Assembly (NCBI RefSeq): GCF_001897285.1
Contig: NZ_MKSM01000128.1
Coordinates: 27,912-91,911 of the forward strand
DNA length: 64,000 nucleotides
From: Nitrobacter sp. 62-23
GTDB lineage: Bacteria > Pseudomonadota > Alphaproteobacteria > Rhizobiales > Xanthobacteraceae
Direction of reading: 5' to 3'
Shown: positions 1 to 64,000 of the stretch, one piece after another
Layout of the letters: every line of letters begins with the position of its first letter
Position numbering within the stretch: the first letter of the stretch is position 1
The notes under the pieces: model-generated
What the model was told of the DNA's origin: nothing
Database searches by the model: none
The model's input: the letters and a program-made list of their open reading frames with translations, nothing else
Program-made: the position numbers and the translations under genes

Positions 1-719
1 TGCATCTGCACCTGCTGGATCAGAACGCCGGCGCCGTACTGGTCCAGCGTCTTCTGCATCAGCTCCTGCACGGAGACTTCAATCTTGGTACGCTCGGAGG
101 TCAGGATCGGTTGAATATCCGAACGTCCGACCAGCTCGCGCATCGCGCTTTCCGCCACGGCCTTGACGGTGCCTTCCGGGTTCTGGATGTTGAACAGGAA
201 GTCACCAACTCCACCCGGCTTGATCCGCCACAACACGGTGAAATCGACGTCGACGATGTTTTCGTCGCCGGTCAGCATCAGGCTTTCCTCCGGCACATCG
301 CGCATCGTGCTGGTGTTGCGCGCCGGATCCTGCGCCAGCGTCAAACCGATATTGAGGGTCGAGACGCGCAGCGCCTTCGGCAGTAATACGGTCTCGATCG
401 GGTACGGCAGGTGATAGTTGAGGCCCGGCTGCACGGTCCGCACATGCTTGCCGAAGCGCAGGACCACGCCGAGTTCTTCCGATTGCACCCGGAAGAAGCC
501 GGACATGCCCCAGATCACAATGGCGCCGATCAGGATCACCGCGATGCCCATGCCGCTCAGATGTCCGCCCGGCAGCAACTGCCGGATGCGTTCCTGAGCA
601 CGGCGCAGCAGATCCTCGAGATCGGGCGGCTTCGGCCCCCCCGCCGGTTGCGGGCCGGATCCCCATGGTCCTTTCGGACCAGAGCCCCACGGACCTCCGC
701 TTTGATTCTTCCACGGCAT
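1..719 (-). CDS. hflK: HflK-like SPFH/band-7 membrane protease modulator, 3' end outside window
   Basis: Reverse-strand reading frame MPWKNQSGGPWGSGPKGPWGSG...LLPGGHLSGMGIAVILIGAIVIWGMSGFFRVQSEELGVVLRFGKHVRTVQPGLNYHLPYPIE; Gly/Pro-rich N-terminus, TM and SPFH pattern typical of HflK. Partial at window edge. Confidence 0.9.
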   Translation of the reverse strand, partial: MPWKNQSGGPWGSGPKGPWGSGPQPAGGPKPPDLEDLLRRAQERIRQLLPGGHLSGMGIAVILIGAIVIWGMSGFFRVQSEELGVVLRFGKHVRTVQPGLNYHLPYPIETVLLPKALRVSTLNIGLTLAQDPARNTSTMRDVPEESLMLTGDENIVDVDFTVLWRIKPGGVGDFLFNIQNPEGTVKAVAESAMRELVGRSDIQPILTSERTKIEVSVQELMQKTLDQYGAGVLIQQVQM

Positions 720-878
720 CGATACTCTCCTCCGCGCGGATCCGGGCTTCGCAAACCCAGCCTCGCTCTGTCTGTTCGACCTTATAGGGGACGCACACGG
801 CCCTTACAACGCGGCTTGTTGGCTGCAAGGAGCTATATCCGAACAGAAGATTGTCAATGTTAACGTTGCGGGGTACGA

Positions 879-1415
879 TTACTGCGGCGTCCGACGGCGA
901 TATGTCACATAAGAATAGTCGCTGGTGTCGCCTGCTGCCGCCCCGTTTCGGCTCCGGTCGGTTTCGTGCCAGACTGACGGATCGATCGCGGGAAAAACGG
1001 CGTCGCCATCGATCTCGGCATGAACCTCCGTCACTTCGAGACGATCGGCCGCAGGCATTGTCGCAGCATAAATCTCCGCGCCGCCGATCACCGCGATCTC
1101 GGTGACCGAACGTCGCAGCGCATCCCCTCTTGCCACGATAAGGGCATCCGTCAGTGATCGCGTCACCACCGCCCCGATTGAAGCGAAGTCTGGATCGCGG
1201 GTGACGACGATATTGGTTCTCCCCGGCAACGGCCGGCGCAACGAGTCGAAGGTTTTGCGGCCCATCACGATCGGCTTGCCCATGGTGATGGCCTTGAATC
1301 GCTGCTGATCGGCGCGCAGCCGCCACGGGATCTCGTTGCCCCTCCCGATCACGCCGTTCTCAGCGGCCGCGACAATCAGGACCACTTCCAAACGTCGGGA
1401 GGCCGTCGCGATCAC
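879..1415 (-). CDS. dihydrofolate reductase
   Basis: [64 protein letters not shown]; classic DHFR motifs. Probable GTG start overlapping the thyA stop. Confidence 0.92.
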
Positions 1416-2206
1416 ACCGCGACCTCGGCCTTGATGTGCGGATGGGGATCGTAGTTCTCGAGTTTGAAATCCTCGTAGCGGAATGCGAAGATATCCCTCA
1501 CCTCGGGATTGATCGTCATCGTCGGCAGCGGACGCGTCGGCCGCGTGAGCTGAAGCCGCGCCTGGTCGAGGTGATTCGAATAGAGGTGCGCATCGCCGAG
1601 GCTGTGCACGAAGTCCCCGGGCTTGAACCCCGTGACCTGCGCGACCATCATCGTCAGCAACGCATAGGACGCGATGTTGAAGGGCACGCCCAGAAACACA
1701 TCCGCCGAGCGCTGATAAAGCTGGCACGACAATTTTCCGTTGGCGACATAGAACTGAAACAGGCAGTGACACGGCGGCAGCGCCATCCTGTCGACATCGG
1801 CCGGATTCCAAGCGCTGACGATCAGCCGCCGCGAATCCGGATTGCGCCGGATCATGTCGACGACACTGGCGATCTGATCGATGCTGCGTCCGTCCGGCGC
1901 AGGCCATGAGCGCCACTGCGAACCGTAGACGGGGCCGAGATCGCCGTTGGCGTCCGCCCACTCATCCCATATCGAGACGCCGTTGTCTGTCAGGTACTTG
2001 ATATTGGTATCGCCCTTCAGGAACCAGAGCAGTTCATGCACGATCGATTTGAGCGGAAGCTTCTTGGTGGTCAGCATCGGAAATCCGGATGCGAGATTGA
2101 AGCGCATCTGATGCCCGAAAATGGACAACGTTCCGGTCCCGGTGCGGTCATGTTTCTCCACACCGTCGCTGAGTATTCGTTCGAGCAGATCGTGGTACTG
2201 GTTCAT
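1412..2206 (-). CDS. thyA: thymidylate synthase
   Basis: [68 protein letters not shown]...[12 protein letters not shown]; full-length ThyA. Confidence 0.97.
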
Positions 2207-2404
2207 GGCTTGGCGCTGCTGGACGGCTGAACCGAGCGCCTGACCCGTCTTCGGGTGGCGGCGACTGGAGCCTGCGGTTCATCTCAGAATGGATTCGCGC
2301 GGCCTCCCTGGCAAGACCGGCTGCGTCGTAAGGCTGCGGGACCGGGCGAGATTTCCCCGCTCAAATATGCCGCCAAGCATCTTTTTTCATCCGGGATTGA
2401 GGAT

Positions 2405-2750
2405 TATATTGGGGTCGCCGGTTCGCCGGCTATGGAAATAAATGGCCGCCGTAATAAACCATTCGGACCCGGGGGCAGTACCCGGCGCCTCCACCAGAGC
2501 CCGACCCGGCTTTCGTTCTTTAAAACTGCGGGTTCCGGCGGGGGCGAAACAGGATCGACGAGGGCGTAAAGGGCTCGCTTTTTCCCGGTATGGTTCCGCC
2601 GTTATCGGGCTATGCAATAGTTGCAAACGACAACTATGCTCCGGTTGCTCAGGCTGCGTAACGCGGTTTGAAAGACCACTCTGAAGTCCTGATGGGTTAA
2701 GCTCCGTCAGGCGGGGTTCGGAGGCACCTGGCAACAGAAGCCTCCACTTT
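2405..2750 (+). ncRNA. ssrA: transfer-messenger RNA (circularly permuted, two-piece alphaproteobacterial type)
   Basis: Acceptor piece ends ...CCGGGGGCAGTACCCGGCGCCTCCACCA (CCA at ~2495-2497). Coding piece starts GGGGGCGAAACAGGATCGACG at 2540. CGCCTCC pairs with GGGGGCG in a 7-bp acceptor stem with the G3-U pair. Tag ORF 2623-2661 encodes ANDNYAPVAQAA*. Outer ends approximate. Confidence 0.93.
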
Positions 2751-2929
2751 ATCCATTCCACTCTCCGGCAAACCGGCGGCGAGAGTTTCACCGGCCGGAC
2801 CCAACCGCTGCTGACCCGGCGAGATTGCCGGAGTATCATAGGCGGAGGGCGCGAGTCGGCTAAAGACATCCGCAACCAGATTTACGCAACCAGATTTGCA
2901 CGATACCGCAGAAGCGACGAGACCAGCCG

Positions 2930-3442
2930 ATGGCAACCGATCATATCCGCTACGATGTGCTTACGAGCGAGGCGATGCGCGGCGTTCTGCGTCGGGTGCT
3001 GACGGACGCCGCCGAACAGGGGTTGCCGGGTGAGCATCACTTTTTCATCACCTTCCTGTCGAAGGCCGACGGGGTGAAGATATCGTCCCGCCTTCTGGCG
3101 CAGTATCCTGAGGAAATGACCATCATTCTCCAGCACCAGTTCTGGGATCTGACGGTGAGCGAGGATCACTTCGAGGTCGGCCTGTCGTTCGGCGGCGTTC
3201 CCGAACGCCTGGTGGTTCCTTTCAACGCGATCAAGAGCTTTTTCGACCCGTCCGTCCAGTTCGGTCTGCAGTTCGAGCCGGCCGACACCGCGACAGCCAA
3301 GGCTGCCGAGCCCTCGGCAGCGCCTGCGCCGGAGGCCCTGGCCGTTCCGCAAGCTTCCGCCCCGCCCGCCGAGACCGAAGACAAGCCCAAGCCCGGCGCA
3401 GGCGCCGAGGTTGTCAGGCTGGACCGCTTCCGCAAGAAGTAG
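2930..3442 (+). CDS. sspB: SspB family ClpXP adaptor/stringent starvation protein B homolog
   Basis: MATDHIRYDVLTSEAMRGVLRRVLTDAAEQGLPGEHHFFITFLSKADGVKISSRLLAQYPEEMTIILQHQFWDL; SspB pattern plus a Pro/Ala-rich C-terminal tail. Confidence 0.88.
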   Translation: MATDHIRYDVLTSEAMRGVLRRVLTDAAEQGLPGEHHFFITFLSKADGVKISSRLLAQYPEEMTIILQHQFWDLTVSEDHFEVGLSFGGVPERLVVPFNAIKSFFDPSVQFGLQFEPADTATAKAAEPSAAPAPEALAVPQASAPPAETEDKPKPGAGAEVVRLDRFRKK

Positions 3443-3531
3443 TGCGCGTTGCATTCGCCGAGTTGTCCCAATCCGCGGCGATGGGCTGGTTGCATTTGCC
3501 GTCGCCGCGCCGAGCACAACGGACTTGATCC

Positions 3532-4941
3532 ATGGCTTCGTCATCACGCAGAGCAGCAACGCGCACGGAAACCGACAGCTTCGGCCCCATCGACGTCCAG
3601 GCCGACCGCTACTGGGGAGCCCAGACCGAGCGCAGCCGGCAGAACTTCCGTATCGGCGACGATCGTATGCCGATGCCGCTCATCCGGGCGCTTGGCATCG
3701 TCAAACTCGCAGCCGCGCAGACCAATCGCGAACTCGGCCTGCTCGACCGGCGGCGCGCGACCGCAATCATCCGCGCCGCGCGTGAAGTTATCGACGGCAA
3801 GCTCGACGATCATTTTCCGCTGGTGGTCTGGCAGACGGGCTCGGGCACCCAGACCAACATGAACCTCAACGAGGTGATCGCGAACCGCGCCAACGAACTG
3901 CTCGGCGGAGACCTTGGCGCCAAAAAGCCTGTTCATCCCAACGACCACGTCAATATGAGCCAGTCGTCGAACGACTCGTTTCCGACGGCCATGCACATCG
4001 CCGCGGCCCAAGGCATTACGTCCGACCTGGTTCCCGCTCTCGCCGCGCTGCTAAAGGCGCTGCGCAAGAAGGAAAAGGCGTTCGCTCGTATCGTCAAGAT
4101 CGGCCGGACTCACACCCAGGACGCGACCCCGCTGACGCTCGGCCAGGAATTCTCCGGCTACGCGGCGCAGGTCGAGAGCGGCCTCTCGCGGCTTCGAGCC
4201 GTGCTGGAGGACCTCTACCCGCTGGCTCAAGGCGGAACCGCCGTCGGCACCGGGCTGAACTCGAAGCCGAAGTTTGCGAAGCTGTTCGCAAAGCACGCGG
4301 CGGCGCTGACGAAACTTCCATTCATCAGTGCGCCCAACAAATTCGAGGCGCTGGCTTCCAACGACGCCTATGTTTTTGCTCACGGAGCGATCAACGCGGT
4401 CGCAACCGGCCTGTTCAAGATCGCGAACGATATTCGCCTGCTGGGGTCCGGGCCACGTTCCGGCCTTGGAGAATTGATCCTTCCCGAAAACGAGCCCGGA
4501 TCGTCGATCATGCCGGGAAAGGTCAATCCGACACAGTGCGAAGCGGTCACCATGGTTTGCTGCCGGGTGTTTGGAAACCAGGCCACGATTACCGTCGCCG
4601 GCAGCCAGGGTCACTTCGAACTCAACGTTTACAAGCCGGTTCTCGCCTATTGCATGGTCAACTCCATCCAATTGCTCAGCGACGTGGTGCGTTCCTTCAC
4701 CGAGCACTGCATCGAGGGCATCCGCGCCGACGAGAAGCGGATCAGCGAGCTGATGCAACGCTCGCTGATGCTGGTTACGGCGCTCGCACCACGGATCGGT
4801 TACGATAACGCCGCAAAGGTCGCCAAAGCCGCCCACGCCCGCGGCACGACCCTGAAGGAGGAGGCTCAACGGCTGGGCTTCGTCACGGCCGCGGAGTTCG
4901 ACCGGCTGGTGCAGCCTGACAAAATGACGCACCCCGGATGA
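3532..4941 (+). CDS. fumC: class II fumarate hydratase
   Basis: [25 protein letters not shown]...[20 protein letters not shown]...[16 protein letters not shown] signature. Confidence 0.97.
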
Positions 4942-5167
4942 CGCCCCTTTAACGCCCTTCTCCGGATGCACTTTCCCGACCACGCCGGCCGGAAGGCCGA
5001 CATTCTAAAAAACGACCTTTCCGAAATAGTTATGTTTCATATTCGTCTCTTGATTTAGCGAATATTTTCTATCACTGTTGCGGTGCATCATGGTAGGGCA
5101 CGCATAGCCTCTTGTGCAGAGCGCGATATTTTCAGCTTTGCAGGTACGCGTTCCCGGCGTTTTTGAG

Positions 5168-5371
5168 ATGGCGGAATCGGTCATGGGGGACGTGGTCAAT
5201 CTGAACAGGCGGAGAAAACGCGCCGAACGGGAGCGCATGGCTGCGGTTGCCGACGCCAATCGCGCACGCTTCGGCCGACCCAAGGCGGAACGCGATCTCA
5301 ACGAACAGCGGATGATTCGCGAGAAAAAGCTGCTCGATCAGCACCGCCTCGACGCCGAGGACGCACCATGA
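5168..5371 (+). CDS. small DUF4169-like protein
   Basis: MAESVMGDVVNLNRRRKRAERERMAAVADANRARFGRPKAERDLNEQRMIREKKLLDQHRLDAE; matches the remembered DUF4169 pattern; overlaps the next start. Confidence 0.7.
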   Translation: MAESVMGDVVNLNRRRKRAERERMAAVADANRARFGRPKAERDLNEQRMIREKKLLDQHRLDAEDAP

Positions 5372-5619
5372 AATCGCCGGTGGTGAAACGATCGATCGTG
5401 GTGGCCGGCCACAAGACCAGCGTGAGCCTCGAGGAAGCGTTCTGGAACGGGATGAAAGAAATCTCGGGTCTCCGCGAGATGACGCTGTCCGAACTGGTCG
5501 GTGAGATCGACAGCAACCGTCAGCAGGGTAACCTCTCCTCGGCTATCCGCCTTTTCGTCCTGGACTACTTTCGAAGCCGCGCGGCCGCCTCGGAATCCGA
5601 GAACAGCCCCGGCGCCTGA
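5368..5619 (+). CDS. ribbon-helix-helix domain protein
   Basis: MKSPVVKRSIVVAGHKTSVSLEEAFWNGMKEISGLREMTLSELVGEIDSNRQQGNLSSAIRLFVLDYFRSR; RHH_4-like. Confidence 0.8.
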   Translation: MKSPVVKRSIVVAGHKTSVSLEEAFWNGMKEISGLREMTLSELVGEIDSNRQQGNLSSAIRLFVLDYFRSRAAASESENSPGA

Positions 5620-5866
5620 TGGCGGCATCGAATCCCGTCGACAACCCCCGTCCGTAAATCCTCTCCACAGGTCGTGTACTTCGGCCCGCTTGCGTCGGCG
5701 TAGGGGTAACGAAATACACTTAGGTTGTTTCCCGAATACCGGCGCTCGGCCTTTTCAGCTAGTTATATCTGCACCTCGATGATCCACACGGTGCCGATCG
5801 GAGGTGGGCCGCGGAAGATCACCTGCATGCCCGCGGGCGCGGTCCACCGATGGTCTGCAGTGTCGC

Positions 5867-5967
5867 TAGAGTCTGTTTTAGCTGCGTTGAACCAGACTCG
5901 TCGCATATCTTTTTGTTTGAGCATGATCTTTTCCGAAAACCGGTTTCCACTTTCGGGATCATGCTCC
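5867..5967. repeat. Intergenic double-hairpin repeat, copy 1 (AGAGTCTG...CAGACTC + GAGCATGATC...GATCATGCTC)
   Basis: Near-identical block recurs at 6554-6680; related block at 33639-33737. Confidence 0.85.
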
Positions 5968-6032
5968 AACGCAATTCAAACCACCACGCGTCCGGTGAAA
6001 TATCATCGTGCGCCGATGACGACGGCTGACAG

Positions 6033-6455
6033 ATGACCATGCTTGCCGGAAACCAGATGGAGCCAACCATGCGAAACGATCAAAACGGCGATCAAAACGG
6101 CAAGCCAGGATCTTTACGCGAATATGCCGTCGTCAAACGATCGGTGGTCGTCGGCGGTCACAAGACCAGCGTGAGCCTTGAGGATGCATTCTGGATAGGC
6201 CTGAAAGACATCGCGATGCGGCGAGGCCTGACCCTTTCCACGCAGATCGCCTCGATCGACACCACTCGCAGGACCGGGAATCTGTCCTCGGCGATCCGCC
6301 TGTACGTGCTGGAGCATTTTCGTACGCGGGCGGCGAGCGCCATGTTCATCGGCGAACGCCAGACCCCGTCGACGCGACTTACACCGTTTGGCTCGGAAAT
6401 AGCCGCGACACCCCCGGTTCTGACAGAACCTCGCTCCGACAAGTTCTCAGTCTAA
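6033..6455 (+). CDS. ribbon-helix-helix domain protein, paralog of 5368-5619
   Basis: VVKRSVVVGGHKTSVSLEDAFWIGLKDIAMRRGLTLSTQIASIDTTRRTGNLSSAIRLYVLEHFRTR; start codon uncertain. Confidence 0.75.
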   Translation: MTMLAGNQMEPTMRNDQNGDQNGKPGSLREYAVVKRSVVVGGHKTSVSLEDAFWIGLKDIAMRRGLTLSTQIASIDTTRRTGNLSSAIRLYVLEHFRTRAASAMFIGERQTPSTRLTPFGSEIAATPPVLTEPRSDKFSV

Positions 6456-6553
6456 AGTTTTCAAGTCTAAAGAGCCGGTCGCGCTGAGGCCGGCGGCCTC
6501 TGCACCAGCGGCTCTAGCGTTTTCGAGCGAAGCAGATCCTCGGTCAAGAACCT

Positions 6554-6680
6554 AGAGTCTGTTTTAACTGCATTGAATCAGACTCACCGCTTATCTTTTT
6601 GTTTGAGCATGATCTTTTCCGAAAACCTGTTTCCATCCCGGATCAAGTCCGGAGCAGGCTTTTTCGGGATCATGCTCTAG
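6554..6680. repeat. Intergenic double-hairpin repeat, copy 2, with an extra nested palindrome
   Basis: agagtctgttttaactgcattgaatcagactc...gtttgagcatgatcttttccgaaaacc...cgggatcatgctctag; same as copy 1 plus inserted cccggatcaagtccggagcaggct. Confidence 0.85.
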
Positions 6681-9600
6681 CGAGAGGCAGGTCTCGAAAT
6701 CGGCGCAGGCCGGGTCTGGAACGGCCAAGGCAGACGCCCGAGCCATGGCAGCGCCGAGGCACTCGATGTCTGCGGCGCGGCGGCCGGACGCGGCGGGACA
6801 GCCAACCGCGCTTTCGCGCGAACCCGGCGTGGATCGCGCTTCGGCACGGGCGCGTTGGCGATGGCCACGTCATTCGTCGCCGATGGTTCGGCAGAAACAT
6901 CAGCCGGTTCAACTGGAAGCGACGCCGTCACTGCTGGCGCCGGAGCGCTCATCGGGGCTTTCGCGCGAGACCATCGCGGATCACGCTTCGGTACGGGCGC
7001 GTTGGCGATGGGCACGTCATCCACCACCGACGGTTCGGCCGAAACCTCAGGTGCCGCAGCCGGAAGCGATGCCACCGCCGGCTCCGAAATGCTCATCCGG
7101 GCTTTCGCGCGAGACCACCGCGGATCACGTTTCGGCACGGGCGCATTAGCGATGGGCACGTCATCTGTCGCCGATGGTTCGGCGGAAACGTCAGGCGGTG
7201 CAGCCGGAAGCGATGCCGTCACTGCCGGCGGAGGCTCAGAAGGCGGCTTGGGTGGCGCCGCCATGCTTTGCTCCATCGAATCGAGCCTGCGGGTTTCGCG
7301 ATCGATCGCCTTCAACGCAAGCCAGGAGGATAGCGCCGCAACATCCACGCTCGGACTGATCGTATCGGGCGACCCAGCCGCGAAGATCTGAATTTCCGGA
7401 CGATCGTTTGCAGCCCCGACCGTGGTCGAGGCAAGGCCGGCGCGAATATCGACCTGATCCGCAGCGATGTCATAACCGCCGGAGACGATGGCGCGCGCGC
7501 CCTCACCTTCCAGAGCGGTTGCGCTGACGCGCACGCGGCCATCTTTCACGGTAAACGGAATTTGCACTGACGCGACAGCCAACGGATTCTCGGACAGAGA
7601 CTGCTCCACGGTCTGTTGCAGTTTGGCGTCGTCCGACGGACCTCCCTCTCCTGCATTGATCGCAGCGTTGAACGCGTGCGGGTCAAGTCCTGGAATGCGG
7701 GCACGGTCGAGCGTGATGAGACCGTTGCCGGACAGGGCTCCCGACAGCGCGGTCGCACTGCGACCCTGACTCGCAAGCGTGATCTGCGCCGAGGCGCGGC
7801 CTGCAGGCATCGCCAGCTTGCCGTAGTGCAACGCCGGTCCGTCGACGTTCCTGAGTTGAACGTCCGCATTGAGGGCAACACCTTCGGCGGCTTGCCCTAG
7901 CTCGATACGCGCTGTGGCGTCTCCCTCGCCGATCTTCCCTTTCATCGCATCGAACGTCAGGGAATGGCCATCCCCTTTGACAATGCCTTTGACAGGCCGC
8001 AACTCAATGCCTCCCGGCAATACGCCGCGCAGCGCCTCGAATACGAGCTGACCGCGCCAACCTGCCGGCAGACCGGCACGCAGCGGCTCTGCGGTATCGT
8101 GGCGCGCGGTGCCGACAACGAATCCAAACGCCGAGGCCAGATCGAGCATGTCCATTCCGATCTCGCCCTCGACGACGTTTTCATTGCCGAAATTCACCGC
8201 AACGCGCCCGCGCATGTGGCTACCCGCCGCAGTGCCGTCGAGATCATGGAAGATCGCTTTGCTGCCGGCCAGCGTGACATGTGACGACAGGCTGACGTTC
8301 CGGGCGCGAGGATCGGATGACTTGAGATCCAGCAGCGGTCCGAGATCGAGGCGGCGCACTGCGAAATTGAGATCAGCCTTCCGATCCGATGACCATGGCT
8401 CCATCGTTCCTTTTATCTCGGCATCCAGATCCGTTCCCGACACCTTCGCATTCAGCCGTATCGGGGCATGCCATGCGCCCGTCGCTGTCGCCTTCAGCAC
8501 GGCGCCATCGCCAACTGCGATCACGCGATCAAGACCGAGCAAGGCCGGCAAGGCTCCGCCTCGTTCCGCCGTCAGCTTCGTCCGGAGCGTAACCTCGCTT
8601 CGTGCCAATGCATCGAGATCGGCTGCGCGCAAATCCGCAAGCGAGGACGCCGCAGCCAGCGACAGCGTGCCTTTCAGTTGCGGCAGATCGACATCGAGCT
8701 TGGCGCTGGCTTCGACCTTGTTCTCATCGGCAGGGCTTTTATCGGCATTCAACGTGAGGTGAAACTGCGCGGCTCCTGCGGCTGCCGGCATCGCATCGAG
8801 TCGAGCCGCGACAGTCGGCGCCACCGGAGCAATCAGGCCCGTCACCTGTGCCATCGACGCCGACGTCGCATTCAACGTCAACCGGCCGGTTGCATTCACG
8901 CGGTCGAACGTGCCGGACCCCTCTATCGCAAGGCCTCCGGGCGAGCCGATTTTCAACTGCTCGAGCGAGATTGCCGTTGACCCATAGTTCAATCTGGCGA
9001 TGAACGGACGCAACTCCTGCCCCGCCGATATCGCGTTTCCGACGTTCAATGCGAGGTGTCCTTCATCCGGCCAGCCGCTTTGCGGGCCAGCAATGGCGCG
9101 GATCAGGCTGGCCGCTGCATCGAGATCGAGACGATCCGCCTTGAGTTCGGCATCGAGGCGCGCCCCCTTCCCGGCCGTCGGATTGATAAACGCCAGTCCC
9201 CCTTCAACGCTGCCACCCTCGATATCAGCCTTGAACTGGTCCAAGGCGACATGGCCTGAATCGACATTCAAATTACCGCGCAGACGCAACGGCTTTTGGC
9301 TTTCGCGGGCGATTTTGTCTCGGCCTTGCAGCCAGCCGACAAAGGTATCTGGATCGGACGATTGAATGTCGAGCATACCGTTGAATTGGGTCGATTGCCC
9401 CGCCCGCGCCCCCTGATCGTCAAGCACCACCTGCGTTGCGCCGGGCGCGCGGAATTCCACTCGGCCGACGGCCCATGACGCAGCATCGCCGCGCAAGTCA
9501 ATGCGGAAATTTTGTATCGGACGACTGCCCAGCATGATCTGGTCGGCACTGATCCCGATGTCAGCAGCCAGCGGAGCTGGCGGAATTTTGGCCAGAATAC

Positions 9601-10582
9601 CCTGCAGCGTCGCCAACATCGTTGCGGGCGCGTCCTTGGCCGACAGACGATCCGCGTCGAGCTGACGTGCAAACAATTCGGCGTGAATCCGGGGCGATGC
9701 ACCGAAACGAGCGTCGCCAACGCCTACGAGCTCCAGCGCAGCCTCGCCGGCACCGTAGCTCGCTTCGACCTGCTCCAGCCGCGCGCCGCTCGGGGCGGCC
9801 TTGGTCCTGGCCGATACGCGCCATGGTCTTTGAGACGGATCGCCGGAAAAATTCTTGGCGGCGGATTCGGCAGCGCCCGCCAGAGCTACGGTACCCTCGA
9901 AATGCGGCACGCGCTCATCGAATGACAGAATGCCGTCCAGATCGATCGATGCGGCGCGCATTCCGGGGTCGATCGTGACATGAACACGGCTGGCGTCGCC
10001 ATCGCTCGCCGGTCCGGACGATATCCGAAATGGATAGCGCTCTCCTGACAGCACGAAATTGCCGTCGCCGCGAACGGCCGCTCCGGATCGCACGTCGCCG
10101 CTGAAAGCGATGTCGCTCAGTTCAAGCGTGGTGCGGCTGGCCGCATCATGAAGCGCCACGCGGCCCGTGAGGTTCAACCGGTCGATGGAAAGCGGATTGA
10201 ACGACCGCGACAGGGGCCAATCGATCCTGCCGTCGCTATCGAGGCCGAGGTCAAGTGCCACGTCGTTGATCGTCACTTCGGTCGCGCGCCATTCTCCGCG
10301 CATCAGCGAACCCAGGCTGAATTCGACGCCAAGATTGCCGGCACGCACCTTGCCCGGATCATTCGAGCCCCCGACCACCACCGAGCGAAGCTGCAAGGAC
10401 GGCGACGGCAGCAACCTGACGTCAAGCCCGCCCTCGATCCGAACCGGCGCACCGATCACGTGCGCCGCCTGCGCCTCGAACCGGGGCCGAAAGCGGTTCC
10501 AGTCGATCAAATACGGCCCGATCAGCGCGGCGACGAGCGCGACAATGACTGTGATCGCCAAGCCGAGCAGCGTAGTCTGCAC
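6677..10582 (-). CDS. AsmA family protein with Pro/Ala-rich repetitive C-terminus
   Basis: VQTTLLGLAITVIVALVAALIGPYLIDWNRFRPRFEAQAAHVIGAPVRIEGGLDVRLLPSPSLQLRSVVVG; AsmA N-terminus, ~1300 aa. GTG start inferred at 10582; the longer ORF start at 10861 is unlikely. Confidence 0.88.
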   Translation of the reverse strand: MQTTLLGLAITVIVALVAALIGPYLIDWNRFRPRFEAQAAHVIGAPVRIEGGLDVRLLPSPSLQLRSVVVGGSNDPGKVRAGNLGVEFSLGSLMRGEWRATEVTINDVALDLGLDSDGRIDWPLSRSFNPLSIDRLNLTGRVALHDAASRTTLELSDIAFSGDVRSGAAVRGDGNFVLSGERYPFRISSGPASDGDASRVHVTIDPGMRAASIDLDGILSFDERVPHFEGTVALAGAAESAAKNFSGDPSQRPWRVSARTKAAPSGARLEQVEASYGAGEAALELVGVGDARFGASPRIHAELFARQLDADRLSAKDAPATMLATLQGILAKIPPAPLAADIGISADQIMLGSRPIQNFRIDLRGDAASWAVGRVEFRAPGATQVVLDDQGARAGQSTQFNGMLDIQSSDPDTFVGWLQGRDKIARESQKPLRLRGNLNVDSGHVALDQFKADIEGGSVEGGLAFINPTAGKGARLDAELKADRLDLDAAASLIRAIAGPQSGWPDEGHLALNVGNAISAGQELRPFIARLNYGSTAISLEQLKIGSPGGLAIEGSGTFDRVNATGRLTLNATSASMAQVTGLIAPVAPTVAARLDAMPAAAGAAQFHLTLNADKSPADENKVEASAKLDVDLPQLKGTLSLAAASSLADLRAADLDALARSEVTLRTKLTAERGGALPALLGLDRVIAVGDGAVLKATATGAWHAPIRLNAKVSGTDLDAEIKGTMEPWSSDRKADLNFAVRRLDLGPLLDLKSSDPRARNVSLSSHVTLAGSKAIFHDLDGTAAGSHMRGRVAVNFGNENVVEGEIGMDMLDLASAFGFVVGTARHDTAEPLRAGLPAGWRGQLVFEALRGVLPGGIELRPVKGIVKGDGHSLTFDAMKGKIGEGDATARIELGQAAEGVALNADVQLRNVDGPALHYGKLAMPAGRASAQITLASQGRSATALSGALSGNGLITLDRARIPGLDPHAFNAAINAGEGGPSDDAKLQQTVEQSLSENPLAVASVQIPFTVKDGRVRVSATALEGEGARAIVSGGYDIAADQVDIRAGLASTTVGAANDRPEIQIFAAGSPDTISPSVDVAALSSWLALKAIDRETRRLDSMEQSMAAPPKPPSEPPPAVTASLPAAPPDVSAEPSATDDVPIANAPVPKRDPRWSRAKARMSISEPAVASLPAAAPEVSAEPSVVDDVPIANAPVPKRDPRWSRAKAPMSAPAPAVTASLPVEPADVSAEPSATNDVAIANAPVPKRDPRRVRAKARLAVPPRPAAAPQTSSASALPWLGRLPWPFQTRPAPISRPASR
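6790..7210 (-). repeat. Three coding tandem repeats of ~144-147 bp within the AsmA-like protein
   Basis: Repeated peptide VSAEPS(A/V)(T/V)(D/N)DV(P/A)IANAPVPKRDPR(W/R)(S/V)RAKA. The ttcggYacgggcgc block recurs at 6840, 6987 and 7131. Confidence 0.88.
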
Positions 10583-10808
10583 GGTGTCTCCCCTTGAAAC
10601 ATTCCGGCAAAAATCGATTCCGCTTCGGTCGCGGTTCGGACGCGTGCCGGAGGCCCGAGACTGCCGTATCGATCCCGAGCCCGCAAGACCGGGCCAAACG
10701 AGCCGATCGACATCATATAATATGGCTAACTGTGGCGAAGTGGCAGCAACGACCGCATCGGTTCCCGCGGCAACGGGACTTTCACGTCGCGCCAGTGGAA
10801 TAGGTTGA

Positions 10809-11357
10809 TTGAAAACGGCCCGACAAATGCAGGAAACGAGAATGAAGTTCACGCCCCCCACTGATCCGGACCGTCAGCCGGACCTGTTTCAGTCATCCAT
10901 CATGCGGATCGAGCCGGAGTGGATTGACTACAACGGCCATCTCAACATGGCCTATTACAATGTCCTGTTCGACCAGGCCATCGATCGGTTTTGGGTGGAG
11001 CTTGGCTTGGGGCCCGACTACATGGAGGCACGCAACGGCTCGACGTTCACCGCCGAGTGCCATGTGCGTTATCTCCGGGAAATTCATCTGGATGACCCGG
11101 TGCGGGTGTCCATTCTGCTGGTCGCCGCGGACGAAAAACGTCTGCATACCTTCGAGGAATTGCGGCACGCGACGGAAGGATGGCTGTCGGCAACCTCCGA
11201 AAACATGACCCTTCACGTCGATATGGCTGCTCGCAAGGTCGCGCCGTTTCCGCCTGACATCCGTGCGCGCGTTCAAGCCGTCGCTGATGCCCATAAACTC
11301 GCCATGCGGCCCGAGGGCATCGGCCGGCGAATCGCGATGCCCTCGCAGCCGCGTTAG
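10809..11357 (+). CDS. thioesterase (hotdog fold) family protein
   Basis: MRIEPEWIDYNGHLNMAYYNVLFDQAIDRFW...GSTFTAECHVRYLREIHLDDPVRVSILL; acyl-CoA thioesterase pattern. Confidence 0.82.
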   Translation: MKTARQMQETRMKFTPPTDPDRQPDLFQSSIMRIEPEWIDYNGHLNMAYYNVLFDQAIDRFWVELGLGPDYMEARNGSTFTAECHVRYLREIHLDDPVRVSILLVAADEKRLHTFEELRHATEGWLSATSENMTLHVDMAARKVAPFPPDIRARVQAVADAHKLAMRPEGIGRRIAMPSQPR

Positions 11358-11369
11358 GCCGGCGGCCGC

Positions 11370-11546
11370 CTACACTCCGGTGCGACGACCCCGCATAAAT
11401 CCGACCACCGCCGATACCACGAGCAGGATCAACGCGATGAAAAAGATGATCTTGGCGATTTCAATCGAGGCGCCCGCGATACCGCCGAAGCCGAGGATAC
11501 CGGCAATCAGCGCGATAATCAGAAACGTCACGACCCAGTTCAGCAT
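11370..11546 (-). CDS. DUF1328 small membrane protein
   Basis: [58 protein letters not shown]. Confidence 0.88.
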
Positions 11547-11789
11547 GACTTGATCTCCGTGCTTTTTCGGCGCCCGCGCCTGAGAAAACAATCCGCCCTC
11601 GAAACAATAGTTCCCTGTCGGGAGGTGGAGGTTTTTGCGGAACAAAACTGCGATAGCTGGCGCGGATCGCGGGTGCCGGGCAGGAAAACCGATGCAAACC
11701 CGTCATCGTCCCTATATATCCACCCCATCCTGCTAAGAAGGCTCCCTTTCGCCGCCCCGCGGTGCCATCGTGGGGAGAAGACGATTCGC

Positions 11790-14339
11790 ATGACCGAGCC
11801 GAACAGACTGATTCGTGACGTTCCCGAGCACCGACCTGCCGCCGGTGGCATTGCCGCGCGCGCGCGGGCGGCGGCAGCACCGTCGTATCTTGCCGGGCTC
11901 AATCCGGAACAACGCGACGCGGTGGAAACACTGGACGGGCCTGTTCTGGTGCTGGCCGGTGCGGGCACCGGGAAGACCCGCGTGCTGACGACCCGCATCG
12001 CGCATATCCTCAGCCAGGGCCGCGCTCGCCCCGGCGAAATCCTCTCGGTCACCTTCACCAACAAGGCCGCGCGCGAGATGAAGCAGCGGCTTGGCCAGAT
12101 GCTCGGCCAAGCCGTGGAAGGCATGCCGTGGCTCGGCACCTTTCATTCCATCGGCGGCAGGATTCTGCGCGCACACGCGGAACTTGTGCAGCTCAAGTCC
12201 AATTTCACCATCCTCGATGTGGACGACCAGATCCGCCTGCTCAAACAGCTTCTGCAAGCCGACAACGTGGACGACAAGCGCTGGCCGGCGCGGATGCTCG
12301 CGGGATTGATCGACGGCTGGAAGAATCGCGGCCTGACGCCGGCCCAGGTGCCCTCGGGCGAAGCGGCCGTGTTCGGCAACGGTCGCGGCGGCAAGCTCTA
12401 CGCCGCCTATCAGGCGCGGCTGAAAATCCTCAATGCCGCGGATTTCGGCGATCTGCTTCTGGAGAACATCCGCCTGTTCCGCGAACATCCGGATGTGGTG
12501 CGGCAATACCAGAACCGCTTCAAATTCATCCTCGTCGACGAGTATCAGGACACGAACGTCGCGCAATATCTGTGGCTGCGATTGCTGTCGCAAGCGCCGA
12601 CACGCACTCCACTTCCCTCTCCCCTTGCGGGAGAGGGTGCTGAGCCGCAAAGCGGCGAAGCGGGTGAGGGGTCGCTGTCCGCAGCCAATCACCCCTCACC
12701 CGGCTCGCTGCGCTCGCCACCCTCTCCCGCAAGGGGAGAGGGTTCGTCAGCACCGATCGAAACTCTGCGACAGAAAAACATCTGCTGCGTCGGCGACGAC
12801 GACCAGTCGATCTACGGCTGGCGCGGCGCCGAGGTCGACAACATCCTGCGCTTCGAGCACGATTTTCCCGGCGCCAAGGTGATCCGTCTGGAGCGCAACT
12901 ATCGCTCCACCGGTCATATTCTCGCCGCCGCCTCGCATCTGATCGCACATAACGAAGGCCGTCTTGGCAAGACGCTGCGCACCGAGGACGTCGATGGCGA
13001 GAAGGTCACCGTCACGGGGTCCTGGGACTCCGAGGAGGAAGCCCGCGCCATCGGCGAGGAGATCGAACAGCTTCAGCGCGCCGGCGAGAAGCTGAACGAG
13101 ATTGCGATTCTGGTGCGCGCCTCGTTCCAGATGCGCGAATTCGAAGACCGCTTCATCACGCTCGGCCTGTCCTATCGCGTCATCGGTGGCCCGCGCTTCT
13201 ACGAACGCGCCGAAATCCGCGACGCGCTCGCCTATCTGCGCGTCATCAACTCCCCGGCCGACGATCTCGCCTTCGAGCGCATCGTCAACGTGCCCAAACG
13301 CGGCCTGGGCGAGGCCACAGTGCAGATGCTGCACGAGATTGCCCGCAAGCGGCGCATCCCGCTCAGCGAGGCCGCCCGCGCCGTCGTCGAGACCGACGAG
13401 ATGAAGCCGAAAGCGCGCGGCTCGCTGCGCGCCTTGCTCGACTGCTTCGATCGCTGGCGCGCGCAGCGCGACACCATGCGGCACACCGAGCTTGCCGAGA
13501 TCGTGCTCGACGAAAGCGGTTACACCGAGATGTGGCAGAAGGACCGCTCGGCCGACGCCGCGGGCCGGCTGGAGAACCTGAAAGAACTGGTGCGCTCGAT
13601 GGAGGAATTCGAGAACCTGCAGGGCTTTCTCGAACACATCTCGCTGGTGATGGATCGCGAAGGCGGCGCGGATGAGGATGCCGTCTCCCTCATGACACTG
13701 CATTCCGCCAAGGGACTCGAATTCGACAACGTCTTTCTGCCCGGCTGGGAGGAAGGACTGTTTCCGCATCAGCGCGCGCTGGATGAGCAGGGACGCGCCG
13801 GCCTCGAGGAAGAACGCCGGCTCGCCCATGTCGGCCTGACTCGGGCACGCCGTCGCGCAAAACTCTACTTCGCCACCAACCGGCGCATTCATGGCTCATG
13901 GTCGACGACGATCCCCTCACGCTTTCTCGACGAACTGCCCGCGCAAAATGTCGAGATCACGGAATCGAAGGGCGGCTCGGGCTGGGGCGGAACGGGCGGC
14001 TATGGCCCCTCGCGCTTCGACAATATGGAGTCCTTCGGCTCGAGCTATGCGACGCCCGGCTGGCAGCGCGCACAGGCCAACCGCGGCCGCGGCGGCTTCA
14101 ACGAGGCCGGCGCGGCATATGCCGGCAGGTCGAATGCGAAGCGCGCACCGGTCACCATCGAAGGCGAACTGGTCGCCAAGTCCAGCGGCACAACGTCCGC
14201 CTTTTCAACGGGCGACCGGGTCTTTCACCAGAAATTCGGCTACGGCAAGGTGACGCGGATCGACGGCAACAAGCTGACCATCGCCTTCGACAAAGCCGGC
14301 GAAAAAAAGGTGGTCGATAGTTTCGTGGAGCGGGTGTAG
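11790..14339 (+). CDS. uvrD: UvrD/PcrA-type superfamily 1 DNA helicase
   Basis: LNPEQRDAVETLDGPVLVLAGAGTGKTRVLTTRIAHIL...DEYQDTN...CVGDDDQSIYGWRGAEVDNILRFE...LMTLHSAKGLEFDNVFLPGWEEGLFPH. Start inferred at MTEPNRL. Confidence 0.93.
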   Translation: MTEPNRLIRDVPEHRPAAGGIAARARAAAAPSYLAGLNPEQRDAVETLDGPVLVLAGAGTGKTRVLTTRIAHILSQGRARPGEILSVTFTNKAAREMKQRLGQMLGQAVEGMPWLGTFHSIGGRILRAHAELVQLKSNFTILDVDDQIRLLKQLLQADNVDDKRWPARMLAGLIDGWKNRGLTPAQVPSGEAAVFGNGRGGKLYAAYQARLKILNAADFGDLLLENIRLFREHPDVVRQYQNRFKFILVDEYQDTNVAQYLWLRLLSQAPTRTPLPSPLAGEGAEPQSGEAGEGSLSAANHPSPGSLRSPPSPARGEGSSAPIETLRQKNICCVGDDDQSIYGWRGAEVDNILRFEHDFPGAKVIRLERNYRSTGHILAAASHLIAHNEGRLGKTLRTEDVDGEKVTVTGSWDSEEEARAIGEEIEQLQRAGEKLNEIAILVRASFQMREFEDRFITLGLSYRVIGGPRFYERAEIRDALAYLRVINSPADDLAFERIVNVPKRGLGEATVQMLHEIARKRRIPLSEAARAVVETDEMKPKARGSLRALLDCFDRWRAQRDTMRHTELAEIVLDESGYTEMWQKDRSADAAGRLENLKELVRSMEEFENLQGFLEHISLVMDREGGADEDAVSLMTLHSAKGLEFDNVFLPGWEEGLFPHQRALDEQGRAGLEEERRLAHVGLTRARRRAKLYFATNRRIHGSWSTTIPSRFLDELPAQNVEITESKGGSGWGGTGGYGPSRFDNMESFGSSYATPGWQRAQANRGRGGFNEAGAAYAGRSNAKRAPVTIEGELVAKSSGTTSAFSTGDRVFHQKFGYGKVTRIDGNKLTIAFDKAGEKKVVDSFVERV
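12615..12742. repeat. Palindromic repeat inserted in frame in the helicase gene
   Basis: 23-bp perfect inverted repeat CCCTCTCCCCTTGCGGGAGAGGG (12615-12637) / CCCTCTCCCGCAAGGGGAGAGGG (12720-12742), with inner gcgggtgaggggt/acccctcacccgg arms. Confidence 0.92.
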
Positions 14340-14446
14340 CGATTGCGAAACAACACGCACGTTCCTATCTGTTGACCCGCGTTCTCCATCGTCCTGCCAT
14401 CGCGCCGCGATAACCAGTCTTCGTTCCTGTTCCGCCCGTTCACAGC

Positions 14447-15379
14447 GTGTCAGCCCGCATGTCGCCTATTATTTCCGTTTCTGGCCTGTCGAAGACCTAC
14501 GCCTCCGGGTTCACAGCGCTGAAATCGATCAATCTCGGCATCAAACCGGGCGAGATTTTCGCACTGCTTGGTCCCAACGGCGCGGGCAAGACGACGCTCA
14601 TCAACATCATCTGCGGCATCGCGAACGCATCAAGCGGAGAGGTGCTGGTCGATGGCCACGACATCCGGCGCGACTATCGGACGACCCGCTCGCTGATCGG
14701 CCTCGTGCCGCAGGAACTGCACACCGACGCGTTCGAAACGGTCTGGGCCACGGTCAGTTTCAGCCGCGGGCTGTTCGGAAAGCCGAAGAACCCGGCTCAC
14801 ATCGAGAAGGTTTTGAAGGACCTGTCGCTGTGGGACAAGAAGGACAGCAAGATCGTCACGCTGTCCGGCGGCATGAAGCGGCGCGTGATGATTGCGAAGG
14901 CGCTGTCGCACGAGCCGCAGATCCTGTTTCTCGACGAGCCGACCGCGGGCGTCGATGTCGAACTGCGCAAAGCGATGTGGGACGTGGTGCGAACGCTGCG
15001 GGCTTCGGGCGTCACGATTATTCTGACAACGCATTACATCGAAGAGGCCGAAGAGATGGCCGATCGCGTCGGCGTCATCAACAGGGGAGAAATCATCCTG
15101 GTCGAGGAAAAGGCCGCATTGATGCAGAAGCTCGGCCAAAAGCGGCTGAAACTGCATCTTCAGGGCAAGATCGACGCCGTGCCGACGCCGTTGGCGGCTT
15201 ACAACCTCGAGCTTGCGGGAGACGGCACCGAGTTGATCTATACCTACGACACCCGAAGCGAGCATACCGGAATCACCAGCCTGCTGAGCGACCTCCGGGC
15301 CGCCGGCATCAGGTTTTCCGACCTCGACACCACCCAGAGTTCGCTGGAAGAAATCTTCGTCAGCCTGGTGAGGGCCTGA
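14447..15379 (+). CDS. ABC transporter ATP-binding protein (ABC-2 type exporter)
   Basis: Walker [42 protein letters not shown]. Confidence 0.93.
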
Positions 15380-15380
15380 C

Positions 15381-16142
15381 ATGAACTTCGAGGCCGTGAA
15401 AGCAATCTACCGTTTTGAGATGGCGCGAACCTGGCGCACACTGCTGCAAAGCATCGTCTCTCCGGTGGTGTCGACCTCGCTCTATTTCGTGGTGTTCGGG
15501 GCGGCGATCGGCTCGCGCATCACAGAAGTCGAAGGCGTCAGCTACGGCACCTTCATCGTGCCGGGGCTGGTGATGCTGTCGGTGCTGACGCAAAGCATCA
15601 CCAATGCATCGTTCGGCATCTATTTCCCGAAGTTCATCGGCACCATCTACGAGATCCTGTCAGCGCCGGTATCCTATTTCGAAATCGTGCTGGGCTATGT
15701 CGGAGCGGCCGCGACCAAGTCGATCATCCTCGGCCTGATTATCCTGGCGACCGCGGGCCTGTTCGTGCCGCTGCACATCCAGCATCCGGTATGGATGCTG
15801 TTGTTCCTGGTGCTCACCTCAGTGACCTTCAGCCTTTTCGGTTTCATCATCGGCATCTGGGCCGACGGTTTCGAGAAGCTACAAATGATTCCAATGCTGA
15901 TCATCACGCCGCTGACATTCCTCGGCGGCAGCTTCTATTCAATCGGCATGCTGCCGCAAAGCTGGCAGACGGTCGCGCTGTTCAATCCGGTCGTTTATCT
16001 CATCAGCGGCTTCCGCTGGAGTTTCTACGAGATCGCCGACGTCAGCCTGTCCGTCAGCATGGGCATGACGCTGAGTTTTCTCGTGATCTGCATGACGGTT
16101 GTGTGGTGGATTTTCAAATCCGGCTATCGGCTGAAAAGCTGA
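15381..16142 (+). CDS. ABC-2 type transporter permease
   Basis: Multi-TM, ETSA-like ABC-2 permease directly following the ATPase gene. Confidence 0.88.
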
Positions 16143-16217
16143 GCCACGCTTGATGCGGATCACAAAGGGCGCGGCCCGGTTGCTCCCGGACCGCCCGCCT
16201 TGCGTTGCAGGACGTAT

Positions 16218-16553
16218 TTATCGGCGGTAGCAGTGATAATGCCCATGCTTCCAGTAACCGCGGCATCGATGGTGGTGGTGATGATCTGGGATGCCGAGCA
16301 CGCCCTTGACGCCACCGACCGCACCGCCGACGCCGGCGCCGATTGCGCCGCCGATCGCACCGCCGACCGGACCAGCCGCACGACTGCCTTCACGCGCACC
16401 CTGGTTCGCGCCACGCTCCATGCCGCCAAACACGCCTTGTGCGTGCGCCAGATGCGGAATGGAAACGAGGGCCAGCGCGGCGGCCGCGGCCACCGCCGCG
16501 AACTGAATCCGGATAGAAGCTGTCATCGGCAATGCTGCGATTCTGGTCTTCAT
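16218..16553 (-). CDS. small secreted glycine-rich, histidine-tailed protein
   Basis: Signal peptide, GGAIGGAIGAGVGGAVGGVKG and PDHHHHHRCRGYWKHGHYHCYRR tail. Confidence 0.7.
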   Translation of the reverse strand: MKTRIAALPMTASIRIQFAAVAAAAALALVSIPHLAHAQGVFGGMERGANQGAREGSRAAGPVGGAIGGAIGAGVGGAVGGVKGVLGIPDHHHHHRCRGYWKHGHYHCYRR

Positions 16554-16835
16554 GTGTGCCTACATCCTCTGCTGGTTCGGCCGCGAACGGGCCATGATCA
16601 AAACGGATCGGGATGAATATAACGCAATCGTGTTCCAAAAGTTCCGAACCGCGGGGGTGGCGGTCGCTTGCTGCCGAACTCCTTGTCCATAGGGCTTTTT
16701 GATTTTCGCGCGCTGTCTCGGCCCTGGTTATGCCGTTTCGACATTTAACGATGACGAAATCCGCTACTGGAAGCAGAACCGTTTTGAGCGCATATAAGAG
16801 ACGGGGATTTCAGGCTGCATCCGAGGCCCAGGTAC

Positions 16836-17648
16836 ATGCGTATGTTTTGTATTCCCGTCGCCGGTCTGCTGCTTCTTGGCGCGGTCAGCGTGGCGCAGGC
16901 GAAGGTGTCGATCCTTGTCGACAAGGACAATCAGAAAATGACCGTCTCCGTCGATGGCGTCGAGCGCTATCATTGGCCGGTGTCGAGCGGAAATCCGTCT
17001 CACGAAACCCCGAACGGCCGCTTCCAGACCTTCCGCATGGAAGCCGACCATTTCTCCAAGGAGTTCGACGACGCGCCGATGCCGCACTCGATCTTCTTCA
17101 CCAAGGCCGGTCATGCCATCCACGGCACGTTTTCCGAAGGCAGTCTCGGCAGTCCCGTCTCGCATGGCTGTGTGCGCATCTCGCGCGCCAATGCATCGAC
17201 CCTCTATGCGCTGGTCCGGAAAGAAGGCGTCCTCAATACAACCGTCACGCTGACCGGATCGTCCCGTGTCGCGCTGGCGCGCAATCCCCGTGGCAAGCGC
17301 AAAACCGATGTCGCCCGCCATAATCCGCCGGCGGACGATCAGTCTTATGACAATGCCGGAAATCCGATCGAACTGACGCCGGGACAGATTGCGCCAACTC
17401 AGCAGCCGCAGGCCGCCATTCGCGGCGACGACGGCTATATCTACCCGGCCGACGGCAGTTCCAGCGATCAGCGCTATCCTGCGCCGCGCAGTTCTCGCCG
17501 TCTCCGCGATGCGCAGAACGTTCCCCGGCGGCAGCAATATTACTACAGCGATCAAGCCGATTACGGTTATGCGCAGCCCTATCCGCCGCAGGTTTACGCG
17601 CCGCAGCCCTATCGGCCTCGCGGCCTTTTCACGGACTTCGGCGACTGA
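16836..17648 (+). CDS. L,D-transpeptidase (YkuD domain)
   Basis: HAIHGTFSEGSLGSPVSHGCVRISRANASTLYALV active-site motif; signal peptide. Confidence 0.9.
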   Translation: MRMFCIPVAGLLLLGAVSVAQAKVSILVDKDNQKMTVSVDGVERYHWPVSSGNPSHETPNGRFQTFRMEADHFSKEFDDAPMPHSIFFTKAGHAIHGTFSEGSLGSPVSHGCVRISRANASTLYALVRKEGVLNTTVTLTGSSRVALARNPRGKRKTDVARHNPPADDQSYDNAGNPIELTPGQIAPTQQPQAAIRGDDGYIYPADGSSSDQRYPAPRSSRRLRDAQNVPRRQQYYYSDQADYGYAQPYPPQVYAPQPYRPRGLFTDFGD

Positions 17649-17686
17649 CCGACGAGACGACGTCCCCGTAGCAGTCGAAGCGGATC

Positions 17687-19294
17687 ATGCCGGACACCGA
17701 CGTCGTCATCATCGGCGCAGGCCATAACGGGCTCACCTGCGCGGCCTATCTTGCGATGGCCGGACTGCGGGTCAGGATCGTGGAACGGCGCAAGGTGGTG
17801 GGCGGCGCTGCGGTGACCGAGGAATTTCATCCCGGATTCCGCAATTCGGTCGCGGCTTACACTGTCAGCCTGCTCAATCCGAAGGTCATCGCCGACTTGC
17901 GGCTGCACGACCACGGCCTGCGGATCGTCGAACGCCGCGCCCAGAACTTTTTGCCCGCGCCCGACGGTCGGTACCTCCTCACCGGCGAAGGCCGCACCGC
18001 GGCCTCGGTCGCCCGCCTGAGCCAACGGGACGCGGTCGCGATCGGCGAATTCATGCGCGAACTGGACGAAATCGCCGACGTGATCCGGCAGTTCGTGCTG
18101 CGCGCTCCGCCCAACCTTGTTGAAGGGTTCAGCATCAACACCGCGCATGAGTTCGTCAATGCCGTCGGCACGGCGGGCATCCTGCGCGGCCTGTCGCTGG
18201 AGCAGCAGCGCAACCTGCTCGACCTGTTTGCGCGATCGGCCGGGGACATGCTCGACGAGCGCTTCGAAACCGATCTGGTCAAGGCGCTGTTCGGCTTCGA
18301 CGCCATCGTCGGCAACTATGCGAGCCCCTACGCGGCAGGCTCTGCCTATGTGATGCTGCACCATGCTTTCGGAGAGGTGAACGGCAAGAAGGGGGTCTGG
18401 GGTCACGCAATCGGCGGCATGGGCGCGATCACCCAGGCCATGGCAGCGGCCGCCCGTGCGCATGGCGCCGAGATTGAAACCGGAGTCGGCGTCAGCGAAG
18501 TCGTTGTCGAGCGCGGCCGCGCGGCGGGCGTGATCCTCGACGACGGACGAACGATCCGTGCAAGATATGTCGCGGCAAACGTCAACCCGAAGCTGCTCTA
18601 TACCCGGCTATTGCCCGCCGGCTCCCTGTCTCCCGCCTTCTTCAACCGCATCAAGAACTGGCGCAATGGCTCCGGAACGTTCCGGATGAACGTGGCGCTC
18701 TCCGCCCTGCCCTCGTTCTCCGCGTTGCCGGGCAAGGGCGACCATCTCAGCGCCGGCATCATCATCGCGCCCGGCCTCGGCTACATGGACCGCGCCTGGG
18801 AGGATGCGCGCCGGTTCGGCTGGAGCCGCGAACCGGTAGTGGAGGTTCTGATCCCATCCGTGATCGATGATTCACTCGCCCCGTCCGGCCGCCATGTCGC
18901 GAGCCTGTTCTGCCAGCATGTCGCGCCGCAATTGCCTGACGGCGCGTCCTGGGACGATTGCCGCGACCAGGTCGCCGACCTCATGATCGCAACCGTCGAT
19001 CGCTACGCGCCGGGCTTTGCCGCCAGCGTGATCGGCCGGCAGATCCTGTCACCGCTCGACCTCGAACGCGAATTCGGACTGCTGGGCGGCGACATTTTCC
19101 ACGGCGCGCTGGCGCTGAACCAGTTGTTCTCCGCCCGTCCGATGCTGGGGCACGCCGACTACCGGGGACCGCTGAAGGGTCTCTATCATTGCGGCTCCGG
19201 CGCGCATCCCGGCGGCGGCGTCACCGGCGCGCCCGGCCATAACGCAGCGCGCACGATCCTGCGCGATCACCGGGCGCCGTTCGCTCGCCGGTGA
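17687..19294 (+). CDS. FAD-dependent phytoene dehydrogenase-like oxidoreductase
   Basis: DVVIIGAGHNGLTCAAYLAMAGLRVRIVERRKVVGGAAVTEEFHPGF; ends HCGSGAHPGGGVTGAPGHNAARTIL. Confidence 0.9.
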   Translation: MPDTDVVIIGAGHNGLTCAAYLAMAGLRVRIVERRKVVGGAAVTEEFHPGFRNSVAAYTVSLLNPKVIADLRLHDHGLRIVERRAQNFLPAPDGRYLLTGEGRTAASVARLSQRDAVAIGEFMRELDEIADVIRQFVLRAPPNLVEGFSINTAHEFVNAVGTAGILRGLSLEQQRNLLDLFARSAGDMLDERFETDLVKALFGFDAIVGNYASPYAAGSAYVMLHHAFGEVNGKKGVWGHAIGGMGAITQAMAAAARAHGAEIETGVGVSEVVVERGRAAGVILDDGRTIRARYVAANVNPKLLYTRLLPAGSLSPAFFNRIKNWRNGSGTFRMNVALSALPSFSALPGKGDHLSAGIIIAPGLGYMDRAWEDARRFGWSREPVVEVLIPSVIDDSLAPSGRHVASLFCQHVAPQLPDGASWDDCRDQVADLMIATVDRYAPGFAASVIGRQILSPLDLEREFGLLGGDIFHGALALNQLFSARPMLGHADYRGPLKGLYHCGSGAHPGGGVTGAPGHNAARTILRDHRAPFARR

Positions 19295-19298
19295 CGGC

Positions 19299-19445
19299 TC
19301 AAGCAACCAACAGTGCGTAAATGAATACCGCCGGCGTCAGCCCGAGCACGATGGCGCTGACAACAAACGCCCATATGATGTCCTCGGCCGCGATCCCGGA
19401 CATTCCTTCCGCCGGTTCGACCTCGCCGATGTTTTGCGATTCCAT
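19299..19445 (-). CDS. small single-TM hypothetical protein
   Basis: MESQNIGEVEPAEGMSGIAAEDIIWAFVVSAIVLGLTPAVFIYALLVA. Confidence 0.5.
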   Translation of the reverse strand: MESQNIGEVEPAEGMSGIAAEDIIWAFVVSAIVLGLTPAVFIYALLVA

Positions 19446-19784
19446 GACGCCCCCGCGTTCTGCCTGGGAAGCATCGATATCGGTCAACCTCTAAAAAACT
19501 TCGCCGCGATTTCGCTGTGATTTGGACACAGGAGTTACCGGGGATTAACCCTCGCGGGCACCCGTGCAATTCGCGGCAACTCGTCGCTCCCGTCTGCTGA
19601 CAAGGCCGTCGAAATCCCACGCAAAACTTGATATCAGGCCATGGACAAGTCTGTGGATACACCTGTGGAAAAACTGTGGAAAACGATCCCGGAAAGCGTG
19701 CAACGGCCGTTCGGATTTGCTGGAGGACACAGTGATCGTCCGGAGTATTCCGGCATCGGACCGACCAGGAGCAGAACTTTATGA

Positions 19785-19844
19785 TTTTGATTTGACGCGT
19801 TTTCTTCACGCCAAGCGGTATCCACGCCGTTCGAAAACGCTATA
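19785..19844. repeat. GACGCGTTTTCTTCACGC...CGAAAACGCTATA intergenic repeat, copy 1
   Basis: gatttgacgcgttttcttcacgccaagcggtatccacgccgttcgaaaacgctata; other copies at 23241-23366 and 33577-33637. Confidence 0.85.
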
Positions 19845-19905
19845 AGTTTCGCATTTGCACCAAAGCAAATATTGGGCAAAGGCAGGCAAATAACCGGGGG
19901 TCTAT

Positions 19906-20190
19906 GTGCTGCAAATTCTTGGCCGGGTCTTTCTCACGATCGTTATCCCGATAATCGGAGGTTACCTCGGCACATCATTGAACACCTTCGACATTTACCT
20001 GCTCCTGGCCACGTCATGGTCGTTCTGGGCCTACGCGCAACCGGGGCCCCGGGAGCTTTGGCAAACGGGTGGCTGGGCCGGTGTTCTGAAAGGCTGGCTT
20101 CTGATGGCCATCGCCATTCTCATGGTGGCCGGACCGGCCTATGGCGTCGGCTATCTCATCGCCAGGGCCTGGAGCACGACCGGATCCTGA
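19906..20190 (+). CDS. small membrane protein, hypothetical
   Basis: MLQILGRVFLTIVIPIIGGYLGTSLNTFDIYLLLATSWSFWAYAQPGPRELWQTGGW...; short gap to prmA. Confidence 0.6.
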   Translation: MLQILGRVFLTIVIPIIGGYLGTSLNTFDIYLLLATSWSFWAYAQPGPRELWQTGGWAGVLKGWLLMAIAILMVAGPAYGVGYLIARAWSTTGS

Positions 20191-20211
20191 ACTCCTGTCC
20201 GTCGGACTTCC

Positions 20212-21108
20212 ATGACCAACACCGTCACGCCGGCGACCAGTCGCGCCACCTTCGCCATCGGCGAGGAGCAGGTCGCGCGGCGGGTGGTCGACCTCCTGAC
20301 CGAGACACTGGACGACGGCGAACTTGCGATCGCCGCATTTGAACACAGCGACGGGCGCTGGGGCGTTTCGATGCACTTCGCCGCCCCGCCCGATGAAGAG
20401 CGAATTCGCGCGCAGATCACATTGGTCGCCGGCGATGCGGTCGCCCAAACCGTCGTCTTCGATACCATCGCCGCCAGGGACTGGGTCGAGGCCAGCCTCG
20501 AAGGACTGGCGCCCGTCCCGGCCGGCCGCTTCGTCGTCCACGGCCGCCATGACCGCGCGCGCGTCCCGCCAAACAAACTCGGCATCGAGATCGAGGCCGC
20601 GCTGGCATTCGGTACCGGTCACCATGGCACGACCCGCGGCTGCCTGCTGCTGCTCGATCAGGTGCTGCGCAGCAAGATGCCGCGGCGGGTTCTCGATCTC
20701 GGCGCCGGCACCGGCGTCCTCGCCATCGCCGCGGCGAAGGCGCTGCGTCGGAAGGTGCTGGCCAGCGACATCGACCCGCGTTCAGCGATCGTGGCGAAAG
20801 AGAACGCCGCGCTGAACGGCGTCGGCGATCTTGTGGAGTCGATCTGCGCGACCGGCTTTTCAGCACCGCTGTTTCGCGCCCGCGCGCCGTTCGATCTGGT
20901 GCTGGCGAATATTCTGGCCAATCCGCTGCGGCAGATGGCGCCGGTTATGGCAACCCACCTTGCGTCCGAGGCCATGGTGATTTTGTCGGGGCTGCTGCCG
21001 CATCAGACCCGCGGCGTGATCGCGGCCTATCGCGCGCAGGGGCTCGTTCTGATCCGGCAGATGCGGATCGACGGATGGTGCAGCCTGCTGATGCAGAATA
21101 GAAGGTAA
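20212..21108 (+). CDS. prmA: ribosomal protein L11 methyltransferase
   Basis: IEIEAALAFGTGHHGTTRGCLLLLDQVL...RVLDLGAGTGVLAIAAAKAL...LVLANILANPL. Confidence 0.93.
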   Translation: MTNTVTPATSRATFAIGEEQVARRVVDLLTETLDDGELAIAAFEHSDGRWGVSMHFAAPPDEERIRAQITLVAGDAVAQTVVFDTIAARDWVEASLEGLAPVPAGRFVVHGRHDRARVPPNKLGIEIEAALAFGTGHHGTTRGCLLLLDQVLRSKMPRRVLDLGAGTGVLAIAAAKALRRKVLASDIDPRSAIVAKENAALNGVGDLVESICATGFSAPLFRARAPFDLVLANILANPLRQMAPVMATHLASEAMVILSGLLPHQTRGVIAAYRAQGLVLIRQMRIDGWCSLLMQNRR

Positions 21109-21165
21109 CGCTTGCCCTGCTCCGCCGTTGCGGCCGCCATCCCGGAATTCTAGAATACTCGCGTA

Positions 21166-22989
21166 ATGTTCGAAGCCCACTTTCAGACCTTCGAGGACCT
21201 AGAGGGCGGCGTCGCGCTCACCGCCCGCCTCGCCGCGTTTCGCGAGGAGCTGCACCGGCGGCAATTGACCGGCTTCGTCATCCCGCGCGCCGACCAGCAG
21301 CAGAACGAATATGTCGCGCCCTCCGAGGAGCGGCTGGCATGGCTCACCGGCTTCACCGGATCGGCCGGCCTCGCCGTCGTGCTCGCGAAGGAAGCCGCGG
21401 TGTTCGTCGATGGCCGCTACACGTTGCAGGCGGCGCAACAGGTGGATACCCACGCCTGGGCCATCGTCTCACTGGTCGATCCGCCTCCCGAAAACTGGCT
21501 GGCGGAGCATCTCAGCGCCGGCGACCGGCTCGGATACGATCCCTGGCTGCATACGTCCGCGGCGGCGGAGCGCCTGGCAAAGGCTTGCGCGAAGGCCGGC
21601 GCCGACCTGATACCCGTCGAGACCAACCCTGTCGACAGCATCTGGACCGATCGGCCCGCGCCGCCGCTTGGCCCGGTCACGATCCACAAGGCGGCGTTCG
21701 CGGGCGAAACCGAGGCCGACAAGCTGACGCGCATCCGCGCCGAGATGACCAAGCTCGGCGTCGATGCGCTGGTGCTGTCGGATTCACATGCGGTGGCCTG
21801 GACCTTCAACATCCGCGGCGCCGACGTCTCGCACACCCCCCTGCCCTTGTCCTATGCGCTGGTGCCCAAGGACGGCCGCCCTGTCGTGTTCATCGATTCC
21901 CGTAAACTCTCCAACGTCAGCCGCGATCATCTGGAGCGCGAAGCCGACGTCCGCGAGCCGGATGCGTTGACCGAGGCGCTGGCCGCAACGGCCAGATCCG
22001 GCGCGGCCATCGGGCTCGACAATGCCACCGCCGCCGACGCGTTGAACCGCCTGATCACGGCCGCCGGCGGCAAACCGGTACGCGGCAACGATCCGGTCGC
22101 GCTGCTGAAGGCGGTGAAGAACCCGACCGAAATCGCGGGCGCGCGCAGCGCGCATCAGCGCGACGCCGTGGCGCTGGCGCGGTTTCTCGCCTGGATCGAC
22201 CGCGAGGCGCCGAAGGGCACGCTGACCGAGATCGACGTGGTCGAGGCGCTGGAGACCTTTCGCCGCGACACCGGTGCGCTGAAGGACGTTTCTTTCCCCA
22301 CCATCTCGGGCACCGGACCGAACGGCGCCATCGTGCATTATCGCGTCACCCGCAAGAGCAACCGCCGCATCGCGCCCGGCGACCTGCTGCTGATCGATTC
22401 CGGCGCGCAGTACGAGGACGGCACCACCGACGTCACCCGCACCGTCGCGATCGGCCAACCGACCGACGAGATGCGCGACCGCTTCACCCGCGTGCTGCGC
22501 GGCCACATCGCCATTGCGCGTGCGGTGTTTCCCGACGGCGCCACCGGCGCGCAGCTCGACACGCTGGCGCGGCAGTTCCTATGGCAGGCGGGCGTCGATT
22601 TCGAGCACGGCACAGGCCACGGCGTCGGCAGCTATCTGTCAGTGCATGAAGGCCCGGCGCGGATTTCGAAGCTCGGCACCACGCCCTTGAAGCGCGGCAT
22701 GATCCTGTCCAACGAGCCGGGCTATTATAAACGTGACGCATTCGGCATCCGGATCGAAAATCTGGTGCTGGTCGCGGCCGTCGAGATACCGGGTGCCGAG
22801 AAAGCCATGAACGGCTTCGAGACCCTGACGCTGGCGCCGATCGACCGCCGCCTGATCGACCGCAGCCTCAGCACCGATGAGGTGCGCTGGCTCAACGACT
22901 ATCACGCCCGCGTCCGCCGCGAGGTGCGCCCGCACCTCGATGAGGCCACAAAGGTCTGGCTCGACGCGGCGACCGAACCGCTGGCATAG
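21166..22989 (+). CDS. aminopeptidase P family (Xaa-Pro aminopeptidase)
   Basis: Creatinase N-domain and M24 metal-site motifs LLLIDSGAQYEDGTTDVTRTVAIG, GTGHGVGSYLSVHEGPARI, SNEPGYYKRDAFGIRIENL. Confidence 0.94.
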   Translation: MFEAHFQTFEDLEGGVALTARLAAFREELHRRQLTGFVIPRADQQQNEYVAPSEERLAWLTGFTGSAGLAVVLAKEAAVFVDGRYTLQAAQQVDTHAWAIVSLVDPPPENWLAEHLSAGDRLGYDPWLHTSAAAERLAKACAKAGADLIPVETNPVDSIWTDRPAPPLGPVTIHKAAFAGETEADKLTRIRAEMTKLGVDALVLSDSHAVAWTFNIRGADVSHTPLPLSYALVPKDGRPVVFIDSRKLSNVSRDHLEREADVREPDALTEALAATARSGAAIGLDNATAADALNRLITAAGGKPVRGNDPVALLKAVKNPTEIAGARSAHQRDAVALARFLAWIDREAPKGTLTEIDVVEALETFRRDTGALKDVSFPTISGTGPNGAIVHYRVTRKSNRRIAPGDLLLIDSGAQYEDGTTDVTRTVAIGQPTDEMRDRFTRVLRGHIAIARAVFPDGATGAQLDTLARQFLWQAGVDFEHGTGHGVGSYLSVHEGPARISKLGTTPLKRGMILSNEPGYYKRDAFGIRIENLVLVAAVEIPGAEKAMNGFETLTLAPIDRRLIDRSLSTDEVRWLNDYHARVRREVRPHLDEATKVWLDAATEPLA

Positions 22990-23199
22990 CGCGCGCGAGG
23001 GCTGCCTCGTTCATGTCACGAAAACTCGCGTGGCACCATTCGCGCAAGACACAATCCGGCAAGGACCCGGAAACGAGTTCCGGGCGGCCAACCATGTCCC
23101 GTCTCGTGGGGAATGGCGGCGTAACAAAAAGCCCCGTCATCGCTGACGAGGCTCCTGAGCGTCCGTTTCAGTACATCCGTGAAACGAAGCATGAGACCT

Positions 23200-23366
23200 G
23201 GAGTCTTTCACCGTTTCATGGAAACAGTGAAAGACTTCAGGCTCTTGATTTGACGCGTTTTCTTCACGCGAACCGGTATCCACTTCGCTCGAAAACGCTA
23301 TAGGCTCTTGATTTGACGCGTTTTCTTCACGTGAACCGGCATCCACTTCGCTCGAAAACGCTATAG
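23200..23366. repeat. GAGTCTTTCAC hairpin followed by two tandem 63-bp GACGCGTTTTC units
   Basis: gagtctttcaccgtttcatggaaacagtgaaagac, then ggctcttgatttgacgcgttttcttcacgcgaaccggtatccacttcgctcgaaaacgctata twice in a row. Confidence 0.88.
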
Positions 23367-23479
23367 GGTGCTTCACACCTTGACGGAAGCATCTCGATTG
23401 TCCGTCATTGCCGGGCTTGGCCCGGCGATCCATCAATCTTCAAGACAGGATGGATGCACGGTCGAGCCCTCATCCCGCT

Positions 23480-23689
23480 TTATGCGAGGGAAAGGTTTTC
23501 CGCGCTGACCTTGCCGCGCATCTTGTCGGTCTTGGCCTCGAAGTTGACCTTCTGGCCCTCATTGAGGCCGCTGAGGCCCGCGCGCTCCACCGCACTGATG
23601 TGCACGAACACGTCATTGCCGCCGTCGTTCGGCTGGATAAAGCCGAAACCCTTCTGGCCATTAAACCACTTCACTGTCCCTGTCGTCAT
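23480..23689 (-). CDS. cold-shock domain protein (CspA family)
   Basis: [51 protein letters not shown]. Confidence 0.95.
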
Positions 23690-23921
23690 CGGAGTCGTCC
23701 TTGTTCCAAAGCGCGCACATGCGCGTTCTCGCGCAGGATTGCGCAAGCCATCCAATCTCAGCGATGTCTTTGGAAAGGAGCCTTCGGTCTTTGAAAGACC
23801 CGCGGCGCTCTAACAAAACCAATGCCGGCAATCGAATACCCTTAACTATAGCATTTCTCGGCTGAAAAGGCAAATCCCGGCCTGCTCTGGCATTTTGGCG
23901 GATCATGACTATATCGGTTCC

Positions 23922-24206
23922 ATGACCAAGTCTCCGCCAAGCCCGGCACAACAGGCACGCAGCGAACGCATGCGCACGGCCGCCATCGAGGGCGCGAAGG
24001 CGCGCGCCGATATCGAAGCCCGCGACATCGCCGTCCGCAAGAACATGGAACGCCTGCGCGCGCTGCGGCTCGCAAAGGAAGCCGAAGAGGCCGCGCAGCC
24101 CAAGCCGGTAAAAGCACCGGCCCGGGGCAAGAAGGCAGCGCCCAAGCAAACCGCCAAGCTGTCGGATTTTCTCGCGGCACAAAAGAGCAACGGCCGGACG
24201 ACGTGA
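23922..24206 (+). CDS. small charged hypothetical protein
   Basis: MTKSPPSPAQQARSERMRTAAIEGAKARADIEARDIAVRKNMERLRALRLAKEAEEAAQ...KLSDFLAAQKSNGRTT. Confidence 0.6.
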   Translation: MTKSPPSPAQQARSERMRTAAIEGAKARADIEARDIAVRKNMERLRALRLAKEAEEAAQPKPVKAPARGKKAAPKQTAKLSDFLAAQKSNGRTT

Positions 24207-24440
24207 GGCTGAACGACGTGAGGCTGATTGCGTGACCGCCGAGCGCCAGTGATTGACAAGGCGCGCACTGCTCCGGATCGCTCCGGGGCTTCCGTGTTTT
24301 CTTTCTCGCCATTCCCGATGCGCGCTTGCGCATCTATGGGTATCGACACGCGACTATTCCGGAATCCAGTTATCGCGCGAAGCTGGATTCCGGATCAGCC
24401 TGCCATGCAAGCCGATCCGGAATGACAGATAATTGGCCGC

Positions 24441-25901
24441 TCAATAGCGGTAATGATCGCTCTTGAACGGGCCTTCGACCTTGACGCCGATGTAGTCGGC
24501 CTGGTCCTTGCGCAATTCGGTGAGCTTGACGCCGATCTTGTTCAGATGCAGCCGCGCCACCTTCTCGTCGAGCGACTTCGGCAGCACGTAGACTTCGCGC
24601 TTGTATTTGCCGTCCTTGTTGTTGGCGAACAGTTCGATCTGCGCCAGGGTCTGGTTGGTGAACGACGCCGACATGACGAACGACGGATGCCCCATCGCGT
24701 TGCCGAGGTTCACGAGGCGGCCTTCCGAGAGCAGGATCATACGCTTGCCATCTGGAAAGGTGATCTCGTCCACCTGCGGCTTGATGTTATCCCACTTCAA
24801 ATTCTTCAGCGCGCCGACCTGAATTTCGTTATCGAAATGCCCGATATTGCAAACGATGGCGCGATCCTTCATCGCACGCATATGCTCAACGGTGATGATG
24901 TCCTTGTTGCCGGTGGCGGTGACGAAGATGTCGGCGCGGGGTGCTGCGTCCTCCATGGTCACGACCTCATAGCCCTCCATCGCCGCCTGCAACGCGCAGA
25001 TCGGGTCGATTTCCGACACCATGACGCGGCAGCCGGCCTGTCGCAATGATGCAGCCGAGCCCTTGCCGACATCGCCGAAGCCCGCGACCATGGCGACCTT
25101 GCCGCTCATCATCACATCGGTGCCGCGGCGGATGCCGTCGACCAGCGACTCGCGGCAACCGTAGAGATTGTCGAACTTCGACTTGGTGACGCTGTCGTTG
25201 ACGTTGATCGCGGGCCACAGCAGCGTGCCGGCCTTCTGCATCTCGTAGAGACGATGCACGCCGGTGGTGGTCTCCTCCGAAACGCCCTTGATGGATTTGG
25301 CGACTTCGCCGAACCAGCCTTTCGGCTTCTCTTTCAAGAGGCGCTTGATCAGCGCGAACAGCACCTCCTCTTCTTCCGCGCCGGGCTTATCCAAAAATGC
25401 CACGTCGCCCTTCTCGGCGCGCACGCCGAGGTGGATCAGCAGCGTCGCGTCGCCGCCATCGTCGAGGATCATGTTGGGATGCAGGCTTTCACCAGACTTC
25501 GCGCCGTGCCAGTCGAACAGTTTTGCAGTGTAGTCCCAGTATTCGGTCAGGGTCTCGCCCTTGACGGCGAACACCGGAATGCCGGCTGCCGCGATCGCGG
25601 CGGCGGCGTGATCCTGCGTCGAATAGATGTTGCAGGAGACCCAGCGGATGTCTGCGCCGAGCGCCTTCAGCGTTTCGATCAGCACCGCGGTCTGGATCGT
25701 CATGTGCAGGGAGCCTGCGATGCGCGCGCCCTTCAAGGGTTGCCTGGGGCCGTATTCCTCGCGCGTCGCCATCAGTCCGGGCATCTCGGTCTCGGCGAGC
25801 GAGATTTCCTTGCGGCCGAAATCGGCAAGGCCGATGTCCCTGACGATGTAATCGGTGAAGCCGGCGGACGTCTTGGCGGTGGCGGTAGCGGATTGGGTCA
25901 T
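24441..25901 (-). CDS. ahcY: adenosylhomocysteinase
   Basis: [62 protein letters not shown]...[15 protein letters not shown]. Confidence 0.97.
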
Positions 25902-25952
25902 GGCACTCTCTGATATCGCACGGGATTAGCAAAAGTAGCGCCCATTGCTGCG

Positions 25953-26090
25953 CCCTCTCCCCTTGCGGGAGAGGGCATCGTCAGCGGCACTACAAACTCA
26001 ACTCGGTGAGAGGGTTCTTCATCTCTCTCGGATCAACCCCTCACCCGCCCTCGCTTTGCTCGGGCAACCCTCTCCCGCGAGGGGAGAGGG
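25953..26090. repeat. Palindromic repeat, intergenic relative of the element in the helicase gene
   Basis: CCCTCTCCCCTTGCGGGAGAGGG (25953-25975) ... CCCTCTCCCGCGAGGGGAGAGGG (26068-26090) with inner acccctcacccgc arm. Confidence 0.88.
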
Positions 26091-26095
26091 AAATA

Positions 26096-27307
<1,212 letters not shown>

Positions 27308-27341
27308 CCGCCAGAGGTGGCGGTCCTTTCGTGCTGTTGAC

Positions 27342-27674
27342 CTGGTGTGGTGGCTCTGACATTCGCTTCAGTATTGCCGCGAGTCCGACAAGCGAATGTC
27401 AGAGCCAAAACCACACCAGAATATTTTATTTTGCTAATGTTCCCATGGTTCTAACATTCGCATAACAACTCGCTGCGAAGTGATGCGAATGTTCGAACCG
27501 GAACACTAGTACCCGCTTTCCGAAGTTCGTGAGACATCGCAACACCCCCCTTGACGAACTTCGGAAAGCAAGGGGTACTAGTAACTTTATGATTCTAGTA
27601 CCGCTTTCGATTTGAAATTCCCGAAGATGAACCCGCTGCAAGTGGTGCAGGAATTTCAAATCGGCGGTACTAGA
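27342..27674. repeat. Array of four bulged stem-loop elements (A 27342-27419, B 27438-27505, C 27505-27582, D 27594-27674)
   Basis: Each is an inverted repeat with a single 3-nt asymmetric bulge and a 19-28 nt loop, read directly from the sequence. See findings. Confidence 0.9.
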
Positions 27675-27676
27675 TG

Positions 27677-29029
27677 TCAGTCGCGGCGACGCGAAATGAC
27701 GTAGGATTCGTCGTAGAACCAGAGGCCGTTGTGCTTGCGCAAAACCTCCCTGGTGGCGTCCAGATAGCGGCCGCTTTGGGTCATCTCCGTCAACCGGTCG
27801 TCTTCGACCTGGGCAACGTAAACCGCCGCATTCCACGCTGCGAAGGCCGTCGAGGTACCGATCGATCCCGTGACCTCATTGGGCAGCGCTTCCATATCGT
27901 AGCGAAAAATCGAACGGTGATCGGCATAAGCGTTGAAATTAAGGTCGCGCCCCACCGAGCCGAGCTCGTATTTCACAGCGCGCAATAGCTCATGACGGCT
28001 CACGGCGAAAGGGTTTTCTCCGGGCCAGACCGCCTGGACGATCTCCAGCCCGGGATCACCACCGTGAGAATGAATTCCTATCAAACGCCCGCCGGGCCGC
28101 AACGCCCGCGCCAGCGGGGCGATGATCCGTCGGGCCCTGAAATTGAGGGAAGACCTGGCCCGGTAAGGCTGCGAAGCGATCACCAGATCGAAGTTGGCTT
28201 CGACCCGCCCTGCCCGCGGGATGACCGAATCGAGCAGGAACTGGTGGTCTTCCCGGTAGATCACCAGGACGACCGGCCGCTCGTAGATCGGCATCCCCGT
28301 GACCGGACTGACGTTCGCTCGCCAGTTCTCCTCGAGATATGGCCACAGGTCCCGGATCTGCGTCTCGAACTCGCCCGAGGATGTCCCCCGCAGCGGCACC
28401 TCGCGCCATACCGTGCCGGCCGCGGCCTGGGGTGAACGGGGCGCAAGCCATGGCGCTTCCGCGTAGTGCATGTTGGTCAGCACCATGACGGTCGCCGGAT
28501 GCTCGAAAAGCCGGTCCGGCGCCTTGTCGAGCGTCAGCTTGATGTCCTCGAGGCTGAGTTCCTTGCCCGCGACATAGAACGGCATGTGGGGAAAGCGGAC
28601 GTGCATGGAGCGCATCACCCGCGCCAGCACGGTGCCGTCGCCGACGCCCGCGTCGAACACCCGCAGCGCCGGCGGGCGCGGGTGAATGCTGCCGAACTCC
28701 AAAGCGACGCGGTCGGCGATGACGCGCTTCTCGCTGCAGGTATGGACGAACAGCAGATATTTCTGCCGGTTCTCGAAAAAACGGAAATTGGCGCGGGGAT
28801 CGCGCCGCTCGATCGGCTCCGGCCGGCGGATGGAGGCCGCGCCATCCGGCGAGCCCGAGGCGATACAAGCCTCGATCCGGTTCAGCGTGTCGATGGTGAT
28901 GCGCTTGCCCTCGCGCAGCCGCTGCACGAGCTTGCCGTCATTGACGGCGCGCCGGCCAAAGGTCGATTCCGCCATCCCGGCCCGGCGGCAATAGTCGGAT
29001 ATCTGGCTCAGCAGCTGGTCGTTTGTCAC
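27677..29029 (-). CDS. SAM-dependent methyltransferase-like protein with N-terminal helix-turn-helix-like region
   Basis: N-terminus TNDQLLSQISDYCRRAGMAESTFGRRAVNDGKLVQRLREGKRITIDTLNRIEA (HTH-like), then LRVFDAGVGDGTVLARVMRSMH motif I. Probable GTG start. Confidence 0.72.
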   Translation of the reverse strand: MTNDQLLSQISDYCRRAGMAESTFGRRAVNDGKLVQRLREGKRITIDTLNRIEACIASGSPDGAASIRRPEPIERRDPRANFRFFENRQKYLLFVHTCSEKRVIADRVALEFGSIHPRPPALRVFDAGVGDGTVLARVMRSMHVRFPHMPFYVAGKELSLEDIKLTLDKAPDRLFEHPATVMVLTNMHYAEAPWLAPRSPQAAAGTVWREVPLRGTSSGEFETQIRDLWPYLEENWRANVSPVTGMPIYERPVVLVIYREDHQFLLDSVIPRAGRVEANFDLVIASQPYRARSSLNFRARRIIAPLARALRPGGRLIGIHSHGGDPGLEIVQAVWPGENPFAVSRHELLRAVKYELGSVGRDLNFNAYADHRSIFRYDMEALPNEVTGSIGTSTAFAAWNAAVYVAQVEDDRLTEMTQSGRYLDATREVLRKHNGLWFYDESYVISRRRD

Positions 29030-29247
29030 AGTGGTTCGATATGGGCCATATGAATGGGCAACAAAAATGAAGTTAGCCTTCCTATCACCATCTGCCCACC
29101 ATTGAAACCCTTGCCGGCATCTCCCTGCCGATCCGGATTTCAAATCCTCTATGACGGCCGCGGACGCCTCGTCAGCCCCGCGCCCGTCTGCTAAGACGCG
29201 GCCCTGACCGCCGCCTCCGGCGGCCGCCTGCCGATAGGTTTATTTCG

Positions 29248-30558
29248 ATGCGCATCGCCATGATTGGCACCGGCTATGTAGGCTTGGTGTCCGGAGCCTG
29301 CTTTGCCGATTTCGGACACCAGGTCACCTGCGTCGACAAGAATGCGGACAAGATCGCGGCGCTGCGCCGCGGCGAGATCCCGATCTTCGAGCCGGGCCTG
29401 GAGGCGCTGGTCGCGACCAACGTGGCGGCGTCGCGGCTCGATTTCACCACCGATCTTGCCGCCCCGGTGGCGGAGGCGGATGCGGTGTTCATCGCCGTCG
29501 GTACCCCGTCGCGCCGCGGCGACGGTCATGCCGACCTCAGCTACGTCTATGCCGCCGCGCGCGAAATCGCTGCGGCGATCCGCGGCTTCACCGTGGTGGT
29601 GACCAAATCGACCGTGCCGGTCGGCACCGGCGACGAGGTGGAGCGGCTGATCTTTGAGGCCAATCCGTCAGCCGACGTGGTGGTGGCGTCCAATCCAGAA
29701 TTCCTGCGCGAGGGCGCCGCGATCCGCGATTTCAAGTTTCCCGACCGCATCGTGATCGGGACCTCCGACGAACGCGGCCGCAAGGCGCTTGGCGACATCT
29801 ACCGGCCGCTGTCGCTCAATCAGGCGCCGCTGATGTTCACCGCGCGCCGCACCGCCGAACTGATCAAATACGCGGCCAACGCCTTTCTCGCGACCAAGAT
29901 CACCTTCATCAACGAAATCGCCGACCTGTCCGAAAAGGTCGGCGCCGACATCCAGGAGGTGGCGCGTGGCATCGGTCTCGACAACCGAATCGGCACCAAG
30001 TTCCTGCACGCCGGCCCCGGCTACGGCGGCTCCTGTTTTCCCAAGGACACCCGCGCGCTGGTGAAGATCGCGGAAGACCACGACGCCCAGCTTCGCATCG
30101 TGGAATCAGTCGTCACCGTCAACGACAACCGCAAGCGCGCGATGGCGCGCAAGGTCGCGCAGGCGCTGGACGGCAATCTGCGCAACAAGACCATCGCGGT
30201 GCTGGGGCTTGCGTTCAAGCCCGACACCGACGACATGCGCGAGGCGCCGTCGATCCCGCTGATCACCGGCCTTTGCGACATGGGCGCAAAGGTCCGCGCC
30301 TTCGACCCCGCGAGCATGACGGAAGCGCGGCGCGAGCTTCCCGATATCGACTACTGCGACGATGCCTACGCCTGCGCCGAGGGCGCCGACGCGCTGGTGA
30401 TCGTGACCGAATGGGTCCAGTTCCGCGCGCTCGACCTGCCGCGGCTGAAACGCATCATGAAGCAGCCGGTCATGATCGATCTGCGCAACGTCTACCGTCC
30501 CGCTGAGATGGCGGACCTGGGTTTTGCCTACAGCAGCATCGGCCGGGACCGAGCGTAG
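29248..30558 (+). CDS. UDP-glucose 6-dehydrogenase
   Basis: MRIAMIGTGYVGLVSGACFADFGHQVTCVDKN...GPGYGGSCFPKDTRAL...LGLAFKPDTDDMREAPSI. Confidence 0.95.
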   Translation: MRIAMIGTGYVGLVSGACFADFGHQVTCVDKNADKIAALRRGEIPIFEPGLEALVATNVAASRLDFTTDLAAPVAEADAVFIAVGTPSRRGDGHADLSYVYAAAREIAAAIRGFTVVVTKSTVPVGTGDEVERLIFEANPSADVVVASNPEFLREGAAIRDFKFPDRIVIGTSDERGRKALGDIYRPLSLNQAPLMFTARRTAELIKYAANAFLATKITFINEIADLSEKVGADIQEVARGIGLDNRIGTKFLHAGPGYGGSCFPKDTRALVKIAEDHDAQLRIVESVVTVNDNRKRAMARKVAQALDGNLRNKTIAVLGLAFKPDTDDMREAPSIPLITGLCDMGAKVRAFDPASMTEARRELPDIDYCDDAYACAEGADALVIVTEWVQFRALDLPRLKRIMKQPVMIDLRNVYRPAEMADLGFAYSSIGRDRA

Positions 30559-30802
30559 ATCGTTTCTCCGATGATTCAGTTCTGGAGTGCGTTGCCGAGG
30601 AATGATTCTCTCCAATCCAACCTTATAGAAGGTACGATTGAACGAATCAGACAACTTGCTACTATTCTGGCCAGGCTGTGCGGCCTGCCGCTCGCTCCTT
30701 CGGGAATGGTGAACGCACAAGTTTCCATGACTTGACCCTATTCGGGCGACCGTCAGCAACGCGAGCACTGACATCGAATGCGCCCGGCCAGGGAGACAAA
30801 TC

Positions 30803-31384
30803 ATGGAAAGTATCACGCGTTACAAGTCCATGGCGAAAGCGATGCGTCATGCACTTGCCAAACGTCGCATAAATCTGCCGCATAGTACTTGTCTTGAAAT
30901 CGTGGCGAGCCAAGCCGGCTTTTCAGACTGGAACGTTCTGAAAGCCGCCTGCGAAAATGATTTGTCGCTAAGTCTGACAGTCTTCATCGAGCATAGCCGG
31001 CAAGCCGAAGCTGTCAGATTTTATGAGGCAGTTTTCGACACGTCTTCAATCGCTATCTATAGCCCGGATAACCAGTGGATCGGGTTTGACATGCGAGTTG
31101 GCAACAGCGTGATCTCGGTTGCAGGATCAAACCCACGACGCGAGGCAGAGCCATGGCGCGGCGGGCCATTTTTTCCAAAGGAAAAAGGTGCGGTCAACGT
31201 GATCCTTTGCGTGACAGTGAACGACGCGGAAGACGTGCTGCAAAGAGCGGTTGCCGCTGGGGCCACGGTTCGCGACAAGCTGCAAGGCAGCATTCACGGC
31301 ATTCGTGGCGCAACGTTTTTCGATCCCTTCGGCCACATCTGGGGAATCCGCGAAAAAACGCCCGGCCATCGAAGCCGCTTCTAA
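30803..31384 (+). CDS. glyoxalase/VOC superfamily protein with extra N-terminal domain
   Basis: N-terminal YKSMAKAMRHALAKRRINLPHSTCLEIVASQAGFSDWNVLKAA, C-terminal VOC fold LGRGA..TFFDPFGHIWGI pattern. Confidence 0.8.
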   Translation: MESITRYKSMAKAMRHALAKRRINLPHSTCLEIVASQAGFSDWNVLKAACENDLSLSLTVFIEHSRQAEAVRFYEAVFDTSSIAIYSPDNQWIGFDMRVGNSVISVAGSNPRREAEPWRGGPFFPKEKGAVNVILCVTVNDAEDVLQRAVAAGATVRDKLQGSIHGIRGATFFDPFGHIWGIREKTPGHRSRF

Positions 31385-31405
31385 TTCTATCAGAAGCGGA
31401 AAGGC

Positions 31406-32410
31406 CTAGAGAGGCTTGCCACAAGCCTCGCTGGGCATGGCAAGCGATTTACGTTTGATAAATTCGGGATCGGAGAGCGACTCAAGAAACGCGATCAGAT
31501 GATTCACCTCGGCCGGCTCATAGGTCAGGCCATGTTTCGCGATAGCGTCCTCAAGCGACCGCGACGATCCATCGTGCCACCAGGGACCGGTCAGCGTGAC
31601 GTTGCGCAGCGAAGGCGTCCGGAACTTGCCCCGGTCGGCGTCGATACCGGTTTTCTCGAACAAGCCCTGATCGGCAAGCGCGGGATCGGCCGCCCCCAGC
31701 CGGTGCATGGCCAGGTCCGTGAAGTGCGGCCCCGAATGACATGCCGCGCAATCGTGGGCAAACAGCGTCGAGCCTGCCTTCGCATCCGGACTGAGTTGCT
31801 GCCGGTCCCAGGCGCTGCCATGGGAGACGAGCGTGCGCTCGAAGCTCGCCAGCGCGCGCGCCACATTGGCGAAGTCGATGCGGCCACTGGTCTCGGGAAA
31901 GGCGCGCGCGAACATCGCTTGATAGCAGCCATCGCGTCCGAGCCGCGCGCCGATCTCGGCCTCGCGTCCCGCCATGCCCATCTCGACGGGACGGATGCCG
32001 AATACCGGTGACGCCGCCTGCGCCTCGAGCGTCGTGTTCGCCGGGTCCGTGAACATCAGCGGCGTGAACCAGGCGACATTGGCGAGCCCGGGAACATTGC
32101 GCCGCGCCGGCTCGTCAGTCACACCGGGATGGGTGCGGTTGCCATCGGCAAAGGCGTGCTTCTGCTCGTGGCAGGTGGCGCAGGACATGGTGCCGTTGGC
32201 CGAGAGATCGGCGTCATAGAACAGGCGGCGTCCCAGCTCGACCTTGGCAGTGGTGATGGGATTGTCGGCCGGGACCGGCGGCGGCGAAACCCCGGCAGGC
32301 AGCGTCCAGCGCCATACCGGATCCGCCGCTCTCCATAGAAACATGGCCGGCAGCAAGATCAGCAGCAGCCCGGCGGACAGCAACGACACCGATGTGCGCC
32401 AAGCCGGCAC
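31406..32410 (-). CDS. di-heme cytochrome c peroxidase/MauG family protein
   Basis: Two CxxCH motifs (CATCHEQKHAFADG and CAACHSGPHFTD); TPSLRNVTLTGPWWHDGSSRSLEDAI. Confidence 0.92.
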   Translation of the reverse strand: MPAWRTSVSLLSAGLLLILLPAMFLWRAADPVWRWTLPAGVSPPPVPADNPITTAKVELGRRLFYDADLSANGTMSCATCHEQKHAFADGNRTHPGVTDEPARRNVPGLANVAWFTPLMFTDPANTTLEAQAASPVFGIRPVEMGMAGREAEIGARLGRDGCYQAMFARAFPETSGRIDFANVARALASFERTLVSHGSAWDRQQLSPDAKAGSTLFAHDCAACHSGPHFTDLAMHRLGAADPALADQGLFEKTGIDADRGKFRTPSLRNVTLTGPWWHDGSSRSLEDAIAKHGLTYEPAEVNHLIAFLESLSDPEFIKRKSLAMPSEACGKPL

Positions 32411-32414
32411 GGGC

Positions 32415-32951
32415 TCACCGCAGGCGCACGACCAGCACCGTCATCTCCGGCTGGCCATTGGCCGCGATCTGCAGGGTGTAAGAGCCGGGGGTGAGAAGGA
32501 AATCAACCATCTTGCGGATCCCGGTGCAGGGCGGCCCGTGCCCGTGGGAGGTCGATTTTACGGTCTGCTCGCCGCGCACAAGGTCGATCCAGGCGGCCGA
32601 ATCGAGCGCCAGCCGGTAGGTGCCGGCCTCGTGCACGTCGATCTCGACAATGCCGCCATAGCTGACCGAGCCGCCCGGTTTCTCCGGGCGCAGCGGATAG
32701 CGCACCTCGGGCGTCGGCAGCAGCGTGAGACGGGCAGCCTGATCCACCGGCAGGCGCGCGCGTGACGTATCCGCCTCGTTCCCGGCCGCCCGCAACTGGG
32801 ATGGCGCGGTCCAGGGCGCGAGTTCTCCGGGGGGCGCAACCGGTGCAGCGCAGGCCGGCGCCGCGGCTTCCTGCGCCTCGGCAGGCCGGTTTGCAACCGC
32901 GACCAATGTCAACGCCCCCAATGCCAAACCTCGCACCATGATCCTGCGCAT
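32415..32951 (-). CDS. secreted hypothetical protein upstream of the peroxidase
   Basis: MRRIMVRGLALGALTLVAVANRPAEAQ signal peptide; YGGIVEIDVHEAGTYRLALDSAAWIDLV. Confidence 0.65.
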   Translation of the reverse strand: MRRIMVRGLALGALTLVAVANRPAEAQEAAAPACAAPVAPPGELAPWTAPSQLRAAGNEADTSRARLPVDQAARLTLLPTPEVRYPLRPEKPGGSVSYGGIVEIDVHEAGTYRLALDSAAWIDLVRGEQTVKSTSHGHGPPCTGIRKMVDFLLTPGSYTLQIAANGQPEMTVLVVRLR

Positions 32952-33258
32952 GCCTGCTCCCATTAGTTGTATCCGCTTGAATATAGCGAATGGCCGACCA
33001 TCACAACCACCATCAGGGTTATTCCGGGTGCGGCACGATGACAGTTCCGGCGGCAGCGAGGCCTCCAGATCAGCGGCGCGCCCCGGTTGCGTACCAGGCG
33101 GATTACCTTCCATAGGTATTATATGACCTAAATTACAAATAGCCGTCCGGCCGCTAATCTTTTGGAAGGTAAGGAACTCGATGATCCGTTTGGAACGAAC
33201 ATCCAAGGAAGGCGACGCTGCCTCGCAATTTCCACACCGGGATTTTATTCATCTAGCC

Positions 33259-33537
33259 ATGCCCCATCCAGCGCGCCGAATTCCGATCCTGCTTTGCGTC
33301 CTGCCGATCGTATGCAGCCTGGGGGGATGCGGCAGCATCAATTCGCATCTGGCCGCCGGAATGGGCGACGCGATTCCGCAATGGGCCGGCGGACTGCCCG
33401 CGGACGCGCCGCCACGACCCGGCACTGCGAAATACGACGAGATGATGAAGGAGCGTGAACGCGAGCGTCTGACGCCGAAGACAAACGACCCTGCCGCTCA
33501 GCCGTCGAACAACAACGCCATGGGCGCGATCCACTAG
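33259..33537 (+). CDS. small putative lipoprotein
   Basis: MPHPARRIPILLCVLPIVCSLGGCGSINSHL; lipobox-like LGGC. Confidence 0.6.
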   Translation: MPHPARRIPILLCVLPIVCSLGGCGSINSHLAAGMGDAIPQWAGGLPADAPPRPGTAKYDEMMKERERERLTPKTNDPAAQPSNNNAMGAIH

Positions 33538-33737
33538 AGTCTTTCACCGTTTCATGGAAACAGTGAAAGACTCTAGGCTCTTGATTGACGCGTTTTCTTC
33601 ACGCGAACCGGTATCCACTTCGCTCGAAAACGCTATAGAGTTTGTTTCAACTGGCATTGAACCGGACTCCTGCTTCGTCCTTTTGATTGGAGCATCCTAT
33701 CCGAAAATCGGTTTCCACTTTTCGGGATCATGCTCTA
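33537..33737. repeat. Composite intergenic repeat cassette (three repeat modules in series)
   Basis: GAGTCTTTCAC hairpin (33537-33573), GACGCGTTTTC module (33577-33637), agagtttg...ggatcatgctc double-hairpin module (33639-33737). Confidence 0.88.
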
Positions 33738-33759
33738 ACAGCCGGCGAGCCGGCTGCAT

Positions 33760-34623
33760 TCAATCCATGAACACTACGGTCTTGCGGCCGTTGAGGATCA
33801 CTCGATCGTCCAGGTGATGCCGGATCGCGCGCGCCAGTACCCGCCGCTCAATGTCGCGTCCTTTGCGGATCAGCGCCTCAGGTGTATCGCGATGGCTGAT
33901 ACGCTCGACGTCCTGATCGATGATCGGTCCCTCGTCGAGATCGCTGGTGACGTAATGCGCTGTCGCGCCGATCAGCTTGACGCCATGCTCATGAGCTTGA
34001 TGGTAGGGCCTGGCGCCTTTGAATCCCGGCAGGAAGGAATGATGGATGTTGATGCATCGTCCCGAAAGTCTTGAGCTCATCTCGTTTGACAGGATCTGCA
34101 TGTAGCGCGCCAGCACCAGCAGATCGGTGCCGGTCCGCGACACCAGTTCGAGGATGGCCGCTTCCTGTTCGCGTCTGGTCTCCGTCGTCACCGGCAGGTG
34201 GTGAAAGGGAACCTCGCCGAAATCGAGATGCGCATAGGTCTCGCGCGGATGATTGGACACGATGGCGGTCGGGATCATCGCAAGCTCGTCCGTGCGCCAA
34301 CGATACAGAATGTCAACCAGGCAATGATCGGACTTCGACACCAGCAGCATCACCTTGCGCCGCGTGGCGCGATCGCGCATCTGCCAGGTCATGCCGAAAC
34401 GTTCGGCGATCGCGGCAAAACCGGTTTGTAATACCGGAAGCGTCACCGCGAGGTCGGCGGCATTAAACACCACCCGCATGAAGAACCGACCGGTCTCGGC
34501 GTCGTCAAACTGCTGGGCATCGATGATGTTCTGGCCGCTCTGGGCCAGGAACGTCGATACCGCCGATACGATTCCCGGCCGGTCCGGACAGGAGAGCGTC
34601 AGTACATATTGATGATGAGGCAT
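33760..34623 (-). CDS. purU: formyltetrahydrofolate deformylase
   Basis: [36 protein letters not shown]...[44 protein letters not shown]. Confidence 0.95.
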
Positions 34624-35343
34624 AAGCGAGGAACGGCAGCCGGGACCAAGAGGATCGGGACGAACACGACGCTCCGCTCTATCATCCGGACCGGCCGTTC
34701 GCCACTGGCTTCATTCTGGCAATTTTCAAAAATTTGCCGCGCACGCTGCCGCAGAGCAAGCGCATATCGTTCGTAGCGATCAAGCGCTCCCGACCGTCGG
34801 ATGGCAGACGACGACATTGTTCGGTGCCTGCCCCGCGAATAAGTGCAAATCACCAACCCAATCGTCGGATTCTGCAATTCGGGCACGTTGTTTTGTCATG
34901 AGCATTTCTCGCGTTAACAGTCGGTCCTTCGAGAACGATGGGAATATGGCACGTTTTGTAGAATGGCTATCATGGTTAAATAGTACACCTTACAACGCAC
35001 AAAGGTCGCCCCTGATAGGACACGTTGAAGAGCCCATAATAATCGACAGCTGGCAAATTTTCCCAGAGCTCCGCTATAGTGGTACCAGGAAGCGGAGTTG
35101 GTATTTTGAGATCCTAAATGACTGCATTGTGCCCATGCGGGGGTGCAAGAGAAAGCCTGGCAGAGCCGGCACCCTGTCCTTGTCCATCCCTTGGCCGGCG
35201 CAAGATCCATGTCCCGCCGTTGGTCTTCTTGAGCTCGTACATCCCGCGTGGAATACACTCCCACGTATAGCCGTATGCGCTCGAGTGCCCACCGCTTTTT
35301 CGGATGACTACGATTGGCGATTTATGTGTCCTATAAAAAGAAC

Positions 35344-35600
35344 CTGGGAGAACAAGGCTCGCAGCAACTGCAAGGCCGAGCGCGCGAGGTCGAAATGAAA
35401 GCCTTGCTGTGTCAGCGTTTTCCCGACGACCTGATCGAACCGATAACTATCGGTGTGCCCGGTGGCGACATCCTACACCGCGTGCGCGGCATCGCCGGCC
35501 AAGTCTGCGGCACGATGCTATGGGAATGCAAACACACCCGAACCTGGAGTGACCGCTGGCTCGCGAAATTGCGCGACGATCAACGTGTGGTGAAGGCCAA
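35344..35600 (+). pseudogene. DUF2130-type protein fragment
   Basis: RAREVEMKALLCQRFPDDLIEPITIGVPGGDILHRVRGIAGQVCGTMLWECKHTRTWSDRWLAKLRDDQRVVKAKIAL resembles an internal DUF2130 segment; no full-length ORF around it. Confidence 0.65.
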
Positions 35601-35960
35601 GATCGCGTTAACGAACAGGCGCAGCTTGCCTTCGGCTGTCTTCACATCGACGATGTCGATGTGAAGAAGCCATCGGTTAGGCTTTGAAGTTCTTCTTCGC
35701 AGGCTTGCCACCTTCCACATCGGGCAACTGGGTGTCATTTGGCCTGCAAAATTTGCGAGCCGATTGACACAACTGGGAGATGCCGTGTCGATGCAGGCAG
35801 CGATGCAGTGACGTGGCGCGTTTACCATCCCACATGGCTCCCGGGTTGCGACATCGAATCGACGCTGGTTCTCGCGTCGCCTTGGGGCCTGCGTTGGGGC
35901 ATTGGGTTTCCGACTTTAAGGGTGTAACCGCATCCGGACGAGAGATCGCCAGGAAGCGGT
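35590..35960 (-). mobile_element. Degenerate transposase fragment, IS481-like integrase core
   Basis: Two reverse frames together read LHRCLHRHGISQL...DVEGGKPAKKNFKA / SKPNRWLLHIDIVDVKTAEGKLRLFV, interrupted by a frameshift. Confidence 0.6.
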
Positions 35961-36013
35961 TGTTGGGTGGGCGGCTGTGATGGTAACTTACGGACGAAAC
36001 GTTGGAGTAGGCA

Positions 36014-36847
36014 ATGTTAAAGAACTTAGTAAAGTCCCGTCTTGAAAAGGGGATCGGGCAGAAAGTCCGAGAAGCCATCAGAACTCAAAAAGAATTCGCG
36101 GACATCAAAGCGATCAATCAAATCGCATCCGGCGTAAAGGCATTTGCTGAACAACGAGGATTCGAAGGTTCTCAATCATACGAACTTTTCTACGAAATTG
36201 GCAGAAAGCTCCTGCCCCGTTTTGCGATCAATGAAGACGCCAGAATTATTCTGGATGACCAACAATTCTTGGAATACTTTGAGAAATTTGCTGAGAACAA
36301 CTATAAAAGCTTCGAACGACGATGGAATCTCAAAGAGTTCCTAAAGCTGGTTCGAAACGTGGACGGCGACCTTGCCGAATGCGGAACCTACAAGGGTGCA
36401 GCAGCCTTCCTGTTCTGCACCTTTGCGCAGGAACACAATCGGAAAGTTCACCTGTTTGACTCGTTCCAAGGGCTGAGCGAACCCGGCGCTAATGACGGAG
36501 TATTTTGGCAAAAAGGCAACCTGTCAGCGTCCGAGCAATTGGTGCACGACACTCTGAACGGCTTCTCTTGCTTCAAGACTTATCCCGGATGGATACCAAG
36601 CACTTTTCCTAACGTATCTGACAGGCTTTTTGCATTTCTGCACGTTGATGTAGACCTTGAACAGCCAACATACGATACGTTGGAGTTTTTCTATCCCCGC
36701 CTGAACAAAGGCGCGGTCGTCATCCTCGATGACCACGGGTTTCGAACTTGCCCTGGAGCACGAAAAGCCGCCCTGGAGTTCATGCGCGACAAACCGGAAC
36801 AGATTCTCGACCTTTCAACCGGCCAAGGTTTAATCATTAAAAGCTGA
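36014..36847 (+). CDS. TylF/MycF-type O-methyltransferase
   Basis: VDGDLAECGTYKGAAAFLFCTFAQEHNRKVHLFDSFQGLSEP...FAFLHVDVDLEQPTYDTLEFFYPRLNKGAVVILDDHG. Confidence 0.88.
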   Translation: MLKNLVKSRLEKGIGQKVREAIRTQKEFADIKAINQIASGVKAFAEQRGFEGSQSYELFYEIGRKLLPRFAINEDARIILDDQQFLEYFEKFAENNYKSFERRWNLKEFLKLVRNVDGDLAECGTYKGAAAFLFCTFAQEHNRKVHLFDSFQGLSEPGANDGVFWQKGNLSASEQLVHDTLNGFSCFKTYPGWIPSTFPNVSDRLFAFLHVDVDLEQPTYDTLEFFYPRLNKGAVVILDDHGFRTCPGARKAALEFMRDKPEQILDLSTGQGLIIKS

Positions 36848-36994
36848 CCGTCATCGACCGACGGGACAACTCGCATTTACGCCGATGCATCCGCTGCGCA
36901 ACGTGGGGCACCCACATCTGCGGGACGTGGGAAATGCTGTTTGCGATGGCTGAGCAGGTCGCTGTAAGTTGCAGCACACGCGCGGAAAGGTGCC

Positions 36995-37876
36995 ATGGGA
37001 TTAGCTTATAAGGATATTAGAGGTCTGCTGGAGTGGCGTAGCGGTCAATCTGGCGGAGAAGCCGCAACACTTGGCCGTTTGACGCTCACACTTCATCCGA
37101 AAGAAATCTCAGAACTCCGGCGCGTATTTGCCAATGATCCGGATGCGCTGGATTGGCTTGATAAGTATAGATATGCGGATTTCGCTGACGAAATGCTTAA
37201 GCAGGCTCTCAAGTTCAACAGAGTAACGAGCATAGACTTTTCCGATTATGAAGGCGCGACCGTCGTTCAAAACATCGGAGAGCCGTTGCAGCCAGACCTT
37301 ATTGGGAAATTTGATTTGGCCATCGATGGTGGAACGCTTGAGCATGTTTTTAACTTTCCCGTCGCGATCGGAAACCTTATGCGACTGGTCAAGAGGGGCG
37401 GCGCCGTCTATACGATCAACCCTTGTAACAGCCTGGCCGGACACGGATTCTATCAATTTAGCCCAGAGCTAATGTATAGGGTTTTTTCGCCGCAAAACGG
37501 CTTCGAAATTCAGTTCGTCCGCATCGCTATCGGACACAATCTCTCTATAGAGAAAACGCCCAACCACGAGGTTTACGACGTGGTTGACCCCGCTAAGTAC
37601 GGCAACCGCGTCTATCTCGCGTCGCGGCGCCCGGCGATGTTGCTGGTCCTCGCCGTTAAGCGTTCAGAGGTTGAGCCGTTTACCGAACCAGTTCTCCAAA
37701 GCGATTATCTTCGTAAGTGGGACACCGCGGAGCCGTCTGCCCTGAACTGGAAAGGTAAGCTGGTCGAATCGGTTGGGCGATCCTTCCCTTTCATAACAAG
37801 AATGCTATCAGGGTATGTGGAACGCAGAGAAGCATCGGTTCGCAACGTCAATGCCTACACTCGCCGACCCCGTTGA
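36995..37876 (+). CDS. putative SAM-dependent methyltransferase of the polysaccharide locus
   Basis: FDLAIDGGTLEHVFNFPVAIGNLMRLVKRGGAVYTINPCNSLAGHGFYQFSPELMYRVFS. Confidence 0.7.
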   Translation: MGLAYKDIRGLLEWRSGQSGGEAATLGRLTLTLHPKEISELRRVFANDPDALDWLDKYRYADFADEMLKQALKFNRVTSIDFSDYEGATVVQNIGEPLQPDLIGKFDLAIDGGTLEHVFNFPVAIGNLMRLVKRGGAVYTINPCNSLAGHGFYQFSPELMYRVFSPQNGFEIQFVRIAIGHNLSIEKTPNHEVYDVVDPAKYGNRVYLASRRPAMLLVLAVKRSEVEPFTEPVLQSDYLRKWDTAEPSALNWKGKLVESVGRSFPFITRMLSGYVERREASVRNVNAYTRRPR

Positions 37877-37938
37877 ACTTTGTTCGCTGTGGATAAGTGA
37901 AGGGTGCGGGACGATTTACGTGAAAGCTGAAAGTTTAA

Positions 37939-38949
37939 ATGAGCAGCCAAAAACAAAATATCATTCCGTCCGAAACGCGGCGAGAAGAGGTTGCGTGTCC
38001 AGTATGCGCCGCAAACCAGCCCAAAGCCCTGTTCTGGACGCGAGATTACGTATTTCAATGTTCCGATGAGAATTTTTTGGTCAATCGGTGCACATGCTGC
38101 GGTTGTGGCTATTTAAGCCCAAGGCCTGCCCGGGAAGTAATGAGTACCTACTACCCTGCTGAATACTATTGGGCTTGGGAGGGGAAAGCTGAACAAACCG
38201 ACTGGGAAGCTATCATAAACAAACGGCGCAAGCAGATAGCGCAGAAAGCTAAATGGCTGGATGATCTTGCTCCCGGCCGATTGCTGGATATTGGTGCTCA
38301 AAAGGGAGAGTTCCTTTGGCACATGCAGATGAAAGGTTGGCTGGTCGAAGGGGTTGAATTGGACAATCAAGTGCCAAATCCCGCAAACATGCCAATACGC
38401 TACGGCGATTTTCTTGAAATGGAACTTGGGGAAGCTCAATATGACGTCGTTACGTTTTGGGCCGTACTGGAACACGTCTACGAGCCTGCCGTATTCGTCA
38501 GGAAGGCGGCAAAACTCCTCAAACCCGGCGGAAGGCTTGTCGTGCTTGTGACAAACCTAAACTCTATACAGTCGCGATTTTATCAGGCGGACGATTACCC
38601 ACGCCACCTCACAATATTTACCAAGGAATCTGCATCTCGATTGTGTGACGACGCTGGGCTGCAGCTAACCAAGACGGCCACAGGCCAAGAAATATTCGGC
38701 GCAAGCCTGAACGGAGGGCTGCTGTTTATAATGAAGCGCCTGTTCGGCTATGGCACGGTAGAGGCGCTTGCAGAATGGAGACAATTTCGAGATCCCGATC
38801 TATTCTGGTGTCGCTGGCGTGGTCGGGAGTCACTGGTTGTTAAATCAGCCAGCAGGCTTGATAGACTATTGAGTCTCCCGATAGAAATTATCCTTGATAA
38901 GCTTGGGTATGGCCAAACCCTTACCTTTTCTGCGCGCAAGAAGAACTGA
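37939..38949 (+). CDS. class I SAM-dependent methyltransferase with N-terminal Cys-rich (zinc-binding-like) motif
   Basis: CPVCAANQPKALFWTRDYVFQCSDENFLVNRCTCCGCGYLSPRP; methyltransferase core LAPGRLLDIGAQKGEFLWHM, VTFWAVLEHVYEPAVFVRKAAKLLKPGGRLVV. Confidence 0.88.
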   Translation: MSSQKQNIIPSETRREEVACPVCAANQPKALFWTRDYVFQCSDENFLVNRCTCCGCGYLSPRPAREVMSTYYPAEYYWAWEGKAEQTDWEAIINKRRKQIAQKAKWLDDLAPGRLLDIGAQKGEFLWHMQMKGWLVEGVELDNQVPNPANMPIRYGDFLEMELGEAQYDVVTFWAVLEHVYEPAVFVRKAAKLLKPGGRLVVLVTNLNSIQSRFYQADDYPRHLTIFTKESASRLCDDAGLQLTKTATGQEIFGASLNGGLLFIMKRLFGYGTVEALAEWRQFRDPDLFWCRWRGRESLVVKSASRLDRLLSLPIEIILDKLGYGQTLTFSARKKN

Positions 38950-38998
38950 CGATGTATCTCCCGGGATTCTTTTTGACCTGAAACTCCAAGCTCAGGAC

Positions 38999-39305
38999 TC
39001 ATTGATCAGAGGATGACGGTGGCAGCGATACAGATGGCGGACATGAAGGTGTGCACACATCGATCGTAACGGGTGTGGATTCGCCGCCAATCCCTGAGCC
39101 TCCCGAACATGTTCTCAATTCTATGGCGTTGGCGATGGAGCGCGCGGTCATGCTCGATCGGCCGTTTGCGGTTTGACCTCGACGGGATGCACGCCGTGAT
39201 GCCGCGCGCGGCGAGAGCGCGGCGGAACCAGTCGGCGTCATAGCTCTTGTCGGCGAGCAACTGCCTGGTGGGCGGCAGCGCATCATGAGGGCCGCGCCCT
39301 TGTAA
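38999..39305 (-). mobile_element. IS5-family transposase C-terminal remnant
   Basis: GRGPHDALPPTRQLLADKSYDADWFRRALAARGITACIPSRSNRKRPIEHDRALHRQRHRIENMFGRLRDWRRIHTRYDRCVHTFMSAICIAATVIL. Confidence 0.88.
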
Positions 39306-40110
39306 TACCAACGGCCCTAAGGATTGACTGTTGCCCAAGTGCGGCTTGTGATTGAGGCGATGCGATCTGGATCGTTTGCGAAGAAGTTCCAGGCTTCGCA
39401 GGTTGTGGCGACGATATCGTCGTAGTCGTCGAAGACGGTGATGGCGAGCTTGTTGGCGCGCAGGTACTCCCAGACATTTTCAATCGGATTGAGCTCGGGC
39501 GCATAGGGCGGCAGCTGCAACACAGTGACGTTGTCCGGAGTTCGGAGGGTGCCGGCACCGTGATCGCCGGCGCCGTCGAGGACAAGAACGGCATGTGCGC
39601 CGGGTGCAACCTTACGGCTGATTGCCGCCAGATGCAGCGACATCGCCTCCGCATTTGCCGTCGGCATGACAAGACCCGCGGCGACGCCACGTTGCGGACA
39701 GGCGGCACCGAAGAGATAAGCCCAATCGTAACGTCGATCGCGGGGCGCGCGAGGCCGTGAGCCACGCATGGCCCACACTCGTGTCAGCGTGCCCTGCTGG
39801 CCGATCCGCGCCTCGTCCTGGAACCAGATTTCGATCGGCTTGCCTTGGGCGCGAGCGGGGTGATGATCGCAGCAAAGTTTTTTTGAACGCTTCCTGAGCC
39901 GCTTCATCGGCTTGCGGATGGCGGGGCCGCACCGAGAGCCGGCGGTAGCCGAGCTTGGCCAGAACCTTGCCGACCGAACGTTCGTGCAGTTATAGATCGT
40001 CTGGTGCGGACACAGCGCAAGGCGGTCACCCATCAGATTCCGCGACGCCGATGTTGTGGAAAGGCTGGAAACAAGCCGCCGATAACACTGCAAGATCACG
40101 TTGGCGCAAC
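39305..40110 (-). mobile_element. IS630-family transposase, frameshifted
   Basis: KPIEIWFQDEARIGQQGTLTRVWAMRGSRPRAPRDRRYDWAYLFGAACPQRGVAAGL...VLQLPPYAPELNPIENVWEYLRANKLA; the N-terminal part is split between frames near an A7 run. Confidence 0.88.
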
Positions 40111-40124
40111 CAACCCGAGGTTGC

Positions 40125-40205
40125 GCTCCGTCGCAAATTGATCATGAACGAAGTCCATCGCCCACGTTTCGTTGACTTGGCGCGCGTCGGTTCGCCCCTC
40201 GAAAT
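40125..40205 (-). mobile_element. IS3-type OrfB fragment
   Basis: Reverse-strand frame ...EPTRAKSTKRG/VNETWAMDFVHDQFATERNLG resembles an IS3-group integrase core (NxxWxMDFVxD). Confidence 0.6.
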
Positions 40206-40262
40206 GTCTGCCAGTTGTTTCTGGCCTTAATGCGTCTTAAGATGAAAAAGGCAGGAAATGCA

Positions 40263-41405
40263 ATGAACAGAACAGGAAGGCGTATCGTAATCGTAATTTC
40301 ATCGCTTGGTGGTGGCGGCGCTGAAAGGGTTGTTTCGGATCTTTGCCAATACCTAGCTGACGATAATCGTTCCGTTACGCTCCTGACCCTTAGCGGCAAG
40401 GATCCAGATGCCTATAAGCTGCATCCTGGCGTGGTCCGCGAGCGGATGGAAATAAGACGGGACGCTTACTCAAGCTTTCAGTCGATCAAGTTCACCTGTC
40501 ACCAGATCATCTCGATTCGTCGGAAAATCCTGTCGTTAAATCCAGACGTTGTTCTAAGCTTTATCGATCAAGCGAACATCAGAACAATAATGTCCATGAT
40601 TGGTTCTGGCATTCCGGTGGTGATTTCTGAAAGAATTCATCCAGGCCTACATCGCATCCCCAAGGGCTGGGATGTTCTTCGCAAGTGTTTTTATAGGTTC
40701 GCGTCGGCCACTGTTGTTCAGACTGAAGAAATTGCGGAGTGGTTTAGGCACTCGATTCGGACGCGGAAGTTAGTTGTTATTCCGAACGCTGTACGCTGTG
40801 ATGACTTCCCTGTGGTCGCTCAAAGTTCTGGCCGTACAATCCTTTCTGTTGGAAGGCTTACACATCAAAAGGGATTTGATATTTTATTGCGCGCGTTCGC
40901 GAAAAGCGGCGCGAGAGAGTCTGGTTGGCGTGTTGTCCTGTTGGGGGAAGGGCCGGATCGGCAAGCGCTAACACAACTAGCTGCGGATCTCGACATTTCG
41001 AGTTCTGTCGAAATGCCCGGCTATGTCTCGGATGTTCCCCGATGGATGGCGGAAGCTGGTATTTTTGCTTTTCCGTCTCGGTTTGAGGGATTTCCAAACG
41101 CGTTACTGGAAGCGATGCAAAGCGGTCTGGCGTGCGTAAGCGCGGATTGTCCAAGCGGGCCAAGGGTTCTTATTGATGATGGATGCAACGGTCTTCTCGT
41201 TCCGGTCAACGATGTGGACGCTCTTGCGCGATCAATACAGTCACTATCAAAAAACGAATTGATGAGGATTCGTCTCGGCAGAGAAGCCGCAAAGGTGAGA
41301 GACCGATTTTCTCCAGCCCATATTTATAAGCTTTGGGCGGCAACGCTTGATTCCGCGATGCATCCAATGTCGCTCGCCAAGGACAACATTACTAGGGGTG
41401 TGTGA
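40263..41405 (+). CDS. glycosyltransferase family 4
   Basis: RIVIVISSLGGGGAERVVSDLCQYLADDNRSVTLLTL...SVGRLTHQKGFDILLRAFAKS...FAFPSRFEGFPNALLEAMQSGLACVSADCPSGP. Confidence 0.93.
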   Translation: MNRTGRRIVIVISSLGGGGAERVVSDLCQYLADDNRSVTLLTLSGKDPDAYKLHPGVVRERMEIRRDAYSSFQSIKFTCHQIISIRRKILSLNPDVVLSFIDQANIRTIMSMIGSGIPVVISERIHPGLHRIPKGWDVLRKCFYRFASATVVQTEEIAEWFRHSIRTRKLVVIPNAVRCDDFPVVAQSSGRTILSVGRLTHQKGFDILLRAFAKSGARESGWRVVLLGEGPDRQALTQLAADLDISSSVEMPGYVSDVPRWMAEAGIFAFPSRFEGFPNALLEAMQSGLACVSADCPSGPRVLIDDGCNGLLVPVNDVDALARSIQSLSKNELMRIRLGREAAKVRDRFSPAHIYKLWAATLDSAMHPMSLAKDNITRGV

Positions 41406-41636
41406 ACGCACAAAAGGGAATGTTCTCAAAATTCATCGAGGCCTCCGCGTCATGCTGAATAACTTCAGTCGATGGAGGTGCGTCACCAGCATATTGTCGG
41501 CTGCGAGGGAGCGGGACCGCCTCCCCATCAACGGCCAACAACGCGACGGTACCTCAACGAGCTGACGTGCTCCCCGAAACTAGGTCAGCCAGCGCTGGAT
41601 ATCGGCGCCTTGTTGCCGATCGTGCTATGCGGCTAA

Positions 41637-41716
41637 ACATCGTTATAGTCTCTACGCCAATCCTCCAGCTTCACCCGCGCGTCGTCAGGGCTCATGAACC
41701 AGTGCGTGTTCAAACA
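41637..41716 (-). mobile_element. IS3-family OrfB C-terminal fragment
   Basis: Reverse frame LNTHWFMSPDDARVKLEDWRRDYNDV, typical of the IS3 OrfB C-terminus. Confidence 0.7.
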
Positions 41717-41786
41717 TTCAGCACAGAGCCGGCTCGGGAAACCTGGACAGGTCTGATAAGTGGAGTTTCTGCCTGAAGGCGGCATG

Positions 41787-42113
41787 ATGGCCGCGACAGG
41801 AGAACCCCTGGCGAAGCGACCGCGACGGAACCACACGCCGGTCTTCAAGACGAAGGTGGCCCTTTCAGCCGTCAGGGACGAAAAGACGATCGTCGAGCTG
41901 GCACAGCAGTTCGACGTGCACCCGAACCAGATCACGCAATGGCGCAATCAGCTTCTCGACGGTGCTGCGAGCGTCTTCGACGGTGAGGCGAAAGCCGCAA
42001 CGCCTACCGCGCCGGTCGACGTGAAGACGCTGCATGCGAAGATTGGGGAGCTGACGCTGGAGAATGATTTTTTGTCCGGCGCGCTCGGGAAGGCCGGCCT
42101 TCTGAGTTCATGA
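41787..42113 (+). mobile_element. IS3-family transposase OrfA (OrfB missing)
   Basis: KRPRRNHTPVFKTKVALSAVRDEKTIVELAQQFDVHPNQITQWRNQLLDGAASVF...KIGELTLENDFLSGALGKAGLL. Confidence 0.88.
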
Positions 42114-42331
42114 TAATCGTCCCATCGCTGATTCAAGCTAAAGCACGATCGTGTCTTTCCGCGAAGAAGGGCTGGACGATGCGCTATCTGCGTTTGGTTA
42201 CAGGAACAGCTTAGAAACATCCGTTGATGGCTCTTTGTTTGCCTCACACTTGAGCAGCCTTCCTCCATAGACCGCCAGCTTGCTCAAATGTACAAGACGA
42301 GTAATATCCTTTAACACGACCGTCAGAGCCC

Positions 42332-44383
42332 ATGAAATACCGCCCAGATATTGATGGACTGAGGTCTATTGCCGTTCTTTCTGTTCTTTTATTTCATCTC
42401 GGAACCACCTGGCTCCCCGGCGGCTTCATCGGCGTCGACGTGTTTTTCGTCATCTCCGGCTATTTGATCACAAAGAACTTGACAGAGCAGATCGAGCGCG
42501 GCGGCCTATCTCTGATTGATTTCTACGATCGGCGTATTCGTCGCATCGCGCCGGCTGCTCTCACTGTCCTGGTCGTAACGCTCCTCGCGGGTTATTTCCT
42601 GCTGATGCCGGGAGACTACGCGTCGCTGGGAAAGAGCGCCGTCTATTCAGCTTTCGGCGCCGGGAACTTGTTCTTCTTTTGGCATACTGATTATTTCGAT
42701 CGGGAAGCGTCGCTACAGCCGCTCCTCCATATGTGGTCGCTTGGCGTCGAGGAGCAATTCTACGTCGCTTGGCCGGCAGTGCTGGCGCTCATTCTGCGGA
42801 TCGCGAAGCGCCGCCGCGGCCTTACGATCAGTATGATTGCAGTAATAAGTGCCATCAGTTTTTCTGTCTGCCTCCACGAGTTGAAGATCGATCCTAAGGC
42901 TGCATTTTACTTACCCTACAATCGGGCATGGGAGCTTGGCGTAGGCGCTCTCATTGTGTTTGTTCCGACGCTGCGATCCCGCGTCATGGCCGAAGTAGCG
43001 GGTCTGGCAGGCGTTCTTCTGATCGCATTTGGACTATTCACTCTTCGCCATAGCGATCCGTTTCCTGGGGTGAATGCGGTAGCACCGGTGCTTGGATCAG
43101 CATTGTTGGTTTGGCCAAGGTCCAAGAACTGGTCAGGACAAATTCTAGCGACTGCGCCCATGCGATGGCTGGGCCTGATCTCATACAGCCTGTACCTTTG
43201 GCACTGGCCTGTCATCGTACTGTTCGCGCATTGGGGGAATTCGGCCGCGCCGACGGCGGTCGAAGCGGCATCTTTGACCGTGCTATCGGTTGGCCTAGCC
43301 TGGGTGTCCTGGCGTTTCATTGAACAACCATTCCGCCGAAGCGGGAGTCCGATCATCTCAATACCAGTCGGGATAACAGCCGCTGGTACTACCGCCGCCC
43401 TCGCATTCATCGTCATCGCCTATCAGGGATTTGGACGTAGAATTGGCTCCGACATGACAGCGCTGAGCAGCCTCGACGTGATGTGGCAATGGCACTGTCC
43501 ACGCGTAAAGCAAATACAGGGACTTGACCGGCCCTATTGTGAGTTCGGCGCACCATGGGGCAAATCAACGGTGAAGGCGATCGTATGGGGTGACAGTCAT
43601 GCCGAACACATGGCGCCGATCATCGAAAGCGCGGCCGAATTTCAGAACGCATCTTTTCTGCTGTATCTGGAATGCCCGGCAGCTCTTGGCGGACACGCGC
43701 AACGCATATGGACCGAGGTTCCAGGGTACGTCCAGCGTTGCACGGATATGCGGCAACGCGCGATCAAGACATTAACCGCGGATCAGTCGATCAACCTAGT
43801 TATTCTTGCGGCGTCATGGTCAGCGCTAGGTAATGTCGTTTCTCAGGACGGAACTCTCAAAGGACATCCCGGCCCTTATGACATCATCGGAGAGGGAGTG
43901 CGGAGCCTGATCGAAGCAACAGCCGCGCCAGGCCGGCGCTTCATTCTCATAGCAGACGTGCCACAGTTGCATTCAGACCCTGTTCCTTGCGCGACGTCGA
44001 ATTACAATCATCTACTTCGACGCCACTGCCGACGATCCGATGAAACGGTCTCTACGTCTGATTTCAGATCGTTCCAAGGCAGAATTTATGACATATTCCA
44101 GAATATAGCGGCGAGGCGCAACGATACCGATGCGGTTCTTCCAGGCGACGCTCTATGCACCGGTAAATGGTGCGACACCGAACTCAACGGCGAATTCCTC
44201 TACCGCGACGCCAGCCACATCCGGCGCAATCTGTTGCCGGCAACGCGACGGCTTTACGCCAAGAAGATTGGCCTAGAGAAGGCCATCACCTCGTCAATTC
44301 AAACCCTACAAGCCTCTGCTACCGATTACATCGACCACGCTGGTCAGCCGCGCTCTGCTCATGATACCAAGCTGAATAGATGA
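42332..44383 (+). CDS. acyltransferase 3/SGNH-type O-acetyltransferase (OafA-like)
   Basis: MKYRPDIDGLRSIAVLSVLLFHLGTTWLPGGFIGVDVFFVISGYLITKNL; C-terminal SGNH-like KAIVWGDSHAEHMAPII. Confidence 0.94.
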   Translation: MKYRPDIDGLRSIAVLSVLLFHLGTTWLPGGFIGVDVFFVISGYLITKNLTEQIERGGLSLIDFYDRRIRRIAPAALTVLVVTLLAGYFLLMPGDYASLGKSAVYSAFGAGNLFFFWHTDYFDREASLQPLLHMWSLGVEEQFYVAWPAVLALILRIAKRRRGLTISMIAVISAISFSVCLHELKIDPKAAFYLPYNRAWELGVGALIVFVPTLRSRVMAEVAGLAGVLLIAFGLFTLRHSDPFPGVNAVAPVLGSALLVWPRSKNWSGQILATAPMRWLGLISYSLYLWHWPVIVLFAHWGNSAAPTAVEAASLTVLSVGLAWVSWRFIEQPFRRSGSPIISIPVGITAAGTTAALAFIVIAYQGFGRRIGSDMTALSSLDVMWQWHCPRVKQIQGLDRPYCEFGAPWGKSTVKAIVWGDSHAEHMAPIIESAAEFQNASFLLYLECPAALGGHAQRIWTEVPGYVQRCTDMRQRAIKTLTADQSINLVILAASWSALGNVVSQDGTLKGHPGPYDIIGEGVRSLIEATAAPGRRFILIADVPQLHSDPVPCATSNYNHLLRRHCRRSDETVSTSDFRSFQGRIYDIFQNIAARRNDTDAVLPGDALCTGKWCDTELNGEFLYRDASHIRRNLLPATRRLYAKKIGLEKAITSSIQTLQASATDYIDHAGQPRSAHDTKLNR

Positions 44384-44525
44384 GTTTCGATAAGCGCCAG
44401 CGAAGCAACGACCTTGAGTATAGATAAATCAATGCATTGGCAATGCCGATCAACATCCAGAGCCAGCGCCAATAACATTGATTGCCATCGGGCGCGCTCT
44501 CACGATTACCTTGTGGCGCACGCAC

Positions 44526-45641
44526 TCAACTGTCTGCACAATTCTGCAGCTCCTCATAGACGTTCAGCGTGGCGGAGATCACTTTCTCATCGCAAAACTC
44601 ATCGAGAACGCGTTGCCGCCCGTTCGCCCCCATCGCCAGCCGCAGCGCGGGCTTCTCAATCAGGCGAGAGATGGCCGCCGCCAACTCCGCTCCGTTCCGG
44701 GCAGGCACCAAAATGCCGGTGTCGCCGTTCCGCACGACGTCCCTGCAACCAGGAACGTCAGTTGACACGCACGGAATGCCTGAGGCCATCGCCTCAAGAA
44801 TAGCTTTTGGCAACCCCTCACGGTAAGACGGGAGGCAAAAGATATCGGCATGCGCGAGAGTGGCAGCCATATCTTGCCGATGCCCCCACCATTCTATAAC
44901 GCCTTCACTGATCCAGGCGTCGACCTCGTCCACTGACACCCCTGCCGGATTATCCGTGTCGATCATTCCCACCAGCACAAACCTCGCCCCGGTGTCTCGC
45001 AGCATGCGAGCAGCTTCCACATATTCTCCGACGCCTTTGTCCCACAAAAGACGGGTGGCCATCATGACAACGAGGCGGTCATTCTCACGGAAAGAGGGAC
45101 TAAACTTCGTTGTGTCAACGCCTGCCCCGGCTATCAGCCGTTGACGGTTGGGGCACAATCCAAACGACGAAAGCTGCCTGGCGTCATCCGGATTTTGTAC
45201 AATCACCAGTCCGCGCGACAGCACGTGGGGGAGCACCCTGCTGACTACCTTGCGAACCCACGGCCTGCGCCCCTCCTCCGTGAACAGGAAGCCCATTCCC
45301 GTGATCGCGGAGACCACGCGCCTTATGCCGCATAGGTGCGCCGCCAGGCCGCCTACCACGACAGCACGTAGTGCGACATGATGCAGGATATCCGGCTTTT
45401 CCTTGCGGTAAATACGGGTAAGCGAAACTGCTTCGCCCAATATCCCGAGTGGGTTCATGCCCCGCCGATTGGTTTTGAAGGGCACAACGTGAATGCCATA
45501 CTGCTCGATTTCAGAACGATGACTCGACACGCGTGTGACAAGCACCACTTCGTATCCCCTTCGCACAGCCTCAACAGCCAAAGCGAGGCGATGCGACACG
45601 AAGTACCAATCTTCGGTGACTAAAAACAGCAGTTTAGCCAA
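44526..45641 (-). CDS. glycosyltransferase family 4
   Basis: KLLFLVTEDWYFVSHRLALAVEAVRRGYEVVLVTRV...SYREGLPKAILEAMASGIPCVSTDVPGCRDVV. TTG start inferred, overlapping the asnB stop. Confidence 0.9.
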   Translation of the reverse strand: MAKLLFLVTEDWYFVSHRLALAVEAVRRGYEVVLVTRVSSHRSEIEQYGIHVVPFKTNRRGMNPLGILGEAVSLTRIYRKEKPDILHHVALRAVVVGGLAAHLCGIRRVVSAITGMGFLFTEEGRRPWVRKVVSRVLPHVLSRGLVIVQNPDDARQLSSFGLCPNRQRLIAGAGVDTTKFSPSFRENDRLVVMMATRLLWDKGVGEYVEAARMLRDTGARFVLVGMIDTDNPAGVSVDEVDAWISEGVIEWWGHRQDMAATLAHADIFCLPSYREGLPKAILEAMASGIPCVSTDVPGCRDVVRNGDTGILVPARNGAELAAAISRLIEKPALRLAMGANGRQRVLDEFCDEKVISATLNVYEELQNCADS

Positions 45642-47604
45642 GCTGAGAGTCCCGCCACGCCTGGAACATGAGGACATCCCAAAGGTGATATGCCCAATTG
45701 CGCTGGCCACTCACGTGCTCACGCCACTTCTGCTGGACGCTAGACGCATTGAAGTATCCTTCGCGCTGGAGGCGCTCTTCGCTCAGAAGGTCTTCGGCCC
45801 ATTTCTTGAGCGGGCCGCGTAACCATTTGTCGAGTGGAACGCCAAATCCCATCTTAGGACGCTCGATGAGAGATCTCGGCACGTACTTATACAATACTTT
45901 TTTCAGAACCCATTTGCCTTCGCCATCGCGCAATTTCATCTCTTGTGGCAACCGCCAGGCGAACTCGATTAATCTATGGTCCAGAAAGGGAACTCGTGTT
46001 TCAAGACTGACGCTCATCGCCGCCCGGTCGACCTTGGTTAGGATGTCATCAGGCAGGTAGCTCACCATATCGAGCGCCATCATTCGCTCGACCGCCGTCA
46101 AGCCAGCCAAGCTCGGGGCCATGCCGGTCAGTTGTGTGGCCGGCTCTATTGCGCCTAACACCAGGGACTGAGGGTCACTCCAATGCGAGACCAGCCCCAT
46201 GTACAGGGCATCAACTGAGGAACACGCCAGGACGCCGGCGGCCTTGTGAATTTTGTCCCCAAAGCGCCCGGCCGCGCGATTCTTGAGCCCAGGCAGGAAA
46301 CGCGCAACTTGATCCCAGTGTTCGGGCCGGATCATCCGTATCCCAGCCGCCCCAATGCCCCGAATTGGCCCGGGCAGCAAAGAGAGCCTCTTCCAGGCCG
46401 AAGAGGCCGCCAGGTATCGCGTGTAGCCGCAAAAGATCTCGTCACCACCATCACCGGACAGGGACACCGCGACGTGCTGACGGGCCAGCCTTGACACCAA
46501 AAAGGTTGGTATTTGCGACGAATCCGAGAATGGTTCGTCGTAGATGGTCGGCAGTTGGGGAATAACCGCCATCGCTTCTTCCGGCCTGACATATAGTTCC
46601 GTGTGATCTGTACCCAGGTGAGAGGCTACCTCGCGGGCATGAACCGCTTCGTCATAGCCGCGCTCGTCAAATCCAATCGTGAACGTTTTGACGGGCCGCG
46701 ACGCCTGAGCTTGCATCAGGGCGACCACCGTTGAGGAATCAACGCCACCGGACAAGAACGCGCCGAGCGGAACGTCGGCAATCATCTGTCCCCTAACAAC
46801 CTGTCTCAGCAGTCCTTCGAGTTCATCGGCGATCTGGTCCGGAGTACCCTGATGTAAATCGCCGCGCGCAGTTTCGGCCACATGCGCCAGCGACCAATAC
46901 TGACGAGGCTGGGGGCGATTAGCGTATTCACCCAGGCTGACTGTCAGCAGGCATCCGGGCGGCAACTTGAGAATATCCAGATAGATCGAATAGGGCGCCG
47001 GTATATAGTTGTGGCGCATCAGCAGACTAATTGCGTCCCTATTTATTGCACCATCGAACTGAGGATGCTGTTTCAGAGCTTTCAGTTCGGACCCGAAAAT
47101 AAAACTGGTCCGCGGCCCATTGCCTTGCCAGCCGTAGTATAGCGGTTTCTCGCCCAGCCGATCGCGCGCCAGAGTCAGGGTGCGATCCTGACGATCCCAT
47201 AGGGCAAAGGCAAACATCCCCACGCAGCGTTCAAGGGTTGCCTCGATTCCCCAGGCATCGAATCCGGCAAGTATTGTCTCCGTGTCTGAATGGCCCCGCC
47301 AGTTGGGAGCCCGTCCACAACCATCCAGCGCTTCCCTCATCGACTTGTGATTGTAGACTTCGCCATTGTAAACGATGACATAGCGTCCCGACGCAGAGCG
47401 CATCGGCTGATGGCCTGCTGGCGAAAGATCGATGATTGAAAGACGCCGGTGAACCAGTCCGACAGCCGCTGAATCATCGATCCAAAAACCAAAATCATCG
47501 GGCCCCCGAGACCTGATGACGGCAGCCATTTGCGTGAGACCTGCCTCGGCCTGCCCGGCACTCGGCCATACACTACGTCCCAGGTAGCCTGCGATTCCAC
47601 ACAT
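45634..47604 (-). CDS. asnB: asparagine synthase (glutamine-hydrolyzing)-like amidotransferase
   Basis: MCGIAGYLGRSVWP...RGPDDFGFW...YNGEVYNH; FLSGGVDSSTVVALM; LDMVSYLPDDILTKVDRAAMSVSLETRVPFLDHRL. Confidence 0.93.
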   Translation of the reverse strand: MCGIAGYLGRSVWPSAGQAEAGLTQMAAVIRSRGPDDFGFWIDDSAAVGLVHRRLSIIDLSPAGHQPMRSASGRYVIVYNGEVYNHKSMREALDGCGRAPNWRGHSDTETILAGFDAWGIEATLERCVGMFAFALWDRQDRTLTLARDRLGEKPLYYGWQGNGPRTSFIFGSELKALKQHPQFDGAINRDAISLLMRHNYIPAPYSIYLDILKLPPGCLLTVSLGEYANRPQPRQYWSLAHVAETARGDLHQGTPDQIADELEGLLRQVVRGQMIADVPLGAFLSGGVDSSTVVALMQAQASRPVKTFTIGFDERGYDEAVHAREVASHLGTDHTELYVRPEEAMAVIPQLPTIYDEPFSDSSQIPTFLVSRLARQHVAVSLSGDGGDEIFCGYTRYLAASSAWKRLSLLPGPIRGIGAAGIRMIRPEHWDQVARFLPGLKNRAAGRFGDKIHKAAGVLACSSVDALYMGLVSHWSDPQSLVLGAIEPATQLTGMAPSLAGLTAVERMMALDMVSYLPDDILTKVDRAAMSVSLETRVPFLDHRLIEFAWRLPQEMKLRDGEGKWVLKKVLYKYVPRSLIERPKMGFGVPLDKWLRGPLKKWAEDLLSEERLQREGYFNASSVQQKWREHVSGQRNWAYHLWDVLMFQAWRDSQLG

Positions 47605-49014
47605 TCAGGATCTTCTTGTCAGTCGGGGGTTCGATTTATCGGCGCAGCCTCCGGAAGCGGCCGGGTCTTTCCAAAACCCAAGACGCTGAACCAGATCGAC
47701 CCACCCTATCGCGGCGAGGGCAAAGAAAACCGGCAGCATGAATACGCGTTGGCGCGTGCTCCACTCTCCATAGAAGATAACGTAGGCTCCCAAGCAAGCC
47801 CCAAGCACCAACCCGACAAAAGCCGCAGGAAAGCTCGGATTCCGCAGCGCCTGCACGATCGCCCAAAAAATCCCGGGCAAGCAGATAATCCAGAGCACGA
47901 TACCAAGATAGTACAGTTCGATGCCGTTTCGAAAATTCAGCCCCTCAGTGATGATCACCCATGGGTAGGGGGCGAATAGCGTACGGCTGGCAGCCGTTGC
48001 CGAGGCCTTTAGCGGAGATTCGGACAGGCGGGTGTACCAATCGACCACCGTGTCATCAATGGCCGACGATGCCATGTCGGCTCTCCGGGACACCGACAGC
48101 GTCTCAACTTGGCCGAAGAGGATTGCTTTGAGCGCAACGACCGGGCGCTCGAGGACTGAACCAACACCTTCGACAGGCAGACTGTTAAGTGTACTGAAAA
48201 GAGATAGGCCGTACAGACATGCGACCAAAAGACTCCCCGATGTGAGAATACGGCGCCTTACCAACAACGCCGGTAGCAGTACAAGAATGGCCAAAAGCAC
48301 TGCCATTAGGCCCAGGAAGCGGACAGATCCCAGGATTCCAAGCGCGCTCCCGAGGAGAAGCACCAACATAAACCGCGGTTTTCGCAGGATGACCAATGCC
48401 GCCCAAATAGCGATAAGTACGCACCAACAGGCAAGCGTGTCCTTCAGCAGCCACGCACCATTCACGGCCGCCGACGGGTCAATCAGAGCAACGGTGCCAC
48501 CCAGAGCTGCGATCCTCGTTGTCGAGCCCAGTTCGCGGGCAATTCCAAAGGACACAGCGGGAAAGAGGGCCGCCAGGGCAGCATTCGAATACGTCGCCCA
48601 AACCGGCCAATGGGGTGTGATATGCGCCCAAACTGCAAGATAAGCGGCATACAGCCATTCATGTGTTCCGAAGACCGAGGAATAGGGTAAGTACGCGTCT
48701 AGTGACCAATGATCCTGACCAAAGATTTTCGTCAGCCCATCGAGCCTATAGAGCTGAGAATTGACAGCTTCGCCATGCCAGTGGGCAGTTAAAGCTTCCG
48801 CATTGAGCTGATACTTGACCGCGTCCAGCGGTGTATCAAGCCATTGCGGGGTTTGCCGAATGAGCCAAATCTTGAGACAGGCCATGAAAAGGCCCGCCAA
48901 TACGAACTGGGCTGAGACCTTGCGATCGCCAGGTTCGGCCAAGACAGTCGCGCACAGGGCCGATAGCACAAAGCAGAGCGTAAAGACCCCTATCGCTCCA
49001 AACGCGCTATCCAC
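47605..49014 (-). CDS. polytopic membrane protein, putative polysaccharide polymerase/glycosyltransferase
   Basis: About 10 or more hydrophobic segments, located between asnB and a glycosyltransferase in the polysaccharide cluster. Confidence 0.65.
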   Translation of the reverse strand: MDSAFGAIGVFTLCFVLSALCATVLAEPGDRKVSAQFVLAGLFMACLKIWLIRQTPQWLDTPLDAVKYQLNAEALTAHWHGEAVNSQLYRLDGLTKIFGQDHWSLDAYLPYSSVFGTHEWLYAAYLAVWAHITPHWPVWATYSNAALAALFPAVSFGIARELGSTTRIAALGGTVALIDPSAAVNGAWLLKDTLACWCVLIAIWAALVILRKPRFMLVLLLGSALGILGSVRFLGLMAVLLAILVLLPALLVRRRILTSGSLLVACLYGLSLFSTLNSLPVEGVGSVLERPVVALKAILFGQVETLSVSRRADMASSAIDDTVVDWYTRLSESPLKASATAASRTLFAPYPWVIITEGLNFRNGIELYYLGIVLWIICLPGIFWAIVQALRNPSFPAAFVGLVLGACLGAYVIFYGEWSTRQRVFMLPVFFALAAIGWVDLVQRLGFWKDPAASGGCADKSNPRLTRRS

Positions 49015-49028
49015 TCAAAGCACCATAA

Positions 49029-50198
49029 TCAGTTAGGGTGTTGTCCCGCGCCAACCTCACGATACAGCGCCTCATATGCGTCGATGCAGGCGCTCATCGA
49101 GAATCGTTCGCGTGTGCGTTGCCGGCCCGCCTCGCCCATTGCCGTCCGGCTGGAATTATCCGCCATTTTGAGCAGCGCCTCGCCCAGCGCGGCCGAGTCA
49201 TGCGGTGGAACAACATAACCCGTTTGTCCATCAACAACAGCCTCCGCGTTTCCACCTACGTCGGTCACCACCATTGGCAGACCCGCGGCCATACCTTCCA
49301 GGATGGCATTAGAGAAGCCTTCCTCGTGTGAGCAAAGAACCCCAATGTCAGCCATCCGGAGGAAGTCCGGAACATCCGAGCGCGCGCCCATAAGCCGGAT
49401 ATTCTCACGTAGCCCCTCCGCGTCGATTTGCGACTGCAACTGAGCGGCAATTCCGTCATCACGTCCAAGACAAAACAAAAACCAAGGATGCCTCAGCCTT
49501 GATTTGATCTGAGAAAATGCAACAATCAAATCGGCGTGTCCTTTATATGGAATAAGGTTGGCCACAATGACGAACACGGTGGCGTTGACTGCAATACCCA
49601 ATGCGCTGCGTGCGCTATCTCTGTCAAACGACTGCTCGTAGATTTCCGTATCAATGCCGTTATAGATCAGCCGCAGCTTTGCAGGATCGATTCCTTCATC
49701 GCGCAGCTCGGCGACGATGGCCTGCGAGTTGCCGCAGACCAGCGCCATCCACGGATGAAGGTAACGCTCAATACGCGCAAAAACCGGATGATCAAGTTGA
49801 TAGGCATTCAAGCTGCGCCGACTCATGATACGCGCGGGTACAAAGGACAGCATTGATGCGAGACCTCCGACAATATAAGCGGCCGGCAGAAAGAAGTGTA
49901 TGGCATGAGGTCTTCGCCGCCAAAGCATGAAAACTAGAACGAAAGCGGTGGCCAAAAGCCCAATACGGATCCTCAGTCGATCATTCCGGATCGCCGCCGC
50001 GACCCATTTGGGCAGCTCCACCCCATGTACGGGAACCTTTGCTTCTTTGAGGTTCGAGATCAAAGGCCCACTAGGCGATAGCGCAACGACCTCCGGCTCC
50101 CACCCGCGGTGCTTTAAGCGAACCGCGACCTGCGCAAGGTGTCGTTCAGCACCGCCCACATTCAGTGAGCCGATGACATAAAAAATACGAGGTTTCAC
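49029..50198 (-). CDS. glycosyltransferase family 4
   Basis: RIFYVIGSLNVGGAERHLAQVAVRLKHRGWEPEVVAL...VLCSHEEGFSNAILEGMAAGLPMVVTDVGGNAEAV. Confidence 0.93.
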   Translation of the reverse strand: MKPRIFYVIGSLNVGGAERHLAQVAVRLKHRGWEPEVVALSPSGPLISNLKEAKVPVHGVELPKWVAAAIRNDRLRIRIGLLATAFVLVFMLWRRRPHAIHFFLPAAYIVGGLASMLSFVPARIMSRRSLNAYQLDHPVFARIERYLHPWMALVCGNSQAIVAELRDEGIDPAKLRLIYNGIDTEIYEQSFDRDSARSALGIAVNATVFVIVANLIPYKGHADLIVAFSQIKSRLRHPWFLFCLGRDDGIAAQLQSQIDAEGLRENIRLMGARSDVPDFLRMADIGVLCSHEEGFSNAILEGMAAGLPMVVTDVGGNAEAVVDGQTGYVVPPHDSAALGEALLKMADNSSRTAMGEAGRQRTRERFSMSACIDAYEALYREVGAGQHPN

Positions 50199-50199
50199 C

Positions 50200-50491
50200 G
50201 TGCCCCCGCCACAACGGCAATGCCGTATGCGCGAGTCCTACCAAATTTCGAAACGACGTTTTCACCGCCGGCTATGGATAAACGGAATCTCAGTTCTCCC
50301 ACGCTAGGCGAGGACTTAAGTAGCCGCAACTGTAGCCGGTGCATCGATTGACTAAGACTCTCGTCGGAGCAATGGAAAACATAATCTTTGGTCCAAAAGA
50401 GAGCCTTCGGTCGGTCAGCCGCGCGCACCGGACAAACGACCTCTTCTCGACGAGATTCGATGCTATTAGGGTTCTCTTTTCGGTTATCCAT
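50200..50491 (-). pseudogene. Truncated, frameshifted copy of the Cys-motif methyltransferase at 37939-38949
   Basis: ESRREEVVCPVRAADRPKALFWTKDYVFHCSDES then, in another frame, LVNRCTGYSCGYLSPRLAWEN; parallels RREEVACPVCAANQPKALFWTRDYVFQCSDENFLVNRCTCCGCGYLSPRPARE. Confidence 0.85.
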
Positions 50492-51797
50492 CTAGACGCT
50501 CAACCTTCTGCAAAAACGGGCTCCCTTTAAGAAAGGGAATTCCAAATATAACTACAGCCGCCGCGGCAGAGGACATAGCGGCCGCTACTGAATACTCCCC
50601 CAATTCCTCCCTCAGCAACATGTAGGTCAAGGCTAGGGTTACGACACTCACACCTGCCATGATCGAGAGTTGCTTCGGGCGCTGTTGCGACTGCCACAAT
50701 TTCGCAAAAACATTTCCAAGAATCAGGAATGCCAATCCCGTTGTCATCCACCACCAGTGATTGGCTACGCGCGAAGCTGCCTCGGCGTCGAAGCGTCCAC
50801 TGAATATGAAGCCGAGCACCGGCGCGCCGAGGAGGCCCACCAGAACTATACCAAGAACGCCTAGTATAGCTGCGGCGGCAGCAGCTTTTCCCAAACTGGC
50901 GCGCACCGCCGCAATTTCGTTATTTGCTACCAAATCGGCAAAATGAGCCAAAATCACGGGCGAGCTAGCCATGATAAGCAGCTGCACCAATGCTGAATGC
51001 AAACGGTAAGCGTATCCGAACGCCGAGTTCGCTCCCTCTCCAAACGAGGCAACCCAGATGGGGGGCAGCGAGACGGTGAGATTGGAAAAAACGACGCCGG
51101 GCAGTATCCACGCCCCCAACAACAGCATTTCTCGCGTCAACGAACGCATTCGTTTAACGGCGAGAAACGGGCCGCTCAAGTGCAATCCGGCAGACCTGAG
51201 CCCCCATAAGCAAATGCCAACCTGGACAGCGAGACCGAGGACTGTTCCCAAAACCAAGTTCGTAAGTCCGCCCTGAGGCCAGGACGCAAGCAGTAATCCA
51301 CCAACGATCCCATTTGCGATCGGCGCGGCCGCCGCAATGGCAAACCGGTTCCGCATGGCGAGCAGGTACCCGATGCAATCGCCCGCCATGTTTAGCGCCA
51401 CAAGAATGGTAAGGTAGGGAAATGCCGTTCCCATCGCGACGATAACAGTGGCGGGCGCCCTGCCCGCCAGCACTGGAACGATAGCAGGACTCCCAAGCGA
51501 CAACAAAATGGTGAAGACTACGCCCACTGAAGCAATGCCCCATAGGACAGCCCGCTCAAACGCGTCAACGTCCGCTGGATTGCCGGCGACCTTTAGCTTG
51601 GCACGGACAGGGAAGAGGCCCGTCTGCAAAAAACCAGCCACAATACCCGAGATTAATGTCGGCAGCACGAGGGCTAGATTGTACCCATCAAGTTCGCTTC
51701 CGACGCCGAAGATGCGCGCGGTAAACCACAACTTGAAGAAGGCAGAGATCTGAGAGGCTGCGGTCAGGACAGCGATGACTGCCAGTTGCTTCTTCAT
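50484..51797 (-). CDS. polysaccharide flippase (Wzx/MurJ-like)
   Basis: [63 protein letters not shown]; multi-TM, MVF-like. Confidence 0.82.
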   Translation of the reverse strand: MKKQLAVIAVLTAASQISAFFKLWFTARIFGVGSELDGYNLALVLPTLISGIVAGFLQTGLFPVRAKLKVAGNPADVDAFERAVLWGIASVGVVFTILLSLGSPAIVPVLAGRAPATVIVAMGTAFPYLTILVALNMAGDCIGYLLAMRNRFAIAAAAPIANGIVGGLLLASWPQGGLTNLVLGTVLGLAVQVGICLWGLRSAGLHLSGPFLAVKRMRSLTREMLLLGAWILPGVVFSNLTVSLPPIWVASFGEGANSAFGYAYRLHSALVQLLIMASSPVILAHFADLVANNEIAAVRASLGKAAAAAAILGVLGIVLVGLLGAPVLGFIFSGRFDAEAASRVANHWWWMTTGLAFLILGNVFAKLWQSQQRPKQLSIMAGVSVVTLALTYMLLREELGEYSVAAAMSSAAAAVVIFGIPFLKGSPFLQKVERLDG

Positions 51798-52864
51798 TAA
51801 AGCGGCGAAGAGTCCAGGACTTCAGCAGTCAGCTTGGACTGGTACCATCCCATGGTTGCTGCCAAACCTTCGCGAACGCGGTACTCCGGAACGTATCCCA
51901 ATAGACGCTGGGCCTTGGAAATATCGGCTTGCGAATGGCGAACATCCCCCGGCCGGAATTCACGGAAGACAATATCGATTTTGGGTATTTGGCCATGCAA
52001 CGACAACTCGGACTGAATTGCGTCCAGCAACTCAGTCAACGACGTGCGATTGCCGACCGCTACATTATAAACCTGATTAAGAGCATCATCTGAATCGGTC
52101 AGGGCCGCCAAAATATTCGCCTGAACAGCATTCGCGATAAAGCAAAAATCCCGACTCGTGTCACCATCGCCATTAATATATACGGGCTCTCCGTTTATCA
52201 AACTCGAAGTCCATTTTGGAATGACAGCGGCATAAGCTCCATTTGGATCTTGTCGTGGACCAAAGACATTGAAATATCTCAGTCCGATTGTCCGGAAACC
52301 ATAGCTTCGCGCAAACACATTCGCATAAAGTTCGTTGACATACTTGGTGACAGCGTAGGGGCTAAGAGGGCGCCCAATCCTGTCCTCCACTTTCGGCAGG
52401 TCGGGATGATCGCCATATGTGCTACTACTTGCGGCATAGGTAAAACTGCGCACCTTCGCATCGCGAGCGGCCACAAGCATATTCAGGAAACCAGTTACAT
52501 TTGCAGCGTTTGTCGATATTGGGTCGGCAATGCTCCTGGGAACGCTGCCAAGAGCTGCCTGGTGGAGCACGTGATCGACAATGCTTGCCTCGTCCCAGTG
52601 CATCGCGCTCGTACAATGTTCAAGCTCGCGCACATCTCCTTCGATGAAGTGAAATCGCGACCACTGATCAGAGGTTACGAGCGAGGAGACCTCATCGAGA
52701 TTTCGTTGATGACCCGTGGCGAAGTTATCCAGACCTACGACTTTCTGGTCCAGCTTCAACAGCGACTCAAGCAGGTTGCTGCCTATAAACCCGGCAACGC
52801 CGGTGATCAGCCAAGTCCGGGGCTTTTGGCGAAGCAATTGTTTAACTTGGTCGTACCGGGTCAT
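51797..52864 (-). CDS. NAD-dependent epimerase, UDP-GlcNAc(A) 4-epimerase-like (WbpP/TviC type)
   Basis: [44 protein letters not shown]...[19 protein letters not shown]. Confidence 0.88.
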
Positions 52865-52874
52865 CTGTTTTCCA

Positions 52875-54152
52875 TCACAACCGGCCGTCGGCAGTTCCAG
52901 CGGGCAGTGTTCCTTTGACATCGTAGACGATGGCCCCAGGCTCGCCCAGCGCCCTAATGCCATCGCTACCCATCGAGACGAATTCTTTGTGGCCAACCGC
53001 AATGATGATTGCCGAATAACGGCCGTTTTCCGGCAGCTCCGACAGACAATGCAGGCCGTACTCATGATGCGCCTCGGCCGCATCAACCCACGGATCGTAT
53101 ATATCAACGCCTACATTATAGGATTGCAGTTGGCTGACGATGTCGACGACCTTTGTGTTTCGTATGTCTGGGCAGTTTTCCTTGAAAGTCAAACCGAGCA
53201 CCAGAATGTGGCCCCCGAGAACTTGTTTGCCCTTGCGCAGCATCAGCTTGACAGTTTCATCAGCAATGTAAGCGGCCATGTTGTCGTTGATACGCCGACC
53301 GGCTAGAATAACCTCCGGGTGATAACCGACTTCTTGAGCCTTATGGGTGAGATAGTAAGGATCCACACCAATACAGTGGCCACCCACCAGCCCCGGACGG
53401 AAAGGAAGAAAGTTCCATTTTGTCTCGGCGGCCTTCAAGACCTCCAAGGTGTCAATCCCGAGACGTTGAAAAATCAGGCTCAGCTCGTTCATAAGGGCAA
53501 TGTTGAGATCGCGCTGCGTATTCTCGATCACTTTTGCGGCCTCCGCCACGCGAATGCTACTCGCACGATGTGTGCCGGCCGTTATAATCTGCGCATACAG
53601 CCCGTCGACGGCTTCGGCGACCTCGGGGGTGCTTCCGCTCGTCACTTTCTGAATCGAGGTCAATCGGTGGCTCTTGTCACCAGGATTGATTCGTTCGGGG
53701 CTATAGCCGCAGAAAAAACCCTCGTTGAAACGGAGTCCGGACGACGCCTCCAACACCGGGGCGCAAATCTCTTCGGTGCAACCAGGGTAAACCGTGGACT
53801 CGTAGACGACGATGGCGCCCGACTTCATCACGCTCCCGACCGTCCTGCTCGCTGCAAGCAAGGGTGATAGATCCGGCCGGTTCGCCCGATCGATCGGGGT
53901 GGGAACGGTCACGATGAAAATGCTGCAGTTCGCGAGATCCTCGAGATTGGTACTGAACTCAAGCCCAATGGCGGAACGGATCTCTTCGTCACTCACTTCC
54001 AGTGTGCTGTCCGAATTACGACGGAGTTCATCAATTCGCTTCTGGTTTACATCAAATCCCAGCACCGACCTCTGCTTGCCGAATTCCACGGCCAAGGGAA
54101 GGCCTACATAACCCAGACCCACGACGGCAATTTTCTTGTTGGCAGTGTCCAT
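52875..54152 (-). CDS. nucleotide-sugar dehydrogenase, UDP-HexNAc 6-dehydrogenase-like (TviB/WbpO type)
   Basis: [39 protein letters not shown]...[39 protein letters not shown]. Confidence 0.9.
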
Positions 54153-54392
54153 TCTCAAGCCCTTCACCACCTAGGCGGTTCTGCGAACGTTCATAACCGT
54201 CATCGAACGGGCTGCGCAACCTGGGTGCTGCTGCCCGACCGGCTAGTCTTAATCCATTTACGAGGTGACCACAGGCTAGACTCGCCTTCGGCTCTCCAAC
54301 GACGGAGCCAGCATTGCCGGCCACGATGTTAAGCCCGCGACTATTGAGAGATATGTTTCCACTGCGACGCTTCTACCGAAATGCTACGGGTG

Positions 54393-55646
54393 TCATGCTA
54401 TTCGGAGCTTGTCTCCCCCGCCTTTCCCGATAGCAGTTTGCACCAGAATGTAACACTCAAGTGCGATTGATTGTAGCTTAAGATAGTCCGCATCAGAGAT
54501 GGCCAGCTTCTCCGGGGAGCTCATATCAATTCCACGGATTTGGGAAAGTCCAGTTATACCAGGCTTGGCGGCGTACACGCCCCTGCGCAAGCGCGCAGCG
54601 ACCACTTCCGTCTGGGATGGCAACGAGGGACGAGGCCCTACCAAGCTCATGTCGTTCATCAATATATTCAGCACCTGAGGCAATTCGTCGATCTTGGTTC
54701 GTCGGAGGAACGCCCCCAATTTGGTGACCGACGAGGCAGAAACCTCATGAGTACCGGTATTCCGCGTCCCGACATACATGGTCCGAAACTTGAAGCAGGT
54801 GAACGTACGCTGGTGCCATCCAACACGCATTTGACGGAAAAACGCGGGTCCCCGGGATTCCAGCCTTATAGCGATCCCGATGATGATCAGCAGCCAACCG
54901 AACAGGACTACGACGCCCACAGCAAACGCCAGATCAACAATGCGCTTGCAGACTGCAAAAAAAAGATTCTCGGTCTGACCATCGGTCACAATCATGCGTG
55001 CGTCGCTGGGACCGGCCGGTTCGGAAATCTCAGCGATCGCTGCCGCGATCCTGTCAGCGCTCACAGTAGGCTTCATTGTTGAAAAAAGAGCCAGCGCGAC
55101 GGTCCGGATACTCTTGGGAAGCCGGTTTAGCACACACAGCCTTCCGGAAAACTTCTCACCGGTAACTGCTGGAAGATAGACGGTGCAGACGTCTCCATCA
55201 GCCATCGCTTCCAGTCTTTTTGTGGCCTCTCGTTTGGTCTTTGCGTAGAATGACGACGCCGATGGGTCGAGCGCATGTATGGACGACACGTAGATAAACT
55301 TTCGAACGCCTGCTTCTCGGGCCCGCCTGTAAGTTTCGATTGCCAGATCAACATTCACCGACACGAAGTCGTCGTAACCTGCTTTTATATTGTTATTGAG
55401 GACAGCCAAATGGATAAGCATGTCATAGCCGATGGCTCTTGTTGCAATTTCGTCGTAACCGATAGCCTTACAACCCGAAAACGACTTACCTAATGCGACT
55501 GGATTTCGTCCCACGAGGAGCAGGTTCGCACCATCAGCGACTAGACGAGGGACCAACTCGCGACCGACGGAACCGCCCGCACCTGTGACGACAATTCGCA
55601 GTGGTTGCGACCGACTATGAGCGAGAGGCATAACGAGGCGCATCAT
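54393..55646 (-). CDS. Fusion: N-terminal NAD(P)-binding SDR domain + C-terminal polyprenyl-phosphate sugar transferase
   Basis: RIVVTGAGGSVGRELVPRLVADGANLLLVGRN...; C-terminus RIVDLAFAVGVVVLFGWLLIIIGIAIRLESRGPAFFRQMRVGWHQRTFTCFKFRTM...RRTKIDELPQVLNILMNDMSLVGPRPSLPSQ. Confidence 0.9.
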   Translation of the reverse strand: MMRLVMPLAHSRSQPLRIVVTGAGGSVGRELVPRLVADGANLLLVGRNPVALGKSFSGCKAIGYDEIATRAIGYDMLIHLAVLNNNIKAGYDDFVSVNVDLAIETYRRAREAGVRKFIYVSSIHALDPSASSFYAKTKREATKRLEAMADGDVCTVYLPAVTGEKFSGRLCVLNRLPKSIRTVALALFSTMKPTVSADRIAAAIAEISEPAGPSDARMIVTDGQTENLFFAVCKRIVDLAFAVGVVVLFGWLLIIIGIAIRLESRGPAFFRQMRVGWHQRTFTCFKFRTMYVGTRNTGTHEVSASSVTKLGAFLRRTKIDELPQVLNILMNDMSLVGPRPSLPSQTEVVAARLRRGVYAAKPGITGLSQIRGIDMSSPEKLAISDADYLKLQSIALECYILVQTAIGKGGGDKLRIA

Positions 55647-55943
55647 CGTCTCCCCAATGATCGGACGTCGCTCTTCGTCACAATACCGAGTAGTATATGC
55701 CATGCGATTTGGTCATCAGATCCCACCAATGCCCCTTCAGCTAATTATTCCTGTTCTAGATCAAGCATGTTCTTGTTCGTCCGCCGTAAACGGTTCTCAA
55801 GCTCGTTGCACACTCTCCCGACCACCGTGTATTCAACGGAAAAGCGCTTATGAGCCTCTCAGTGAACGGCCATAACGGACCAAGGGATGACTACGCCTTC
55901 ACTTGTACTTTGAAACATTCCAACTTTCCAGCCATGCGGTGAT

Positions 55944-57353
55944 GTGGCAGTTCAGAAGTTCGCTGGAATCGCAAGTTTTGCCACTCCTTTCGAATCCGGA
56001 GTCCGTTGCGGCGGGCGCAGCCCAAACGTCCGACTCCACGCCCTGAACCAGATATTTCGAATGCAGTACGCGAGCTCAGACCAGAACACCGCGGCAGGAA
56101 ACGAGATGTGGACGCGCCGGTTGTGGGGCGATTGGGCCAGCGTTTCGCGCAGATCGCGCCTGGCAGATCAGTTCGCGATTTTGATGGCGATATCGCTGCC
56201 CTGGTCGACCACCGTCCTGGGCATCTTTACTGTGCTCTGGCTGATCACCCTGGCGACGGTGATCGATATATTCCAGTTCCGGACGCAGCTCAGCCGCCCT
56301 GCCTGCTGGCTGCCCGTCGCCCTGTTTTGTCTTGCGGTCGCCGGAATGGCATGGGCCGATGCGCCCCTGGGAGCGCGGACTTATGCTGTAGGAACGATGG
56401 CCAAGCTCCTGGCCATTCCGCTGCTGATCTACCAGTTCGAGCGCTCGGAAAATGGAATCAGGATTCTTCTCGCTTTCCTTGCGTCGTGTACGGCGCTGCT
56501 TGCGCTGTCCTGGCTCAACTGGCTCGATCCGCGAACGGTGCTGCCGTCGGGTCGCCCGATCGGCGTTCCTGTCAAGAACTGGATCACGCAGGGCGTCGAA
56601 TTCGTGTTGTGCATCTTCGGCGCCGCCGCGCTTGCGGTCGTCATGTGGCGGAAACAACGGCCCTATGCCGCGACGGGATTTGCTTTGCTTGGCGTCGCTT
56701 TCTTCCTCAACATGGCCTTTGTAGCGTCTTCCCGGACATCCCTTGTCTCGCTTCCGGTCCTTTTGCTGATTTCGACCTTGCGATACATCGGATGGCGCCG
56801 TGCGATCGCGCTCAATCTGATGATCGTCATTGCTGCGATGCTCACTTGGTTCCTTGCGCCCAACCTGCGAAAGCGCATCGACAGCATCCAGCAGGAATAT
56901 TCGCTGCGAGATAGCCGGATCACCTCCGTTGGCCTTCGACTCGAATACTGGTCCCACGCACGCAAGTTCATCAGCAGCGCTCCGCTGATCGGTCACGGCA
57001 CGGGCTCGATAAAAACTCTTTTCGAGCGCGAAGCCGTTGGCAAAACTGTGACCGATGAGCAGGTCGTCGCCAACCCGCACAACCAGACGCTCTATTTCGC
57101 GATCGAATGGGGCGCGATCGGAGTGATACTGCTTTATGCGATGTGGATAACGCATTTCCTGCTGTTCACGGAAATGCGCTGGATATCCTGGCTCGGCACC
57201 ATCGTGGTGAGCCAGAATATCTTCGATTCGCTGTTCAATTCGCACCTCTCCGATTACGTCGAGGGCTGGATTTACGTGCTCGGCGTCGGCGTTGCAGCCG
57301 GCATGGTTTCGAGAACCCGCAAACCGCCGCCGACTGCCGCGCCTTCCGGTTGA
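55944..57353 (+). CDS. O-antigen ligase/Wzy-like polymerase membrane protein
   Basis: Multi-TM with LIGHGTGSIKTLFEREAVGKTVTDEQVVANPHNQTLYFAIEWGAIGVILLYAMW; Wzy_C pattern. True start may be downstream of 55944. Confidence 0.82.
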   Translation: MAVQKFAGIASFATPFESGVRCGGRSPNVRLHALNQIFRMQYASSDQNTAAGNEMWTRRLWGDWASVSRRSRLADQFAILMAISLPWSTTVLGIFTVLWLITLATVIDIFQFRTQLSRPACWLPVALFCLAVAGMAWADAPLGARTYAVGTMAKLLAIPLLIYQFERSENGIRILLAFLASCTALLALSWLNWLDPRTVLPSGRPIGVPVKNWITQGVEFVLCIFGAAALAVVMWRKQRPYAATGFALLGVAFFLNMAFVASSRTSLVSLPVLLLISTLRYIGWRRAIALNLMIVIAAMLTWFLAPNLRKRIDSIQQEYSLRDSRITSVGLRLEYWSHARKFISSAPLIGHGTGSIKTLFEREAVGKTVTDEQVVANPHNQTLYFAIEWGAIGVILLYAMWITHFLLFTEMRWISWLGTIVVSQNIFDSLFNSHLSDYVEGWIYVLGVGVAAGMVSRTRKPPPTAAPSG

Positions 57354-57415
57354 CAGGGTCCCGCGAGCCGGCGGACGTCGGTGCGGCGCGCGCCAGCCTC
57401 CCGACGATCCCCGGT

Positions 57416-58615
57416 TCAGGCAACGGCGGCCTTCGGCATCACGGCAACGTCGCGTCCCTTGAGCACGTCCATGGCCGCCGCAACGCCGCCAGCGCGATGC
57501 GGTAACTTGGCGATATCGAGGCTCATTTCGATGCCGGCCAGCGCCCCAATCATCGTCAGGTCGTTCATATGGCCGAGATGGCCGATGCGGAAAGCCTTGC
57601 CCTTGAGCTTGTTGAGGCCGGCGCCGAGCGACATGTCGAAATTGTCGAGCACCACCTTGCGGAAAGCATCGGCATCATGTGCGCCAGGAACCATCACCGC
57701 GGTCAGAGCCGGCGAATAGGCGTGCGGATCCTGGCAGACGAGATCCAGCCCCCAGGCCTTCACGGCAGCGCGGGTCGCAGCGCCGTGACGCTTGTGGCGA
57801 GCCCAGACGTTCTCCAGGCCCTCCTCTTCCATCATCGCAATCGCAACCTTCAAACCGTAGAGCAGATTGGTGGCCGGCGTGAACGGAAACGAGCCTTCCT
57901 TGTTGTTGGCGATCATGGCGTGCCAGTCCCAGTAGGACCGCGTCGAGGTGTTGGCCTTCGAGGCCGCCAGCGATTTTTCCGACAACGCATTGAACCCAAG
58001 GCCCGGCGGCAGCATCATGCCTTTCTGGGAACCCGCGATCGACACGTCGATGCCCCAGGCGTCATGCTCGTATTCGAGCGAGCCGAGGCCGGAGATGGTG
58101 TCGACCATCAGCAGCGCCGGATGCTTGGTGCGATCAAGAACCTTGCGGACCTCGAGCGGATAGGTCACGCAACTCGTCGAAGTCTCGTTGTGCACGATCA
58201 TGACGGCCTTGATCTTGTGCTCCCGGTCCGCCTTCAGCCGCTCCTCGATCAGGTCCAAAGGCGCGCCGCGGCGCCAGTCGGTCGGCAGCACATCGACGTC
58301 GAGCTTGAACTTCCCGGCCATCGCGAGCCACAAGGTCGCGAACTGGCCGGTCTCAGCCATCAGCACTTTGTCGCCCGGCGACAGCGTGTTGACGATCGCG
58401 GCTTCCCAGGCGCCGGTGCCCGACGATGGAAAGATGATGACCGGCTGCTTGGTGCGGAAAATTCGCTGGATTGCCGCCAGCACCGCAAAGCCGAGCACCG
58501 CGAATTCCGGACCGCGATGATCCAGAACCGGCATATCGATGGCTCGCAGCACGCGGTCCGGCACGTTGGTGGGGCCTGGGATCTGGAGAAAATGTCGTCC
58601 TGTGTGCAGCGTCAT
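57416..58615 (-). CDS. serine--glyoxylate aminotransferase-like class V aminotransferase
   Basis: MTLHTGRHFLQIPGPTNVPDRVLRAIDMPVLDHRGPEF...VDTISGLGSLEYEHDAWGIDVSIAGSQKGMMLPPGLGF. Confidence 0.92.
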   Translation of the reverse strand: MTLHTGRHFLQIPGPTNVPDRVLRAIDMPVLDHRGPEFAVLGFAVLAAIQRIFRTKQPVIIFPSSGTGAWEAAIVNTLSPGDKVLMAETGQFATLWLAMAGKFKLDVDVLPTDWRRGAPLDLIEERLKADREHKIKAVMIVHNETSTSCVTYPLEVRKVLDRTKHPALLMVDTISGLGSLEYEHDAWGIDVSIAGSQKGMMLPPGLGFNALSEKSLAASKANTSTRSYWDWHAMIANNKEGSFPFTPATNLLYGLKVAIAMMEEEGLENVWARHKRHGAATRAAVKAWGLDLVCQDPHAYSPALTAVMVPGAHDADAFRKVVLDNFDMSLGAGLNKLKGKAFRIGHLGHMNDLTMIGALAGIEMSLDIAKLPHRAGGVAAAMDVLKGRDVAVMPKAAVA

Positions 58616-58908
58616 CTGGGGGCCTTTCGGGGAGACTTATGTTGCAGGTGTTGCAGGTTCGAATATCACTATCCAGCGGGGTTGTCCCGCGCCCGTCAAT
58701 ATTTAAGAATGCACGACCTTACCCTGTCGGAGGCCGTCACGGCGGCGCCATGTTCGGTCGTCTGATCTGCGCGCGATTGGCGGAGGCCGATAACGGGGCA
58801 TTGACAGCGACCGGGGCGGGCCCGAACATGGAACAAACCCACCTCGGTTCCGGATCAAGCCATGCGCAGCGCCATGCGACGCGATCCGCAGCACAGGAGA
58901 TCGGCCCG

Positions 58909-59181
58909 ATGATGACATTCAGGATTCTTGCAGCGGCCGCCGTGGCGTCGATGGCCCTTTCCGTGCCCGCGCTGGCCCGGTCTCATCACCACAGGCACCA
59001 TCATCACCATAGTTATGACCGACATCACTCCTCCGAGACTGATATCTACCTTCACAACTACGGGCCCGCGGTCACGCCTGACCAGCCTTTCGCCTATTAC
59101 GACGGACCGGCGGCCGTGCGCTGCAAGCAAAGCGCCGCCTCCTATCGGGGACAGGACGGCCGCAGGCATCCCTGCAACTGA
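58909..59181 (+). CDS. small secreted histidine-rich protein
   Basis: MMTFRILAAAAVASMALSVPALARSHHHRHHHHHSYDRHHSSETDIYLHNYGPAV...RCKQSAASYRGQDGRRHPCN. Confidence 0.65.
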   Translation: MMTFRILAAAAVASMALSVPALARSHHHRHHHHHSYDRHHSSETDIYLHNYGPAVTPDQPFAYYDGPAAVRCKQSAASYRGQDGRRHPCN

Positions 59182-59276
59182 CTCACCGCCCGAAACTAAC
59201 TGTGCATAGCGCGTAGCGCGACTGCACACCTGCGCGTAGAGTGGTCGCAAAGACGGGAAAGACCACGAGACGCATA

Positions 59277-59471
59277 ATGGACAAGCCGAACAAGGGATAC
59301 GACTACAGGCGCTACCGGAACCTGCTGGCCGAGGCCACGGACGAATCGAAGCGGCTGGCATTCATTGACCTGCTGATCGAGGAAGGCGCGCGGGACCAAC
59401 TGACGCGCGAGCGGATCAGCCAGCTTGGCCTGACCACAAGGCCGGCGGAGCGGTCGCGCGTCAGGGCGTAG
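59277..59471 (+). CDS. small hypothetical protein
   Basis: MDKPNKGYDYRRYRNLLAEATDESKRLAFIDLLIEEGARDQLTRERISQLGLTTRP. Confidence 0.55.
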   Translation: MDKPNKGYDYRRYRNLLAEATDESKRLAFIDLLIEEGARDQLTRERISQLGLTTRPAERSRVRA

Positions 59472-59490
59472 CATCCCGAAACAGAACAGG

Positions 59491-59928
59491 GTGGTGCAGG
59501 TGCCGGCCTACGACGATCAGAATATTTTCGCGAAGATCCTTCGCGGCGAGATACCGTGCTTCCAGGTCTACGAAAACGCGAGCACGTTCGCGTTCCTGGA
59601 CATCATGCCGCGCGTGCCCGGCCACACTTTGGTGATTCCGAAGGCCCCTGCCCGCGGAATCCTCGACATTTCACCGGACGATTTCGCTGAAGTCGCGCGC
59701 ACCTCGAAGACGATCGCGATCGCCGCCATGAAAGCCTTTGATGCGGACGGCATCATCGTCCAGCAGTTCAGCGAAGCCGCCAGCGGACAGGTGGTGTTTC
59801 ACCTGCATATGCACGTCATGCCGATGAAGTCGGGCGTCCAATTGCTGCCGCCCCAGAGCCGGAAAGAGGACGTCAAAGTGCTGGAGGATCACGCGGCGCG
59901 GCTGATCGCCGCACTCGGCGGGGCCTAA
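59491..59928 (+). CDS. HIT family hydrolase
   Basis: NIFAKILRGEIPCFQVYENASTFAFLDIMPRVPGHTLVIPK...GQVVFHLHMHVMP (HxHxH). Confidence 0.93.
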   Translation: MVQVPAYDDQNIFAKILRGEIPCFQVYENASTFAFLDIMPRVPGHTLVIPKAPARGILDISPDDFAEVARTSKTIAIAAMKAFDADGIIVQQFSEAASGQVVFHLHMHVMPMKSGVQLLPPQSRKEDVKVLEDHAARLIAALGGA

Positions 59929-60623
59929 ACGCCGAGATAGCGTTGCAGGATGTCCGGCTGCGCCTTGAGTTCCCTCGCCGGCCCCTCATGCACGATATGG
60001 CCGTTGTTGATGATATAGATGCGCTGGGCGAGCGCGAGCGTCGCCGCCAGGTTCTGCTCCACCAGCACGATGGTCTGGCCGGCGGCGGCCAGATCGCGGC
60101 AGGCTTTCATCAAATCTTTCACGATCACCGGCGCGAGCCCCTCGAACGGCTCGTCGAGCAGGACGATCTTGGGATCGCGGATCAGAGCGCGCGCGATCGC
60201 CAGCATCTGCTGCTCGCCGCCAGATAGCTCGTTGCCACGGTTATTGCGCCGTTCCTTCAGCCGCGGAAACATCTCATAGATGCGGCCGAGCGGCCAGCGT
60301 TTGGAGGCCGTCAGCCCCGCGAGCACGATGTTTTCCTCGACGCTGAGGCTGCCGAAAATGCGGCGCTCCTCATGCACGAGTTGCATCCCGGCCTGCGCGA
60401 TCTTGTGGCTCTTGCGGCCGGCGACATCGGTGCCGTCGAAGGTCACGCTGCCGCTGCGCGGTGTGATCACGCCCATCAGGCTCTTCAGCGTGGTGCTCTT
60501 GCCGGCGCCGTTACGCCCGAGCAGCGCCACGACCTCGTTGCGCTCGACGCGCATCGAGACGTCGAAGAGGATGTGGGAATCCCCGTAATAGCTGTTCAGA
60601 CCCTTGACCTCGAGCAGGCTCAT
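59925..60623 (-). CDS. livF: branched-chain amino acid-type ABC transporter ATP-binding protein
   Basis: LLGRNGAGKSTTLKSLMGVITPRSGSV...NELSGGEQQMLAIARALIRDPKIVLLDEPFEGLAP. Confidence 0.93.
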   Translation of the reverse strand: MSLLEVKGLNSYYGDSHILFDVSMRVERNEVVALLGRNGAGKSTTLKSLMGVITPRSGSVTFDGTDVAGRKSHKIAQAGMQLVHEERRIFGSLSVEENIVLAGLTASKRWPLGRIYEMFPRLKERRNNRGNELSGGEQQMLAIARALIRDPKIVLLDEPFEGLAPVIVKDLMKACRDLAAAGQTIVLVEQNLAATLALAQRIYIINNGHIVHEGPARELKAQPDILQRYLGV

Positions 60624-62506
60624 GCGTCGAGCACTCCGTGCACGCCCCCGAGATAGGCTTCCTGGACCACTGCGTTATTCTTGATCTCGTCCGGCGTTCC
60701 CTCGACCAGCACTCGACCTTCCTGCAACACCGTGACACGCCCGACGAGTTCGAACAAGGAATCCATGTCGTGGTCAATGATGATCATGGTGCGGCCCTTG
60801 CTGATGGACTTCAGCAGCTTGACCGTTTCCACGCGCTCGCGCGGGCTCATGCCGGCCAGCGGCTCGTCGAGCAGCAGCAGGCTCGGCGAGGTCGCCAGCG
60901 CCAATCCGATTTCCAGCCTTCGCTTTTCGCCGTAGGCAAGCTCGGACACCGGCGTGTCCGGCCGCGTCGTCAGGTTGACGAGTTCCAGCGTGCGTTCGAC
61001 CTGTTCGGACAATCCCGGAATGCTCTGAAGACTGCGGAACATGTCGAGGCGGAACTTGCCGCGTAGTTCCGAGAGCGCCGCAATGGTCAGGTTTTCGCGC
61101 ACCGTCAGACCCGAAAACAGCTGATTGACCTGATAGCTCTTGGTCAGGCCGAGCTGGCAGACGTCGGTGACGTTCATCCCGGTGATATCGAGCCCCTCGA
61201 ACACGATTTTGCCCGATGTCGGCGCGACCTCGCAGGTCAGCATTTTGAAAAACGTCGACTTGCCGGCACCGTTCGGGCCGATAATGCCGCGTAACTCGCC
61301 ATGGTTGACGGTGAAATCAATATCGCTGTTGGCAAGCAGACCGCCGTAACGCTTGGTCAGCCCGGTCGCCTGCAGGATCGGGCCGGCATAACTGTCGCCG
61401 GCGCGATTCAGCGGGGCCATCGGCGGAGGATCCGGCTGCTTTGCAACAGTGGCCTCGGCAATCGCTTGTTCTTCCTCGGCCGTCAAAGCCTTCGCCGACG
61501 CCACGGCCGGCTTCCGATCAGTACGCCTGCCGGCGGCAAGACGATAAAGATCGACAAGGCCGCCGATGATGCCGCGCCGCAGGAAACAGACGAGCAGCAC
61601 GAACACGGCGCCGAGCACCAGTTTCCACGCAGCCCCAAGACCAAGAGCCGACTGCAGGAAATCCTGCAAAAACAACCAGACCGCAGCGCCGACCAGCGGA
61701 CCGAACAGCGTTCCAGGACCGCCGATCGCGGTCTGCATGATAAGCTGACCGGACGTTTCGAACATAAAAGCGTCGGGCGGCATGAACGCCTGCATCACGC
61801 CGAGCAGGCCGCCGGCGAAACCGGCATAGGCAGCGGCGATGACGAACGCCGTCAGTTTGTAGCCATGAATATTGTGGCCCACCGCGGTGGCGCGCAGCGG
61901 ATTGTCCCGGATCGCGCTTAAGATCGCACCGACCGGCGAGCGCACGATGCGCAGCGCAATCACCACGCCGACGAAATAGCACGCCGCCAGAAACTGGTAG
62001 AGCGACCAGCCGGTGGTAAAGTGGAGCGTCGTGAAGCCGAGATTGAAGCTCGGTGTTGGCACGCCGGGCAATCCGTTCTCGCCTCCGGTCCATTCCGCCA
62101 ACGGGTTGAATTCGACGAAGTAGAAGACCTCCGCGATCGCCACCGTGATCATGGCGAAATAGATACCGGTCCTGCGCAGCGCGATCAGGCCGACGAAATA
62201 GCCGGTCACGGCAGCCGCGACCATGCCGATCACCAGCGCGAGAAAGACATTCGGAAATCCGGCTCGGGTCAGCAGGTAGGCTGCCACAAAACCGCCGGTA
62301 CCGTAGAACGCCGACTGACCGAACGACAGCAGGCCGGTAAACCCGAACAGGATATCGAAACCGAGGCCGAACAGGCCCCAGACCAGGATGCGGTTCACCG
62401 TATTGGGCGCGAAGCCGAGATGCGGCAGCACGAACGGCGCGGCGATCAGTCCGATCGCGGTCAGAACTTCAATCAGGAAACGGCGCTGCTTCAACATCGC
62501 GGTCAA
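60620..62506 (-). CDS. Fused LivM permease + LivG ATP-binding protein
   Basis: N-terminal LivM-type TM region (GYFVGLIALRRTGIYFAMITVAIAEVFYFVEFN), C-terminal GPNGAGKSTFFKMLTCEVAPTSG...ALATSPSLLLLDEPLAGMSPRE in one ORF. Confidence 0.92.
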   Translation of the reverse strand: MTAMLKQRRFLIEVLTAIGLIAAPFVLPHLGFAPNTVNRILVWGLFGLGFDILFGFTGLLSFGQSAFYGTGGFVAAYLLTRAGFPNVFLALVIGMVAAAVTGYFVGLIALRRTGIYFAMITVAIAEVFYFVEFNPLAEWTGGENGLPGVPTPSFNLGFTTLHFTTGWSLYQFLAACYFVGVVIALRIVRSPVGAILSAIRDNPLRATAVGHNIHGYKLTAFVIAAAYAGFAGGLLGVMQAFMPPDAFMFETSGQLIMQTAIGGPGTLFGPLVGAAVWLFLQDFLQSALGLGAAWKLVLGAVFVLLVCFLRRGIIGGLVDLYRLAAGRRTDRKPAVASAKALTAEEEQAIAEATVAKQPDPPPMAPLNRAGDSYAGPILQATGLTKRYGGLLANSDIDFTVNHGELRGIIGPNGAGKSTFFKMLTCEVAPTSGKIVFEGLDITGMNVTDVCQLGLTKSYQVNQLFSGLTVRENLTIAALSELRGKFRLDMFRSLQSIPGLSEQVERTLELVNLTTRPDTPVSELAYGEKRRLEIGLALATSPSLLLLDEPLAGMSPRERVETVKLLKSISKGRTMIIIDHDMDSLFELVGRVTVLQEGRVLVEGTPDEIKNNAVVQEAYLGGVHGVLDA

Positions 62507-63387
62507 TCGCGTCCTTGGGCGCCGAGCAGGCCATGGGGACGCAGCACCAGCACGAGGGTCATGGCGACGAACAGCATGACGTAGGCATAACCGGGATTGA
62601 TCATCGAGGTAATGCTGATGATCTCGCCGGCGATCAGCCCACCCAGAATGGCGCCCGGAAATGACCCGACGCCACCGATCACCACGACCACGAATGTCTG
62701 GACCAGGATGTCGTCGCCGATGCCGGGCGTCAGCGACACCACCGGCGCATTGATGATGCCGGCAAAGCCGGCCGCCATCGCGCCGATCCCGAACACGATC
62801 ATGAACACCCGGTAGACGTTGATCCCGAGCGAATCCACCATGACGGAATCTTCAATGCCGGCCCGCACGATCATGCCCAGCCGTGTGCGATAGAGCACGA
62901 TGAACAGGGCGGCCAGCGCGACAGCGACGATACCGACGACCGCGAGGCGATAGGTCGGATAGTACATGAATCCGAGCGAGGTAATGCCCTGGAGCAGCGG
63001 CGGCGGCGGCACCACCAGCGACTGGCTTGAAAAAATGAACCGGACGATCTCGACGAAACAGATGCCGAGGCCGAACGTCACCAGAAGCTGATCTTCATGC
63101 GGGCGATTATAGAAGTGGCGGATGATAACGCGCTCCATCACGATGCCAAGGATCATGACAAAGAGCGATCCTCCGATAACAGCGAGGATAAACGAGCCGG
63201 TATACGTGTACGTGACGTAACCGGCATAGCCGCCGAGCATGAACATCGCGCCGTGCGCGAGATTCAGCACGCCGAGCGTCCCGTAGATGATGGTCAATCC
63301 GGAGCTGATGAGCGCCAGCAAGGCGCCGAGCGCCAGCCCGTTGAAAAGTTGCGAGACGAAATTTGGCCAGTTGATCATGCCGCGCAA
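62503..63387 (-). CDS. livH: branched-chain amino acid-type ABC transporter permease
   Basis: FVSQLFNGLALGALLALISSGLTIIYGTLGVLNLAHGAMFMLGGYAGY. Confidence 0.93.
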   Translation of the reverse strand: MRGMINWPNFVSQLFNGLALGALLALISSGLTIIYGTLGVLNLAHGAMFMLGGYAGYVTYTYTGSFILAVIGGSLFVMILGIVMERVIIRHFYNRPHEDQLLVTFGLGICFVEIVRFIFSSQSLVVPPPPLLQGITSLGFMYYPTYRLAVVGIVAVALAALFIVLYRTRLGMIVRAGIEDSVMVDSLGINVYRVFMIVFGIGAMAAGFAGIINAPVVSLTPGIGDDILVQTFVVVVIGGVGSFPGAILGGLIAGEIISITSMINPGYAYVMLFVAMTLVLVLRPHGLLGAQGRD

Positions 63388-63492
63388 TCGCCAGATAGGA
63401 TGGCCGGAGGGATATTGTTCACAAAGACAGGGGATGCGAAACCGGCGCCGCGGCGGTGCTTAACCGTCCGCGACGCCGTTGTCCATTTGCAA

Positions 63493-64000
63493 TCAGGTAT
63501 AGTCGCCGAGCTTGCAACCGAAAGCGTCCGGCTTCTGGATGATGCCCTCACCCGGGACGATCTCGACGATGTCGTAGTAGTCTTCATTGTTCTTCATCGC
63601 CTTGGGATCCTTGCCCTTGACGATGATGACGGGACGGACGCACTGGTGGTCTTCCGCCCTGTAGTGCACGTCGCCCAGCAGCGAGGGAATGGTCTCGCCC
63701 TTCTCCCAGGTCTTGATAACATCAGGCGGATAGAAGGTGCCGGCCTCCTCGACCATGCGCGCCCAGTGCGCGAAGCTGACATAGGCGTTTTCCGCGCCCC
63801 ACTCCGGATTGTAGCCGTATTTCGCCTTGAACGACTCGTTGAACAGCTTGGCGAGCGGATACTTGTCCTCGACCGTCCACCAGTAGTCGGTCGCGGCATA
63901 GACGCCGGCCATCAGACCGCCGCCGACTTCGCGCGCCAGGAACGGCACCTGGTAGGGAACCACGAGCTTCATCTTGTCGAGCACGCCGAACTGCTTGGCC
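63493..64000 (-). CDS. ABC transporter substrate-binding protein, 5' part outside window
   Basis: AKQFGVLDKMKLVVPYQVPFLAREVGGGLMAGVYAATDYWWTVEDKYPLAKLFNESFKAKYGYNPEWGAENAYVSFAHWARMVEEAGT; runs off the window end, directly upstream of livH. Confidence 0.85.
   Translation of the reverse strand, partial: AKQFGVLDKMKLVVPYQVPFLAREVGGGLMAGVYAATDYWWTVEDKYPLAKLFNESFKAKYGYNPEWGAENAYVSFAHWARMVEEAGTFYPPDVIKTWEKGETIPSLLGDVHYRAEDHQCVRPVIIVKGKDPKAMKNNEDYYDIVEIVPGEGIIQKPDAFGCKLGDYT

Follow-up and report, generated by a model that had tools for sequence, protein, structure and literature searches.

The question raised by this locus is what a run of strongly structured DNA represents between a methyltransferase-like gene and metK in the 64,000-nt stretch of DNA analysed here (the window). 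A first-pass annotation had read the region as four consecutive bulged hairpins, and both an inverted-repeat search and folding recover all four (A to D), together with their orientation (+,-,+,-) and their 3-nt bulges (A AAA, B ATG, C AAG, D AAA), which in a common orientation lie on the 3' arm, 9-10 bp from the base. The 369-nt region folds with an energy of -182 kcal/mol, while dinucleotide-shuffled versions reach -103 +/- 6 (z = -12.6, 0/100), and three of the six hairpins with exact 12-bp arms in the window fall inside the array, with 0-2 such hairpins in each of 20 random windows. With the limits of the hairpins refined by means of a covariance model (CM), the features of the locus are the following:

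26096..27307, minus strand: metK, the downstream neighbour (ORF with a methionine adenosyltransferase sequence; matches annotated metK genes)
27342..27419, plus strand: hairpin A, left-type, of unit 1 (CM match at G000:C128:55253-55330, E = 1.7e-20; inverted repeat), with the foot CTGGTGTGGT/ACCACACCAG, an AAA bulge at 27407-27409 and the core GACATTCGC
27420..27433, no strand: AT-rich linker of unit 1, 14 nt (from the sequence)
27434..27509, minus strand: hairpin B, right-type, of unit 1, with an ATG bulge (CM match at C128:55345-55420, E = 4.2e-17); its outermost foot pairs are partly mutated
27506..27509, no strand: CTAG common to units 1 and 2, the serial insertion junction (from the sequence)
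27506..27581, plus strand: hairpin C, right-type, of unit 2, with the foot CTAGTACCC and an AAG bulge (CM match at L001 1672-1747, 69.1 bits)
27582..27594, no strand: linker of unit 2, 13 nt (from the sequence)
27595..27673, minus strand: hairpin D, left-type, of unit 2, with an AAA bulge (CM match at C128:55506-55584, E = 4.3e-17)
27677..29143, minus strand: methyltransferase-like gene (ORF; relatives at the locus), whose stop codon and the outer CTAG of hairpin D are 3 nt apart

Apart from the array, a small CCGCC...GGCGG hairpin stands just before metK (window 27308-27331); it recurs in many Nitrobacteraceae metK leaders and is possibly a native metK regulatory feature. In Afipia genomes (L067, L064, L068) the metK/methyltransferase-gene junction carries a different repeat, GTGTTTTC...GAAAACAC, indicating that small repeats have entered the junction on more than one occasion.

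The repeating unit of the array is not the single hairpin and is instead the inverted pair (A+B, C+D). Each unit is ~165-170 bp long and consists of a hairpin (+), a short AT-rich linker of 12-14 nt and a hairpin (-), such that its outer ends are inverted; the linker falls in this range in 82/82 inverted pairs measured in a survey that accepted hairpin pairs with gaps of 5-30 nt. The hairpins are 76-79 nt long and follow a common plan, with CTAG at both feet, a foot of ~10 bp, the 3-nt bulge on the 3' arm, an inner stem of 14-17 bp and a loop of 20-30 nt. Three subfamilies are distinguished by features that both hairpins of a unit have in common: type I units display a CTAGTGG... foot with an ACATTYG core, type II units a CTAGTGT... 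foot with a GAAGTTCG core, and type III units, which include C+D, a CTAGTACC... foot. Unit A+B joins an ACATTCG core to the GTGT foot, and does so in its two hairpins alike. Thus, the partners within a unit match in foot (GTGG, GTGT or GTAC) and are similar in core (ACATTYG or GAAGTTCG), and these features co-vary between subfamilies; this joint change of foot and core at both ends suggests their recognition by a common protein.

A further feature of many units is GANTC, the CcrM site, at position 11, in the stem adjoining the bulge, which occurs in one hairpin of 30/34 distinct units in the surveys of the host's family and class, these surveys having used the best model matches and hence being biased towards the consensus. 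Counted separately, exactly one hairpin bears the site in 15/17 distinct family units, 15/17 class units, 23/41 host units and 2/6 plasmid units, and both hairpins in none. The site is absent from the window's own units (A+B and C+D). As background, alphaproteobacterial genomes contain fewer GANTC sites than expected (PMC3973325).

The units are widely dispersed. A BLAST search with the array region returned 71 matches in the host genome, the hairpins around these matches being of one architecture, and the C+D pair has host copies with 94% identity at G000:C29 and 88% identity at C139. The covariance model (R1), built from 20 diverse hairpins, scores at least 150 hairpins across the host genome, nearly all in +/- pairs, and 50 to at least 77 in each of the 8/8 other genomes of the genus searched. 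This genus is probably Nitrobacter, judging from the closest named relatives of the methyltransferase-like gene. Beyond the genus, it gives matches in 14/28 further genera of the host's family, none in 24 genomes from other families of the order, and matches in 19/384 other Alphaproteobacteria genomes in a class-wide search. Copies also occur outside the family, as well as on plasmids and phage contigs, with a range extending from Sphingobium to Rhizobium plasmids; an IMG/VR search yielded eight contigs carrying the element, the phage records searched gave no nucleotide match, and type II units gave none in plasmids. The earlier proposal of a family of structured elements with compensatory change is accordingly borne out, and the covariance-model search that it had called for shows the bulged hairpins to be abundant elsewhere in the host and its relatives. 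We did not find a description of the element in the open literature searched.

The element is mobile, as the empty metK site of relatives and the uninterrupted, single-CTAG counterparts of occupied sites demonstrate. In relatives whose metK junction could be extracted, the intergenic stretch is 33-141 nt long and the array hairpins are missing. A host unit (L151) has the form CTAG-unit-CTAG, its counterpart in G001 (L219) having a single CTAG, with several other relatives at the host's own sites being too diverged for this comparison to be informative. In Martelella, a plasmid-borne copy splits the reverse transcriptase of a group II intron (CGATGG-CTAG-unit-CTAG-AGGCGCC), and the Rhizobium sp. 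007 allele of this site (L327) is uninterrupted with one CTAG (CGATGGCTAGAAGCGCC). Likewise, a DNA methylase is split by a copy on a phage contig (TTCACG-CTAG-unit-CTAG-GCCGTG); with its flanks joined, the methylase aligns with intact ones from phages along 97/97 aa. Thus, occupied alleles have two CTAGs and empty alleles (L219, L327) a single one. This difference would arise if 4 bp were duplicated on insertion, if only the TA inside CTAG were duplicated, or if an element already ending in CTAG went in next to a CTAG; all three routes fit. Since CTAG is left at both ends, a further copy is able to insert at an end of the first; the shared-CTAG arrangement of B and C is also found at other loci of the host genome (e.g., L004, L018), and at C6:29942-30274 a type II unit has taken up a type I unit at its inner CTAG, between linker and hairpin.

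Other palindromes of the window were also recorded. A second CTAG-bounded palindrome (CTAGAGTCTTTCACCGTTTCATGGAAACAGTGAAAGACTCTAG; 33534-33576) adjoins a GACGCGTTTTCTTCACGCGAACCG repeat, and palindromes like CTAGAGTCTTTCACCGTTTCATGGAAACAGTGAAAGACTCTAG flank several twin-hairpin units, which are inserted at the palindrome's CTAG (L018, L140, L159). A very long GC-rich palindrome at 12627-12730 (CCCTCTCCC...GGGAGAGGG) is unrelated to the twin hairpins.

The placement of the units is conspicuous with respect to stop codons: the stop codon of a neighbouring ORF lies inside the terminal CTAG in 13/36 arrays, a count to be read against the chance expectation that an ORF running into a unit ends at the terminal CTAG in one frame of three. 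Orthologous genes in G005, G006 and G004 end at the same (C)TAG, and the loci of such relatives (L217, L222, L221) give no hairpin match. Insertion at such a (C)TAG regenerates the stop, as seen in two cases with empty relatives and likely in more, and selection would tolerate an insertion that does so. Plasmid copies in Aminobacter, Agrobacterium and Bradyrhizobium lie at or close to gene ends within apparent operons.

We then weighed whether the hairpins are kept as RNA or as DNA. The genes on either side of the array are on the same strand, and their co-transcription would carry the array into RNA; it could then in principle serve as a structured regulator within the metK leader or the 3' UTR of the methyltransferase gene. 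The stems show compensatory change. In the R1 alignment of 20 hairpins, 19/26 pairs have changed on both sides, the covariation being 0.58 versus 0.21 in shuffled alignments and the paired cells 95.9% versus 75.7%; paired double changes exceed single-arm changes (126 versus 82), with the excess holding even within subfamilies. However, a structure kept as RNA is expected to show a clear excess of G.U pairs on its strand. In the bulge-on-3' orientation, the stems of 113 distinct hairpins comprise 2630 Watson-Crick pairs, 39 A.C, 22 G.U and 21 other mismatches, and on the reverse strand there are 39 G.U versus 22 A.C, 11 of these at one position; with G.U not above A.C, a role at the DNA level is favored over one in RNA. 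Further, the array is absent from the metK junctions of relatives, the hairpin family is dispersed genome-wide, and Rfam gives nothing above its curated threshold, the sub-threshold matches being nearly all to microRNA hairpin families. The metK-leader role raised in the first-pass annotation therefore finds no support, as a conserved function, in the hairpin-free 33-141-nt junctions or in the pairing, and we regard an RNA regulator at this site as extremely improbable; a local polar effect of the array on metK is possible. The bulge is itself conserved (AAA in 71/113 and TAA in 17/113 distinct hairpins). In two hairpins it has given way to a perfect palindrome, by loss of the AAA at L004 1670-1742 and by gain of a TTT opposite the bulge at L028 1478-1556, which looks like arm-to-arm templated (quasi-palindrome) correction; part of the compensation may, therefore, be mutational rather than selected.

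As for what moves the units, their build, with bulged hairpins paired in inverted orientation and a foot tetranucleotide that is conserved, is like that of REPINs, and the same annotation had likened the array to REP/BIME elements moved by a RAYT (Y1 HUH) transposase. A CTAG-ended element inserted beside a CTAG would give identical empty and occupied alleles, and partial Y1_Tnp matches occur in G006 and some other genera. Nevertheless, the Y1_Tnp domain (PF01797) is not detected at E<=1 in the host genome, where controls were positive, or in 7/8 same-genus genomes, though near-identical copies imply recent movement; moreover, hairpins of 76-79 nt with a CTAG tag are unlike REPs, which are 20-40 bp long (PMC3733652) and tagged by GTAG. 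Mobilization by a RAYT is hence unsupported and, in our estimate, highly improbable. The units might alternatively be MITEs that depend on an IS630/Tc1-mariner transposase, with duplication of the TA within CTAG. Consistent with this, the host has DDE_3 genes, a small repeat linked to IS630 has precedent in RUP (PMC2229807), and a search of IS loci with R1 found one hairpin, beside an IS630 element with ends GAGCGTTTTCC inserted at the hairpin's flanking CTAG (L260). Yet, DDE_3 is patchy and was not found in G004, G007, G008, G018 and G032, all of which are rich in copies, and the IS630 ends are unlike those of the units, rendering this source distinctly unlikely. A driver from the IS5 family, making 4-bp duplications of CTAG/YTAR, would have a parallel in MITEPsy1 (100 nt), an element that resembles ISPsy2 and for which the duplicated sequence is CTAG or YTAA (PMC3189936). 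Indeed, both the host (L256) and G016 (L162) have units at whose inner CTAG there is sequence reading like IS5-type transposases, but these elements (GGTCGAGACTC..., GGCCGTGTTGACGG...) end differently from the units, and we consider this origin unlikely. The insertion of both IS5-type and IS630 elements at the CTAGs of units indicates that CTAG is a shared target.

More generally, none of the transposase families tested (Y1, IS481, IS630, IS701) is present in every carrier: IS481 (NF033577) has no match above cut-off in the host and is abundant in G005 and G006, and IS701 (DDE_5) was detected only in G002, G003 and G004. Ends matching those of the units were not found in the IS481, IS630 and IS701 elements surveyed, and 1.5 Mb of loci yielded neither a lone terminal repeat nor an autonomous partner with unit ends; mobilization in trans is on this account an inference. 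Genes lying between neighboring units in L172 and L185 seem ordinary, judged by sequence. The window has a match to an IS630-type (DDE_3) transposase at 39416-39829 on the minus strand (G000:C128:67327-67740). In L260 (1-1225), which comes from another genus, the two CTAGs of the hairpin are flanked by the end of an IS5-like element and by the IS630 element; the ends of the latter resemble GAGCGTTTTC-type repeats that are common near units and may be IS630-derived MITEs.

Taken together, the array very probably represents two tandem insertions of a small, non-autonomous, CTAG-inserting twin-hairpin mobile element of the MITE/REPIN-like kind. Such an element inserts at a palindromic CTAG and leaves CTAG at both ends, as the nested, tandem and empty sites show, with both unit ends probably being recognized by a trans-acting enzyme, given their co-changing foot and core. 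Purifying selection leaves the copies mostly intergenic and often exactly on (C)TAG stop codons. The hairpins would be maintained as DNA structures, by the mobilizing enzyme and/or by arm-to-arm correction, and not as a metK riboregulator. A more specific version, in which a class-wide family is served by a novel enzyme that recognizes folded (single-strand or cruciform) AAA-bulge hairpin ends and inserts at CTAG, with CcrM methylation possibly gating movement, is conceivable but doubtful; the notion of gating comes from the presence in many units of one GANTC, in only one of the two hairpins. With two or three end specificities that co-change at both ends, a CTAG target and precise empty sites, the mobilizing enzyme can be sought directly. 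The element also offers a clean case for telling DNA-level from RNA-level conservation of palindromes, and its insertion explains hairpins that are positioned exactly at stop codons.

Among known repeats, the closest described architecture is that of the CcrM-associated intergenic repeats (CIRs) of Caulobacter and other Alphaproteobacteria (PMC2229807), which likewise have two long inverted-repeat arms with a linker and a GANTC in one arm in many copies. CIRs are, however, ~110 bp long, with the GANTC at the terminal loop, and are not found inside genes (PMC2229807); judged by this description, our element differs in its length of 165-170 bp, its GANTC in the stem beside the bulge, its CTAG feet, its AAA bulge and its insertions inside genes. 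With REPINs and REP/BIME arrays it shares the inverted pair of bulged hairpins (82 pairs analysed), high copy number, organization in arrays and non-autonomy, and it departs from REPINs in having CTAG in place of GTAG, hairpins of about twice the length or more, no RAYT in most carriers and a CTAG at both ends after insertion. Like MITEs in general, it is short and of high copy number, with terminal inverted repeats and an apparent target duplication (two CTAGs against one) relative to the empty allele. MITEPsy1 of Pseudomonas syringae (PMC3189936) is similarly short and non-autonomous, with terminal inverted repeats and a CTAG (or YTAA) duplication; it differs in being 100 nt long with 18-nt terminal repeats resembling ISPsy2, and the portion of its description at hand does not present a twin hairpin with a linker. 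Br-REP1 and Br-REP2 of Bradyrhizobium (PMC5082802) are also palindromic intergenic repeats from the same bacterial family, but their consensus differs and none of their motifs occurs in the host loci tested. Finally, the RIME, AB,C and Sm repeats of Rhizobium and Sinorhizobium (PMC2573895) are palindromic or structured, intergenic and from Hyphomicrobiales; RIME repeats are annotated in the S. meliloti chromosome (PMC2573895), whereas R1 gives one weak partial match (E = 0.0036) in a 3.7-Mb S. meliloti record, setting the element apart from RIME/ABC. We file it as a variant among the non-autonomous palindromic mobile repeats.
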